Shown here in pieces: positions 1 to 64,000 of a stretch of 64,000 bases of DNA. The notes under the pieces are model-generated. The model made no database searches and had not been told where the DNA came from. It saw only the letters and a list, made by a program, of their open reading frames with translations. The DNA is from Copromyces sp. CBS 386.78 (lineage: Eukaryota > Ascomycota > Sordariomycetes > Sordariales > Sordariaceae), in the NCBI GenBank assembly GCA_030685235.1, contig MU839093.1, forward strand, positions 124,001 through 188,000, in the 5' to 3' direction. Every line of letters starts with the position of its first letter. Position 1 is the first letter of the stretch. Both the position numbers and the translations under genes were made by a program.

Positions 1-189
1 TCACCGACAAGGGACAGGGCCGGTAGCGATACAGCTAGCCAACAGGGCAGCGGCAGCAAGACCAACGGGGGCGTCACGCTGTCGGTGGATGTCAAGAAAA
101 GAAAACTTGATCAACATCTTCCGGGTGTCGTTGATGCCTTGTTGAGAGATTTGGATCGATATAAGCCGTTTGGTGGCGTGTTGAGCTGA
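1..189 (+). CDS. 3' end of an unidentified gene (C-terminal 62 residues)
   Basis: Reading frame 1 is open from the first base of the window to a TGA at 187-189. The tail begins with a low-complexity Ser/Gly/Gln/Thr stretch and ends with an ordered-looking, amphipathic segment (LDQHLPGVVDALLRDLDRYK) before a short PFGGVLS terminus. A lysine/arginine patch (KKRK) precedes this helix. The upstream part lies outside the window, so no domain can be assigned. The frame is trusted because composition is coding-like and the stop is followed by T-rich 3' sequence. It faces the peroxin gene at 801-2462 (convergent). Confidence 0.6.
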   Translation, partial: SPTRDRAGSDTASQQGSGSKTNGGVTLSVDVKKRKLDQHLPGVVDALLRDLDRYKPFGGVLS

Positions 190-800
190 GCGGGCGCTGT
201 CGAGCTCCCACGTCTTCTTTCTGTTTAGTCTCTTCTTTCCTTCTTTTTCTCTTCCTCGTTGGCTTTTTTTTTTCTATTGTCGATTTGGCTGGCGGAGCGT
301 GGCGTTTGATACCTTGTGGAATTTGTTTTAAGAGACTATGGGCTTGGTCTATCTGGTTGTCTGGGTATTCAGACACGGTTTGGCTTTTACATCTTCGGTT
401 GATTCGATGGATGTGTTCTTGGTATACCCTCGGATGATGCCACTGGGGCCAAGAGAGAGAACATGGGTACATGTCAGGGCTTACTTATCATTCCTATACC
501 TTGTTCTCTTGTATTAGTATGGTAATGTTTCTGCATATCAGTAGGGCAAAGGCAGGCGGTCCAGGGGCTTGGTGCCTTAGGGAAATGGGCGGTTCGTGAG
601 GGCAAAAAGGGGTTGGGCACAACAAGGACACGAGGAGTACTACTTTTAGAAAACAATATACCCCTTCTGCATATTTCAAATTGCTTGACAGGCTATGACG
701 CAGTCAAGCAAACGTCAAATCATCTCAGGTTCATCATTCCCATCATTCCCATAGTCATATACCCAGCAGCCGCAAAGGGCACCCACCAAGACGGTAACCA
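190..800. other. Intergenic, convergent 3' regions
   Basis: Stretch between two convergent genes. T-rich tracts near 216-285 look like the 3' untranslated region of the upstream gene. I see no convincing gene, repeat or RNA here. Confidence 0.5.
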
Positions 801-2462
801 CTAATTCGACGCCGCATCGACATTTTCCCTCTTCACCATCCTCACCCATCTCCTCCTCCGCCAACTTCCCCTCCTTCCAATCCCTTCCTCTCCTTCCTCC
901 CAACTGATCGTCGGCCCAATCTTAGGCGTATTCCGACTCTGATCCTGACTCCTCACCGGTGTCTCGTAATCCCCATCCCCCAACGCCGCCCCCAAGTCGT
1001 CGTTACCACCACCATCACCGCCATTCTCATGCTCATTGTAAATATCATACACCCACCTCTCCCCTTCCGTCTCAACCTCGACGCCCGTAATGATCCTTTC
1101 CTCCACCCACTCCCTACTCCAAAGATCCAACGCCCATTTCTTCCCGCTCCACTCCCACCCCTCAGGCGGCAGCACGTCCTCGAAGAATCTTGTCCCCGTC
1201 GGCCGGTCCCCAGCAATCCGCGCCGCAGACAGCGGGTCGTACGGCGACGGGCTGAACAGCCACGGCTCCCACTCGCCGCTGGTGTCGCTGAGGCGCTGCA
1301 GCTCAAAGATCTCCACCTCGCGCGTCTCGGGCGCGTCGTCCAGTATGATGTCCGACCTCACCCAGGCGTCGAAGGCGCGTTCCGCTGCTAGCGATGAGTC
1401 GGCACTGGGACCGGGCGGGTGGTTCTGGATTTGTTCCAGCTTCTTGTCGTTGTCGTGCACGGCATGTTGCGTGACGCTCGGTTCCCCTTTTTGGTCGCCT
1501 CCTAGATACTGAGCCTGCCACTCACCGATCAGTCGCGAAACGGTGGGGTGGTTGGACCAGATAGCCGCCCAGCCGGCGACGAGGCAGATGTATCGCCACG
1601 GGATCAGGTGGGCGGTGACGGTCATGAGGGCACAGGCGCCGCAGAGCAAGACGAAGATGGCGGACGACAACGCTTCGTCACTGAAGTTGGTTTTTGGAAC
1701 AACAAGCGCAATGATCTTGTCGTGGGCCACACTATAGTCGTCCATAACGTTCTGCAAGTCGCCCAGGTTGCGGAAGAAGTCGCGCGACAGCTCCTTGGTC
1801 GGCTTGAACGTTCTCGCGGGAGCTAGGGGAGGGCCTCGGGGGCTGTAGCCTAGGTTGCGAACGGCGTGGGCTTCGGACGAAGAAGTAGGGGCTGGGTGCC
1901 GCGCAATGAAGGAGGGCACGAAGATGCCGAATAGGGCGATTGCGAGCGGGAGAACGAAGATTAGGTACGGGTCTAGGCAGACGAAGGTGTAGACGGCTAG
2001 TAGCGAAAGGGTGTGTGTCGGTCGCCGCCAGGAGAGCACGCGTAGCGCTTTGGCTTGGAATTTGAAGACGACCCCGATGCGCGCGTTGAATCGCCGGAAG
2101 TTGTTGGACATGGCGCCTACCGTGAAGCCGGGGCGTTCGCCGAAGGATGAGGGTTCGGCGTTCCCGCCGGCCTCGTGAGGCTGGCCATCGTCTACGGGGA
2201 TGACTTGGGCGAGGAGTCTGATTTCAGCAAGTTAGTAAGCACTCACAACTGGTAGGTGACGGGTTGTCACCAGGTAGGTAGGTGGGAAGTACTTTTCTAG
2301 AAGCTTGTCTTGTAAGTTGGCTGCCTTGAGAATTCCCCGGCGCAATGTCCGGGCCGTGGTAGTCGAGTCGGTGCCGGAGCCGGAGCCCTGTTGGCCGTCA
2401 TCCTCTTCCTGGATTGAGGCGTCATCTCCCGGACCGAGAAAGGCAGCTGCTAAGTCGTCCAT
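801..2462 (-). CDS. Pex24-family peroxin (Pex28-32 type), dysferlin-domain peroxisomal/ER membrane protein
   Basis: Two exons, 2462-2293 and 2217-801, joined over a 75-nt phase-2 intron (GTACTT donor, TACTAAC branch, AAATCAG acceptor), give 528 residues. The splice restores the family-typical join LQDKLLEK-LLAQVIPVDD. Exon 1 holds an acidic, disordered N-terminus and the start of the Pex24 domain. Hydrophobic segments follow the MSNNFRRFNARIGVVFKFQ region (from about residue 93), including a long one around FVCLDPYLIFVLPLAIALFG, and another pair is near ALMTVTAHLIPWRYICLVAGW. A C-terminal dysferlin motif (GWEWSGKKWALDLWSREW and a RWVYDI strand, about residues 410-449) is clear. In yeast, family members shape ER subdomains that make pre-peroxisomes and control peroxisome size and number. 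Orthology to one particular yeast member (Pex28-Pex32) cannot be settled by eye. Confidence 0.88.
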
Positions 2463-5401
2463 GGTTATAGATATATACGTATGTATGTCACGCGGTTTTG
2501 GGTTGTTACGGTTTCGAGAGTCTCATTCTGGCCAACTGGCGGAAGCCAAGGGCTTTTGATGGGTTTTCGGTCTCTACTTCGGTTTTTTAATTGCCTACGC
2601 AACCCCGCCTATGTTTACTACGGCTTGGGAGGATGAAGATAAGATGGGCGTCTGAATAAAGGTTCGATAGGATGGGGAAGCGTAGGGTTGGTGTTGGAGT
2701 TGTAAATGGGACGATGATGATGGTTGATGATGACGGAATGCGGTGCGAGGTGAGTTGAGGAGCTGCCCGTGTGCATGTGAAAGCGGTATGCGCGACTACA
2801 AGGGTGACATCTGTTACTGGCTGTTAACAGCGCTGCCCTAGCTTCTCTGTAGTCGTCCTGCCTTACTAGAGTCTAGGGTCCGGCAGTCATTTCTCCACCA
2901 AATCGACGCTCAGAGGGGTGAACAATCTTGGTCCCACCACATCTTCTGTTAGTGTTTGGCGCTGGTCTATAACGTGAACACTCGCGATGAGGCGTCATTC
3001 GCGTTCTGCCCCAAATCCTTGAAATTCACGGCGAGATATCATTTGTCCGCGCCGCAACTTGTCACCGTTTCCAGGCATCTCAACGGTCGGTGACGACGGC
3101 AAGGCCCGAGCATTGAAGGTGTGGTCGTGAAGTAGGGGACCCTGCATGGCAAGCCTTCATTTATCACTGCACCACAGTCCCTGTTCCTGAAGCAACCCAC
3201 CCTCTCAGGACTCAAGAAAAAAGAAGAAAGCAAATTTATCTTGAATTCACACTTGCCCCGCATCCAACAGCTTTCAGACTCCTGAGATCTTCCTGCGAGC
3301 CCATCTCGATCGTGCAGAGCGGGCTTCCAGTTGGGCTTCAGCCAAGCCGGAAGGGCTCCAGTTTTGATCCTCGTTGGCGTCAAGTCCAAGGGGGCACGGG
3401 AGGTTTGGCACCGACATGCCACTCCGCACATCTTTCTACCCAACCGTGCTCTACGTGCCGACATGTTGCCCGCTCTACCCGCATCAATGGCATCGACAAG
3501 AAGTTGTTGAAAGGCGATCTGTGTGAAGTCTGTGAATGAAGATCGAAGTGGTAGAAATGAGACGGGGACAACCCTTCAGTTCACACTTGTCAACCCCATA
3601 CTGTACTGTCAAATGCAGTTCGGCATTGAGGTCAATCTGCCGGATGAGATTGGAAATTACTCGTTCCTACACGGCAAGGTGAGGAGGGGCCTGGCATATT
3701 ACGTAGAGATATTTCTTGAGGCTACCACGGGACCAAGTCAACCTTGATTTCCTTTTGTTGTTTTTTCATGTAACTCTACCGCTTTTTCCCATCCGTAAGA
3801 GATTTACTCCCCATAATATTTCCAGAGCCTAACCTTCTTGTAGTATGGTTAGCTCCCTTATGCAGGCCCACTGTAACTCGTGTGGATACAGTAAACGTGG
3901 TATGGCACGGGCCACACGGCTGGCATAGGTCACTTGCAGTCGGCTGGCGGGGCTGTCATGGTTGAATGCCGGTCCGGCTAAACTGTATGAAGGTTAGGGG
4001 GCTTAGCTAGCTAAATCTCTTACGATTGTGAAAATGCGGTAGTAACTTGGGCAAATGTACCAGCTGACGCAAGGGAGGAATACTGCGTAGGCACCGAGAC
4101 CCTATGATCTCCATGGTTGGGTTTTCAGATCTCAACACCCACTACTTCTTGTTAACGTCGGTTCCTGAGGTCTTGGCGTCGATAATGCGCCGAACTATCT
4201 CCAGGAACCATCTATAATCCTACCAGAAGGAAATGGCAAATGCCAAGGTATTTTCTCTCTGGAAACACATCTGAATTGTACATGTGCCATGTGCTTGTCC
4301 TTGCCACGACTCTTGCTTAATATCGCCGCCGCCAGGATCCTCCTCCCTTGGAAATCTGGATGGACGTGGACTGGCTCCCGTACCGGCCTTGGCGTCCCCG
4401 CCATCTTTCACACGAGAGGGTCAATGCATTGGGATTCTCAAAGTCTTTGAATGAGCACAACAAAGTTAGGAGGGGTTCGGAGATGCACTTTCGTTTCTCT
4501 TATCTCTGGTGAATTGGCTGTGGATGCCATTTGGGGGTGGACATCAAGGGACTGCGGAGAAGAAGAAGAAGACGAGGGGAAGGCGTTGGGTTGGATTGGT
4601 GTATGTGCATCTTTCCATCGATGTTCTGAATGGGGAGTTCCCGCCGTTGAGTCGGCTTTCTCCTTTTTTCCTACTTGCGACTTTCTCGGTCCCCACAAAA
4701 ACATCCCCCTGAGGAGTTGCCCGTTGAGATTTTTAGTTGTGGCTTTGCCTCTGTGAAAGAGCTGGAGCAACCTCAATTCCTCAAGTGCGGGTAACGACGA
4801 CTGCAGGGCAAAACAGACCAGGAAAATCCTTTGTTTTCTAGGGCATTTTTGTTCGTTTCCACCAACCGCACCTCGTACAAGCATCCAGGCAAGTTCACGC
4901 ATGAGAGTTACGCAGCAGCGGCATCACAGGAACCTGAGTGCTTGATAGATATCCGGTACTGTTGCTGTAAGATGGAGGCTTCTTGCAGTTGGTTGACCCG
5001 GTGGCCGATGCCAGCCAATGTCCAACTGCATTTTAATGTTAGTGTCTGCTTCATAGCGGCTGCCACCTGCCGGCCAGGAACCCCTTTGATGTCACGCCGG
5101 TTCAGGTTCTCAACCTTCCATGCTGTTCGAAGGGGAGTTGTCAGGCAGAGCGGGAGGCCAGGTACAAGGGCCATCTTGCCATCTCGTCCTCGTGTGTGAA
5201 GACGCAGCAGGACATTACACGCTGCCCTGAACTACTTCCCGTCGACCAGGGGAAGACCATGTCCAGTGCCTTGCGCGTTCCAAACATTTGTGTGTGTGCT
5301 CCCAATGAGGTCCTGCCTAGCCGAGCTAAATACTAAGGTAGGTATACTGCGTAGTAGCGTGTACCCCGGCAAGCAGCCTTCCTTGGCCAGGCGAAACCAG
5401 G
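2463..5401. other. Intergenic, no supported gene
   Basis: About 2.9 kb between the peroxin start and the left end of the pogo-like element. Several open stretches exist on both strands, but none has coding-like composition, conserved motifs or a good splice pattern. It must hold the peroxin promoter on its left side. I see no long repeat. Confidence 0.4.
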
Positions 5402-5424
5402 CTACCGTAGAATCTCGAGAAACT
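5402..5424 (+). repeat. Left terminal inverted repeat of the pogo-like element (with TA)
   Basis: 23 bases that are the exact reverse complement of 7704-7726. The element proper starts after the TA at 5403-5404. Confidence 0.85.
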
Positions 5425-7724
5425 CTCCAAGCTTGGGCAAAATGGTGTTTCACTGTCTTCCGTGGGCATAATCCGGCTCCGCCCAAGGAAAAACTATTTT
5501 AGTAATAATACTGAAGATGGAGAGTAATAGTAATAAAGTTTGATTACTATTACTTAAATTATTAATTATTAAAGTCGCTAATTTACCTCCCTTTCAGCTT
5601 ATTTCTATTATAATAATTCGTATGCCCTCAACCTTACATATAGATCCCCCTTATTACCAGATTGCGATTGGCCTCTTTCGTGTAATATCGCCTTCAAATC
5701 TTTTATTATAAGGTGGTTATATTTGGCTAGAGCTGCCTACCTTACTCTCTCCTTCCTTTCTACTACTTCTTCGTAATTAAGATCGTAGTATAAACCTTTA
5801 TCGTTTCTATTTTTAGGGATAGTTTCTAATTCGCCCATTTCGTCGCTAACTATATTGGCTACGCTCTGCCAATTATCCTAAACTAGAGTATCGTTATTAA
5901 TCTCTTTAATACTAATCAGATAATTCTGTAATCCATTTAGAAGGATAGAGATGCCGTTGGTTTTGAAAGATTTGATAACTATATCTTTCTTATCTGTCTA
6001 TAACCTCTTATAATAACGAGAAACGGCGTAAGTAATTAATACCCTCTTATTAAAGACGGACTAACGTTTACCCGGGTTATCCTCATGCTATTATTTTTAT
6101 AACTATTCGGTTTCGTTTTTTATTATAGTTTTAAACGACGAATTGATCGCTATATCTAGCGGTTGTAATAGATTCGTAAGGCTATTAGGAATTATAGTTG
6201 TAACTAATAAGTAGGGTATAGATTTGTTAATTTGGTTAATAGTATTTCTAACCTTCTAGGAGTTGTAAAATAGGTATATATCTATTATTAATAATATATC
6301 CCCTCTTAGCTCTCTTATAACTAATTATAATTCTTCTTCTATCTATATATTAAAGAGGGTTTCGTTCTAATATACTTCCTTATTGAACTGGATTATTATA
6401 TTTTTAGTGTAGAGGTATTGTTCTTTATTATGGACTTTCCCCTCCCTATAAAAAATAATAGTCGGTTTTAGGCGCTAGCCGCTATTGTTAAAAATATAGA
6501 GGACGAGAAAGTATTGTTACTTATTCTAGCCGCTTCGAACGGTCTTACTTACGATAGTTCGTAAACCTTTAAAGTTATAAGTAGTATTATTAAAATATTC
6601 GAAGTTGAAGGCTATTTTATTAAAGTTAATAATATAAAACAGTGGGAATTATATACGGGTATTAATAACGGTCGGTTAGCTATTACGTTTAATAAATTTA
6701 AAAAATATAGTTACGGTTAATTACCCTTTATTCGAATGCCCGTTTTTTAGATTATATACTTACTGAAGAAAATTATTAACTTTTGCTAGCAATTCGCTGG
6801 GAAGCTTCTAAACTTAATAGGTAACTCTTCGCTATTAGATAACGAAGCGATAGTAGAAATTTGTAAATTATTTATTTGAGAACGTAAATTCATCTTTAAT
6901 TTTTAGATAGGTCTTAGTAAATAGAGCGGTCGCCTGGCGACGAAATTAATATTAAGTTATTAGTACTTTATTTTTACGACGAGTATTCTAGAAAGCTTCG
7001 TATAATTTATTTTCTATAAGCGGCTATTATATTTTACCCTTTCTAAGTACTAATAGTAAAATATTATTGCAATTACGTTATTAGTTTTAGATTGTCCGAG
7101 TAGGGATTTTATAAAATTCGTTAGCTTTTCAATAAATTACGTCGCAATAGCCGTTATCGTAGTATATAGCACTATTACGAAGGCAGCGGCGCTGCCCCTC
7201 GAATTCAATTCGCGTTTGTATAAGGTAAGCGAAAACTTATTGCGTGTTTAGTTAGTATAATATTCTCTAGTCGTTCTCGATAATTGTACGGGTACGTTAA
7301 TTAATTTATAGCTTCTTTTCGGTCGAGTAGGATTGCTATTAGTATTTGTACGGATAATGGCGACGAAGTTGACGATTGTTATGCGGTTTAGCGTTGGGAC
7401 TAGGGCGAATCTTAGTGAGCTCTTGACTAGAGGCTGGCGATAGTGCCCCCCTATTAGGGCGGGGTTGTTACTATTTACGAACGACTGGGGGTATTCTAGC
7501 GATAATTAGTACGACGACGACGACTTCGAATTATAGAGTATAAATAAACGAGGAGACTGCTAGGACTAGGAAGCGCCCTAGGCTGCCGATATTCTATATT
7601 GTGTTGTACTCGTAATATGCCAGCTGCACAGAATTACATGCTCTTGCTTACTGGGCTGATTCCTGCCCTACATGTGCCAGAAAAACAGCGTTAGCTTTTG
7701 GCCAGTTTCTCGAGATTCTACGGT
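5405..7724 (-). mobile_element. RIP-degraded pogo-class (Tc1/mariner superfamily) DNA transposon
   Basis: About 2.3 kb bounded by perfect inverted repeats. The left end starts CCGTAGAATCTCGAGAAACT at 5405 and its exact complement ends at 7724. Both are flanked by TA, the target duplication of Tc1/mariner elements. The ends have normal base composition, while the core (about 5500-7620) is extremely AT-rich with TpA enrichment, typical of RIP. On the minus strand a DDE_1-type transposase can still be followed through many stops. Assignment to pogo rests on the TA flank, size and the LQPLDIA motif. A Fot1-like or related subfamily is equally possible. Confidence 0.72.
5860..6700 (-). pseudogene. 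DDE_1 transposase remnant inside the pogo-like element
   Basis: One minus-strand frame stays recognisable for about 280 codons, although it contains many TAG/TAA codons and AT-driven replacements. It reads REGKVHNKEQYLYTKN, then a catalytic-Asp-like region LLIIDIYLFYNS (about 6259-6300; the family has D..x(F/A)H), then IPYLLVTTIIPNSLTN and LLQPLDIAINSSFK (about 6129-6169). The LQPLD motif carries the third acidic residue in pogo/jerky-type DDE transposases. Stops replace likely Gln and Trp codons (CAA/CAG/TGG to TAA/TAG), as RIP would produce. No function can remain. Confidence 0.65.
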
Positions 7725-7726
7725 AG
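7704..7726 (-). repeat. Right terminal inverted repeat of the pogo-like element (with TA)
   Basis: Exact reverse complement of 5402-5424, 2.3 kb away. A match of this length on both sides of an AT-rich block is not expected by chance. Confidence 0.85.
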
Positions 7727-8813
7727 TCGTAGAGAAGGGTAGCGGCCCGGTAGCACCACACAGAGAGGGCAGACACCTTGCCAGGTCATTAGCACAGGCT
7801 CCGGGCAGGGCAAGCAATGCAACAAAAGCAATTTTCCACTTTGTTTTCCATTGTTGCTCCCATTGCTACCATTGCTACTATTCATCTCTCGATCGACCAA
7901 GCGAACGACGACCGGCTACTGTGTCTCGAACACACGCTCGACAACGACGACTTCACCCCGCGTCCTGGGAATGAGGTAACGCTCGATATCCATCTCAGCT
8001 CCTTGGCCGGACTGACGAGAAAAAGAAGAGTCTCGCTGATCTGGGCAATGGTAGAGCCCGCGCGCCGTCCTCCCACTCGCATTGGCTGTCGACGACTTGG
8101 ACCTAGGCTCGACGTCGAATCGACGACTCGGACCGCAAAGGACAGGATACCTTAACAGAACAGCAGTGGAGAGAACTGAAGCGAACGCACCAACCATCCA
8201 TCTGAACCCAAAGAGTGGAACAAACACCATTATCACCACCAACACCACAGTCCACCGCACCACGACGACCACCATCATAATAATTCGTACCGCCCTTCAC
8301 GCCCAGACGCACGCTGCTGCTGCACGCTGCACGCTGCACGCCGGCCAAGCAAAGGTACTACTAAAAGTCTGAAGCAGACAGACCGCCTCGCGATTCCTGT
8401 CGCCGGTCTGCCGGTCTCGCCTTGTCCCCCGTCAGCACTCAGCACTCAGCCCTTTCCTAGCACGAGCAAGAGGCTCCGTTCCGTCCCCAGTTGTGGTCGG
8501 TGTTGCCCGTATCCCGTATACCGCGGCCCTGTCGTCTTGACTGCTTCCGCTCATTGAGGCCCGCCTCGCGCTGCGTGACTCCATAACCACCGGCCTCACG
8601 GCTCCATTCCACCCATGAACAATAGGGAGCGGCACGTCCCCGCTGGCCCCAGAGGGGAAACCCAGTCGCCCACCAGGTTGTTCCCGTCCTTGTTCTCGTC
8701 TTCTCAAGTGCTACTCTCTTTTGCATCGCGCCCAGTGGTGGCTCCCGCCGCAAGTTCCTTTTCGTGTTTTTGATGCAGACTAGCTAACATTGGCTCGTGG
8801 CTTTTTTGCATAG
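7727..8813. other. Upstream and probable 5' untranslated region of the Pom1-like kinase
   Basis: GC returns to normal right after the transposon end. The stretch holds CACGACGAC/ACCACC-rich and CTGCACG repeats (8310-8345) and no convincing full gene. A GCTAAC branch-like motif (8783-8788), followed by a T run and an AG at 8812-8813, looks like the 3' end of an intron. An upstream exon carrying the kinase start probably lies here. A candidate ATG is in the 8614-8760 area, but its reading phase does not join cleanly, so I do not assign it. Confidence 0.4.
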
Positions 8814-11800
8814 GCGCAAGGAAAACTCCAGTCCCTCCAAAATTGACGCTTACCGTCGCCCTATCGAGGACCCTCCGATGCTGAGCGCCTCCTCGCTCAA
8901 CAACCACTCATTGTTCTCCTTTGGCAGCCGGAATGGTAACGAAGACGGATCATCGACAAGCACAGCATTCGAATTCTTGCCCTCGGTGAGCTTCGACGAT
9001 CTTCAGAGCAGCCTCGAGTCGGCCTCGACCGATTTCAAGCTGGCCCACTACTCAACACCGCCTGGCCAAAATTCTACACCTGAAAGCATGGGGGGCCATT
9101 CCGACATCTCCATCAATGCGACCGGCGCGAGAGTCGCCGTCCAGCAGCCCGCCCCGACGCGGACTGCCAGGAGCGGGTCAATTTTGCGAAGACCTAGTAT
9201 AACAAACGGCACAACTAGACAGGCAGGCTTAGGAACAACGGCATCCCACACCTCGGGTGTTACGACCCCTACCGCTCCGGCCGCCATCCGCACTCGTCGC
9301 CCGAACCATTACCCCCCAGTCTCGAGTACGAACAGTACGGTGAAAGCTCCCAGGCGGTCGGCTGGGTCTGACGTGCTCGGTAATACAGACGCGGAGGCAC
9401 GAAGACGAAGGCCGAGTGTCGCCTCACTCGGGGAACGAAACGGGACAGAGCCGGTACGCACATCAGTGTCCGTAGGCGGAGGGCCCCGTCCTATGCCCGA
9501 GTCAACGCGAGCTTCCAAGGCGAGATCTGTGCAACCGCCGCCCCGAGCAAGCGATGCTACAACACTAGCCCACGACTTGAGCGCCCTTGCTTTGGGCTCC
9601 GGTAGCTCACCTGGATTTCCACGCTCCCCCAGGACTGCCGTCAAGGCTTCAGTTCCATCCTCGACCAAGAGAATATCTGTCATGCCTGGCGTCCCTCATA
9701 CTTCACACGCCACAGGGTTAGGCGCCAGGACGATCAGTCCGACGGATACGAGACTGATGAAGCGTATGTCACATCATCAGCCCTCCCAAGCGCCAGTTCC
9801 AGTGCCAACAGCTCCGATGCCATTAGCTACATCACGTCCTTCGTCTCGTTCTCCATCCATGTTGCCGCGCAAGATCCCGACACCAGCTTCCTCTCGAACC
9901 ACCCCCGACGCGAACAACAGAAAATCCTACAGTTCCGGTCTTTCAGCTGCGTCAGCAAATAGCTACAACACCGTACGATCATCGACTGGCTCTATTCAAC
10001 CGCGGATCCCGCAGAGCGGTAGCTCTAGGCTACCTGCTCCGAAGGGTCTACCTTCCCAGAACACGGCGAACGGCGAGGAAGAGGAAGAGGTTCCACCAGT
10101 TCCAGCAATACCAAAGCTGTACGATTCGCCTGGTGAACTGTCATTTTTGGACAAGCGCAAGTCCAACAGGGCGTTTGATACTAGTAGCATCAACAGCACC
10201 TCAACAGGGAGCGTATCTGGGGCACAGCTGACTGACCCACCGCCTGCTAAGTTGCAGCGCAAACCAAGCCAACGAAAATCTGTACACACCTCGACTGTGG
10301 ACAAGAAGTCCTCCTCCTCAAACTCAAAGAAAAATCTGCAGCCTCTTCGTCTACCACCGCTTGCTCTAGGACCGTTGAGCACTACAACTGCTGCCAAAAT
10401 TGCCGCGCTTCAGGACCAAAATGCATCAGAACGGAGTCTCTCTCCTCCTGGTAGGCAAATCGCAAAGACGCCGTCGACACCCATGACAGCATCAAGAAGC
10501 ACCTACTTCACCACAACGCGAACCGAGGACAAACCTGCTGTTCAGCACCTTAGGAGCACAAGCACGATCAATCGAGGAAAGGGTGGTAGCATTGACTCGT
10601 ACAGCTCAAACGAGTCGATGGAGGGCGCGGTGTCGAATATGATGCCACAGTCAGGAATGTCGCCATATATCTCGTCTTCTGCGGCAAAAGGTGAGAATCA
10701 GGAGTCAGCATTTTCCAATCGACCAAAGACAGGCGATCCCGATGCATCTGTCCCCCAGAAACCCTCTGGACCACGAGCCCCGAAGCCTGCTGCCGCAAAG
10801 TCATCAGCCGCGAAGTCACCACCACCTCAAACTGACCCGGAAGAGCCACCAACTCCGTCGTCAATCGGCACCTCCATCAGGCGGAAACTGAGTCTGTCAT
10901 GGAAACGAAGCGCATCCAAGAACGGCAACAATCGGCCTGACAAGGCTGATCCGAACAGTGTCAAACATGACTCTATGCCACCCCCAAGGATTCCGATATC
11001 GGCGACATTGGGCAGCATGCCTTCAACTACAAAAGCCCCAAGCCCGACCCCTTCCTCAAAATCGAATGGGACAGGGACTTACTTGGAGTCCAGGAGACGG
11101 AAGAGCTCAGCTTCGAGCCTCAATGCCATTGTTGCAGGGGACCGTCAACGAGGCGATGCGGCGGCGGGCAAGAAGGAATCTACACTGGACACGGTGGCGG
11201 AGCGATCGATCCATACGTATAGCTCGGCGCAAAAGATACTGAAGCCGAAGAGTTCAAGTGCGACTCTGAGCCAACCCCGTGACGTCTGGACGGCCGATCT
11301 CGACAAGGATGATATGGTGGCCGAGGAAGAGATGAAGAAACTCGGGTCGCGCCGTAAGGAAACGGAAATGGCGGCTCGGACACTTGACGCCTTACGCAAG
11401 CGTGCTACTGCCAAGGAACGCGTTGGCCCTCAGGAAGCCCTCAGGATTGCCGTCCTGAACATTTACGAGCGCGGCGAAATTGTGGACTATAAGGACGTCT
11501 ACTTTTGCGGTACTCAGAATGCGGCCAAGGTGGTTGGTAACGTTCAGTCAGACCTCCCCAACTTCGGGTACGACGATGAGCGAGGAGACTACTCGATTAT
11601 TATCGGCGATCATCTTGCGTACAGATATGAGATCATTGATGTCCTTGGAAAGGGTAGTTTCGGTCAGGTTGTCCGGTGCATCGATCACAAGACCGGCGTC
11701 CTTGTGGCCGTCAAGATTATCCGGAACAAGAAGCGGTTCCACCAGCAGGCCCTTGTGGAAGTCAATATCTTGCAGAAGCTTCGCGAATGGGTAAGTCCTT

Positions 11801-13041
11801 GACGATTGTCTACTCGGACCGCATTCGTTCGCTAACAAATAAATTTATAGGACCCTAAAAACAAACACAGCATGGTCAACTTCACCCACAGCTTCTATTT
11901 CCGCGGGCATCTCTGCATTTCCACCGAACTCCTGGATATGAACCTTTACGAGTTCATTAAGTCGAATGCTTTCCGCGGCTTCTCAGTCAAGTTGATTCGG
12001 CGGTTCACCAAACAGATGCTCAGCTCACTACTTCTGTTAAAGCAACACAAGGTTATCCACTGCGATTTGAAGCCAGAAAACATCCTACTCCGACACCCTC
12101 TACATTCGGAGATCAAGGTCATCGATTTCGGTTCCAGCTGTTTCGAAAACGAGAAGGTGTATACTTACATTCAGTCACGCTTTTACCGATCCCCGGAGGT
12201 CATTTTGGGTATGACATATGGCCTACCTATTGACATGTGGTCGCTGGGCTGCATTCTTGCGGAACTCTTCACTGGTGTTCCCATCTTCCCCGGTGAGAAC
12301 GAGCAGGAACAGCTGGCGTGCATCATGGAAGTATTCGGGCCTCCGGAGAAGCACCTCATTGACAAGTCGACACGCAAGAAGCTGTTCTTCGATAGCTCTG
12401 GTAAGCCGCGTCTTACCGTCTCCTCGAAGGGCCGCCGCCGCCGCCCCTCTTCCAAGACCTTGCAGCAGGTTCTCAAATGCGATGATCAACCATTCTTGGA
12501 TTTTATTGCCCGCTGTCTCAGGTGGGATCCTGACAGAAGAATGAAGCCCGAGGAAGCCGTAAGGCATGAGTTCATTACCGGGCAGAAGACTCCGCCCTCA
12601 TCTTCCATGCCAGTGCCACGCCTTGCATCGACGCGGGAGTCATCCCCAACCAAGCGTGTACAGAGTCTGAACGGAGGAGGACCTCGCCCGCTTCCGGAGC
12701 CGCCAGCCGCCGTCACTACCAGAACCTCACTACGGTCAGGAGTCGTCAGCTCCGGTATGCCTGGGGGCCCTCTAAAACCCACTCTTGCTAGTAGTGTTTT
12801 GCCTTCCTCCCGTAAGGTATCTGGCATGACGGGGTCGGGTAGTGGAGCGACTTCTGGCGTGAAAAGAGCAAGCGGAGGTACCACCGGCTCGACAGCTGGC
12901 AGTTTCACCTCCGGAAATGTGAGCTCCAACGGGAGCAGTCTACCGCGCGCGGCGGTCCGTACCACGAGTGTCCGGCAGCAACAGCAACAAGATCTCGCAG
13001 CTGCAGGGGCCACAGCGGCCATGATGAGCCGCAGGGCCTAG
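8814..13041 (+). CDS. pom1: DYRK-family protein kinase, Pom1-like
   Basis: Exons (8814-)11790 and 11851-13041 are joined over a 60-nt phase-0 intron (GTAAGT, GCTAAC, TTATAG). The first in-frame ATG is at 8878 (1367 residues from there), but the open frame continues upstream to a probable acceptor at 8813, so the true start likely lies in an earlier exon. The first ~850 residues are Ser/Pro/Thr-rich and disordered. Then come the DYRK homology box (GYDDERGDY, DHLAYRYE), the glycine loop GKGSFG, catalytic Lys (VAVK, codon 11713), HCDLKPEN (Asp codon 12064), DFG (Asp codon 12124) and the DYRK activation signature YTYIQSRFYRSPEV. The YxY tyrosine is autophosphorylated in this family. The C-terminal tail is low complexity. 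In fission yeast Pom1 forms cortical gradients controlling mitotic size and polarity; filamentous homologues act in cell shape and growth. All catalytic residues are present. Confidence 0.92.
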
Positions 13042-13238
13042 GAGGAACGATGGGCTAGAAGGTGTCGACTGGGTATAGGAAGAGTGATGGGGCCGAACAT
13101 GGCAAACGTTGGGTTGAAGCGGGAACTTTTGGGTGGTTATCAAAAAGTGTTATATGGGTAAGAGAAGGTGACGGGTCACGACGTGAAAACTTTCAAGGGT
13201 TTCGGGTGGGGTTTGCTAAAGTGTCGAACGATACGGTA

Positions 13239-13279
13239 CGAACGAACAAACGAACGGACGAACGAACGAACAGACGAAA
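13239..13279 (+). repeat. Imperfect CGAA tandem repeat
   Basis: Roughly ten imperfect copies of a four-base unit (CGAA/CGGA/CAGA) lie in the probable 3' untranslated region of the kinase gene. Confidence 0.75.
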
Positions 13280-13423
13280 GCGAGCATGGCGTCGAACCTG
13301 ATTTGATTTTTTTTTCAATTTTTATTTTTTTCAATTCTTTTTTGACTTGTCAAACTTTCCCTGTCGAAAAAGGTGCAGTCATTGTTTTTCTTCCGTTTGC
13401 TTCTTTCTTCTCCTGTGTATCGT

Positions 13424-13502
13424 GCATCACCATCATCATCATCATCATCATCATCATTGTCATCATTGTCATCATCGTCATCATCGTCAACATCATCATC
13501 AT
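13424..13502 (+). repeat. CAT microsatellite, imperfect
   Basis: About 26 units of CAT with scattered CGT/TGT interruptions, downstream of the kinase stop codon. Confidence 0.85.
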
Positions 13503-16013
13503 AGTACGGTCGGTGTCTGCATGGGGATAAGAAGTAAAGACGCGTGTGTCAATTCATCTTGTCATAACATTCGCTTTATGTGTGTATAACTTACCTCACC
13601 CTCTCTTCACGGCGTTGTTGCGAATTTTTTTCTTGTCTTGGAGGTGTGGACTCAGAAAGAAGGTATAGAGGTGTCTATAAACTATGGGTTATAAAGGGGG
13701 GTTGTGGGAATTTTATGATGAATGGTGGATATATCGAAGTGGCTCTAGCACCGCGGGAAAATACAGAAAGGACGAGGAACTGGTTAAGTGGTGACGAGGT
13801 CCAGGAGAAGTGATAACCAACCACAAGCCGTCAATCAATCAATCTCTTGTCCTTCCTCAAATTGGCTTCGCATTGTTTCTGTCTGCTCGAGATCCATCTT
13901 GTTGCGTTATTACCTATGTCCTTCTCACGATATCTCACTGTTCGTTGCTGATACAGACATATACACGATCGCCGTCGTCGTCATGACCATGTCGATCCAC
14001 CTCATCACGACAAACCTTGATGACTATCTCTTCAACGAGCCCTGGGCAATTCTTCAAGAAAATTCGAACTCAGTCATTCTCCCTCGAAGAGAGGGACATG
14101 TTCCGGGTACTAATCCAGCCAGCAACCCTGAGGCGTTCTGCTGGAGCGAAGTGGCTTCGCAGCCGAGGTAGGCCCGTCTCAGCCACATGTGTTCCGGATG
14201 TCTGTTGAAGAAACTCCCGTAGAAAAAAAACCACAGCAAGCCACGCAGAAACGGTGGACATCATGACGCATTTCTGTCAGTTGGTGGTGGTGGCGTGGGT
14301 GGCACGGCTGGCTGCCACACTCACTCACTCTACGGCGTAGAGTAAAGTAAGTAGGAGCTTGAAGTACATACTTTCAGTGACAATACTTGTACTGGACATC
14401 TATCTGTACACGACAGACGCCACAGGGCCACAGACTAGGTAGGTACGTAGGGTGGAATGGAGTGGGAAAGAGGAAGGGCACATGGCAGGGAACTCAAAGT
14501 TCAATGAGTAAGAAGGTTAACTGAAGGGGAAATGTTGTCCTTCGGTTGCCTTGGGGCATTGTAGGCCTTATTCCATAAGGGCGCAGAAAGTATTACCTAC
14601 CGACTTCTTGAAGCGGATCGGCCCGTTTGCCCTGCCTGGAATAAACGCCGCTCATCTTCTGAGTGAGGAAAATCTGCTTCTCGTCTCGTGGTGCGACTGT
14701 AGGTACTGTGGGGGATGGAGTGGACAGGCATGGAAAGAGTGTGTGATAGTTGATAAGCTGAGATGGATTGATGGCCACTGCTATGTCAAGTAGCAGGACC
14801 AAGGTAAGTCTGATCGCTTTTCCTATCTACTTCATCTCTCCAAGATCCGCATATATCATCATCATCCGGTATCTCGGATAATCTTGACCTGATGGTAGCA
14901 ACTAGCAAGTAGTATTGCCCATTAGAACCTCTGTGTAACTTGACGATAAACTATGATCTCCTCCAGGTATTTTGTTTCTATTTTGTCTCCTTTTTGTTTC
15001 GTACAATGCCACCAAGACAAGCAAAAATAATTTTCTCCTCGGAATGACTTAATCATCATCGTATTCCGCAAATAACCACGTTTTCATAATGATGCCTAGG
15101 CCCAGCTAGGTCTAGAACTAGACGGCCCAAAAAAGAAAAAGAAAAAAAGCCGTGTGAGATAATAATAACTTGTCCGCCTACACCTGGGTCCTATGTTGAC
15201 CTACTACTGAAACTTTCTCGTAAAACATTGTGGGTTTAACTGGGTGTAGTTCATTCACAGCAGGCAACGGTTTTCGGGAAGAAACCCCAGAACCTCACAG
15301 CGCTCCTGCGCACAACCAAAGAGAATTTAGGGGCCGGGGCGGGCGGGAGTTGGGGGCGGGCGCTCGAACCAAATTCCGAGTCTTGGGGAGTGAGTAATAA
15401 CCGAGGCTTTTCAAGGCAGCAAAGTTGAAGTTGGGCGTTCAGTGTATGAGAGTTGGTGAGTGATGTCTGCGCGGTATGATATTGCCATGACTTGATAGGA
15501 TGTTTTATGTATAAGCCCGAGTAGTATGTGGTCCTAGCTAAGGTCTTGCGAATTAACGTTACTGTTAGTTAATTGATATGATTACTTAAGGTTACGGTAG
15601 AGGTGGTTTAGTAGGTTTTAGGAAACCTAGTGTTGAGTGCCAAGTGTATGGGAGGCCGTTCGCAATATAGGAACTTGATGACGCAGTTATGTCAAGATAC
15701 TGTCCGGGTTCGTGTCAATCGCGGGCCGCACTGCCTGTCTTAATTGTTCCCGACGGTGTCAGGGGCTGGTGAATGACTTCTATCAATAAACCAAAAGGAA
15801 GGATACAGAGGGGGATGAGAAGAGATTGATGGCCTGACGACCAGAACGTTCAGCTTCAGGCACCGTCATCCACGGACGGCCGCCGCGTATACCGGGTGAC
15901 TGTCCGGCGGCAGTGGTGGTGATGGTAACTATGACATGATTCTCCACCCAGAGCATCGGGAGGGTGTTGTATGATTCAACAATTGTGTCTCAAAGAAAGA
16001 AAGAAAGAAATAC

Positions 16014-16246
16014 TATGAGATGGATTACGAAAGATAGAATGATGATGATGATTGAGAGATCCAGCTAATTGAAGCTGGAGAGGATCGCTAGCTATATAGA
16101 GTTGGCGATACAAAGAGGAGGAAGGTCTATAAAGGAGGGGATTTTAAGTACTACTAAATCCGCTATCAAAAAGGGTTATAGGGCAAAGGCCTTGCAATTT
16201 AAAGGACTAGCAGTCTATATAGCAAACGGCCTAAAATTTTCTCACA
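16014..16246 (-). repeat. Left LTR (3' LTR of the minus-strand copia element)
   Basis: 233 bp aligning without gaps to 21695-21927. The LTR ends are short inverted repeats (TATGAGA here, TCTCACA at the other end). Differences between the two LTRs are mostly C/T or G/A. Confidence 0.9.
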
Positions 16247-17163
16247 CACCCCTATAGACCTAATAAAAATAATCTATATACATATAAACTATTACGACTC
16301 CTTTTTTTTAGTATTTAGCTAAGGGATATTTCTTTTCGTGAGCCCTAGCATTTTTACAAATTTTCCGTATTTATCCGCCTTCAGGGGTTTCGTCAAATTA
16401 TCGGCTACTATATTAATACCAAGGATGTGAATAACTTCAAACCTTCTTTATTCTATCTATTCTATAACCTATTTTAACCATATATTAATACAATAGTTCC
16501 TTCTAAGGGTTTTAAGAGCCGTAGCTCTTATATTAGTACTATCTATAAAGAAGATCCGTTATAGTTGTACTATACCTAACTCCTCTAATATCTTACTTAC
16601 TTAATCGGCTAATCTAATTACTAGGACTAGGTTAGTAAACTCTACTTCTATCGTACTTAAGGTAACGAAGGCCTATTTCTTTAATTTCTAAAATATTAGA
16701 CTAGTCGTAACGAAAATAATATAGCTAGTTATACTATACTTTATTACAATATTATCTACGTATAAAGCATCTATATATATTCTAAAGTTGAAGTTTAATT
16801 ATTATAAAAACGAGAGGCCTCCTAATAGTAGTCCCAAATTTAGGTTATTTACTAGATATTTAAAGAGATAGCGTATTACATAGTTATAACAATCTATTAA
16901 TTTAACGTTACCTTTATAAAATTTATTGACTATAAATATAATATCTAAGCGTAAGCTTATAGATACGTAATTAAGGGAACTAATCTTCTTAATATAAGGT
17001 TTTTAAATCTTTAATATTTCGATAATTAAATTCGTACCCCTATAGATCTTATAATTTAGTAGCTATAAAATATTAGCGCTTTTTAAATTATTATATTCAA
17101 ATTTCCTAATAATTGCTTATATATATTGTTATTATAATATAAAAATTATATATTCTTATCTAT

Positions 17164-17314
17164 TACGAATGATATCATAACCTAGAAAGGTTCTAATATC
17201 GCCTATCGACTTTAGCTTAAATTTGGATTTCAATTAATTGACGATATCTTTAATATCCTTATTCTTTTGTATTATAATAAGAAGATTATTAATATATAGT
17301 ATTATTAGTATTCC
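17164..17314 (-). pseudogene. Reverse transcriptase remnant (copia type)
   Basis: The minus-strand frame reads GILIILYINNLLII, then QKNKDIKDIVN, a stop, LKSKFKLKSIGDI and RTFLGYDII. The expected catalytic YVDD box of copia reverse transcriptase appears as YINN: GTx to ATx and GAC to AAC changes that destroy both metal-binding aspartates. The in-frame TAA sits where a Gln codon is expected. The following F-L-G pattern is the normal copia continuation. Confidence 0.78.
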
Positions 17315-20300
17315 TTTAGCCTTATTGATAAAAAAACAAGCATCTATACCTAGTACTAAGAAACCTAATTCTAACAAAATAGGATTTAAAGTATTAAACT
17401 AATATAGAGGGCTCTATCTTAACCTATATAAAGCTTTGCGTAATAAGTATACCTTTTAGGAATTTTCTATCAAACTTATCGGTTATTTAACATAATATTT
17501 TTTCCTTTTTAGAATAAGGGTATTGAAAAATACTATATTGAAATTAAATTATTAATAATCGAGATTATGAACGGCTATATAAATTAGAAAGATTCGAAGG
17601 CTCGTACTATTAGCTATTATAACGTATACATCTTCGATATTCTATAAATCTTCCTATTCCTTATTACTATATACTACCTATTGTACCCTAGCCTCGTATT
17701 ATTAAATAAAAAAGTTAAATTTTTTATTATATACCTATTTTCTAAGTAGGATATTTATATCGGGGGTTTTCTATACCAAATTCTATACCTCTTAATCTTT
17801 CAATACTTTTACCTACTTTTCCATAGTTAGAAACTAATATATATTGAAGTTTAATAGTTTTTTAGCTTGTCTATAGTTCTTAAAGATAACCTATTCAATA
17901 TTATAGCTATTAATTTCCTTTAATACCTTCATAGCTATAAGGCACTATACAAGCAATAGCCTTATTAAGCGATTAAGTTCCATCGTTCTATAGTATATTA
18001 AAAATTTACCTAATTCATTAGTTATCCGTTCGTTACTATATTTATATCCTTCTAATTTCTTAGCCTTAATTCTCTTTAGTCGACTTTCTCGTACTTTTAA
18101 GGAAATAAAATTATTCTTTATAGTTTTAGCCGCGGGCTTTAAAGAGGGTTAATTATTTAAAAGAAGTATTAAGGGAGTAAAGGGTATTTATATAGGTATA
18201 GGAATAGCGGAGTTAAATAGAAATAGTACTAGAGATCCTTATTGAATTATAAGGGGAATTAGAAATCCCTATTAAACTATAGAAGGAGTTGGGGATACTA
18301 AGGGTACTAGTGCTGGAGAAATCACCAACACTAGTACTAGAGGTATCGCTAGCACTAGTACTAGTAATAGAGGTATTTACTAAAGTTCTATAAGGGTTTA
18401 AAGAGGTTTAAAGGTAAATAAAAATATAAACCTCTTGAATAGGTTCGGCATTCTAATATTACTACGTAGGGTAAATACTATTACGTTATTTACAATCGCG
18501 TTTTTTAAAGATTTCGAAGATTTACTAAATTTATTAAAATTGCTTAGGGATTTATTAAGTAGACTATCTTTTAGTAGGATAGGATTTTCCTTATTTAAAT
18601 TATTAAAATTTATTATTTATTCTTATTCTTCTTCGATAGAAAATAATATTTAGTCCTATTAACTCTAGAAATTTTGAATTAAGGGTATTAACGACGGTAC
18701 TAATATCGGTAATAAGCTAGGGTAATAATACGGTATTTCGAAAACCGTAGGGGGGGGTTTAGATTAAAATTATTATTTAATTTCTACCTATTATAATACT
18801 ATTAATTATTACGTCGTACCCGTTACCCTAATTATTACTTCTTTCTCCTATTCCGCTACGTCTTCTATTTCTTAAACGTTATAATTTTCGAAGACTATTA
18901 TATATTAAAGTTTATCCTTTCTTTCTTTATTATTATTTTCGTTATCCTTCTCTACGAATTTGACTACGTTCGTTCAAATTATTTTATAAAATTCTAGATC
19001 GTATAACTAATAAATTCGGCCGTATTCGTTACCGTAGTTGAAAAAGTGAATTTTGTATACTCGTAGTATAAATTTATCACCTTACTCGCGTTTTTAAAGT
19101 TTAATATAGTAATAAATAGTATACTAGTACTTTTGTAAGTATTTAAAGTAGGATTTCCTCTAGTCTATAGGATTATTAGCGTAAATATAAAGTAGTTTAT
19201 AGGGATTCATTTTATCTGGATTTACTTTAGTTAATAATAGATTTATAATTCTAACGGCTATATCTATTACGAATAACTATAGAATTATAGGAATTTTATT
19301 CTCTTGGATAACGGTTCTAATCTTCGTTATAATTAACCTTCTAATTAATTTAGCTAAGCCATTTATTTAAAGTATATAGGGTATTATTTTCCAAATTTCA
19401 ATACCTTCTTACTTTACCTATTTATTAAGTTTACTATTCTTGAATTCTATTATCGCCATTCCGAATTCTAGACTACTATTAAAACTGATAATATAGGCTT
19501 TCAAACCGGTTTATAATTCTACGAATCTCTTCTATTCGGTTAATACCCTAAAGGTATTACCTTTATTAATTACGAAGTATACTTATTTATAAATTATAGT
19601 TATATAAATAAAGTGTACGACGTATTTAATATTTATATAGCCAAGTTAATTATAGTTGGTAACGTCCACCCGTACGTATTATAGTACTTTGGTTATTGTA
19701 GTACTATAGACTACTTTGGGTATTTTATTTATTATCTTCGAAATATTATATACTTTATAATTATCCTCCTCCTATTTAGATATAGGGATCCTTACTTTTT
19801 GGTAGGCTTCGATAACCTATTATTTACTAATATATATTAAACGTTTGTATATTATTTTATATATTATTAAAGCTATTAGGGCTTTGGGGAGTTTTCGACT
19901 CTAATCGAAGTTGTTGGGAGGTATAGTAGGTAGGGTAGGGACATTACTAGCCTAACTATATTATATAGTATATTTTCCGTACGAAATCTGGTTGCTTTTT
20001 ATTATCTACTCTATACTATTATTAAGAAGGCTAGCGGTTGTAATGAGATTAATTAGAACGTTAGGGCAAAATTGCACGTCCTTAATTATTACCTTTATTA
20101 TATTATAATATATTGTTAGTATCGTTAATTCTATTATACCTTTATAGTACGAATATATAGAATTACCGTTACTTACTACGTGCTTAGGTAGTTCGGTTAA
20201 TAGTTGTATATTTATAAACTATTTGAAATGGTTGAATATGCTAGTAGCACATCTAGAATTATAGAGAATTTTATTACGTATATTATCGTTATTAATATTG

Positions 20301-21682
20301 AATAGAGATACTTTGAGAGCCTATTGGATTTTAGTATTAGAATTTACTACGGGCTCTACCAAAAATCCTAATTATCAGAATTAGAATTATTACAATTTAA
20401 TACTATAAAATTGTTAACGTTACTATATAGAAGGGAATTCTTTAAAGAGGGATAGGTAAGGCTATTATTCGTATTAGTAATAGCCGTAACTATACTAGAC
20501 TTTACTTCTATTAATTCTTTCTTCTTTTTCTAATTATCTAATACCTTCTTTAGGTTATATATTTAGTAATTTAGGGTCTTAGGGTTTTTATAATAGCTAC
20601 AATCGAAATATTTATAACCTTTCGTAATATTTTTACTATACGTAGAATATTTCTTTATTTCTCTCTTCTTCTTATCCTTATTATCCTTATTACCTTTATC
20701 GTTACTATTATTATTGGTATTATTAGTAGAGGCATTATTAACTTATATAGAGACGTTGAAGGTTAGATTATATTTCTCGCTATTATTAATAGTACTAAGC
20801 TTTCCTAGGAAGACCGATAGAACCAATTTCCTTATTTCTATATCCATAGCCTAGAAGCGGGCCTCAATAGGGTACTAAGTTCTAACCATATTAAACAAGA
20901 TAACTATCTCAAAATCGTTATCGATATTAAAATTGGCTTCGGTTATACGTTTACAATAAACGTTATACCGTTATAGGAACGACACTATAGTATCGAATAA
21001 CTATCTTTTTAAAGATAAGTATTCTTAAAATATATTTACTCTAGCTTTATTTATAACTTTCGCGATAGCCTTCTAAACTAGTTAGTAATAATAGTTGGGA
21101 TTTCTATTTCGTAGGTTCCATCCGTTAATTTGGAGGGTTATTCTAATATTCTCTACTTTTAGAATACTATAAATAGCGGTAATTATTCTAGTTCTATTAG
21201 CTCGCTATACTTCGTATTCCTTTAAATCTTTATCTTTCAACTCTAATTTATCTTTAGGATTAAAAACGTAATCTATAAGGTTAGTATAGTCTAGTACGAC
21301 TTAAAGAGCTAATTCTTAGTCGCTTAAATTCTTTTTACCTTTAAATTAAATAAGGGTTGCTATATCGGCTAGGTTATTACTATTAAAAATTATAATTAAT
21401 AGAGTAAATAACTATATTTTATTGGGGGAGGATTAATCGTAATTATCGTTTTAATAAATAATCTTTATAGATGCCGGTAAATCGTCGATTTAAGGTTATT
21501 AGGGCGTAAATTGCGTCGTTAATTTAGAGGGGTTGTTAAGGCGTAAATTGCTTTACTAATTTTGAAAGGCTGTGTTAGGGCGTAGATCGCGTCGCTAACT
21601 TGATGGGTTGTTAGGGCGTAGATTGCGTCGTTGACTTTGTTGGTTTCTGTTAGGAGGTCGCGTTGGTTAGCTTTGCGATAGA

Positions 21683-21693
21683 GGGCTTATAAC
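21683..21693 (-). other. Primer binding site for half-tRNA iMet
   Basis: One base inside the 5' LTR the minus strand reads GTTATAAGCCC. Copia- and Ty5-type elements prime from the anticodon stem-loop of initiator tRNA(Met), whose complement is GTTATGAGCCC. The single difference is a G-to-A change, as expected from RIP. Confidence 0.7.
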
Positions 21694-21694
21694 T

Positions 21695-21927
21695 TATAAA
21701 ATAGATTACGAAAGATAGAATAATGATAATGATTGAGAGATTTAGTTAATTGAAGTTGGAGAGGATCGCCAGCTATATAGAGCTGGCGATATAAAGAGGA
21801 GGAAGGTTTGCAAAGGAGGGGATTTTGGGTGCTGCTAGATCCGCTGTTAAAGAGGGTTGCAGGGCAAAGGCCCTGTAGCTTAAAGGACTAGCGGTCTGTG
21901 CAGCAAACGGCCCAGAATCTTCTCACA
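21695..21927 (-). repeat. Right LTR (5' LTR of the minus-strand copia element)
   Basis: 233 bp partner of 16014-16246. Its outer half (about 21790-21927) keeps a normal GC content, while its inner end is mutated more. Confidence 0.9.
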
Positions 21928-21932
21928 AATAC

Positions 21933-22734
21933 TGTCAGGGTTGGAGTAGGTGCCCGTCGTCCATCCCGTTGGAGGTTCGCAGGTAAAATGGGTCTCTCCG
22001 CCCCATGTGGGGCTCCACCTTCCGGTTCGGCCTCCCGGAGGATCACATGTTGTTTCCGCTTCTGCCTGGAGGAGGCCGGATGGGGGCCGGAGCAGGACCG
22101 GGGTTAAGTTGAGTGTTTTGTCTTTGTCTGTGTCGGGTGCCAAGCGCAGTGCCCCACCGTTCGTCGCTCAGTGGAGATAGCGGACAAGGAATAGGATCCC
22201 GCCCTTTCGATGTCAACGGTCAGTGTGGTCGGCCGACCGTTCACTTTCTGATGTCAACACTCGACAGTGAACGGTCAACGGCATCTCCGTCCTGACCCGG
22301 ATCCTCCTCCAAGGTATCAAATATCGATTCGACAGTTATTCGTCCCGAACCCGGAACTAGGGGCTGTGGCAGGTAAGATGTGGGAGCAAGTGAGGTCGAA
22401 ACCGTGATCCGTTAGATATCTCGACAACTGAGTGGTGGCATCTCGTCAGCCGTTTTGAGGCGGTGCTTGGACGGCATGTGGTTTTCCCTGTATTTTCACT
22501 GGTTCTAAATTCTCACGGTCTGTCAGTCACCGGTCACCTGCGGACACTTTTGGGGCCTTTTGACGTCTTGAAGTGGTGGAAGAAAACGGAGGGCTGGGCG
22601 GGAATCAAAGCGATTGGTTGTCTAGCGAGACATTGTTTGCAAATCCCCACTTGTACATCGTGGGTTCTTGGCGTCATGGTGGTTGGGGGAAACAGAAGCC
22701 ATCTTTTGCTGCTGTTTTTCAAGTTGTCTCCCCC
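21933..22734. other. Sequence between copia element and next repeat, no supported gene
   Basis: GC-rich 800-bp stretch with short open frames in several phases and no motif I recognise. Its composition contrasts sharply with the RIP-affected element immediately to its left. Confidence 0.35.
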
Positions 22735-22749
22735 GGGGGGGGGGGGGGG
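22735..22749 (+). repeat. G15 homopolymer
   Basis: Fifteen consecutive G at the left border of the AACCGTTG element. The right border of that element also abuts a G run (23665-23670). Confidence 0.9.
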
Positions 22750-23665
22750 CATTAACGGAATATCAGGGGGGTTTTCAACAGTTGGTTATATATAACGCAT
22801 GCCCAGTTAACGATCCCTATATATACACAACCGTTGATAAAAAAACAACCGTTGAAAATATCTAACCGTTGTAACCCAGCAAAACTCTAGTGCAGACGGG
22901 AGGACGGGAGCTAGCGCATCAGGGGTGGATTCTGGGTCAACTCCTTCCTTCTTTCTACTCTACTCTATTCTACTCTACTCCTTCCTTTTTACTCTACTCT
23001 ACTCTACTCCTTCCTCTTTCTTTGCACTCGTCCCTCAAACCTTCGCCGCCCACCCAACCCAACTCCAAAACCACCAACTCCAACACTGGGCACCCAACCA
23101 ATGCACGAAGTCCACCACTACCACCACCACCTTATATCGGGGCCGTCGTTGTCGCTGTCGCTGTCGTTGTCTCTGGAGCAATTAATTAGCGATGAAAATA
23201 ATGATAGGAAATCAAGTAATTGAATTCGTTTTGCATCCATCATCGCTATCGTTATCGCTGTCGTTGTCGCTGTCGTTATCGTTGTCGTTGTCGCTGTCTG
23301 TAGTGATGATGGTTGTAAGAGGAAGAAGTTGGGAGATTTGGACGTCGGGGGACTTCGGCTTTTTCACTTTCTCAACCTCCTTCTCTCTCCTTTTCTCTCT
23401 TTCTCTCTCCTTCTCTCTCCTTCTCTTTCTTCCTCCCCCACCTTCCTTTTCTCATTCATCGTACCTTCCTAAAATGGAAGATTTTCGTCATTTCTCAGGG
23501 TCTTGCAGCGGGCCGAGAGTTTAGCGTTTTATCCCGGCCTAACGGTTAGGAATTTTCAACGGTTAAGATATTTCAACGGTTGGGAGCGTTTGGCCACGGT
23601 TAGGAGCGTTGTGCAACGATTGATATATATTAACCGTTAAAAGCTCCCCTAGATTCCCGGTAATG
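22750..23665. mobile_element. Non-autonomous DNA element with long inverted ends and AACCGTTG repeats
   Basis: The left end (about 22750-22880) and the reverse complement of the right end (about 23535-23665) align: both begin CATTA(A/C)CGG, then share AGGGG, TTTTxAAC and TATATATA segments, and both carry three or more copies of AACCGTTG, including AACCGTTGAAA near TATCT. The middle contains TCTAC/CTCTC and GTCGTTGTCGCT simple repeats and no transposase. Flanks are G runs on both sides, so the target duplication (GGGGG) is not informative. Superfamily is unknown. Confidence 0.62.
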
Positions 23666-23670
23666 GGGGG

Positions 23671-24341
23671 AACGGTTCGTTAGCTCTCACCTTGTTGAAC
23701 AAGCTTTTTTCTGAAACATTTACCAAAGGTGAGAAACTCACACTAGCCATGCATCATCGTCTGTGACATCCTTGATGCACGTCACAAGGCTGAAAAGAGG
23801 GAGGTTTGCCTCAGGCTTGGCGTGTTACATGGTGATATCTTCACCTTGTAGGGCAAGAGAAAGGGAACGGGAAGTTGATCACGGACTTATGGATGAATTG
23901 GGAATTGAATGTCATCAATCCCCTCTCTTAACATTCGTAAATGCAGGACAATACTCGTATTGTCGGATGATGGCCCTGATATTGATTGACCGAGCAGTGT
24001 ATGTATGACCGTAGGGCTGGTGATATGCAGGAACATGACTGATTTCCTGCGAGGTGAATCGCTGCTGCGGCTTGTGCCGTGCATTCTGCAGCCGTTCATG
24101 TAATTGTCAGAGATGGACCGCCTGATGGTCCAGGCACGACACCGGGTCACCGGTTTCTATTCCAAACCGACCGAGATGCCTCACATATGAGTGTCTTGGG
24201 GTCACGAGTTGTTGTAGGCATCACTTTCGGAAGCCACCGGGATCGACTCGGTGTGGAATCCGGGCAACGACAACATTTATGACCTATAGGCAGTCGGTGA
24301 GACGGTGACCAACGGCGGGCAGCTCCGTTACGGTCGGAATG
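23671..24341. other. Spacer between two non-autonomous elements
   Basis: 670 bp of mixed sequence with no supported gene or repeat. Confidence 0.35.
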
Positions 24342-24349
24342 ATGAAAAT

Positions 24350-24811
24350 CAGTGCTTCACACAAATCAAATCGTAATAAATCAAAGCAAATCTACCATCT
24401 GGTTAGCAAATCAAATACGGGTAAAAAACAGTCAAATCAACGCAAATATGATGCCATATTTGATTTGTTAGATTTGTTTCGTCAGTAACACATAATATTT
24501 TTCTCGTACATACCTCTCCAGTATGTGTAGTGTGACTTTTGCTGTAGAATCTCGGGTGCAAATGTAGGAGCAGTCTGTTGTACTCGACTATCGAGCACAT
24601 CGCCCTATATAAGAACTGGCAGTAGATCACGATATAGTATAGTTTCTAGTATTCTGGGGATTTAGTATATACTGGAAAATTAATTTTCCAAGTCAAATCT
24701 ATCAAATCAAATCAAATATCTATGTAAACAAAGTAAATCTATACTCGAAATTACTCAAATAAATCAAATTAGATCCCAGATTTGATTTGATTTGATTTGT
24801 GTGAAGCACTG
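24350..24811. mobile_element. hAT-like MITE with 8-bp target duplication
   Basis: 462 bp starting CAGTGCTTCACAC and ending with its reverse complement. The inverted ends match over at least 23 bases and continue with subterminal AAATCAAATC repeats in both orientations. The perfect 8-bp direct repeat ATGAAAAT is at 24342-24349 and 24812-24819. The CAGTG start and 8-bp duplication are hAT hallmarks. The inside is AT-rich without a transposase, so it depends on an autonomous relative. Confidence 0.88.
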
Positions 24812-25388
24812 ATGAAAATTGACCAGAAGAGAGAAGGAGATCACGAGTCTAAACGCTTGTGCAGCAAGTCTATGAAATCATGTGGGAAGAGACATGCATA
24901 GAACTGCCTATAACACACAGTTTCTAAGAATCTTCTTATTGGAAAACTAATTGAGGTAAGGGAAATTACCTAGGATTTGGAATATCAAGAGTGGGAGGGG
25001 GGTTGGTGGAAAAGACGCGGAAGTATCCAGTTTTAGTTAGTCTCCAGTTGCAGGTACCCCTAACACAGATCTGCTTAGGGTTGTTAGCGGACGATGCTGC
25101 TGCAGGGCCGTCTGGGGACGTCACAGGGTGCCGACACTAACTAGGCCACACTGACAAGGTCCATAGGGAACTTTCACAGGCCACCCACCTTGTATAGAAA
25201 CGGCATCACTCATTTCTGTTACGTCGAATCGCGAGACGGATAGGTCACCGCTAACGCTATGATCTCAGAATGGTCCTTTTGATACTCTAGTGGCTTTGTC
25301 TGTTATACCGGTGGGAGGGTTAGGTGTAGGGTTCACCTCCATCGGCCACTGATGATGCAGTATATAGAAGTATTGGCTAGTTAGATTA

Positions 25389-25543
25389 CCGCATCCTCTT
25401 AGGCGATTTGGTTTTACTCAAACCAATCATGTTACTGGATCGTTCCCGAGAAACCTTGCGACCCACATCCACTCACCAGCACATTGGTCAAAAGCTAATT
25501 ATACCCCCTGTTGAGTAAAACCAAATCGCCTGAGAGGATGCGG
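25389..25543. mobile_element. Short TA-flanked MITE (Tc1/mariner-like)
   Basis: 155 bp, flanked by TA on both sides. Ends start CCGCATCCTC and match as inverted repeats for about 32 bases with one mismatch, running into GGTTTTACTCAA. About 90 bases lie between the arms. No coding capacity. Confidence 0.8.
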
Positions 25544-25545
25544 TA

Positions 25546-28500
25546 TTGGCTGAGATACGGTTCAAGACTCCAAGTCCTCCTCGGCTGCCTGCAGACCGTG
25601 GCAGGAAAAGGGTCTACGCAAAACGCAAATCGTGATGTCCTTCTAGAACTCTGCTGCCATGGTCAGGATCGTGCCTGTGGAGAGATGATCGCCAGTGAAC
25701 CTGGTCAACGAGGAGCCAAGTCAACCTTGCCATTATGTAGCTTCACCATGAAGGGTTCAATATGTTTCAGAACCTGTCCTAGATGCAGTCGTACCGACTT
25801 GGACGGAGAATCATAACTCCTAGTAGGTAAAAGGCAGGAGGTTATAGGGCAGGGCGTGGATACTGGTCGGGACGAATCCGTCGTGTATTGCTATTCCGCT
25901 ACCTCATGAGTGAAGTGGATACTCTGGAGGAAGTGCGGGTGAGTGTATGTGCCCCTGGCGTCATTTCGCGATGATCTGGGGACGGTGTTTTCAACGTCTT
26001 TGATGTCGTCCAACAGAATGATTGGTCGGTGCGACGTACCGTACCCAATGATGCGGTTGAGATGGCCCGTTGAGTCGACCCGATCCCACGCCGGGGCCCC
26101 GGGCGGCGGCCAGTGCTCCCGGACCCATGCCGAGCCTGCCCTACCGACCGATGGCTGGCCGTCAGCGTTGAGGCCGCCGTGGTGGTAACTTGTGCTTGGT
26201 TCCAAGAAGCAAATTCACTGGTAGCGCTCCCTATGTCGTTTCTGATTACTGCATCCGCTAAATCGGGACCTGTCAGACTGTAGTGTCTGTACTAAGCACT
26301 TGTCTTGAAAGTGCCGGGCTTGATCTGTTACAGTACCAAATATGAGGTTTCAAGCGTCAGATACCCTCGCTTCACCATCGCCAATGTTCATAAGGTATGC
26401 GACCATGGTTGGCCGTTTCCGCATCTCTTGGCGTGTAGTGCAGTAGTGGTAGTTTCGAGAGACGGGCCCGTTTTGGTGGCCTGTTTCTAACCTTCCTATC
26501 CGTGGCATCGCGGATACTGATTTGGTTGGCTGTATACTTGCCTTTTTTATACATTTTTGCAATCCGCAGGGGGATAGCGATGTGGTTGTCCCAGTGCCAC
26601 CACTCGATGCGACCTTTACCACATCTATGGGCGAGGACCCCACCACGCTTTATGTCTTCCGGTACCCGGCTGCACCGTAGTCGTTGATACCAAAGATGGT
26701 GTAACCCATCTGCTTTCAATTGGATGCTACGCGGATTCTTGTTTCGACTTGTGCTGCAAAATAGTCCGCTCGAGCAAGTCAGCGTTGCGGGCGGCTCTTG
26801 GAGTTGGGATAAGCACCGCTGTGCAAGCTTGGATTACGAGGACTGTTTTGTTCGACTCATTTGGAACCAAGTCGATTAGTTGACTTGAAGGAGTGATTAA
26901 ATGTATACCTCTAGCCTGGTGTATCAGTGTGTGTACGACCACCCTGCTCGGTCAATGTGTGCCCCGCCACCCTGGGAACAATTTCAAGGTGACTTACTCT
27001 TTAGGCAGACAAACTAACCTCTGCAAGTTGACTCAAGTCACGGCCGGAACTTACTATAGAGCTGGATATCGACAATTCTGAGCCAGTCAGAGGTTCCCAT
27101 GAGAACAAAGATGGCATTCCTCAGTACGCCTCACGCCCTTTGCCCTCGGGGAAAGTGCCTGGATGACCCGGCCGGGCAACTACCGAGGGAGTATCCGTGG
27201 GTATGAACACCTTGCCTTGGTGTAGAGTCATCAAACGGCTTTTTGAGACCTTGGGGGTCGCAAGAGACGATCCCGTGCCGTCGAACTTGTGCGGCGTGTT
27301 CTTCTTGTGATGCTTGGAGCCTTGGACCTCGGGGCATTCTGGTATGGCGTCCAGGTTACCTTTGAGGTCTCCAAACCGAAAGTGTCGAAAAATGATCTTG
27401 ATGGCAAGACACATTGAACCGGCCATTGTCCGACCGAGGCATCCAATTCTGATTGCCAGACTTCTGTCGCAGCCGCGTTCCTGCGTCTATTTCCCGCAAG
27501 GAATCATCATCTTTCTAGCGCTCTGAATTCCAGGGTCGAATGTCAGCCTCAGCCCACTGTTAATTGAGCCAGGGATTCTTCTTGTGGTGCCTTTTTTCTG
27601 GTTCACTGTCGTGATGAGAGGATGTCTACCGATTACCGAGATCTGGGCGCGAAATGACCAAATAGAACGTGTATACATTTTAAGACGATGCTGGGGTTGA
27701 CGTCAACGTAAGCCTGGAGTTGTATAGGTTGACCAGTCCATTCTCATGGTATGCAATTGGTGCCACATCCGGAAGTAACAGCGGCGGTAAAATCCGATAA
27801 GACTTAGCTGCGCTAGAGGTCAGGATACTAACAGAAGGCACCGGATTGAGGTATCATAGGCGGTAATCCGCGAATCAAGCCACAGACCGATGCAGCCAGA
27901 ATTGTTAAAGTGGTGGGTTCTAGTGGTCTTGACCTCTGACCTCAGGCTTCCACTCGATCTGTGCCTTAAAAAAGAAAAGAACTCTGTTAGTCATACCGGC
28001 TCGGTGATAGACGGGAGTTTCCTAAAATTCGGCGGAAATGCTCAATTGAGCCCTATGTTGCTTCAGTTCCTTGCGGTACCACTGTCTCCGTCAATACTCT
28101 GGTTATTCAGATATGTGTCCTTCCTCGTCATGTCGTCGCAGGTTCGCAAACCCCAAAGGTGCAGTCCGTCGGGAGGATTCCGTAACCGCTCCACGGTGAA
28201 CTAGGTCGTCGTTAGTAGTTCAACTAATCGTCAAAGAGTCACGATACCTTAGCTCTTAGGCACCTGTAATCGTGAGTAAAGCCACCGTTTCCCTAGGCAG
28301 TCGAGAGAGGCTGCGATTTCCAGCCTCAGAGGTAGGCCTTTTCTTGGAACGGGTGTTGCTGCAGTGTGGTCTTTTTTGGGAGACTGTCCCCTGGACAACA
28401 GTCTGTGGAGGTAACACCAGCCCATGGGGGCCCCTTGCCCTTGCCCTACCTGCTAGCACCTTAGTGTACTGAGACGTCCCCTGTCCGCTCATTGTTAGGT

Positions 28501-29484
28501 ACCTAAAATTACAGGTAATGCCTTTGTAAGATACAAAGCTCCTGCGGAAACCGTTTCCACCCTACCGTGCACTGGTCCCACCCTTGTCCGTAATCAATGC
28601 AACCTCGATCCCGGCGAAGCTCTTGAACTTGCTTCTCATTTTCATTGGCACTCTGTCCGTCTGTCCCTGCTATAACCTCCAAACACCATCCCCTTCCGTC
28701 TGCGGCTGCGCCCTCAATGCTCATGATCTAAACCCAGAGATCCAATGCCTGCATGTGCCCTCTCCCAACTCTCAGGCACACTCTACCCACATCCGCACTA
28801 GCTTCGACTCCCGTTACCGCGCTGCCCGTCATGTACGGAGCCAGGTACGGAGAACGGAGCCCAGGCGCAAGGTACCTTCCCCCAACCCGGTACCGTTGTC
28901 ACCTCAGGTTGTCACCAAGGAGACGACTAAGTGCCGTCGAGGTGAGAACCTTCCACAGTCCCGTTGTCTCCCCGGCGGTCTCTGGCGTCATTGCTGCCTT
29001 CACGCCGCAGCTAGCTCCCCGGTCACTTTCGTCCAGTACCGTTGACATGAAGAAGGCACACTACACACCTTGCCAGGCTGCCAAAACATCAAGTGTTATA
29101 AGGCCGCCGGAATACCCTCCTTCGTGATGTTGGTTGCCATGTTCGATATCCAACATCGTTTCATTATATCATCAGTCAAGGCTTCGGTTCCTTAAACAAC
29201 AGTCGCTTCTACTTCACTGTCTTCCTTGAAGTCTTCCTCTGTCTCTCAGTTATAGACTCCTTGCCTCACGGTATCTCGCCTGTTTGGATCTTTGCCATCT
29301 CCACATCTCCCGGCTCCGGCTCATACTCCCCGGTATATACGTCAAACCTCTTACTACTACTACAACTACCTTGCTGCTACCAACCAACCGACTACCCACT
29401 ATCTCGGCCGCGGCCCTCAAAACACACTCCCAACGTCTATCAACCACAACAAAGCTCCAAAACATCGGGAAAAGATTAGCAACC
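25546..29484. other. Gene-poor interval, no supported gene
   Basis: Nearly 4 kb with many short open frames on both strands, the longest about 150 codons at 28584-29045 (+). None has recognisable domains, consistent codon use or convincing introns. Decayed genes or repeats are possible. The last 300 bases are probably the 5' leader of the small gene at 29485. Confidence 0.35.
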
Positions 29485-29730
29485 ATGTGCTATCAGGTGG
29501 TCGAACTCTACTCGGTGTGCAAGTGCCTCTACTACCAGCACGCCGTTGATCGGTGCGCGGCTTATGGGCAACCCGGCCATCGTCCTCATAAGAAGGAGGT
29601 TTTGGTGGGACACTCTTGTGGCATTCACTCGGGCCGTAGCGGATATTCCTACGGCGCATCACATTACTCCGACTCTGGCTACTCGTCAAGCCACTCACCC
29701 AAGTCCTCCTCCCGTGGCCAGTACCGATGA
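29485..29730 (+). CDS. Small cysteine-containing conserved fungal protein, function unknown
   Basis: 81 residues starting MCYQVVELYSVCKCLYYQHA at an ATG in good context (AGCAACCATG) after a CAACAAAGC-type leader with no ATG close by. The N-terminal 45 residues carry Cys2, Cys12, Cys14, His20 and further Cys/His residues (RCAAYG, HSCGIH), a possible small zinc-binding fold. The C-terminal half is Ser/Tyr/Gly-rich and probably disordered. The pattern (MCY..x..Y..C.C.Y..HAVD.C..YG..GH, then VGHSC) resembles a short hypothetical protein that I recall being widespread in Pezizomycotina. No molecular role is known to me. It is the only gene I support between the kinase at 13 kb and the tRNA at 36.8 kb. 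Confidence 0.72.
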   Translation: MCYQVVELYSVCKCLYYQHAVDRCAAYGQPGHRPHKKEVLVGHSCGIHSGRSGYSYGASHYSDSGYSSSHSPKSSSRGQYR

Positions 29731-31659
29731 AGAGTTGTGTCTCTGGCACTGGGCTGCTGCTGTCCACGTCAACCACCCGTGCTCAAGCGCTTCGACTTTG
29801 CGGAATGGGTCTTGTACATCTTTTCATTCGGAGGTGGATCAGCCGGTTTACCATCCCAGCTCTCTCTTCTCTTTCGGGTTCATCGTAGTCTGGGGGCTTT
29901 ACCAGCGTCAACAGACATTAGGTGACTCCTTGCTCGTCATAAGATCGACCGACCCGTTTTTCCACCTGGAAGGATGCAGCCAGCTCCCCAAAAATCAGCA
30001 AGTTCATTGTTCGGAGACAGAAATTTCTGGGCCTATGGCTCGCTGAGCCAGCGAACTCCCCCCTGCCGCAGGATGGGACGAGTTTTTCTGGGGTTGCCTA
30101 TTACGACACGGCAGAACTCCCTCGGATTGGGCATCATTTCGAAGACTCCTTTTCATATTCTGTCACTCAGTTCGAATGTTTTTGCGAGATCTGCAAAGGC
30201 ATAGCGTGGACGATGGCTTCTGCATTGCGATTGAGCGAGCATAACGATAAACTGTACAACAACATACGACAACAACTCCTGAAGACGGGACGGTTCACTT
30301 TGGGCTTCAGCATCGCTCATGTTTCTTTTTATTTACACTTCTGGTTTCACAACTCTCGATATCCCGAGAACTAGGGTTGCATGGTGCGATGCATACGGGG
30401 TACAATACCAGGCGTTTTGGAATGTCAACTCTTGGATTTGGTGTAGGAAAAGGGGTTCAGGTTTGCGTTTCTGGTCAGATTTCTGTACTTCATGTTTGAT
30501 TTCTTCAGTCTTCCTTTTTTTTTTCAATTACAGTTTTCCTTCACTTCAAAATCCATACATTGTGCTACTACTGTATTCATTTCATATCTTGCTCTTATCT
30601 CTGCGCTGGAAGTAGTGATGGGACACAGCGGATTAGATCAGTCAAAGAACATATGGTCAATGGGAAGGCACTGTGTGCTTCATGGCCACGTTGCTCACAG
30701 CGAGCGGCCCTTTGAAGGATTTCCTTTTCTCCGGTCGAGATCTCTCAAGCTAGTCTGGTACTAGGCTCAGCTGCCCCTGGCAGGTTCCGATGGGGAGTTA
30801 CTAGGTTAGAAGCATAACAACAGCATTCAGATTATAGACACATAGATGTCACCACCTATTCATAGCAATATGAAGCATTCGAAACAATTGAAAGCACTCG
30901 GAGACTTGACATCATGATTCTGCATGTCATGGAAAGTTCAAAATAGTGACAGTTGAAAGTTGTGTCCCGATGCGGTATTCGCAGCTTGGCTGATGTTTTT
31001 ACTCCCTCCTGTTACCGTGCCGTAAACATGACCCCTGGCTGCTACCTTCCCCTGCCGAGCACTTTCTGAACCTTCCAAAACTTATCGCCGGGACCAGGTT
31101 TAAGGGACGGGAGTTAGACAACGAGTTATCGATTACCCTGGTAGTCAATTGGGAGTTCACGATGGTACCTAATCGAAGAGCTTGTTGGAACTACCATCAA
31201 ACCAAGACAACCAACAGCGAAAAACGCCTTGCGCGCTTAGGCGCTTAACGTGAAGTTGCACGATGTCACACATAGATAGCCGTCATTCGGTATTCGGATC
31301 GTCGAGTCTAGTGTCTCGGTTGAACCAAATAGTTTCTGGATAATGATGTTGCCTAGGTTGTTGGTGCAGGTGGTTTCGGTATTCGAACGGCACTGGTAAA
31401 AATAGGTACCTTTGGTAACAAAGGTACAAAGCCTGTGGCTTATACCTCGCCTGTTTAAGCTTCAAGGCCCACCAGAAAAACAGTTCCGCCAGTTAAGCTT
31501 CCCGCTCAGTGGGGCTCACGGCCGCCAAGGAAAAAATCCTGGGTCCGTTTCTGGAATGCCAAGCTTTTCAAGGGTTGCGTTTTGGGAAAGTGGGAGACCA
31601 ATTTGGTGGGTCATGGTGTGAGTGGTGGGGCCCATAAGTACCCCTCCTGTAAAAGCTGT
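29731..31659. other. 3' flank of the small gene and intergenic sequence
   Basis: T-rich stretches near 30500-30600 could be untranslated sequence. Open frames of up to 166 codons overlap the small gene in other phases and look like shadows. No gene or repeat is supported. Confidence 0.4.
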
Positions 31660-31668
31660 ATGTTGATT

Positions 31669-32458
31669 CGGAAAGGCTGCACACGTAGACTAAAATTCCT
31701 GCGCACGTAGACTAAACCCACCTAGCACTTTTTATCGCTAAGTACTTTAAGCTGCCTAGCCGCCCAGCCGCGCCAGTATACCGTATACATTACTAAATTT
31801 ACGTCGCTCTTTCATGTGAAACTATTCAGAGTTATCAATCTAATTAATTATCTGCTGCTGAGAGGGGTAATACAATTCCTACTACTATAATTGCTATCCT
31901 TATTGAGGTTGTATTTACTATATGTGCTGGATTTGCTGCCCGCTATGTAAGTGTTGGCTAGAGTGCCCTAATAGTGCTAGTTATGCCTAGAGTGCTGGGG
32001 AGGGTGTTGGGGAGCCCCTATATTAAATCCCTGTGAGTACCGTATAAATTCGAGAAATTGGGATTTGGGAAACCGCTTTTCAGGTATATATATACCATTT
32101 TTCTGCCCGATGCCAGGTATATGTATGCTTGCCAATTTGGGTGGGGGAGATGTGTTGCTACCCCAGAGTACTGTAAATTCGAAATTATTGTGCCTAGCCT
32201 TTTTCCCTTATTAGTTTGGCTGGGATTGGAGAGTGGGGCGCTAGATTTTACCTTCCTTTATAGAAGGTACGGTTAGTATATATACTGTAATATGTGTTTA
32301 AATCTGTACGTAAAGGTGCCTAAAAAGCGGTTTCCCGAATTCTAATTTCCTGAGTTTATACGGTAAGAGTAAGGTACTGGAGGCGGTGCCATAGGAGCGA
32401 TAAAAGTGGGTTTAGTCTACGTGCGCAGGAATTTTAGTCTACGTGTGCAGGGAATCCG
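31669..32458. mobile_element. MULE-like non-autonomous element with 9-bp target duplication
   Basis: 790 bp beginning and ending with CGGA-type inverted ends that merge into near-perfect arms of about 45 bases. The arms contain two tandem copies of a unit with core CACGTAGACTAAA. The perfect 9-bp direct repeat ATGTTGATT is at 31660-31668 and 32459-32467. A 9-bp duplication with long ends points to the Mutator superfamily. No transposase is encoded. A second element is nested inside (32040-32363). Confidence 0.83.
32040..32363. mobile_element. TA-flanked MITE nested in the MULE-like element
   Basis: 324 bp flanked by TA (32038-32039, 32364-32365). The inverted ends start CCGTATAAA and match imperfectly for about 45 bases, sharing GAAATT and GGGAAACCGCTTTT. 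It must have inserted after the outer element. Confidence 0.72.
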
Positions 32459-32705
32459 ATGTTGATTGTATGAAGACGGTAGTCTCATTCACTCAGCCAC
32501 CTCCGCTCGGACCATCGCAGTCTTGGAATTCCTTACGGGACCAAATGAACCCCACCCCCACCAATCACAATGTCACACTATTTGGACCCGCAGGTTCCAA
32601 GCCACGCGCCACATACTCTGCTGTGGCGGCCGAAAAGCGGGGCGGATCCGCAGGGGAAAAAATGGGGGCTGACAATTTGGAGAGCGTCGTTGTTATGAGA
32701 GACTA

Positions 32706-33096
32706 GGGGCGTGTTTGGTTCAACCATCAAAACAAAAGTTTGTATGGGGAAATTATCCCTGTCAGCCAACACATTGCAAATCGTAAGATAGATCCGGCGT
32801 CGGACCTCCTTTACCCCCTGTAAGCTGATGCACTAGGCTCTTGGCCGTACCTCCCCTGTATGCGCCGTGAATGTGCTTGCATGAGGTCTTATCAACTTCC
32901 TAATCCGGTATGGTGATAGTTCATTCTGTTGGTTTCTATCTTCACGGGTTGGACCATGAAGATAGAGCGTTTTGTTAGTTGACAGGGGTAGAGGAGGGTA
33001 CAAAGCGCCATCTACAGCACGCGATTAACGCTTTGTACCCTCCTCTACCCCTGTCAAAAACAGATGGAAAAGTTGTTGGTTGAACCAAACGCGCCC
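32706..33096. mobile_element. MITE with GGGCGYGTTTGGTTCAACCA ends
   Basis: 391 bp between TA dinucleotides. The left end GGGGCGTGTTTGGTTCAACC and the reverse complement of the right end GGGCGCGTTTGGTTCAACCA match. A 29-bp perfect hairpin lies inside. No coding capacity. The exact target duplication (TA, or none) is not certain. Confidence 0.7.
32979..33057. repeat. Perfect 29-bp inverted repeat (hairpin, 21-nt loop)
   Basis: Arms 32979-33007 and 33029-33057 are exact reverse complements (TTGACAGGGGTAGAGGAGGG is the start of the left arm). The structure lies inside the MITE at 32706-33096. Confidence 0.92.
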
Positions 33097-33098
33097 TA

Positions 33099-36000
33099 GA
33101 AGACGGGCGCTTCCTTCGCTTTTTCTGGAATCCAGGGGTCCCAAAATGGGATGATGTGATCGCTGCGGGCAGGACCGACACCCGATGAACACCACACAGC
33201 AACGACCACACCCTCTCCGTTCCCTAGCGCACACACTTCTTCGCACGTTAACATGCTCGACATGTCCCTGACCACCAAGTTAGTCTTTGAAGTTCCACAC
33301 TTCAATATACTACACAACACCATCATCCCAAGCTGCGCTTTTGTCATCGTCGGGATTGCGTGGCAGCCACATGGTCCCCATGCGCGGGCACCCCTTCAGA
33401 TCCCATCCATCTGGAAGCTACCATGGCTGCACCACCGCACCGGTTACTAATGTTCTGGTGACAAACGCCGTCTTCGATGTGCCTTCGGCGGAACATCACA
33501 TCCCGCTGACGCAATCTCAAGCTTAATAATTTTCATCAGTGAAGTCCAGTTTTGTCCTCAGCTCACCTGGGGGTTATTTGACGATATCGCCTTTATCCCC
33601 AAAGTCTACCAGGCATCCACCAAGCAGGCAATGATATCCCTCTTGCACGGAGCTTCGGGACTTACAGTACAGCCATCTGAACAAAACTTTGCCAAAGGTC
33701 CCTACTCTGCCACTCTTCGAGGGGGTTGCGCCCCCGAAACATCCGGCCCGCGACGGAGGCTTTCCGGAGGCTCCCGTCATGTGCCTTTCGAACTTGAGTA
33801 TCCGTATCACATCGGACATGCTAGATTGATTACCTTGCAATGTAGGCGGCCATCTCATGTTACCTTCGCTACCTAATACCTACCTCCCGTACCTTACATA
33901 ACAGTTAACATCTGGCTGATGTACCGTACCCTTGTTGTATGACGCTGTTGAACCGTCGTCCGTTTCAAAGCTACACAAGAGAGGTCACCAACCACAAGCC
34001 TTACACATTCCATGTCATGCGGGGACTCGCCTTTTAGGGTACGAAGTGTGTCAAAAGCTCCGAGTTATTCAACTACCAATCGGCCTGATTCATACGGCGG
34101 CACTCATCGTCTACAAAAGTACTCACCCACCGGTTAAGTTTTGAAACACATCGCCCACATCGATGCAGTAGATCTTGCGTAGGCGCGGCTGCGTTTACTG
34201 CACGTTTCCGTGTTAGATGGTTGGGTGTTGTGCCGCGCACCTGCGCACACTCATGATCTGCACCCCATTTGTCTTATTTTTGGTTTACACTTCGCATACG
34301 GCAGAGAAGCAACAATGCGTCATCCCATCAATATGCCACCCGGAAGGTCCCGTCCCCTTTTTTTCCATGTCAGAATTCTCGGGACGTCCGCAATTCCGGG
34401 ACTGTCAAGTGCACTCGGTGTTAGGTCTCGGGGAGATATCCGTAAGGAGGGATCTCAAGTTATATGTGACGATCCCAGTTGGCAATGGATGAGGTGCGTG
34501 ATCGAATCACGCCAGCCCGCTGCTTACCATGCCTTTCCTCTTCTCTTCCACGTAATCTTCTGCAACTCACATCTACGTCTAGTCAAAGGCATCACCCGGA
34601 TTTTCATCCGTTTTCCGGCCGCGATTGTGCCTTACGGCGTCTCAATTGCCTGCAGACACCATCGTGATCAGGTACATACTTCACTCCCTAGCAGCCTCTC
34701 AACCGAGACAGATGTCTCACAGCCTCTTTTAACTCCCAAGGTCGATCACATAACGGTTTCACTAACTTCCCGTCCGGGGTTATTATACACCCTCCACGCC
34801 TTATTGCCATGCGCCTGTATGGCGTGCGCCTGACGGTCAAGTGGAATTCAAGTCAACCTTACCGTTCCGGTTTGTCACACGCGAGGACGGACCGTCGCTT
34901 GTGTCAGTGAAACTATACCCTTGGTCTCATACAGCCATGTGTTTGTACTGTATGGCATGTGTCTGAAATTGGATTATCGTTGATCGCTGGCTCGCCTTAC
35001 CCTCGTTTCCTGGCTGCCTGATTGGGGGTTACGGTTTAGCTGAACCCAGCTGGGCCTTGGCAAGCCAGTTTCGACTGAGAAGTTTTGAGACAATCGAGAA
35101 GCCTAGTAGTTGAGGTGTGGTTGATTACAATAGTCCTTGTGTTTTTCGTTTAGTTTGATACCGAAGATTGTCTGCCTATGACTATCGAAATTGATTGTTG
35201 ACGCTTCTTCGATCAATGTTGGGGGGCGGTTTTGTTATCGCCGAGACTACCAGCATCTACACAAAACACCCAAGTCTTCTAAAACCGCTTCTCCATTATT
35301 TATCTCTATTCATCCCAGTATCGTATCCCATAATTCCTTCTTTTAGCCTTACATCATTCTGCACTATATAGTTATATCTTACCCTGTTGCCTGCACGTAA
35401 CCGGTCCGCAGTCAAAGCTGCAAAACAACATGGAAGGTCCCATGTACCTAAAAGCAAAAGCAAAACCAAAAATGGCAATCTGAAACAGGACCGGCGGTAC
35501 GATCTTCGGCTTCCGCAAACGTTGCTTCAAGTAGATTATGACTGAGCCCCGTCGACACGAGCCTACGTGTATCGATTGCAAAGTGCATTACTTTTCCTTG
35601 AAGTAATGCCTTTACAAAATTGGTGATGCTTTCACTAATTATCATTTTGGTCCCCTCAAAGCTCGTACCTCGCAGCGATCAGGCTTTCGAGTCTTTCCCG
35701 GTCCCAGATTTGAGACTCCCAGGATCAGGAATCGGGAACGATTACATGCAAGTCGCAGGCGACTGGATAAGCGCGTATATTTTTTACAGTCTTACATTCT
35801 TACATGCGTACGCGGGTGCGGGTTTCTTACTTCCTGCTGTTGCTGCGTCTCCTTCCAAGACACCTGTCGCGCTTATCGCGGTACCAAATTTTAGTTGAAT
35901 TCGGTACGGGGAATGCAGCAAGGTCACACTCACTCACAGATTCCTGCCTGCTCAGCTTCCATTTTGTGAAACCTGAATTTAATGGAGGAGGAGAAAATTT

Positions 36001-36782
36001 AGTAAACTTCACATCTGCAGAAAGGATCCCTTGCATGAGTGGATGTAGATTTGCATGTAAGTTATAGCATACAATGCATCTATATACAAGTGCAGGAATT
36101 GTGTACGGTATAGCAAAATGACAAGTACCTACACACTAGAACAGGAGGCTTACGGTAACGTTCAGTAAAAGCTAATGTAATGATAACAGTAATAGTAACA
36201 GTAATAGTAACGGAAACAGAGCGTAGGCGGGAAGTCATCTGCATACGTTACTGGTACTTGATATGTCTTTGATGAAGCAATCGCCGTCCTTCCGTTGCAC
36301 TTTCGACTCCTCTCTGAGTCTAGTAAGTTATGACAAATTGCGGTTGGATGAGGAGAGTACTTGCGAGTCTTTCTATGAACCTCTCAGCAAGTCAAGGTTG
36401 GGAAACTTGCCTGATAGAAGAGCAGAGACTCCGGGTCCTAGCTGAACATGCGTGGAGGTTTGCCAGGAGATAGGCAGGAACATGAGCATTTGTCAGCGAC
36501 CAACAAGTAGGTTTTAGACAAGAAGCCGAGCTCACGATGTTGATTGATAATCTAATTAGTGTCATGGAGGAAGGTTGGCGTTAAAAGATAAATCAAGAGA
36601 ACGATTATGAGTTTTGCAGGATAAGCTGATGGTCATTGATTGTTGTATCTCTTAAGATATAACACCCGAGCAGAGAGAAGTAGCAAAAAAACATACATGA
36701 CACCAATATGTTCATGTCAAGGAAAGCGAAGGGGAATGTCCGCTGCAAAAAATATTGGACAAAGCTGACAGGAAAAAGAAAG
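33099..36782. other. Gene-poor interval, no supported gene
   Basis: 3.7 kb without a gene I can support. An open frame of 207 codons (34210-34833, +) has no recognisable motif. An imperfect AGTAAT/AACAGT tandem repeat lies at about 36174-36222. Confidence 0.35.
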
Positions 36783-36788
36783 AAAAAA
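36783..36788 (-). terminator. Pol III terminator of tRNA-Ser
   Basis: Run of six T on the minus strand 20 nt downstream of the tRNA 3' end. Confidence 0.75.
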
Positions 36789-36808
36789 TTTACTGATGGT
36801 CATTCGTG

Positions 36809-36890
36809 CGACGTGGGCCTGATTCGAACAGACGCTCCCGAAGGAACAAGATTTCTAGTCTTGCGCATTAGACCACTCTGCCACCACGCC
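36809..36890 (-). tRNA. tRNA-Ser (anticodon AGA)
   Basis: An 82-nt class II tRNA. The acceptor stem GGCGTGG pairs with CCACGTC (one G-U) with G as discriminator. The anticodon arm CAAGA-CTAGAAA-TCTTG gives anticodon AGA preceded by U33. A variable arm (TTCCTTCGGGAG) and T arm GTCTG-TTCGAAT-CAGGC follow. The A box (TGGCAGAGTGG) and B box (TTCGAATC) are internal. No intron. It reads UCU codons (and UCC through inosine). Confidence 0.95.
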
Positions 36891-37301
36891 TAGTGATTGT
36901 TGTTATTGTTGATAATCCGTACGGATTTAGCACTTATCAGGCTACTCCACTTCGGTTCCATGGGCCCACGGTAGAAACGCCAACGACCCCGGGGCATCTT
37001 CGAGAATCGAGGAACAGAGATGGAGTGAAAGCCAATGCCTTTTCTTTTGTCTATGGTAGTATTTAAAATATGAAAAATCCCAAGTTCCTACTTGGTGCGC
37101 GATTGATAGCCCACCCTTGCGAAACCTACTTCTACCGCCCGGACACAAGCCCGGTGCACCACACGCCGCTAAAACGACTATTGTCCATTACTCTAATCAA
37201 TGCCGACTGTCGGTTCCGAAAATCTCCTTAAACACCATCTTCTACACTTTACCTTTCACCAAGCGACCATTTCCACCGCAAACAGCCCTTGCATACAGAC
37301 C
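36891..37301. other. Spacer between tRNA-Ser and phytochrome gene
   Basis: 410 bp. The right part is the 3' flank of the phytochrome gene. Nothing else is supported. Confidence 0.45.
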
Positions 37302-40300
37302 TTACTCAGCAGTAAACCATCCCCCGAGCTCAAACCTCTTCTCATCATACACACAAGTCCTCCTCGCATCCGGATCTAGCGCTCCCGCCAGACACCTCAC
37401 CAGCCGCTTCATATCCACCGGCTTGGGCATCCAGCCGTCGAACCCAGCTTCTTTGCATCGCTGCTCTTGGCCGCGACGGAGCATGCCCGAGATTGCGAAT
37501 ATGGGCGTCCTTCCGCACGTCTGCACGACGCGCGAGGGCGTGGGGTGGCTGTACTCGTGATCACGGATCATGCGGATGGAGGCGAAGCCGTCTACTATTG
37601 GCATCTGTGCGTACATAGAGGGTTTTAGTTCGAGGCTTAGAAGGGTTTGTGGTAACAAGGGGGCAGGCAGAGAAGAGATCTCACGTTGATGTCCATGAGC
37701 ACAAAGTCCACGGTGGAGCGATTGGGGGCAAATAGGTTGAAGCATTCTTGACCATCGCGGCTGACCAGAACGCGATGGCCCAGCTTTGTGAGGCGTCTTT
37801 CTAGGATCTGCACGTTGATGATATTGTCGTCGGCCACGATGACACTGTAATGATGAGGGCTTGGAGTTTGGTACTCCTTCGGCGATGTATCGGCGGCGCT
37901 TGATGAGCCCGGTCGTACGATAGGGGGTGATGGCCTTGAGTCTGCAAAAGTAGACGTCCCTGAATCTCCAAAGGTGCCAAAGGTACGGTCGGATGGAATG
38001 CTCGTGCCCTCTCGGTCAAACATCAAAGGTCCAGGCATCGTCAGCACCGGCAAAGGGGATGCATCCCGACGTGAAGCTATCGATGAGCACCGCGATGAGA
38101 CCACGAATGGGATCTCCAGGGTAAAGGTTGACCCGCGTCCCTTAGTTGACTTGACTTTCAGCTGTCCATTCCGCTGCTTCACAAACCGTGCCACAAAGAC
38201 CAAGCCCACACCTACGCGCAGCACATTACCCCTGAAAGCATGTGCTTTCGAGGTTGACTCGTCAAAGTCTTCATCGGGCACCTGCTCAAACTCCTGGAAC
38301 ATATCGTCCAGCTCCCGCTCCGAGAAGCCGGGGCCAGAATCCGTGATGGAAATGTGTATCACGGTGTTTTTGGGATTCATAACCGTCTCGCGCCATTGGA
38401 CCACAACTTGACCGTTGGTTGTATGCTGTATGGCATTGGCGACAAGGATGGATATGCTGCGCTGCAAGCTTGTCGGATCCCCACGGACGTGCTGCGTTGG
38501 TCCCGTAGATGGAATCATGATGACTTCGACCCCCTTCTCTTGACCAAGCCTCCTTAGGGGATATAGCGCCTCTTCCAAGCAATGCGGAAGATGGAATGGT
38601 TCGTCCAGCAATGGGACAAATCCTGTTATGCTACCGGTCAGGCTCAGGAGATCATCGATGACATAGATCAGAGATTTTGACGCAGTGTATGAAGTTGTCA
38701 GGACCTGCTTTGTACCATCATCCAGTTGCTTTTCCAAGGCCATCTCAAGACAGTTGATGACGGCGTTCAAAGGATTTCGTACTGCAAAAATGACGCGTTA
38801 GCTGGCCGCTCTGGAACATAGGGATGTCTGGTCCCTACCTTGATGTGATGCATCGTGTAAAAGTAGTCGCTTGAGCCGGGTATCGTTGATGGCTGTCTCT
38901 TTCTCCCTCCAAACCTGTATGAAGCTGCCGTAGAGCAGCTGAGCCATTGCTGCCAGATTGGCTGGGAACTGGTGTTAGCGGTATTGGCAGATGCTCAGCG
39001 GGAGGTGTGTAACCATACTGTGTTCTGTTGACCAGGCCTTGCTCGTGCCGTCCACCACCTCTGTCCATTTCTTGAAGCTGTTTCGAGGCTCCAATCTGCC
39101 TATCTTACCCGCAAACGAAGGCTTTCCTGCCCAATGTACCTCTCGGACCTGGTTTTTGCGGTAAAACACCACACAGTCATCTGTGGTGCTTGACAATGGT
39201 ATGTAGAGGACGCCTGCGATTGCTTTGAAACCGGATGGAAAGTGGAGGTCTTTGAAGTCGTCTCTGATGTTGTGTGAAAATAGCATGGTGCGGGAACCCC
39301 TAAAGAAGAGGTATTTCAGGAGCGTTATGGCTTCCGTATAGGACGATAGCCGTCCAATGGTTCTGGCCTCTCCCTCGATAACCAAAAAGCCGCAATCACA
39401 ATCGAAGAGGTTCAGTAGTTCGTGTGAAGAAGATGTAATACACTCGTCAGGACGGCCCCTCCCTCTTAGTGTTTCGATAATTCGATGGGCCTGTAACCTT
39501 TCCGAGTTGAGCAGCTTCTGAAGGCAGGTAGATGCCGCCAATCCAACGAAGAATGATAATTCTCGAATCGAGAAAGGCACTCGGGTTGCAGCCGGTCCAT
39601 ACGAGTGGCAGACAATAAGCCCCCAAAGCTTGCCGTCAGACTCAAGAGACATGGACATAGATGAGCGTACCCCCATATTGGACAGATACTTGAGGTGCAC
39701 AGGCGATATTGCGCGTAGGTAAGCATGAGTTAGATCGAGTGGAACCTCCATGTCACTGACATCTCTGCCAATGAGCCTCGATGTCCTCTGGCTTCTGTCA
39801 AACAATACGCGAACCTTGTTGATCATGTAAAGCTTCCGAGCCTGTGGCGGGATGTCGCTTGCGGGAAAATGCAATCCTCTGTAGACGTCATTGCTTGCTT
39901 TCGGATCCATGAGCTCAGCGACAACGGTGCCGTTATAATCCCGGTCGAACTGATAGACCATGACACGATGGAAGCGGGTGACCTCCTTGACTATCGAAAC
40001 AATGGTCTCGAGGAGATCAGGCACGTTTGCTGCCTCGGAAAATTGCGTTTGTATCTTTGTAGCCATGCCAATAACCTCAACGGAGGACGTGCTTGGGTCA
40101 AAGCCCTTGTTGAAGAGCTCTGGATTCGGGAATACTGGCTGGACCTTGGATTGCATACTGCAGGCGGTGGCAAAATCCAAGTGGTCGCTGTCGAGAGTGT
40201 TGATAGGGTTCCCTGGATCAGACATTGCTGGAGTTGCGAGCGGATGCATCGAGTAATCTGAACTTTGATTAGAGGAACCCGTCTCAAGCGCTGATTTCCG

Positions 40301-41166
40301 GCCTCCTTGTTACGCACCTTGCAACTCAAACTCGCAGATGAACAAATCGATATCTCCCCCAAGATAGTGCGCGGCACACCAACAAGGAATCAGCCGGCCA
40401 TCTGGATCGGAAAAGGAGAAGGCGAAGACCACGGGTTCTTGCTCCTTCTTGGTGCTTTCGTATCCTTGACGGATGTGGCGTAGCTGGACATCGAACAGGT
40501 GACGCTGAAAGATGGGCATAACTTGGTAGAAGCTGTCCAGAGAAAGAAGCTGGGAGGGCTGGTAATGACAGACGAAACTGCTGTTTTCGCTGCAAACCCT
40601 GGGGAGGTATCTGGAAGGTCCAGCAACTCTTTCATCGACGAGTTTTAGTGCAACAAGCATGCCGTAAGACTGAATAGCGCCAGGTATGTGAATCGGTTCC
40701 TCATCGCAGGTAGTAAAGGCGCGGCGGGTCTTTTGAATGACTCCATGGGACCCATCCGCCAATATGGCATACTCGAAGGTTTCGGAGAGTAGCGAGTCAT
40801 CTCCGCCATTGCCTTTCTTGAACGGTGGCGGGCAAGTAGGATTATGAGAAGATTCAGCTGCTGAGTCGCCTGGATAATTTGCTTGCTGGTCGGCTGTTGA
40901 AGGTGCCAGTCCGCACGGAGGCTCATCGGGCGATGGCGGAGATGGATGTTGATCGGAAAGTTGCTGGGTGACAGGAATGACTGAGAGGATACTATCCGTG
41001 TCTGTTAGGGCATGTTAGCGTTGGACCTGCTCGCAAGGATACATTTGAAGGCCCATAACGTGTTGGAGCCTTACGTACCGGATACGTTCCGCAAAAAGGG
41101 GGAACTTTCAAGAATGGATAGCCGTATTGGGAATACTCGTTCTATGGGTTGTGACATTGGGTCCAT
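37302..41166 (-). CDS. fphA: Fungal phytochrome: bilin-binding hybrid histidine kinase
   Basis: Six exons (41166-41079, 41001-40318, 40257-39019, 38961-38839, 38781-37685, 37604-37302) joined by introns of 77, 60, 57, 57 and 80 nt give 1177 residues. Every join keeps phase. The N-terminus has ERVFPIR, seen in fungal phytochromes. The PAS domain carries TTCDEEPIHIPGAIQSYG, with Cys128 in the biliverdin-attachment position of bacterial and fungal phytochromes. The GAF domain has PASDIP (389-394). A PHY region follows. The H-box DASHQVRNPLNAV has phospho-acceptor His710. ATPase boxes are ILVANAIQHT, DSGPGF and VGVGL. The receiver domain ends with LMDIN (Asp1075) and PKP (Lys1138). The protein senses red/far-red light and passes phosphate to its own receiver, then probably to an HPt protein (YPD1 type) and stress MAPK signalling as in Aspergillus. 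Nothing essential is missing. Confidence 0.95.
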
Positions 41167-43982
41167 GACATGGGATTTTTGCACTGGACAGATGGATTGT
41201 GTAAACGGCAAAGGAGGAAAAGGGGATAACAAAGGAAGGTCAAGGGACTAGGTGTCCAATGTAGTCGGATATGCCGTGCCCAGGCAGGTGATTCAAAGGA
41301 CTATTCGTGGTTCCAGGTAGATTGGACCAAGCCAGAATCCCGTGAGGAACATCAAGGATCAAGCTGGATGGCAGAGGGGCAGAGAATGGAAGAAGCCATG
41401 TTCAATCGTGAGACATTCAGGACATGGGGCCCCACGATCGAGGGGAAATGCACAGAGCAAAGACAACCCACCGAAAACCCAAAACAACACATGGTAGTCC
41501 GAGGTGAAAGGGACAGAATGGCCGGTAATCCGTTATGTTGAGTCTTGATGGTCGGGGGTTGGTGGTTGCCGGGCGTCCGAGATCGTCGACGGCCACGATG
41601 AGATTGAGTTATCGTGGGACATGTGTGTTCATTCCCGGTGCGTGAAGGCCCAAAGAGCGGACTGGAAGACTCTTCGGTCCTTAGACAGCCATCAAGGGGT
41701 CGTGGATGGATGGTCTGGACTTCATCGCTGCAGCGGTGTTCAACGGGGTCTGTCACACCTGACCATGCTCCACATGGAGCAGCACGACATGGTGATGAGG
41801 AAGGGATGGGAAGCGGAAAAGACCGGCCGAGTGGTACAGATGTACGACTGCACGCTTTGGACGGCGGCTTGACAGATGGTGGCGAGTCGTCGGTGATCGG
41901 CTTGATGTAGCATTTGGAAAGGAATTCAAAATGTCTAGGTTGATTATGGAGGGTTTCATTAACCAGAATGCGATGTTGTTGACTCTTCTTCCTCCTCGAC
42001 GGTGCTCGCTGCAGTGTGGTGTCAATTCGTGCGCGCGGTTGAGGCTTGGATCGGATCTTGCGCGCAGAAAACGTTTTTTCCTTGATTGAATTCTGTTGGA
42101 GAACTTCAACTTCAAAAACTGGAAAGACGGAACAATTCGAGTTTGCCGGTTACTCTTTCCATGTTTGCGGTGTCGTCTTTGTCGTTGTCCAACTAACGGG
42201 CATCAAACGAGGAAGGCACGGTTCTGGACGCGTCTGGTCACCGAACGGCAGGCAGCCATGCATCGTGGTCGCACAACTTTGCGGATCTCCCGCAATTGAG
42301 CAGTCATCCTTTGCATCCATCCCACTTCGACTGTTCCTTCTGTCTTCCTGCACGTCAAATTGGCGATTGAATTGGGAATGGAGTCCTCAGTAAGCACCTA
42401 GCACAGGCTGTGACTACAAGGGCTATTACCAAGCTCAAGGGTATCTCCAAGGAAGCAAGGAAGATTACGACGCTTGGGAAGCTCTAGGGAATCCCGGCCG
42501 GCTGGGGCTAGGACCATCTGCTCCCCTACCTTAAGGTACTTCCGCAAGAGCACGACTTTCACTCCTCCAGAGCCCAAGGCCGTGAACGAGTTCAACTTCA
42601 CATGCTTGGAATTCCTCGGCTTATGACAACGGCCCGCTGCACGTCCACATTCCGAGTTTCCAATATCCCGACACTGTCACCCTCTGGGATGCTTTCCGGA
42701 GCCAGGACGATGTCCCGGTGCGAGCATGTGGAAACGCCGGGGATGGTCCAGGCGCATATTGGTAAAGGGGAGATGAAGAAGACTGAAGAACAAAGTGCAA
42801 TGTGGATGGATTAATGCGCGCTGTGTCTTGTTGCCATTGTTAAGTATTGTTGTCGCTGTGTCTATACTGACTGTAGAGTACTGTACTGTTGAAGAAACAT
42901 AACATGTTTTACCACCATCCATCCATCCATTCATTGCCACCAAAGAAGAGCCCGACCAAACCACGATGAAAGCATGCATACACAAAAAGGAAGCCAGCCA
43001 GCCAAACACCACAATCTCAAGCAAAAAAAACGTTTGAACATAATAACCCCATTTGCATTGTGCATTTCCATACTGCGCGGCCTAAGAACAAATCAGATGG
43101 AATTTGATCCCCGATCCGATCCGATCCGTCTCCAGTCGACCTGGATGGTGATACCTAGGTAAGCTACGTTTGGTTGGCATCTTGCGGAAAAAATAAAAGA
43201 AAATCGTATAGGCGTGAATAAGGTAATAAAAAGTTTTTAAGTAACACATAAAAAAAAGAAGACAAGCTGACGAACAGTGAAAATCCGTCCGTCAAAGAAG
43301 GTAGTAGTGGTACCAAGGTCTCTGATGATGATATAAAGCAGCACAAATGACGCGCGAGCAATCAGGTAGTCAAAAGAGAATTGAAAAGAAACTGAAAAAA
43401 GCGAAGTTTGTAGAAGTAGTAACAATAAGACTGAGAATACCGAAGTGTTTCCCGGGGCCCGACTGTGACTGGGCGGTATAAATATCGACCATCGACCCCG
43501 GTTCCAATCCGCCATATCCTGTCCTTTGTCCTGTCCCCATAAGAAAACCTCTAGAATGTCCAGAGAAAGGCCTTGAAGAGAGATGACCACACACAAGAAT
43601 GCCCACCAAGCCGACATGCTGACCGACCCCTTCGTGAGCGTTGAATCCTCCATCGAGAAACGATTTTCATCATATTCTTCGTTCCTCCATTTTATTTTGC
43701 GAGCACATCGCTTCCACCAGAATCATCGCCAACAAAGCGAAATTAGGGAAAAAAGAGCTATGTTGAGATCCGAAGAGCGTGTAAGATCGGACGGATTTGT
43801 TGAAGGGAAGAAATACCAAGTGATATACCCAGAAGCAAGAAGTCAAGCCAGCTCCAAGAGCCGTGACTCATCGTCTCCATGAACGCCTCAATGCATGTGT
43901 CCATAACGAAATAATGCGCCTGCCGATGCCAGAAACCCCGGCCCGCACGGAGTCAGGGAGAACCAGAAGGTTAGGCGGAATT
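41167..43982. other. Intergenic between phytochrome and som1-like genes
   Basis: 2.8 kb that contains the phytochrome promoter (left) and the 3' flank of the LisH-protein gene (right). Short simple repeats (CATC at 42918-42932, GATCC at 43110-43127) are present. Open frames up to 138 codons lack coding character. Confidence 0.45.
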
Positions 43983-46757
43983 CTACTCCGTCGATCCGAT
44001 CTCGCCACCATCCAGAAACACGCCGGCATTAAAGTCGAAAGGCTCTCCGCTGTTGTCGTTATCATGCAAGAACGAGTCGAAATCAAAGTCGTTCAGAACA
44101 TCATTTGACGTGAGTGGGTTGGCAAACTCAACATCGAAGGTCTGCAGTTTAGCTTGTTAGCACCCTCCCGCTGGACGGTGAACAAGGGTTCTGGACATAC
44201 CATCATCGGTTCGGCGAAATTGTTGTTCTGCGCCGGGTCGGGGTGTGGCGGAGCAGCGACCTGAGGGACAGAGGGCGGCGGCACCGGGGCCGCGGGCTGT
44301 CCGTTCTGTACGACCTGGTTTCCTACTTGGTTCTTGCCAAAGCTAGCTGGGTTGACGGGGGTAATCGGGGTGGCCGGCGCGGGAGGCTCTTGCGGCTGGT
44401 CGGCATCTGCAGCAGGTGTAGCACCTGCGTTAAGGTTCTGATTGGACTTCTTCTGCGTGGCAGCCTAAACCGGATCAGAATCGCAACTCAACAGAGGATG
44501 AAGGATTAGTTGAAGGAGGAGGGGGGGTTCCGTACCTTGTTCTTAGCATTCTTAGTCTCCTTCTTCTTGGGTGCCGGCTTGTTGCCCTGGTTGGGGGTTG
44601 GAGGAGCAGCGTTGGTGACTTGAGGAGACGATGTTGCGTTCCTCGAGTTGGCAGCATTCGTCATCGCTGCCGCCGTTGGTGGGGCAGAAGGCGGGGGCAT
44701 AGCTCTCTGTTGCGCCGCGCCCTGAGGCTGCTGACCCTGAGGAGGCTGACCAACCATCTGGCCATTTGGCCCAGGTTGTTGCCACTGCATATTAGGGCCC
44801 CCTTGGTTTTGCTGCTGTTGTGCTGCCTGTTGCTGCTGCGCTTGTTGAGCTTGTTGCTGTTGTTGTTGCGCTTGCTGCTGAGCCTGTTGTTGCATTTGTG
44901 CTTGACGCTGCTGCTGGGCAGCCACCATCTGTGGGTTCATCTGGCCGTTGAAGGGTTGTCCTGGATGCGAGCTCGGTGGACGCATACCGCCTCCCATCTG
45001 ATTGCCCATGTTCATGTTCATGCCGTAATGGGGCTGTCCGCCGTTAGGATCCATGTTGCCGCCCATGAAGTTCATGGGATTCGGGGAACCGCGGTTCTGC
45101 GCGCCATCCGGAAGAGGGGAACCCATGTTCTGGGGGTTGTTCATCTGCTGGTTGGCACGCTTCATCTGCTCTGAAGGGTTAGGCGATGCTCCATTGCGCT
45201 GCCCAGGTGGCGAGTTGCCTTGGAAGCCTTGGGGGTTCGGTCCCTGAGGTCCTCCCGGGCCGCCAGGTCCGCCTGGGCCGTTGGGGCCTTCAGGTCGTGG
45301 CATCCCATCCTGCTCCTGTCGAGCCATCATGAGGCGCTTCTTGTTTTGTTGTTCCAGGAGCATCAGCTGCATCTGGTAGTCTTGAAGGGCGTGGTTACTT
45401 GACCCATTCTGGCCATTACCAGGCCCAGCTCGCATACCGTTTCCGCCACCCATCTCCTGGTTGTAAAACTGGTTAATGTTCTGGCCGTCGGGTCCCTGCG
45501 GCAGCATGGGAGAGCCCTGGTTTTGCGGACCACCAGCATTCGCCATCGGGTTGGTGGGCATCTGTTTACCGTGGTGCTGCTGGAGGTTAGCGGCGTACGC
45601 TTTGAGCTGATGAGAGTTTGGATTGGCATTGATCAAGGCCTGGAGTTGGTTAGGAGTTAACGAGTTTGGGCGGATTTGGTTGATGAAAAATGCTTGTGCT
45701 GAACTGGGGCCACCTCCTACCTGCTGCTGGCCTGGCATGCCTTGCATCTGTCGGCCGTTTTGCACCATGACACCCGCGTTGGGGTTGAAGGGGGCCCCCT
45801 CGAGACGTGGCCGCTTGGATGGAGAAGGCGCGTTGTCTGCCGATCCTGGCGACGCCGGCCTCACTCGGTTACCGTCCATATCAGAAGGATCTCGCTGCAT
45901 CTGAGCAGCTTTCTGTGCCTGGAGCATCTGCATGGCTTGGGGACTGGAAAGTGGAACAAGGGTCAGTTTTGAACAGACCACATGGAGCAATGGATATGGA
46001 ACCTACTTTTGGCTGTTGGCCAGGGCTGCCCGTTGCAGCTGGTTTCCAGGCTTCATCATGCCGCCCATACCATTCATGTTCCTCATCATTTGCTGTTGAT
46101 ACTGGACGTGGGCGTTGTAGTCAGGACGCATTTGCCGCAGCATCTGTTCCTGGCGCATGCGAGACTGGTTCTAGAGTCGCTGTTAGCTAGGGAATGAATC
46201 ACCACATCAGAGAAGCCACATCTTACCTGGTTGTGTTGCACGTATTGGTTCACAAGATTAGGACCCTTGCTCTTTTGGCTATTGAACATGTCCCAGAACA
46301 GTGAGAACCAGTCGAGCAGAAAGCTGTTGTTGCTTGTTGAAGAGTTGGGAATGGCAGCTGGGGGAAGATCATCGGGACGCTTCTGGTCGAGGTTGTCCTT
46401 CGAGTCGGTATCCATGGGATCGTCACCCAGGCCACTCAAGTTCTGACCAGGGCTCCCAGACTTGTCCGTCTTGATCTGAGGGTTGTTTTGTAGAATTGTG
46501 CGGGCACAGTCGTACATGCCTTGGCGGATGAAGTAGTCGTAAATGTAGGTCTCGAGCAACGAACGGCCGCCATCGATAGCTCCAGCCCCGAACTGCATCT
46601 GCTGCGGCTGCTGTTGTTGCTGTTGCGGTTGGGGTTGTGGGGGCTGCTGGGGACGAACGGGCATTGCGCCATTATTCATCATAGGCATAGGGGCGCCGCC
46701 AACGGGACCGCCCATGGCGTTCATCTGAGCCATGTTACCTATGTTGTTCATGTTCAT
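43983..46757 (-). CDS. som1: LisH-domain transcriptional regulator, Som1/SomA (Flo8) type
   Basis: Five exons (46757-46227, 46170-46007, 45943-44536, 44464-44201, 44141-43983) with introns of 56, 63, 71 and 59 nt give 841 residues, starting MNMNNIGNM in good context (CAGCCATG). A Met/Asn/Gln/Pro-rich N-terminus leads to a LisH motif (about residues 66-98, SLLETYIYDYFIRQGMYDCA) and a conserved SFLLDWFSLFWDMF segment. The long middle is Gln-, Pro-, Gly- and Asn-rich with CAG/CAA-coded glutamine tracts. The C-terminus is acidic (NDFDFDSFLHDNDNSGEPFD), resembling an activation region. Som1 in Magnaporthe, SomA in Aspergillus and Flo8 in yeasts act downstream of cAMP-PKA in adhesion, sporulation and morphogenesis. 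LisH proteins form dimers and recruit partners such as Ldb/PtaB. Identity is inferred from architecture. Confidence 0.88.
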
Positions 46758-47149
46758 GGCTGATGGTTTGGTGCAGACGACGGTCTGCCGGGCGAGAAGC
46801 GGGATTCGTAGGGGTCGAAAGCAATGAAGTCAGGTCGTGTGTGTAACGACGGGAGCCTGGGAGCATTAAGAAGGGTTAGTTTCTAGGTCCATGTAATGTG
46901 ATGACATCCGGAGAGGGTTCAGCGCGGAAGGACGAGCTTGCCACCAAGTGCCTACGAGTGCCACGGCCGGCGCAGTACGCTTAGACCCGGCAGGCGGTGG
47001 ACGTGTATCGAGATCGGGTAAAGTGATGGCAAGGTGATTGCCGGGTGATAGATCGATGGTCCCGAAGAGGTGATGCGGTAGCAGAAACAGGGGAGTAGTT
47101 AACGGCGCCGACACCGACGGCAACGATGACGATGGCATGGCACGCGTTT

Positions 47150-47193
47150 GGGGGGGGGGGGGGCCACAAGGCAGGCAGGCAGGCAGGCAGGCA
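47150..47193 (+). repeat. G14 homopolymer followed by a GGCA tandem array
   Basis: Fourteen G (47150-47163), then about six copies of a GGCA unit with the last copies imperfect. Upstream of the som1-like start codon. Confidence 0.85.
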
Positions 47194-47949
47194 GACAGGG
47201 GCAGGCGGGTAAGAGAGTGGTCAAGTACCTTGATACAGGCGGGGGGGCCCTTGGGGTGTTGGCGCAGCAAGTAGCGTGTCGGTGCCAATTAGACGGATGT
47301 TGGACAGGGCGAGAAAAAAGTACGGTAGCCGTAGCCGGAAGGGCGAAGTAGTCTAGAAGTATGTTCAAGCTGAAAGTCGGGTGGGAAGCAATTGCAGCGA
47401 CCGAATCGGGGGCTGTGGCGACCGCGGTGAGATGTTCCGGGGTTGAAAGTAGTGTGTGGCCGGAGGTTGTGACGTGGGTGCGGCGATGGATGGTCTGTCT
47501 CTGTTGCACGATCCCTTTTTCTTTGGTGAGCTTCTGCGTGCGTGGTGAGAAAAAGGTCAGAGGGACGAGGCGTTAAGTCCGGGTTTGGAGAAAAGATATG
47601 GGCGTGGGTGTTTTTATAAGAGAAACGAAATGATGCAAGGCCGCAGGCACGGGCTTATATTTGCAATGTAGACTTCTACTGCAAGCCTGCGGTCCGTAGA
47701 TGTACCGGCGCACTGGCACTCGAGCACGCCAGATGGGAGAACGGGAAAGTTCAAGCAGTACGGTAGCGTATATAGTAAAAGGTATGGTACCTTTTTGAGA
47801 TGGCGTTTTGACGAGCGATATCCCCGGTGCCCCGTTGAAGGTCGATGCTCGGTGTCGAAGGCGAGGTGCAAAGGCGAAGCAGCCGAGTCGCAGTCAAGGC
47901 TGGATCTTGAAAAGATCGCGACGGCGGCGATGGTGGTTGGTGGTAATGG

Positions 47950-47950
<1 letters not shown>

Positions 47951-47990
<40 letters not shown>
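47951..47990 (+). repeat. (GCT)13 microsatellite
   Basis: Perfect trinucleotide array of 40 bases, about 1.2 kb upstream of the som1-like ATG (CAG-type on the minus strand). Confidence 0.92.
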
Positions 47991-50044
47991 ATGGGTTCCA
48001 AGACAATGGTGGGCGTGGGAGAACGGCAAGGCTTCAAGTTGCGCGTGGGTGGTGCACTCCCGCTTTCCAAGGATCCAACAGCCTTGGTCGTGTAGAGATG
48101 AGGTAGAGGTGATGCCGATTATTTGCCAGTCGTTCCACCGAAGAGTGTGCGGCGGTATACGTGGTGTCGTGGTGTGGAGCGAGTGTAGTCGTGGTCGTGA
48201 TCGCCGCCTGGTTGCGAGGAGTGGACGTCGAGATCAAAGTCAAGGTGGTGGTGGTGGTGGTCGAGGTAGTTGGAGAGAGGTGGTAGTAATGGTGATCCGG
48301 TCCACGTCGCAACAGGAAAGCGTGCAAGTGCTAAGTAGTCGTAGGGATGGAGGAGGACGGGAAATGGGGAAACGGGGTCCGGGCAAGGCCACAGTAGTGG
48401 TGGTGCCGTGGTGGTGGTAGGTGTGGTCCTCTTCAGGCTCAGGCGGCGGCGGGCTCTCGCTGGTCTCGGGGCCGGCGACCGTGGTTCCTCTTGTGGGCCA
48501 ATCCGGTCAATCTCGCTGGTGGTCGGGACAATAGCGATTGGGACATCAAAGTGGCATGCCGCAAAAGAGCAGGATTCCCGACACGAAACACGACGGTCGG
48601 AGGAGGCAGAAGAGAAGGAGGAAGTTCGGGGACGGGGGTTGGGGTTTTTGGGACTTTTTTTGCGCTGCCTTCTGCTCAGTAAATCGTGTTGGAATTTTGG
48701 GGGGGAAGTGGAAGCAGCCAGGAGACTGGGGGGTGATGGGTGATTGGGGAACCGCGAGTTGGGAGACCGAGCTTCACAAGCCTGCGCAGTCGGGAGCACG
48801 TAATTGCACTACACGTGGTCTTGGCGGGCGTACTTTTCAGACCGGCTCACGTGATGCCTCGTTATTTAGGCATTTCAGGCACTCATGCAGCTGTGATATG
48901 CACCTATGCAGCAAATGACGGCTTGGCGCCCCTGTATCTGCCCCCAATCTCCCTCCTTCGGGATATTGCGCTTCCACCGTACTAACCGTGGAATATTCAT
49001 GAGATGGCAGTCATCATCATCGAGATGGCCGATGCGAACGACATTTCCAGTTACCATATCACTTTAATCGTCACCGTCATTTCATCTCATTCTTTTGCAC
49101 AAACCATCGAGTGTGAAATCGCCATTCTATCGCTTTTAAGCCGTTTCTCCACGCGACGACCCGCTGATCTGAGCGAGGAGAGCCCGAGAGCCTCGGACAT
49201 GGCAGCTCCCCAACTTAAACCAGTCCATGGTGTCACGTTACAGTGGATGTCTAGTTGGATCAAAACTGCTTAACTTCTCATTTTCTGGCCTTTGTCAACG
49301 GCATTCTCTTCGCGCCTTGTGAGTCTTGTTGCTTTGACGGCACACTGTCGTTGGTTCTGTGTTTATTGAACCAACTGGACATGGCTGGTCTAGGTCAACC
49401 CGTACTGCTTGTAACAGTGACGCATTTTCCGATTTCCGAAAGCTCCAGGAATCCCCAGGCTTCCATTGTGGCTCCCAGCCCATATAATCCCAACCCATGC
49501 CCCTCGGCGATTGTACAACAACAGGTCACGACGAGCAAAAGTTGAATGGTTACCAGTCATCTAGCTACTGACATGCGCAAGTGAGATGACGAGCAGGTTG
49601 CCATCCACATGGCATGCGACGCGACGTAGTTCGATAGTGTATGGCGTCGGACAAGGTGATCAAGACTTGATGCCACGTTTGGCAGGGATCCGGCGCCATA
49701 TGGTTGGTAAAGAATGATGTTGGGCACTTTTGACTCCTGGGCAGTCATGACGAGAAGGCATACTAAACCCTTATTGAAGCCCGACTCCTCTGTCCTGTTC
49801 GGCATGAAATCATTGATTACTCGAGATCACCAGAGGCTCATCGAGACCGACTACCACAGTCCTTGGCCATCACCTTGTGAGTTCTCCGAGCTCAGCTGTC
49901 GTCTGTACCTGATCAGCAAACGGATAGGAGGTTGGGCTGCACTGTACGGCAGACAGCCTCCAAATCTTCGCTCTGTAACACCCCGAGGGTATGGGTCTGC
50001 CCAGAATGCATTCCGCACACAAGAAGCTTGGCTGCCCTGTCATC

Positions 50045-50749
50045 TTATCTCAGCGCTCAGACCTCTAATTCGGGGCGCGACGCACGGACCAGATTACACC
50101 ACAAAAATTAATTTATCGATTAAATGCCATAATTACTGTTTTGGGTAATATTTTTGACATGCGCCCTAAGAGGTCTGAGTTCCCGATGCAGCCTCCTATA
50201 CAATCTCGACAAGAATATCCAAACATCAACATCGATCACTACCTTATAACTTGACTAAATTTTATTATATTACCAAAAGAAATATACCCGGGGCTTAAAA
50301 ATGCTTTACAGATTATACGTCGAAATTTTCAGAAAGCTGGGATGAAAAAAAGTGCCAATGTTGAGCACTATAGTCGCGACCTATTTTCTGATAATTATCA
50401 TTTTCACCCCTTCGAGGATAGAAGTTACACTTTTAAATATATTGACAAAAAATGAATTACACCATGATAACCGCTATGAAATTCTCTACCTCTATGCATA
50501 TTTACATTCACTAATATGTCTTGTGGTGATGTCGCGATTTGGAAGTGAAGCCAAATTTCTGGATGGATTTTGGGTATTTATGTCGAGACTCGGGGTTTTC
50601 TGCATCGAGAACTCAGACCTCTTTTTTGGGCAATCTCAGTCAATACATACAAATACACTGAAAGAAACGATGCACGGACCATAATCTGGAAACATTGGAA
50701 AGATTCGACCGTTGCCCAAAAAAGAAAGTAGGTCTGAGCACTGAGATAA
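50045..50749. mobile_element. Non-autonomous element A, ends TTATCTCAGnGCTCAGACCT
   Basis: 705 bp between 8-bp flanks CTGTCATC (50037-50044) and GTGTCATC (50750-50757). It starts TTATCTCAGCGCTCAGACCTC and ends with the reverse complement of TTATCTCAGTGCTCAGACCT. Much of it is an inverted copy of element B on the right (shared GGTAATATTTTTGACAT-like and GCACGGACCA segments). No transposase frame. Confidence 0.68.
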
Positions 50750-50757
50750 GTGTCATC

Positions 50758-51064
50758 TTATCTCAGTGCTCAGACCTACTTTCTTTTTTGGGCAGGGGGC
50801 GACCTGCGGCTGCCAAGGATTGGGCCTGCAGCCCGTGCGCTTCGCGCACATCTGGCCAGTGCGCTGCGCGCACTGGTTTCTCAATTGAAAGTTTCCAAAG
50901 TTTACAGGTTGTGGTCCGTGCATCGTTTCTTTCAGTGTATTTGTATGTATGTTAAAAATATTACCCAAAACAGTAGTCATGGCATTTTATCGATAAATTA
51001 AATTTGTGTGGTGTAATCTGGTCCGTGCGTTACGCCCCGAAAAGAGGTCTGAGCGCTGAGATAA
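50758..51064. mobile_element. Non-autonomous element B, inverted relative of element A
   Basis: 307 bp between GTGTCATC (50750-50757) and CCGTCATC (51065-51072), with the same terminal sequence as element A. Its left half repeats the right end of A in reverse, so the junction forms a hairpin of about 37-bp arms around TGTCAT. The 8-bp flanks suggest a hAT-like enzyme mobilises both. Confidence 0.68.
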
Positions 51065-51072
51065 CCGTCATC

Positions 51073-53563
51073 TACGTCCTGATAACGTCGATGACTACGA
51101 CACATCGATCCGTCAGCCTGAGATGTATCGTCTTGCGGAAGATTTTCCTTATTCCAATAAGGTGGCACGCGTCCAGACCACGAAATCGATAGCTTCCCTT
51201 GCAAGGCGGTGATATCATCTCCCAAGAGGCGACATCGCGATAAGCATTGGCGTTCCCTTGTGGGCTCCCAAAAATCTCCACAGGGTCTTGCGCGCGCCGC
51301 GCTAACAAGAACCGTGACAGGCTGACAGCAGGCGATCTGCCGGGTGTGGCAGATTCAAAACGCCAACGGCCGCCAAAACCTCAATGGACCCTAACCCGGG
51401 CTCCACTCGCGAGTCTGTAATCTACCAAAACTGATAAAATGCATCATGAAAAGAACGTGGGCATTAAGCATACCTGCTACGGAAAAAGAATAAGCTGTGG
51501 AATCGAAACAAAGTAGTACCAAACGCGCCGTCGAACGGAGTTGCTGCCATCACGACGGGAGCCTCATCAATCTGTCGGGCATGTCGCGATGCGCCACTGC
51601 TGCCGCAGGCCAAGCTCCAGGGGTCCATCTTCGTTAGTGCTGCCTGTCGCGGCTTCTTGTCGTGTGGGGACCACAGCTTCGGGACGAGGAGCCAAAAGTC
51701 TCAGGGTTGTGGCCGTCAGACTTGGAAACTTTGATCTGCTCGTCAGGGTTGCAGCAGACGGGATATCAGACATTGATACTTACCTTACCATTCCTTCTCG
51801 AGATTCCCGAAGCTTCCCTACCTAACAAGATTCACAAGATATCTTGACCAAAATTTATAACAAGCCCAACAGTACCGATGATGTACACTCTGACGGGACC
51901 GTTCATCCTGCCTCGTTTCGTTCCATTTCCTCACAGTTCCATCCATTGGTAATCAAACCCCCATGCAGTCCAGGCAAAGTGTCGTAGGTGGCGAACACCC
52001 TATCTCTTTTCCTCCCCTTCTCGATCGAAATGATAAGCTCTCGAAGCACCACAAGTCCATGCAGCGAGCGTTCCTTGCATTAGTTACTTATCACAACACA
52101 CGCTACAGCCGGGTGGGCGTCGTCGTGGATTTGCTTGGATCGCGCTGGGCATTCGGCGGTTTTTTGCACAAAGCCTGATTGCGGCCCCTGCGTTTTGTGA
52201 GTAGAGGTACCTTGGATGTTGCGTTGTCAGTAACAATTTTATTCAAGAAGGGGTTTACCCCCAAGTACCTTAAGCACGAACTACTGACAATGCCCTGTCA
52301 AACCAAATGAGCCTACCAAATGGCCGCCATGACATGATCTACGGCGCCATGCAGCAAGCGGTTCCGTTCTCCTCTCCCGCCCCGGTCTCATTCGGTTCAG
52401 CCCAGCCAGCGGGCCACCGGGTCAGCGAACAAGCAAGCCCGCGATCCACACAGTTCATTGCAATTTGTTCACGGAAAGGGGAAAGAGAACCTACTAGGAG
52501 AAATGGCGGCTGGCTTGACGCCGTTAGACGCGGCGGCAGCAGAGCGGGAAGGATCAATTGAAAGGATTCACAAGCGACGTTTGGAAGAATGGCGGGGCAC
52601 GGGCCACATCGATATTGCCTGTATGTACCTCGCCATCGACATTCGAATTGCACACATCTCTTTTCGCTCTGACGCATCTTGATATCGACTTTCAACACCG
52701 CATCATAACCCGAAGCAAACTTCCCCTTCCTTCAAAACCAGAGCGGAAGATCGGCAAACTTTCAAGACACCAACCTCGAAAATCTGCAACAAAGGTTCGA
52801 GACATGTTCAACAAAACCAGGATTAAACGAGAGACACAATGCCCCGCGATCGCTACTGATTTCCAACCACGCCGACTTCAAAGACGGGACCCTCGATCAG
52901 CCCCGGCATGGGTTCCGAGGGTTCATCGGCTGGCGGACAGGGGCAAGGGTCGTGTGGGACTGTGGGAGGGAACAAGAGGGTTAGGGTTGCTCAGGTTGCG
53001 CTAACAATTACCCCTGAATTGGCGACGACGAGGTCGTCGATGACACAGGGACGACGAGACATGATCAATCAAGTTGGCGAACTCATGGACATTGCTGTCG
53101 TCTCCAGTCCTCAAATTGACGCTTAGAATGGCTTTTGCTCATTCGAACTCTCACAAGCCGAAGTTATCGCCGAGTGTCTGCCGCAGCAATTCTCACCCGC
53201 ACCTGCCCGGGCACAGCACGCCGGACAAAGCAGGGCAATTACGACCAACAACCAACAACTAACAGCCCAAACTCCAATCAACTTTTTCACGCCACCAACA
53301 TACCACACACATCCGGCCAGAGATTTTTTCGCTCGTGATTCTGACGTCCTCTTTCTTCGATACTATCAATCTTCCTCTTTCCACCACCAAGCTACCCAGC
53401 AACCTCGGATCTTCCTTTCCCCTTTCCTCTTCTCTCTCACCTTCCCCCATCTTATTCCCCTGCTTTTATTCTACCTCTTCCCCTCTTTAGCCCCTCGACG
53501 ATCCATTCCCCTCTGCCTAGATGTACCTGCCCTTTACACCTCGCTTCACGCTCTCCCTCATCC
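51073..53563. other. Intergenic; one possible unresolved gene
   Basis: 2.5 kb between the inverted elements and the paralogue array. A plus-strand ATG near 52504 starts a coding-like stretch (MAAGLTPLDAAAAEREGSIE) ending at a GTATGT donor-like site near 52621, and an open frame with an ATG at 52908 runs to a stop at 53126. I could not connect them through introns in a consistent phase, so no gene is called. T/C-rich sequence follows to 53530. Confidence 0.35.
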
Positions 53564-54151
53564 TCATCCACTCGCGCAAGGTAGAGGTACCTCCGCGTCA
53601 TAACAGAAACACTCGCACCATCCCTTATTCAACCTCCTCAACTCCTCCACTCTACTCCTCGGAACCATCTCCTCGTACAAGTATGGAGTGAACTGCCCCT
53701 CCTCCGGCTCGTTGTAGCCGTGCAAGGGGTTTTGTAGACCCCAGTGGAAACTCACCCCGTCTGCTTTCTTCTCTGCGAGTTGCTGCAAACCCTGTTCGAG
53801 CTCTTGGATGTTGACCATCACCAGGTCTTCATCGCTCTTTTTGGCGGGGTCGCCGGAGCTGGGAGCGGGAGCGGGAGTGATGGCTTTGAAGATGGTGACC
53901 TGGCAGGACTTAATGAGGCGCTTGATTCGGGCAACCGTGGCGTCGATGTTGTTGCGTTCGTCATCGGACAAGTCTAGTTTCCACTCTTGTGTTTCGTCGT
54001 CGTCGCTACCTCTAAGCATGCCCAGAAATCGAGGAAAGACATCAACGGTCAAAATCAGCGGGCATTTCGCCACAATCTCCGCCTCCGCTGTGGGGAAGTA
54101 GCCGGCCTTTCGGCTTCTTGTATCTTCAAATTTGGAATATCGTTCATGCAA
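53564..54151 (-). CDS. Array member 1: diverged or 5'-incomplete copy of the GDFC family
   Basis: Open frame of about 195 codons ending in a TGA at 53564-53566 (C-terminus CECFCYDAEVPLPCASG). It has no ATG near its upstream edge, so an upstream exon or loss of the 5' part must be assumed. Only 146 bp separate it from the stop of member 2. What is visible matches the later part of the family: GYFPTAE, then KCPLILTVDVFPRFL where other members have the G-D-F-C motif (Cys and Gly not kept), and ELEQGLQQLAEKKADGVSF in the place of the MKKL helix. The N-terminal cysteine patch was not found. It could be a pseudogene, a separate gene with an unseen first exon, or an alternative 3' end of member 2. 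Confidence 0.45.
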   Translation of the reverse strand: MHERYSKFEDTRSRKAGYFPTAEAEIVAKCPLILTVDVFPRFLGMLRGSDDDETQEWKLDLSDDERNNIDATVARIKRLIKSCQVTIFKAITPAPAPSSGDPAKKSDEDLVMVNIQELEQGLQQLAEKKADGVSFHWGLQNPLHGYNEPEEGQFTPYLYEEMVPRSRVEELRRLNKGWCECFCYDAEVPLPCASG

Positions 54152-54297
54152 GAAACGAACAAGATCATCTCGTCACCTGAATCTACGATCGATCAAAGCT
54201 GTCATCACGACGGTGAAGGGAACAACCGGCATGAAGGTGAACGTGAAGGTGAAGGTATGCCATCCTGAGTCTTATTGCCGAGTAGAAACTGATCCAT

Positions 54298-55022
54298 CTA
54301 GCCTGATGAGATTTGGGGTACCGCGCAGTGTTCAAAGCCACCCGGGTACAGACCAAAGATGATCTTCAGTCGAAACACACCCTCCGACAGGGCATCCTCT
54401 CGCAGTCTCTCGAATTTCACCGGAGGTTCCCCCATCCGGTTCTCGCAAAGATTCTTCAGAAACTGCACAAGGTCCACATTCCAACTACGCGCCTTTCCCT
54501 TCCGGTGACTGGGAGGCTGCATGTTGAGTGCGATCGAGTGCACAGTCTCCTTCCAGTCTTCTTTCGCAACATACACTTCCTCTCCCTCTAACACCTTCTT
54601 AGTTGTATCCATGAGCTGGCAGAAATCGCCGCTCACCTCAACCAGCGGCGTCCTGCTCTCCGGGAATCCCAAGATGAATTCCTCCAGTCCGGCCAGTGCA
54701 TCGATCTCGGTTGGCTGGAGATCAATTGGGTGGACATATCCGAAGTTTGGCTCTTCTTTCTTCCAATACTTGGTCGCACACGTCTCGCCGCCACCTGCGC
54801 ACTCCGTGCAGCGGCCAGTTAGAAGGAGCTTCCAAACTTCGACTCTTTCCCAAGTACCATTCCCATCATCGCCGCAAAACCAATCCCATTCCTGTTTTTT
54901 CGTTAGTAACAAGCACGAAAACAGCGAAGTCGCGACCAGCGGCTTACCAATCCCGTAGAAACGGAGGGCTTGGACTCCTCGGTGGAGGTAGAGGTAGTCT
55001 GGTGGCCTTCGGGAGAAGACAT
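54298..55022 (-). CDS. Array member 2: GDFC-family protein, unknown function
   Basis: Exons 55022-54948 and 54891-54298, with a 56-nt intron (GTAAGC, TTACTAAC, AACAG, phase 0), give 222 residues. The start MSSPEGHQTTSTSTEES is Ser/Thr-rich, without a myristoylation pattern. The cysteine region reads WFCGDDG..., then RCTECAGGGETC (CxxC plus a further Cys). It then has NFGYVHP, the family signature VEVSGDFCQLM, and a C-terminal LVQFLKNL helix followed by GVFRLKIIF. The stop is a natural TAG after PQISSG. The gene belongs to a seven-gene co-oriented array with one intron near the 5' end in each intact member. No known family is recognised; zinc binding is an inference from Cys spacing. Confidence 0.72.
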
Positions 55023-55160
55023 GATGGCCGGTGTAGTGGAATGTACAGTGTTCTAGGTATGTGTTCTTCGCCTTCTGTTTCGCTTTTGTTCACGTCTTTT
55101 GACGTTATGCACTTTTTAGTGAAGCCAGGACCTGACATGCCCAGAATGCAACGAGGCTGG

Positions 55161-55175
55161 CCATTTATTATAAGG
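55161..55175 (-). promoter_or_regulatory. TATA-like element of array member 2
   Basis: The minus strand reads CCTTATAATAAATGG, about 140 bp upstream of the ATG at 55022. It is related to the TATAATG block of the other members but lacks a clear GAGAGC partner. Confidence 0.4.
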
Positions 55176-55370
55176 AATAAACTACGCCCTCGACTGCCCC
55201 ATTTCCGGCCCAGATGGGTCTCGCAAAGTGTAAAAACTGGCAAGGATGTTGGTAACCTGGTCTCATATGAATACAAAGAACGAGCGGCTAACTGCCATTG
55301 TGTTGGTGAGTGATCGAGGAACAACTAAAGAAACAAGGGGTTTCCAGAACCCAACACGACTCCGCCCATC

Positions 55371-56169
55371 CTATGCTGCATCTCCCGCTCGGATGTCAAA
55401 ATACAACACTTTCTTGTCATGGGTCGTATCGTCTTCCTTCTTGACCGTGACGATTTCCTGCTTGAAATCCATCACAAGATTCGCGTCCCCGAGTTTCTTC
55501 ATCAACTCCCCGAAATTCCCTCGATGCGTTCTATCCCTCATCAATGGCATCCTCGTCATGAACTCCTCAATCGCTTGAAACACAGTCTTTCCATCCTTGC
55601 TGCCCACAACCTGGCATAGTTCACCCCTCAGATGAATCTCCGGTTCTTCTTCATCCTCCTGAAGATATGCCAGAACCCGTGTCAACCACTCAGGGGGCTG
55701 TTTTGTCACCTCCACCATGTAGTCGATTGCATCTTTCCACAAGATTGCCTCCCTCCTCATGCCCACGTTGGTGTTCCGGTTCCAGCTGGGATTCATTTGT
55801 GTTGTGAATATGCGGCAGCGGCCTTTCCACAACGACAAACCTCCCCACCGATGGAAGTGCGCTTTCAGGCCGTCAGGCGTATATCTCCTTAGCTGACCTC
55901 CTCCCCACCGATATTGTGCTTTGCCCATGGAGAGGACGGCGCATGTCTTGCATTTCTCGAAGGAGCCGATTCGCCATTTGAGCCAGCACCCATTTGGATC
56001 GGTCTGCGAGCAGTGGGTGCAGTGGGCGGAGACGAGAAATGTTTTGTCATCGGGCTGGTCCTGGATGTTTGCGAGCTGTTAGAAATATGAACCGGACTGA
56101 GGTGGAACTGGGGGCGTGACTTACCTTACGGAACATCCATTTCGGCTGAAAGCATGGCAAGTATTTCAT
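55371..56169 (-). CDS. Array member 3: GDFC-family protein, unknown function
   Basis: Exons 56169-56125 (MKYLPCFQPKWMFRK) and 56075-55371, with a 49-nt intron (GTAAGT, TTTCTAACAG, phase 0), give 249 residues. The cysteine region is the clearest of the array: HCTHCSQTDPNGCW, then KCKTC, i.e. two CxxC pairs about 20 residues apart, suggesting a small zinc site. A Gly/Trp-rich stretch follows, then the family signature EIHLRGELCQVVG (E-L for D-F), ELMKKLGDANLVMDF and a final VLYFDIRAGDAA. An ATG inside exon 2 (55928) would drop the cysteine region and is unlikely to be the start. The first exon has no MG start, so membrane anchoring by myristate is not predicted here. Confidence 0.75.
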
Positions 56170-56280
56170 GGTTTCGGGCGTTGTGTGGATGGTGTTCAAG
56201 TGCCCTTGTTGCTAGGGCTTGGAGGTGAGTGTATGAGTAGTGTTGATTTGTGTAAGGGGAAACATCTTAACGAGGAATAT

Positions 56281-56295
56281 GAGGGCCATTATAAG
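56281..56295 (-). promoter_or_regulatory. TATA-like element of array member 3
   Basis: The minus strand reads CTTATAATGGCCCTC, about 115 bp upstream of the start codon. It matches the TATAATG core of the other members. Confidence 0.45.
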
Positions 56296-56942
56296 AACAG
56301 ATTTCCTCTGTTCACGCTCCATCTCGATGGCGCATATACACAGATTTTCCTTTGAGATGTTCTGCCCGGTTGAGTTGATCGAGTAGTATCGATTAAGCGC
56401 TGGTGTCGCGCTTTGTTGGGTGTAGCAAGGAAACATGAAACGAGAAATGGACTCGGGGTGGAGAGTTTTGGTGGCTGTCTTTGAGGAGATGTTGGGTGTG
56501 CGGCTTGTTGGGACGAAGTTTTCTCGCAAAAGATGTCGGATGACCCTGAGCTTAAATCTCGAAATAGCTAATTATTTTGATGCACAATTTAGCCAGGAAT
56601 GAATGCAAAAAAGGGGATGAAATCGATGAGTGGATGATGACTGGCCGCTGAAGTGTCTGGTCTTTTGACAAATGTAAATTCGCAGTCTCTTCGTACCAGG
56701 AAATCCATCCATTTTGGATTTTTTTGATGCTAGCATGCAAAAAATGCTTTTGCCCGTCAAAATACGCCCTATAACTCCATATCCTATTGTTCCATTTAGA
56801 CCCTTGAATGAAACCCTTCTGAACTGCTGTGAAAACCCAGAATCGCCAAGTATGCCATTCATCCAGCCTCCGAGTTACCATACATGACCAGCAGAGCCTA
56901 ACGCCCAGCGCAAGGCTCAGGCAAGAACGTCTTTGCCTGGAC

Positions 56943-57572
56943 CTACTCATCATGTAGTTTGAAATAAAAGATATTCGTACCCTGCTCATGCTTCCCGTCA
57001 GAAACTCCAAATTCTTCAGACTTCAGTTTCTGATACAACTTAAAAGGATGTAAATGCCCAAACCCATCGTGCGGTCTGCATGTTCTTATACCCTCACGGA
57101 CAATATGCTCAGGGGCCAATTCCCTATCTTTTTCTACGCGGCAGAATTTACCCCGAAATTCAACCACTCCCGCACCTCCACATGATTTCTGGATGAAGAG
57201 AGCGTAGTCCCTCAAGTCTTTCAGACCCTCCTGGGCCCAAGGTTTGTTGCACATGATGAAGAGTTTATAAAAGTAGTCCTCAAACCGCCTTGAAAACATC
57301 CATTCGCAACAACGATATTTCTCTGCATTATTCTCCTTCTCACAGATGGTGCAGAGAGCTCTCGTGCGTATGGTGAAAGACGACGGCCCCCCGACATTTC
57401 TGTCATAATGTCGATTGGTTTCATAAAGCTCGTCCTGAGAAGACGACATGGAGAGAGAGGCCGGACCACTGTTGCCAGGGGCATTCTATGACCATTGTTA
57501 GGGGGACAAGATAGCGAGAAATCGAGGAAAGTGACTTGCCTCCTCCACAGACGTTGAGTGACCGCAGCCCAT
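56943..57572 (-). CDS. Array member 4: GDFC-family protein with MGCGHS start
   Basis: Exons 57572-57540 (MGCGHSTSVEE) and 57485-56943 give 191 residues. The intron is 54 nt and of GC-AG type (GCAAGT donor, CATAG acceptor, phase 0). The start fits the N-myristoylation pattern MGxxxS, with Cys3 as a possible palmitoylation site, so membrane association is likely. The body has CTICEKENNAEKYRCC (CxxC...CC), the family signature VVEFRGKFCRVEK (K in place of D), a LYQKLKSEEFG helix and a final NIFYFKLHDE. Neither a signal peptide nor a transmembrane segment is visible. Function unknown. Confidence 0.75.
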
Positions 57573-58533
57573 TGCGGCTTCGCAGGAAAATCTAGCTACC
57601 TAGGCAGGCATGTATGTTGGTCGAGGTATGCTTTCTTTCAGGGGATTTGTCCTCACAGCTTGGAACCGGAATTGTTCGTCAATGAAGTGTCCTAGTCTGG
57701 TGTGCCAAAGGACTGAGACTGATGAGAGCGCACCGGGTCATTATAGCTAGGAGTCCATTGGACTCCTGCTCATCATGGACCTCCTAGCTTGTTGCATCAG
57801 AAGAAATTTTGTTGGTAATTCCGGCGCGTACGGATGTTGATAGACGGGCGAGTGACCACATAGATACCTACTTTGTTGGTAATCAGGTGCTTGGAGAACG
57901 CCTTATGCCTTTTTCTACTTCATTCTAGATTAGCAAAGTTTGCTTCAACTGGAGGGGTTGGTGCCGTATCGCCAAACCGCTGCCTCGGCGGATTGTTGGG
58001 TGTATCGAGGAATCATGAAAGAGAAGTGGCCGTCTTTGATGGAGGCACATGGGGTGTGCGGCTTGTTGGCAATTTTGGTTCGCCTTTGTGCTGTAATGAC
58101 AGCGACATGCATGATTACCTCTAGCGACGACGGGACAAATGGATGGGCGTTGGGTTGATCGCAAGTAATTGATGCTCAAATCGAATGAAGAATGGAATTC
58201 ATGTCAGGTGGTTCCTCGCCCACGCTTCTGTCTGGACTTTTCGCTTGCACCTCGGGGGCCGGAATTGGTCCGAGGGCGCGAATCTGCAGCTGAAATAATC
58301 GAGTAAACGAATGATATCGATTTGCAAGAACAGCTAAAAGGAGCTCAAAGTTTTTCATAGCAAGTTCATAGCCCCTTCCAGTTCACCTCATGCTTCCTTC
58401 CCTCCCACCCGCCAATCTTCCATCCCAACTCTTCAACTGGGTTAGGCTGACGTAGCCCGCAATCTACCTAGCCATTGTATTAGGGTATATGTATTAGTTC
58501 CCGCGGCAATATTTCCGTGGCAAGCTGGCAGGA
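57573..58533. other. Spacer containing promoter of member 4
   Basis: Besides the TATA/GAGAGC block it holds a segment (57811-57859, GTTGGTAATTCCGGCGCGTA and onwards to GGGCGAGTGACCAC) that recurs upstream of member 5 and, less well kept, elsewhere. No gene is supported. Confidence 0.45.
57724..57747 (-). promoter_or_regulatory. Shared promoter block of array member 4
   Basis: On the plus strand GAGAGC is followed after 9 nt by CATTATAGC; as read by the gene this is GCTATAATG-N9-GCTCTC, 150-175 bp upstream of the ATG. The same arrangement occurs before members 5, 6 and 7. Confidence 0.6.
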
Positions 58534-58658
58534 TGGCGCAGCGGGCAAAGGCGTGGTCAGTAAACGGTGCCCCTCCCCTCATCTCTCCCGTAAACCCCGG
58601 CTCTCGTGGACGTTATACGTTCGAACCCGGTAGCTTTAAGTCCACATTCTTTTTTTTT
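58534..58658 (+). ncRNA. Candidate RNA polymerase III gene (tRNA-like A and B boxes)
   Basis: TGGCGCAGCGGG (58534-58545) fits the A-box consensus TRGCNNAGYNGG. GTTCGAACC (58619-58627) matches a B-box core about 74 nt downstream, and a run of nine T (58650-58658) follows. I could not fold the interval into a cloverleaf: T-stem and acceptor pairings fail. It may be a decayed tRNA, a tRNA-derived element or another Pol III transcript. The true 5' end is unknown. Confidence 0.35.
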
Positions 58659-58972
58659 GGCCCTTCTTTTTGTTCTCATCATCGCTGAGTGTATTTTGTA
58701 CTGTTAATGGGGGGGTTTTATCTTTTTTTCCTTTCACCTCACTTTTGCGGAGTGTGGACACGTTGATCACTGACTTCTCTAATTGAAAGTAGTTCCTCTT
58801 CTTCTCGGGCTGCGTCAACCTGGATAACAGGATTGGATTGTTGCAGTGGGAAGTGAGCAAGCGCCGCTTGAGATACCTGCACACCTGCATCAAGCGTAAG
58901 GTACTTACTTCTAAATACATGACATGCATTCGACCTTCCCTGTAGTGAACCTGCATAAACCACCTACACACT

Positions 58973-59525
58973 CTACAATCGGGTTCGGTAAGCAGGCAAG
59001 TGCCGTCTTAACAACCGAACCTCAAACTCCCTGTACTTCCCCTCTGACAACTTCTTCATTGCCACATGAAGGTTCCTGGCCCCCTTATTCTCATCGGTCG
59101 AGAATGCTGCCTTCTCAAGCTCTTTAATAATATTGCCACCCCCTGCACGCTTAACCGCACCGAAGTCAGCTACAACCAAGAACATCCCCCTATTCCGCTC
59201 TGCTTGTTCACCCTTGATTTCTCTCATCCATGGATCCGTCTTCAATCCGTTTTCCTCCAGCAGCGAAGGGCGAACGTAGGCCCAACGACTGCCAAAATCT
59301 TCGAAATGCTTGCACACATCGTTGTTTCGACATGGCCTCTGACTCTCTCCTCTGCATGACAGGCCCTGTCTGCACGGTATGCACGAACAGGCCGTGCAGC
59401 CGAGGGCAATCTGTACGTAGTACTTTGAATGCCACACATAAACTGTTAGCAGAGGCCCGTGATATCGGCCACAATTTCGAAAGGAGTGGGTGCCTTACCT
59501 TCGAACTTCCGGCTCCTAGGCACAT
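58973..59525 (-). CDS. Array member 5: cysteine-rich GDFC-family relative
   Basis: Exons 59525-59499 (MCLGAGSSK) and 59422-58973, with a 76-nt intron, give 158 residues. The first AG after the GCTAAC branch is only a few bases away and out of frame; the next one (CAAAG) restores phase 0 and was chosen. The cysteine region is the richest of the array: GCTACSCIPCRQGLSC, RPCRNNDVC, seven Cys in about 30 residues. The family signature is degenerate (FLVVADFGAV, with Gly for Cys). The helix HVAMKKLSEGKYREFEV is well kept. The start MCLG lacks Gly2, so it would not be myristoylated. Function unknown. Confidence 0.65.
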
Positions 59526-60628
59526 GGTGTCTTGGATATGGCAGTGGCCAATTGGCCAAAGCACGCGATGCGTACCGTAGAGATGCTCTTTGAATCCTTG
59601 AGTCCAGTCAATGTGTGCGTTTTTGGACTTGGGCTTCTATGACGCTTTTGGGCCGAATCTTGTTTGTTTTTGCAATGGGAAGTATGCTTTCCAAGTGATA
59701 AGCTTGTCTCCGGAAGGAAACCGATGAGAGCGCATCAAGCTCACTATAACCAGTGTTATAATAGACCGCTCACTCGACACACTGCCTACCATGCTCAGTT
59801 CCCCTTGTTCCTTGCGGTACATGTATGTCCAACGAGTTAGCTCTCATCAATGAACTTTTTCGTTGGTAATTCTGGCGCATACCTTTATGGACATGGGAAA
59901 ACGGGCGAGTGTCCATGTTGGTGATCGACATTTGGGAAGCGCCAACCACATTTTCCCCCTTCGTCTTTTTTTCTTTTCCTTTTTTTTCTCTTTTTCTTTT
60001 CTCCCTTTTCCGGTTGGCTGTAGCTGAGCAAAGAATCAGACTAAGTCTTCAAGACGCAGACAAAACTTTTTCTCCGCTGTGTTTAGGAGGTACATACAAA
60101 AAGGCATGTAACCGCCCGAGATTGATTCCAAGTGGAACCGGCGAAGGCCTCTCTTCTATGTCAGCTACGTATAGTTGGGGTGGGAGTCACGATTTTAGAA
60201 CTGTTTCATCTAGGTAAGGTACCTATACCTAAATGTGCTACTTGGAACAAGACAATCTCTGTACCCAAACGTCCTCGTCCATCCTGTCAGGCCTTGTGAA
60301 CAAACCATACCCTGGAGATGTCTCTGTAAGCCGTCCGACACCTAGGAAAAGATGGAGGAAACAGAAAGAAGGAAGTCATGAACATGTCCCAAATGCATCC
60401 TCCTACAGATTAACGCCCTGGCCTCAGTACACCATTCGCTACCTATCCTTCCCCAAGCCACACGCCAGTTCAACAGTCCCTCTCCAACGAGCTGATTCCG
60501 CGTCTTCACACCGTGCAGCAATGCCTTCTTTTCATTGAGTGCCCTGGAGACTCGGCATAAATTGAATGAACATATTAGCCCTCCCGTGAAAGATAGCTCG
60601 GGGCTACCATCAAAAGCCGCGCCATTAT
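59526..60628. other. Spacer between array members 5 and 6
   Basis: Holds the promoter block of member 5 and a recurrent segment (59862-59916, GTTGGTAATTCTGGCGCATA and onwards to GGGCGAGTGTCCAT). A T/C-rich tract spans 59955-60010. No gene is supported. Confidence 0.45.
59726..59750 (-). promoter_or_regulatory. Shared promoter block of array member 5
   Basis: Plus strand: GAGAGC, 10 nt, then CACTATAAC. About 200-225 bp upstream of the start codon. Confidence 0.55.
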
Positions 60629-61171
60629 CTAGAGCTGGATAGGTGGAGCCACATCGAACTTGACTTTGACCTCGTGTTTATCAAGATCGTCCATCAGAGT
60701 TCGCAGGCGTTTCACCCGGGTCTTAGCGGTCGGTCTGCTACCAACTCCGATATCCGCGCCCTTCCTAAACGCTTCCATTGTGTCATATCCGTTGCCCCTT
60801 ACGATCCAGCAAAAATCGCCTTGCAATTCAAACCTTCCGTCAATTGCTGGTTGGTCGGCATGCATTTGGATCAGCTGGTCAATGTCTGGTTTGTCTTTCA
60901 GGTATTGTTCGTCGATGGACGTCCAGTGGTAGGCAAACGTTTGTGTCCAGATACATGGCGGTCCAGATTGACATTTCATGCATTTGAGGCCAAGTTTGAT
61001 GAATTTGTATTCCTGTGTATCTGTTAGCTGACTGATTCATAAGGTACCAACGATGCATCCGTGAGTGTTGTTTACATTCGCGTCCTTTTTCCGGGCAAAC
61101 CTCGGCTTGTGCTTGCTGGATCTTTTTCGGGTAGAGTCCTCCGTGTCCGACTTGCTGTTACTGTGACCCAT
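60629..61171 (-). CDS. Array member 6: GDFC-family protein with MGHSNS start and basic N-terminus
   Basis: Exons 61171-61076 and 61012-60629, with a 63-nt intron (GTAAAC, AGCTAAC, ACACAG, phase 0), give 159 residues. Exon 1 encodes MGHSNSKSDTED followed by a strongly basic run (TRKRSSKHKPRFARKK). A myristoylation pattern next to polybasic residues is the usual double signal for inner-membrane-leaflet binding. Exon 2 has KCMKCQSGPPC (CxxC plus Cys), the family signature FELQGDFCWIVRG, and a short C-terminus RLRTLMDDLDKHEVKVKFDV. It is among the shortest intact members. Function unknown. Confidence 0.75.
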
Positions 61172-62214
61172 TTTTGTGCTTTAAAAACGCTGTGACTGCC
61201 GATATAACTTTTTCTCGTCGAGGTGCACTCTTCCGCAAGTTTGAAACCGAATGATAATGGAAGACAGGTAGTCGATATGCTAGAGGTAGTCTGATGACTC
61301 GGAGTGAACCTGGTGAGAGCGAACCAAACCCATTATAACCTGGCAGCCAAACAACGGACCGCTCTCTAACCAACACGACTCATCATTTCTATTTTCTCTA
61401 GTTTTGTCCTTGCGGATTTCCAACGAGTTGGCCCGCGTTCTTTGGTTGGTTATGTTGGTGCTGGTGAATACGTTCAACCGGGTGAATGACCATTATGTTG
61501 GTGATCAAAAGCATAGAGCGGAATAGCGGGCATTTTTCTACTTCGTCTCTTTCTGTGGCTTCGGCTGGTTGAGCGAGGGGCCAGATCAGGTCGTGATAAA
61601 GGACAAAGAAACCGTTCTTGGGTAGAGCTAGAGGTACCTATTGTAAGCGCCCGGGCCCGAAATTGAGGGTCTGCCCTTTGTCGAAGCTGCAAATGGCTTT
61701 CTTGGACGTCCGGTTGTTGGGGCGGGAGCATCGAGCTTTGTAGACCAGGTACCTTACCTATGCCGATAGGATGAAAATGGTAGACACGAGCTGGGTTAGG
61801 GGAGCGCCACCCTTTGCTGAGGCATGACGTCCAATGAGGCTCCCGTCTCTCCTTCAATTCCCTTCTTTCTTACACCACAACAGTATATCACAGATTGCGC
61901 GAAAAATACCAACGGTTTGTACATCTTCATCAGCTTCTTCTCGGCTGCGTCAACCTCCTGCTTCAATTTTCACTAGCCCGCCCCCTTGTACCAGCATACC
62001 TCTAACTTGTGGACAGCCCGATCGATGCTTGGCTTCGAAGTGAATGAAAGAAAAAAGGACTGGAACAAAAGGAAAAGAAGGGGAGAGGGAACCATGAGCT
62101 GAATCAAAACAATACATTGCAATAGCTTCATAAGCGGTACCTATGTGTGCTTCGGGAAATCAGCTTGGCCGCCATGTTTAGCCAGTCTTCCGATATTGTC
62201 CATCCTCTCCCATG
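61172..62214. other. Spacer between array members 6 and 7
   Basis: Holds the promoter block of member 6 and a loosely related copy of the recurrent GTTGGT...GGGTGAATGACCAT segment (about 61441-61505). A 127-codon minus-strand frame (61474-61857) shows no family motif and is not called. Confidence 0.45.
61315..61340 (-). promoter_or_regulatory. Shared promoter block of array member 6
   Basis: Plus strand: GAGAGC, 10 nt, then CATTATAACC. About 145-170 bp upstream of the start codon. Confidence 0.6.
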
Positions 62215-63050
62215 TCAGTCAGAATCTTCTTCCATGAGAGAAACCTCATAACATTTCCGGGAAGATGGATCACCAAAATCAGAATCCGCCGAAGAAACCG
62301 AAACCGTATCCGTTGTATCCGTGTCCTCCCTCCATGTCATCAGAGGCGTAATCTCCTCCTTTTCCTTGTGCACATGAATCCTGTTCTCCATGATCGCCAG
62401 CGTCGCTTTCATGTTCTCATTCGCCCGACATGGAGTCGTGTTCTTTCTCCCCAGAACTGTCGTCTTCAAATTCCTTTCCGCAGTCGTGTGAGAAGGAGAA
62501 GGCTCAAGATCAACCCAAAAAACCTTGCCCTCCGTCCCCCACCACAGAGGAACACCACCAAGGTCCGATTCCAAACAAGACACCTCAGTAAGCTTCTTCA
62601 TCAAATGGAGCGGATGATTTCTCTCCCTCATCATTTCATCGCAGATATGCCAAGTGGCTTCCGGCACGAGCCTCCCAGACTTCTCCTTCTTCAACTTGAC
62701 ATCTTCGACTGCCTGGCAGAAATCCCCCCTGAAATAAATCCGAGCGTCTCCTCGTGGTCCAACCGTCTTGAGATAATGGTGCAGTTCGTACATGCCCAGC
62801 ACGTTCAGGTTGTTTCCGATGGCTTCGGCAGTTACGCTATGTTCGGTACATGGAGTAAGCCATAAATGGGTTTTCGAACACCGAGTGCAGAAGGCGAATA
62901 CTTTCGGTTTGTACACGCCCTGTGATTGTGATTTTCAGTTTCAGTTAGTCAGAGGAAGACGCACTGGTAGGTAGAGCTAAGGTAGGTAAGGTAACCGGAC
63001 GTCTTTAAAGAAGGAACACTCACATCTTCGGTTGACATTCCGCAACCCAT
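62215..63050 (-). CDS. Array member 7: GDFC-family protein with MGCGMS start and acidic tail
   Basis: Exons 63050-63024 (MGCGMSTED) and 62919-62215, with a 104-nt intron (GTGAGT, TGACTAAC, ATCACAG, phase 0), give 243 residues. The start fits MGxxxS myristoylation with Cys3 available for palmitoylation. Then come FCTRCSKTHLWLTPC (CxxC plus Cys), the family signature RIYFRGDFCQAVED, LHLMKKLTEVSC and a VFWVDLE strand. It has a C-terminal extension of about 80 residues ending in Ser/Asp-rich, acidic sequence (SVSSADSDFGD, MEEDSD). It is the last complete copy in the window; the array may go on beyond the right edge. Confidence 0.77.
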
Positions 63051-63193
63051 CGTGGCTTTGTAGTGTGGTGTACCTTGGCAATCGATGACACCCGCTTATT
63101 CCGTTGCGTCTGGCTGGATCCGTTCAGTTGTGGGTTAAAACCGGTCGTTGATGTCTTGTGGGTTGGTTTCTCAAAGTAAGACCGGCCTGGCCA

Positions 63194-63218
63194 GAGAGCC
63201 AGCAGGCCCATTATAAAC
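63194..63218 (-). promoter_or_regulatory. Shared promoter block of array member 7
   Basis: Plus strand: GAGAGC, 9 nt, then CATTATAAAC. About 145-168 bp upstream of the start codon. Confidence 0.6.
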
Positions 63219-64000
63219 TGGGCTTTCCAGTGCTGACTCCATTGCCTCGGCTATTCTGTACAAAAGATAGAGGCGTTGGCGATCTTGATGCATCTCGGCA
63301 TAGGAAGCCGGGCGCTTGACCATTGTTGTTGTGGTTGGAGGTTGGCTTTCAAAATCCGAGCAGAGCGCTAATAGTTGGTCTAATTTCCTTCTACTCCTTC
63401 CTTTCTGATCTCTGCTAAGTCATATGTTTTGGCGTACATTTCTAGGTTCCGTCGTGAAGATAAGGTAGGGTAGTTGGTGATTCTGGCGGATGTCGACACT
63501 GAAAGACGGACGTTTAACTATCGTCGCGTTGGTGGTAGATTGACTTTCAGGAATCGAGTAGGGCGCTTAGTATTTTTCTACCTCCCTTCCTTCTTCTTCT
63601 CTGCGAGTGTCATATGACTTGACGTTGGGGAGAACAATGGCGAAGCGGGGTGGGTAAGGCCGCGAGGACGGACAAAGGAAGGAACACTCTTTCAAGTACC
63701 GAAGCGCCCCGGACCCGAGCTTGTGGTTCAGAGAATCGTGGAAGCGGCAAGTGGGCTTCTTTGATGTCCAGCAAACGAGACGGGAGCCCCGTATAGAGCT
63801 GGAAGTTGTTAGACTAGTTAGCTCTAGTAAACGAGAAGAGCTGCATGGGAGCTGGGTCAAGCGTGGGCTGCATACATTCTGGGAAGCGTATGTTTTCCAG
63901 ACGATATCAGATTCCACGACACTCGTTTTAGAATGTGAATAATAGAGACTAAATCAGAACTTAACGCCCTTCCGCCACTCCTATACAAGAAATAACACAG
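63219..64000. other. Right end of window, no supported gene
   Basis: Two loosely related copies of the recurrent upstream segment of the array are visible (about 63305-63340 and 63474-63540). A 116-codon minus-strand frame (63567-63917) has no family motif. Confidence 0.4.

Follow-up and report, generated by a model that had tools for sequence, protein, structure and literature searches.

A candidate family of strongly diverged tandem genes in Copromyces sp. CBS 386.78, several with lipidation-type N-termini

Gene models and common architecture of the array

Six two-exon genes, g2 to g7, are found on the minus strand at positions 54298-63050 of the window, the whole stretch of 64,000 nucleotides analysed from Copromyces sp. 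CBS 386.78 (Sordariaceae). The predicted proteins of g2, g3, g4, g5, g6 and g7 comprise 222, 249, 191, 158, 159 and 243 residues, respectively. An extra member, g8, lies just beyond the window edge (C15:188664-188087) and was overlooked by the sequence-only reading. The array has a FLO8-like and a TRAPP BET3-like gene as neighbours. All seven genes display a common order of parts: a mini-exon, a phase-0 intron, a Cys patch (C-x2-C-x(4-10)-C), a G(D/E/K)(F/L)C strand, a helix and a last strand. Of the seven, only g5 has a degenerate G(D/E/K)(F/L)C strand; the other six keep it intact. The last strand, also missed in the earlier reading, is of the VFVIDI/VFWVDL/VLYFDI type as judged by eye in the sequences.

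All exons given here are on the minus strand. In g7, exon 1 (63024..63050) encodes MGCGMSTED, an N-myristoylation-type start, and exon 2 (62215..62919) a CTRC..C patch, the YFRGDFCQAV strand, an LMKKL helix, the KVFWVDL strand and a long tail. Exon 1 of g6 (61076..61171) starts with MGHSNSKSD, which is of the form MGxxxS with a His at position 3 that breaks the PROSITE-like pattern, and exon 2 (60629..61012) contains CMKC..C, ELQGDFCWIV, LMDDL and EVKVKF. The degenerate member g5 starts with MCLGAGSSK in exon 1 (59499..59525) and carries ADFG in place of GDFC in exon 2 (58973..59422). Exon 1 of g4 (57540..57572) encodes MGCGHSTSVEE, again an N-myristoylation-type start; it is followed by an intron of the GC-AG type and by exon 2 (56943..57485) with CTIC..C, EFRGKFCRVE, YQKL and IFYFKL. 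The lipidation glycine is absent from g3, with exon 1 (56125..56169) encoding MKYLPCFQPKWMFRK and exon 2 (55371..56075) CTHC..C, HLRGELCQVV, LMKKL and VLYFDI, and likewise from g2, in which exon 1 (54948..55022) starts with MSSPEGHQ and exon 2 (54298..54891) encodes CTEC..C, EVSGDFCQLM, FLKNL and VFRLKI, giving 222 residues if unspliced. No obvious hydrophobic leader, as would be expected of a secreted effector, is seen by eye in the seven N-termini.

The phase-0 intron follows a short exon 1 in all seven predicted models, and in P0001 (g2) and P0002 (g6), the only NCBI proteins found for the seven members, the junctions between exon 1 and exon 2 are identical to the predicted ones. The earlier claim of one phase-0 intron near the start is thus borne out, and splicing in vivo can be presumed from the two of seven junctions that agree. 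Some of the gene models are unconfirmed because NCBI proteins cover only these two members. In codon usage, the annotated frame tops the three sense frames in 8/8 regions, including one, "member 1", that the earlier reading had added to the array. An antisense frame outscores the annotated one in g7, g5, g4 and g2, so that the sense strand is not clearly favoured.

This "member 1" (53564..54172, minus strand) is a 202-codon stop-to-stop ORF and not a paralogue. Its pairwise z is at most 0.3 against the seven other genes, it falls outside the best 12 of 691 ORFs with each of eight profiles, and the NCBI model P0001 splices g2 before VFRLKI into this ORF, treating it as the 3' end of g2. We therefore reject it as a family member. 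The count of seven members in the window was wrong: six lie within it and g8 outside. Of the shared parts formerly described, the Cys patch stands for g2 to g8, as does the GDFC-like strand with g5 degenerate, while the inclusion of member 1 does not.

Paralogy, upstream elements and outside relatives

Profile comparisons against the 691 ORFs support the relatedness of the array. A profile of g8, P0003 and P0004 places g8, g7, g3, g6 and g4 at ranks 1-5, with an unrelated ORF 6th and g2 7th. Leave-one-out profiles clearly recover g3 (E 3.6e-9), g7 (E 7.4e-9) and g4 (E 5.5e-5). Recovery is marginal for g6 (E 0.025, the best ORF outside the training set) and for g2 (E 0.12, tied with an unrelated ORF), and g5 is not among the best 12 of 691 ORFs. 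The pairwise z values are 12.9 for g8-g7, 5.5 for g8-g4, 5.4 for g8-g3, 3.9 for g8-g6, 3.2 for g8-g2, 4.4 for g6-g5 and -0.1 for g5-g8. Genes g3, g4, g7 and g8 are paralogues, and we are almost certain that the array as a whole is a real family. The earlier description of strongly diverged tandem paralogues holds well in this respect.

Upstream of three genes a TATA element (TATARTG..CGCTCTCAYC) is observed on the minus strand, at 61312..61337 for g6 and, as pattern matches, at 59723..59748 for g5 and 57721..57745 for g4. These are its only 3 matches in the 49.8 Mb genome, with 0 in the reversed control. Upstream blocks are shared by the neighbours g6/g5, g5/g4 and g4/g3, with 52/63 identical positions for g5/g4 (z 9.3) and 51/63 for g4/g3 (z 10.9). 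The shared upstream elements had been overlooked before. In these last two pairs the exon-2 DNA does not rise above noise (z -0.7 and 0.7), so the upstream DNA is kept better than exon 2, which makes the rapid diversification suggested earlier plausible. This applies to part of the array, however: upstream z is below 4 in 18/21 gene pairs, and the pairs g8/g2 (z 6.3) and g8/g7 (z 3.4) do show detectable likeness in exon-2 DNA.

The searches of databases and literature also support the view that the family is undescribed. A Pfam scan of the members gives no match near the cut-off, with neither a G-alpha domain (PF00503) nor a HET domain (PF06985). NCBIfam, a prokaryote library and thus weak evidence, gives no match in 7/7 members, and the PDB sequence search yields a single match at E 0.67. 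Only two relatives, both unnamed proteins, are found outside this genome in about 5.8 billion proteins, by a search that detects only relatives sharing 5-residue words, and none is confirmed in prokaryote genomes and viral contigs. Two AlphaFold models are of low quality, with mean pLDDT values of 55.4 and 44.6. BTB/POZ or another known fold was rejected in the absence of a significant structural match, which rests on the first, poor model (pLDDT 55.4).

Copies elsewhere in the genome were searched for with the proteins of g7, g4, g8 and g3 together with P0003, P0002 (g6) and P0001 (g2), g5 being left out. Outside the array these queries yielded a single match, on C36, which aligns with g2 residues 12-64 (E 0.034, not significant genome-wide). 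It beats its own shuffles against g2 (z 13.7, 0/500), and the locus has no GDFC- or CTxC-type motif and no likeness to the six other members. We take this match as chance, which is not proven. In the retrieved portions of the literature on fungal G-alpha N-myristoylation, tandem and effector genes, greenbeard genes, lineage-specific genes and Copromyces, no family like the array is found; this holds for the consulted parts of PMC4831770, PMC10684091, PMC2749820, PMC2694196 and PMC3100592. Searching the available literature text for the N-terminal peptides gave no comparable family, and one of the papers concerns fungal G-alpha. Taken together, the sequences support g2 to g7 and g8 as a strongly diverged tandem family that appears not to have been described previously.

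N-terminal likeness to G-alpha subunits

The start of g7, MGCGMSTED, is identical in 9/9 residues to the group I G-alpha of this genome, and that of g4 (MGCGHSTSV) in 6/9. The g8 start MGACISSSD resembles group III G-alpha, and the g5 start is weakly like MCFGGRGKE of group II (3/9 identities). These G-alpha-like, lipidation-type N-termini were not noticed in the sequence-only reading. Among 2143 ATG-started 9-mers from 93.5 kb, g7 and g4 rank 1 and 2 against G-alpha I, g8 ranks 1 against G-alpha III and g5 is tied 3rd-5th against G-alpha II; no other 9-mer of the 2143 has 5/9 identities to G-alpha I or III. DNA of the MGCGxST type occurs at 5 genome places (g4, g7, the G-alpha gene and two others), with 1 in the reversed control.

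The PROSITE pattern for myristoylation after Met is G-{EDRKHPFYW}-x-x-[STAGCN]-{P}. A PROSITE-like pattern of this kind matches g4, g7 and g8 (3/7) and fails for g6, g5, g3 and g2; 28/2143 starts carry it, these three included (binomial P 7.5e-5). A lipid anchor is thus predicted, and is probable, for g4, g7 and g8. For fungal G-alpha of group I, MGXXXS is the published consensus for myristoylation (PMC2749820, PMC3100592), and group III G-alpha also has a myristoylation site (PMC3100592).

The N-termini could derive by capture from the G-alpha classes I (g7, g4), III (g8) and II (g5), or resemble them through selection, which we consider unlikely; it is similarly improbable that shared membrane domains would then lead to interference with heterotrimeric G-protein or pheromone/fusion signalling. 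In support of such mimicry, the complete match of g7 to its own G-alpha I exceeds the need of a lipid signal (T-E-D), the g8 and g5 ranks extend the likeness to the other two classes, and codons 1-5 have the same DNA sequence in g7 and in the G-alpha gene. Against it, codons 6-9 show synonymous differences, among them AGT against TCA for Ser, and the 300 bases upstream show no clear likeness, the local score being matched by 351/500 shuffles. Moreover, the G-alpha gene continues beyond codon 9 without an intron there, the members have no G-alpha domain in Pfam, and the likeness of g5 is limited to three residues. With the ATG of g7 and of the G-alpha gene as anchor, a 20-nt extension is borderline, being reached by 39/1000 random draws. 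That exon 1 of g7 arose by recent DNA copying of the G-alpha gene is not supported, given the four synonymous codon differences and the upstream DNA, which shows no clear likeness. An extended form, in which G-alpha-class N-termini are interchangeable address exons of diversifying small proteins that would enter the membrane domains of heterotrimeric G-proteins and there serve pheromone or fusion signalling as decoys, guards or modulators, is likewise unlikely.

Alternatively, the array may consist of ordinary orphan tandem genes drifting under weak constraint, with the N-terminal likeness a convergence on the general myristoylation/palmitoylation code that is irrelevant to recognition. This is a real possibility, which we rate below even. 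Lipid signals are short, lineage-specific genes are abundant in Neurospora (670 by the portion consulted of PMC10684091), and three members have no glycine, one of which (g5) is degenerate in the GDFC strand. However, the seven frames are all open with intact intron borders, protein motifs are retained while DNA likeness is mostly near noise, and the g7 match goes beyond the lipid code.

Proposed role and nearest known systems

In our preferred reading, a unit of promoter, mini-exon and main exon would have been duplicated in tandem to give a lineage-restricted intracellular family. The mini-exon may act as a modular address, with a glycine-2 signal of the MGxxxS type in g4, g7, g8 and marginally g6, which would be lost or changed in g2, g3 and g5. 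The cysteine neighbouring glycine-2 in g4, g7 and g8 would form an acylation code as in fungal G-alpha subunits, and acylation of that type would direct the proteins to the inner side of the plasma membrane. For the main exon, this reading proposes a small fold whose surface varies and whose Cys3(+Cys) patch may bind metal. The members would most likely be membrane-tethered recognition or signalling modifiers, diversifying under changing pressure. As a whole, the view of lineage-restricted small cytosolic proteins, several lipid-anchored, which diversify in recognition or signalling has, judged from sequence, about an even chance of being right; the role in recognition or signalling, taken by itself, is proposed tentatively. 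To be noted, the lack of a glycine signal in g2, g3 and g5, the failure of g6 in the strict pattern and the profile results for g5 (not recovered) and g2 (marginal) count against it, as do the poor AlphaFold models, the low likeness of most promoter pairs, the small number of NCBI proteins and the codon usage.

Orphan families that sit in tandem and diverge fast are frequent in fungal genomes, usually without a functional hint. Here the mini-exon, read as a G-alpha acylation code, would be a readable address that makes location and pathway directly testable. Should the likeness turn out to be mimicry, these genes would tap into G-protein signalling in a new manner.

Among known systems, the fungal G-alpha groups I, II and III (PF00503) are like the array in their starts, MGCGMSTED (g7, group I), MGACxSxxD (g8, close to group III) and MC(F/L)G (g5, weakly group II), and in the MGxxxS lipidation code. 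Unlike them, the array members have no GTPase domain, the likeness stops after about 9 residues and the exon boundaries differ.

The array might also hold allorecognition genes of the heterokaryon incompatibility or communication-group kind, which we judge improbable. The arrangement as highly diverged tandem paralogues, in a genome of the Sordariaceae, would fit this, and tethering to the plasma membrane suits fusion checkpoints by analogy with DOC-2, as described in the available text of PMC4831770. However, the members have no HET domain in Pfam, and among the 88 HET matches listed genome-wide only one is on the array contig, about 134 kb off, so HET linkage of the array is rejected. As far as the consulted part of PMC4831770 goes, the N. 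crassa greenbeard genes doc-1, doc-2 and doc-3 are likewise paralogues that are linked and highly divergent; no domain is identifiable in DOC-1 and DOC-3 either, and DOC-2 is found at the plasma membrane. Compared by that description, the DOC proteins are unlike the array members in having 828-920 residues and, for two of the three (DOC-1 and DOC-2), predicted transmembrane segments; on this comparison of size and anatomy, which do not fit, membership in this group is rejected. The lineage-specific genes of Neurospora that cluster with HET-domain genes, in the portion of PMC10684091 consulted, resemble the array as orphans of one Sordariaceae lineage. Unlike those genes, the array is neither beside a HET gene nor terminal on its 576-kb contig, and it is paralogous, with its own promoter element.

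The array and its surroundings

The assembly of Copromyces sp. CBS 386.78 comprises 49.8 Mb in 273 contigs, and the window covers positions 124001-188000 of contig MU839093.1 (C15). Six two-exon genes with open frames (g2-g7) are found on the minus strand at window 54298-63050, all with a phase-0 intron of 49-104 bases. One more member, g8 (170 aa), is located at C15:188664-188087, a short way beyond the end of the window, and was discovered through a g7 match in the genome search (E 0.0044). The sequence-only reading had placed seven tandem paralogues in the window, with a phase-0 intron in the intact ones. The intron is indeed present in g2-g7 and also in g8; of the seven genes, six lie in the window, the seventh lies outside it, and the proposed member 1 (window 53564-54172, minus strand) does not qualify as a paralogue. 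No z above 0.3 links it to the others (Smith-Waterman), and it is missing from the top 12 of 691 ORFs with each of eight profiles. This 202-codon open frame is without a family match and has the top sense-frame codon score among eight regions tested.

The NCBI model P0001 (381 aa) splices the member 1 ORF onto g2. Since this splice takes out the VFRLKI strand of g2, which looks like the C-terminal strand of other members, the unspliced 222-aa g2 may be the family form. In g3 (window 55371-56075) a long insert separates the Cys patch from the GELC strand, and its LSLWKGRCRIF segment might be read as a loose duplicate of the strand motif.

The host lineage is Copromyces, within Sordariaceae. One neighbour of the array is a FLO8-like gene (window about 44.5-46.8 kb); on the other flank, beyond the window, a TRAPP BET3-like gene comes first, followed by a retroelement that is AT-rich (GC 0.23-0.30 in L028 4001-9000) and apparently RIP-mutated. 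Dinucleotide ratios are RIP-like in two AT-rich stretches (GC 0.23-0.30), at L028 3600-8900 (C15 about 191.1-196.4 kb) and at window 16001-20000. By eye, the stretch adjoining the array ends in direct repeats, as an LTR element would. Around TTATCTCAGCGCTCAGACCTC at window 50060-51090, nested elements with inverted ends are also seen by eye, resembling a MITE-type DNA transposon with a second one inserted.

Relatives and family membership

Searches of about 5.8 billion proteins with alignments A2, A3 and A8, which require common 5-residue words so that distant relatives can escape, gave four distinct proteins in all: P0001 and P0002 (the NCBI model of g6) from the Copromyces genome, and P0003 and P0004 from other assemblies. 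The latter two have 119 aa; P0003 is 52% identical to g8 across 56% of the g8 length, and P0004 48% across 55%. In an alignment their start Met falls opposite Met63 of g8, and it may be that the parts upstream of it were just not called. They are 48% alike overall, yet 27 of the last 30 residues are common, which may reflect gene conversion or strong C-terminal constraint. No relative is found in Pfam, among prokaryote genomes and viral contigs, or among PDB sequences (single match, E 0.67), and none of the seven matches NCBIfam, a prokaryote library. In the Copromyces genome, seven protein queries gave no credible hit beyond the array; a C36 match to g2 alone (E 0.034) was taken as chance. 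The earlier proposal of an undescribed family is thus supported, with P0003 and P0004 the only relatives outside this genome in the word-based searches.

Pairwise z values were obtained from Smith-Waterman scores against 300 shuffles, and profiles were run against 691 stop-to-stop ORFs. The z of g8 is 12.9 with g7, 5.5 with g4, 5.4 with g3, 3.9 with g6 and 3.2 with g2. A profile of g8, P0003 and P0004 only ranks g8, g7, g3, g6 and g4 first to fifth, an unrelated ORF sixth and g2 seventh; once g7 is included in the training, ranks 1-6 are g8, g7, g3, g4, g2 and g6. Leave-one-out E values among the 691 ORFs are 3.6e-9 (g3), 7.4e-9 (g7), 5.5e-5 (g4), 0.025 (g6) and 0.12 (g2, level with an unrelated ORF). 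These pairwise and profile results establish g3, g4, g7 and g8 as one family at the sequence level, and g6 and g2 are probable members.

Upstream blocks and coding DNA

Upstream blocks of 63 bases are identical at 52 positions in g5/g4 (z 9.3) and at 51 in g4/g3 (z 10.9), whereas the exon-2 DNA of both pairs is at noise level. The g6/g5 upstream z is 4.5, and the remaining 18 of 21 pairs stay below 4. Exon-2 likeness can be seen in g8/g2 (z 6.3) and g8/g7 (z 3.4). The pattern TATARTG-N(6-10)-CGCTCTCAYC, derived from g4, g5 and g6 themselves, has three matches in the genome, all upstream of these genes (reversed control, 0); g2, g3, g7 and g8 have looser TATAA sites 124-206 bases ahead of their ATGs. 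This comparison of upstream and exon-2 DNA would fit co-regulated tandem units whose coding parts change faster in some pairs.

The membership of g5, absent from the top 12 of 691 ORFs in the leave-one-out test and linked pairwise solely to g6 (z 4.4; -0.1 with g8), rests on the common intron, its position, the g4-like upstream block, the TATA element and the weak g6 likeness. Taken as a whole, the array represents a real, lineage-restricted family that is undescribed as far as these searches reach.

N-terminal likeness to G-alpha subunits

The members start with MGCGMSTED (g7), MGCGHSTSV (g4), MGACISSSD (g8), MGHSNSKSD (g6), MCLGAGSSK (g5), MKYLPCFQP (g3) and MSSPEGHQT (g2). The three strongest G-alpha genes of the genome start with MGCGMSTEDKEGKARNEEI (L017), MGACMSTNDEETEQ (L018) and MCFGGRGKEDEAE (L019); a fourth match over the cut-off, on C208, is weaker. 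In published work the consensus for myristoylation of group I G-alpha is MGXXXS (PMC2749820, PMC3100592), and a group III G-alpha with an MGACMS start is shown (PMC2694196).

Among 2143 ATG-started 9-mers from 93.5 kb, the top two against G-alpha I are g7 (9/9) and g4 (6/9), and against G-alpha III g8 is first (6/9) and g7 second. Weaker is g5, tied third to fifth against G-alpha II, and g6 is about 12th against G-alpha III and 21st against G-alpha I; the starts of g3 and g2 are unremarkable. The summed best score of the seven members, driven by g7, g8 and g4, is reached in 0 of 100,000 random draws of seven. Of the five places in the whole genome that match an MGCGxST-type DNA pattern, three are g4, g7 and the G-alpha gene, and two are other sites (reversed control, one match).

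Codons 1-5 of g7 are those of the G-alpha gene, and the following four differ synonymously. The 300-base flanks are not clearly alike (351/500 shuffles score as well); a 20-nt anchored extension is borderline (39/1000). Because of the synonymous differences and the flanks, recent DNA capture of the g7 start is unsupported. Plain convergence on a lipid code is, on its own, not enough to account for the T-E-D identity of g7 and G-alpha. The N-terminal address of the family is unusual and testable, and we tentatively regard membrane-tethered recognition or signalling as the most likely function of these proteins. Mimicry of G-alpha by these N-termini seems improbable.
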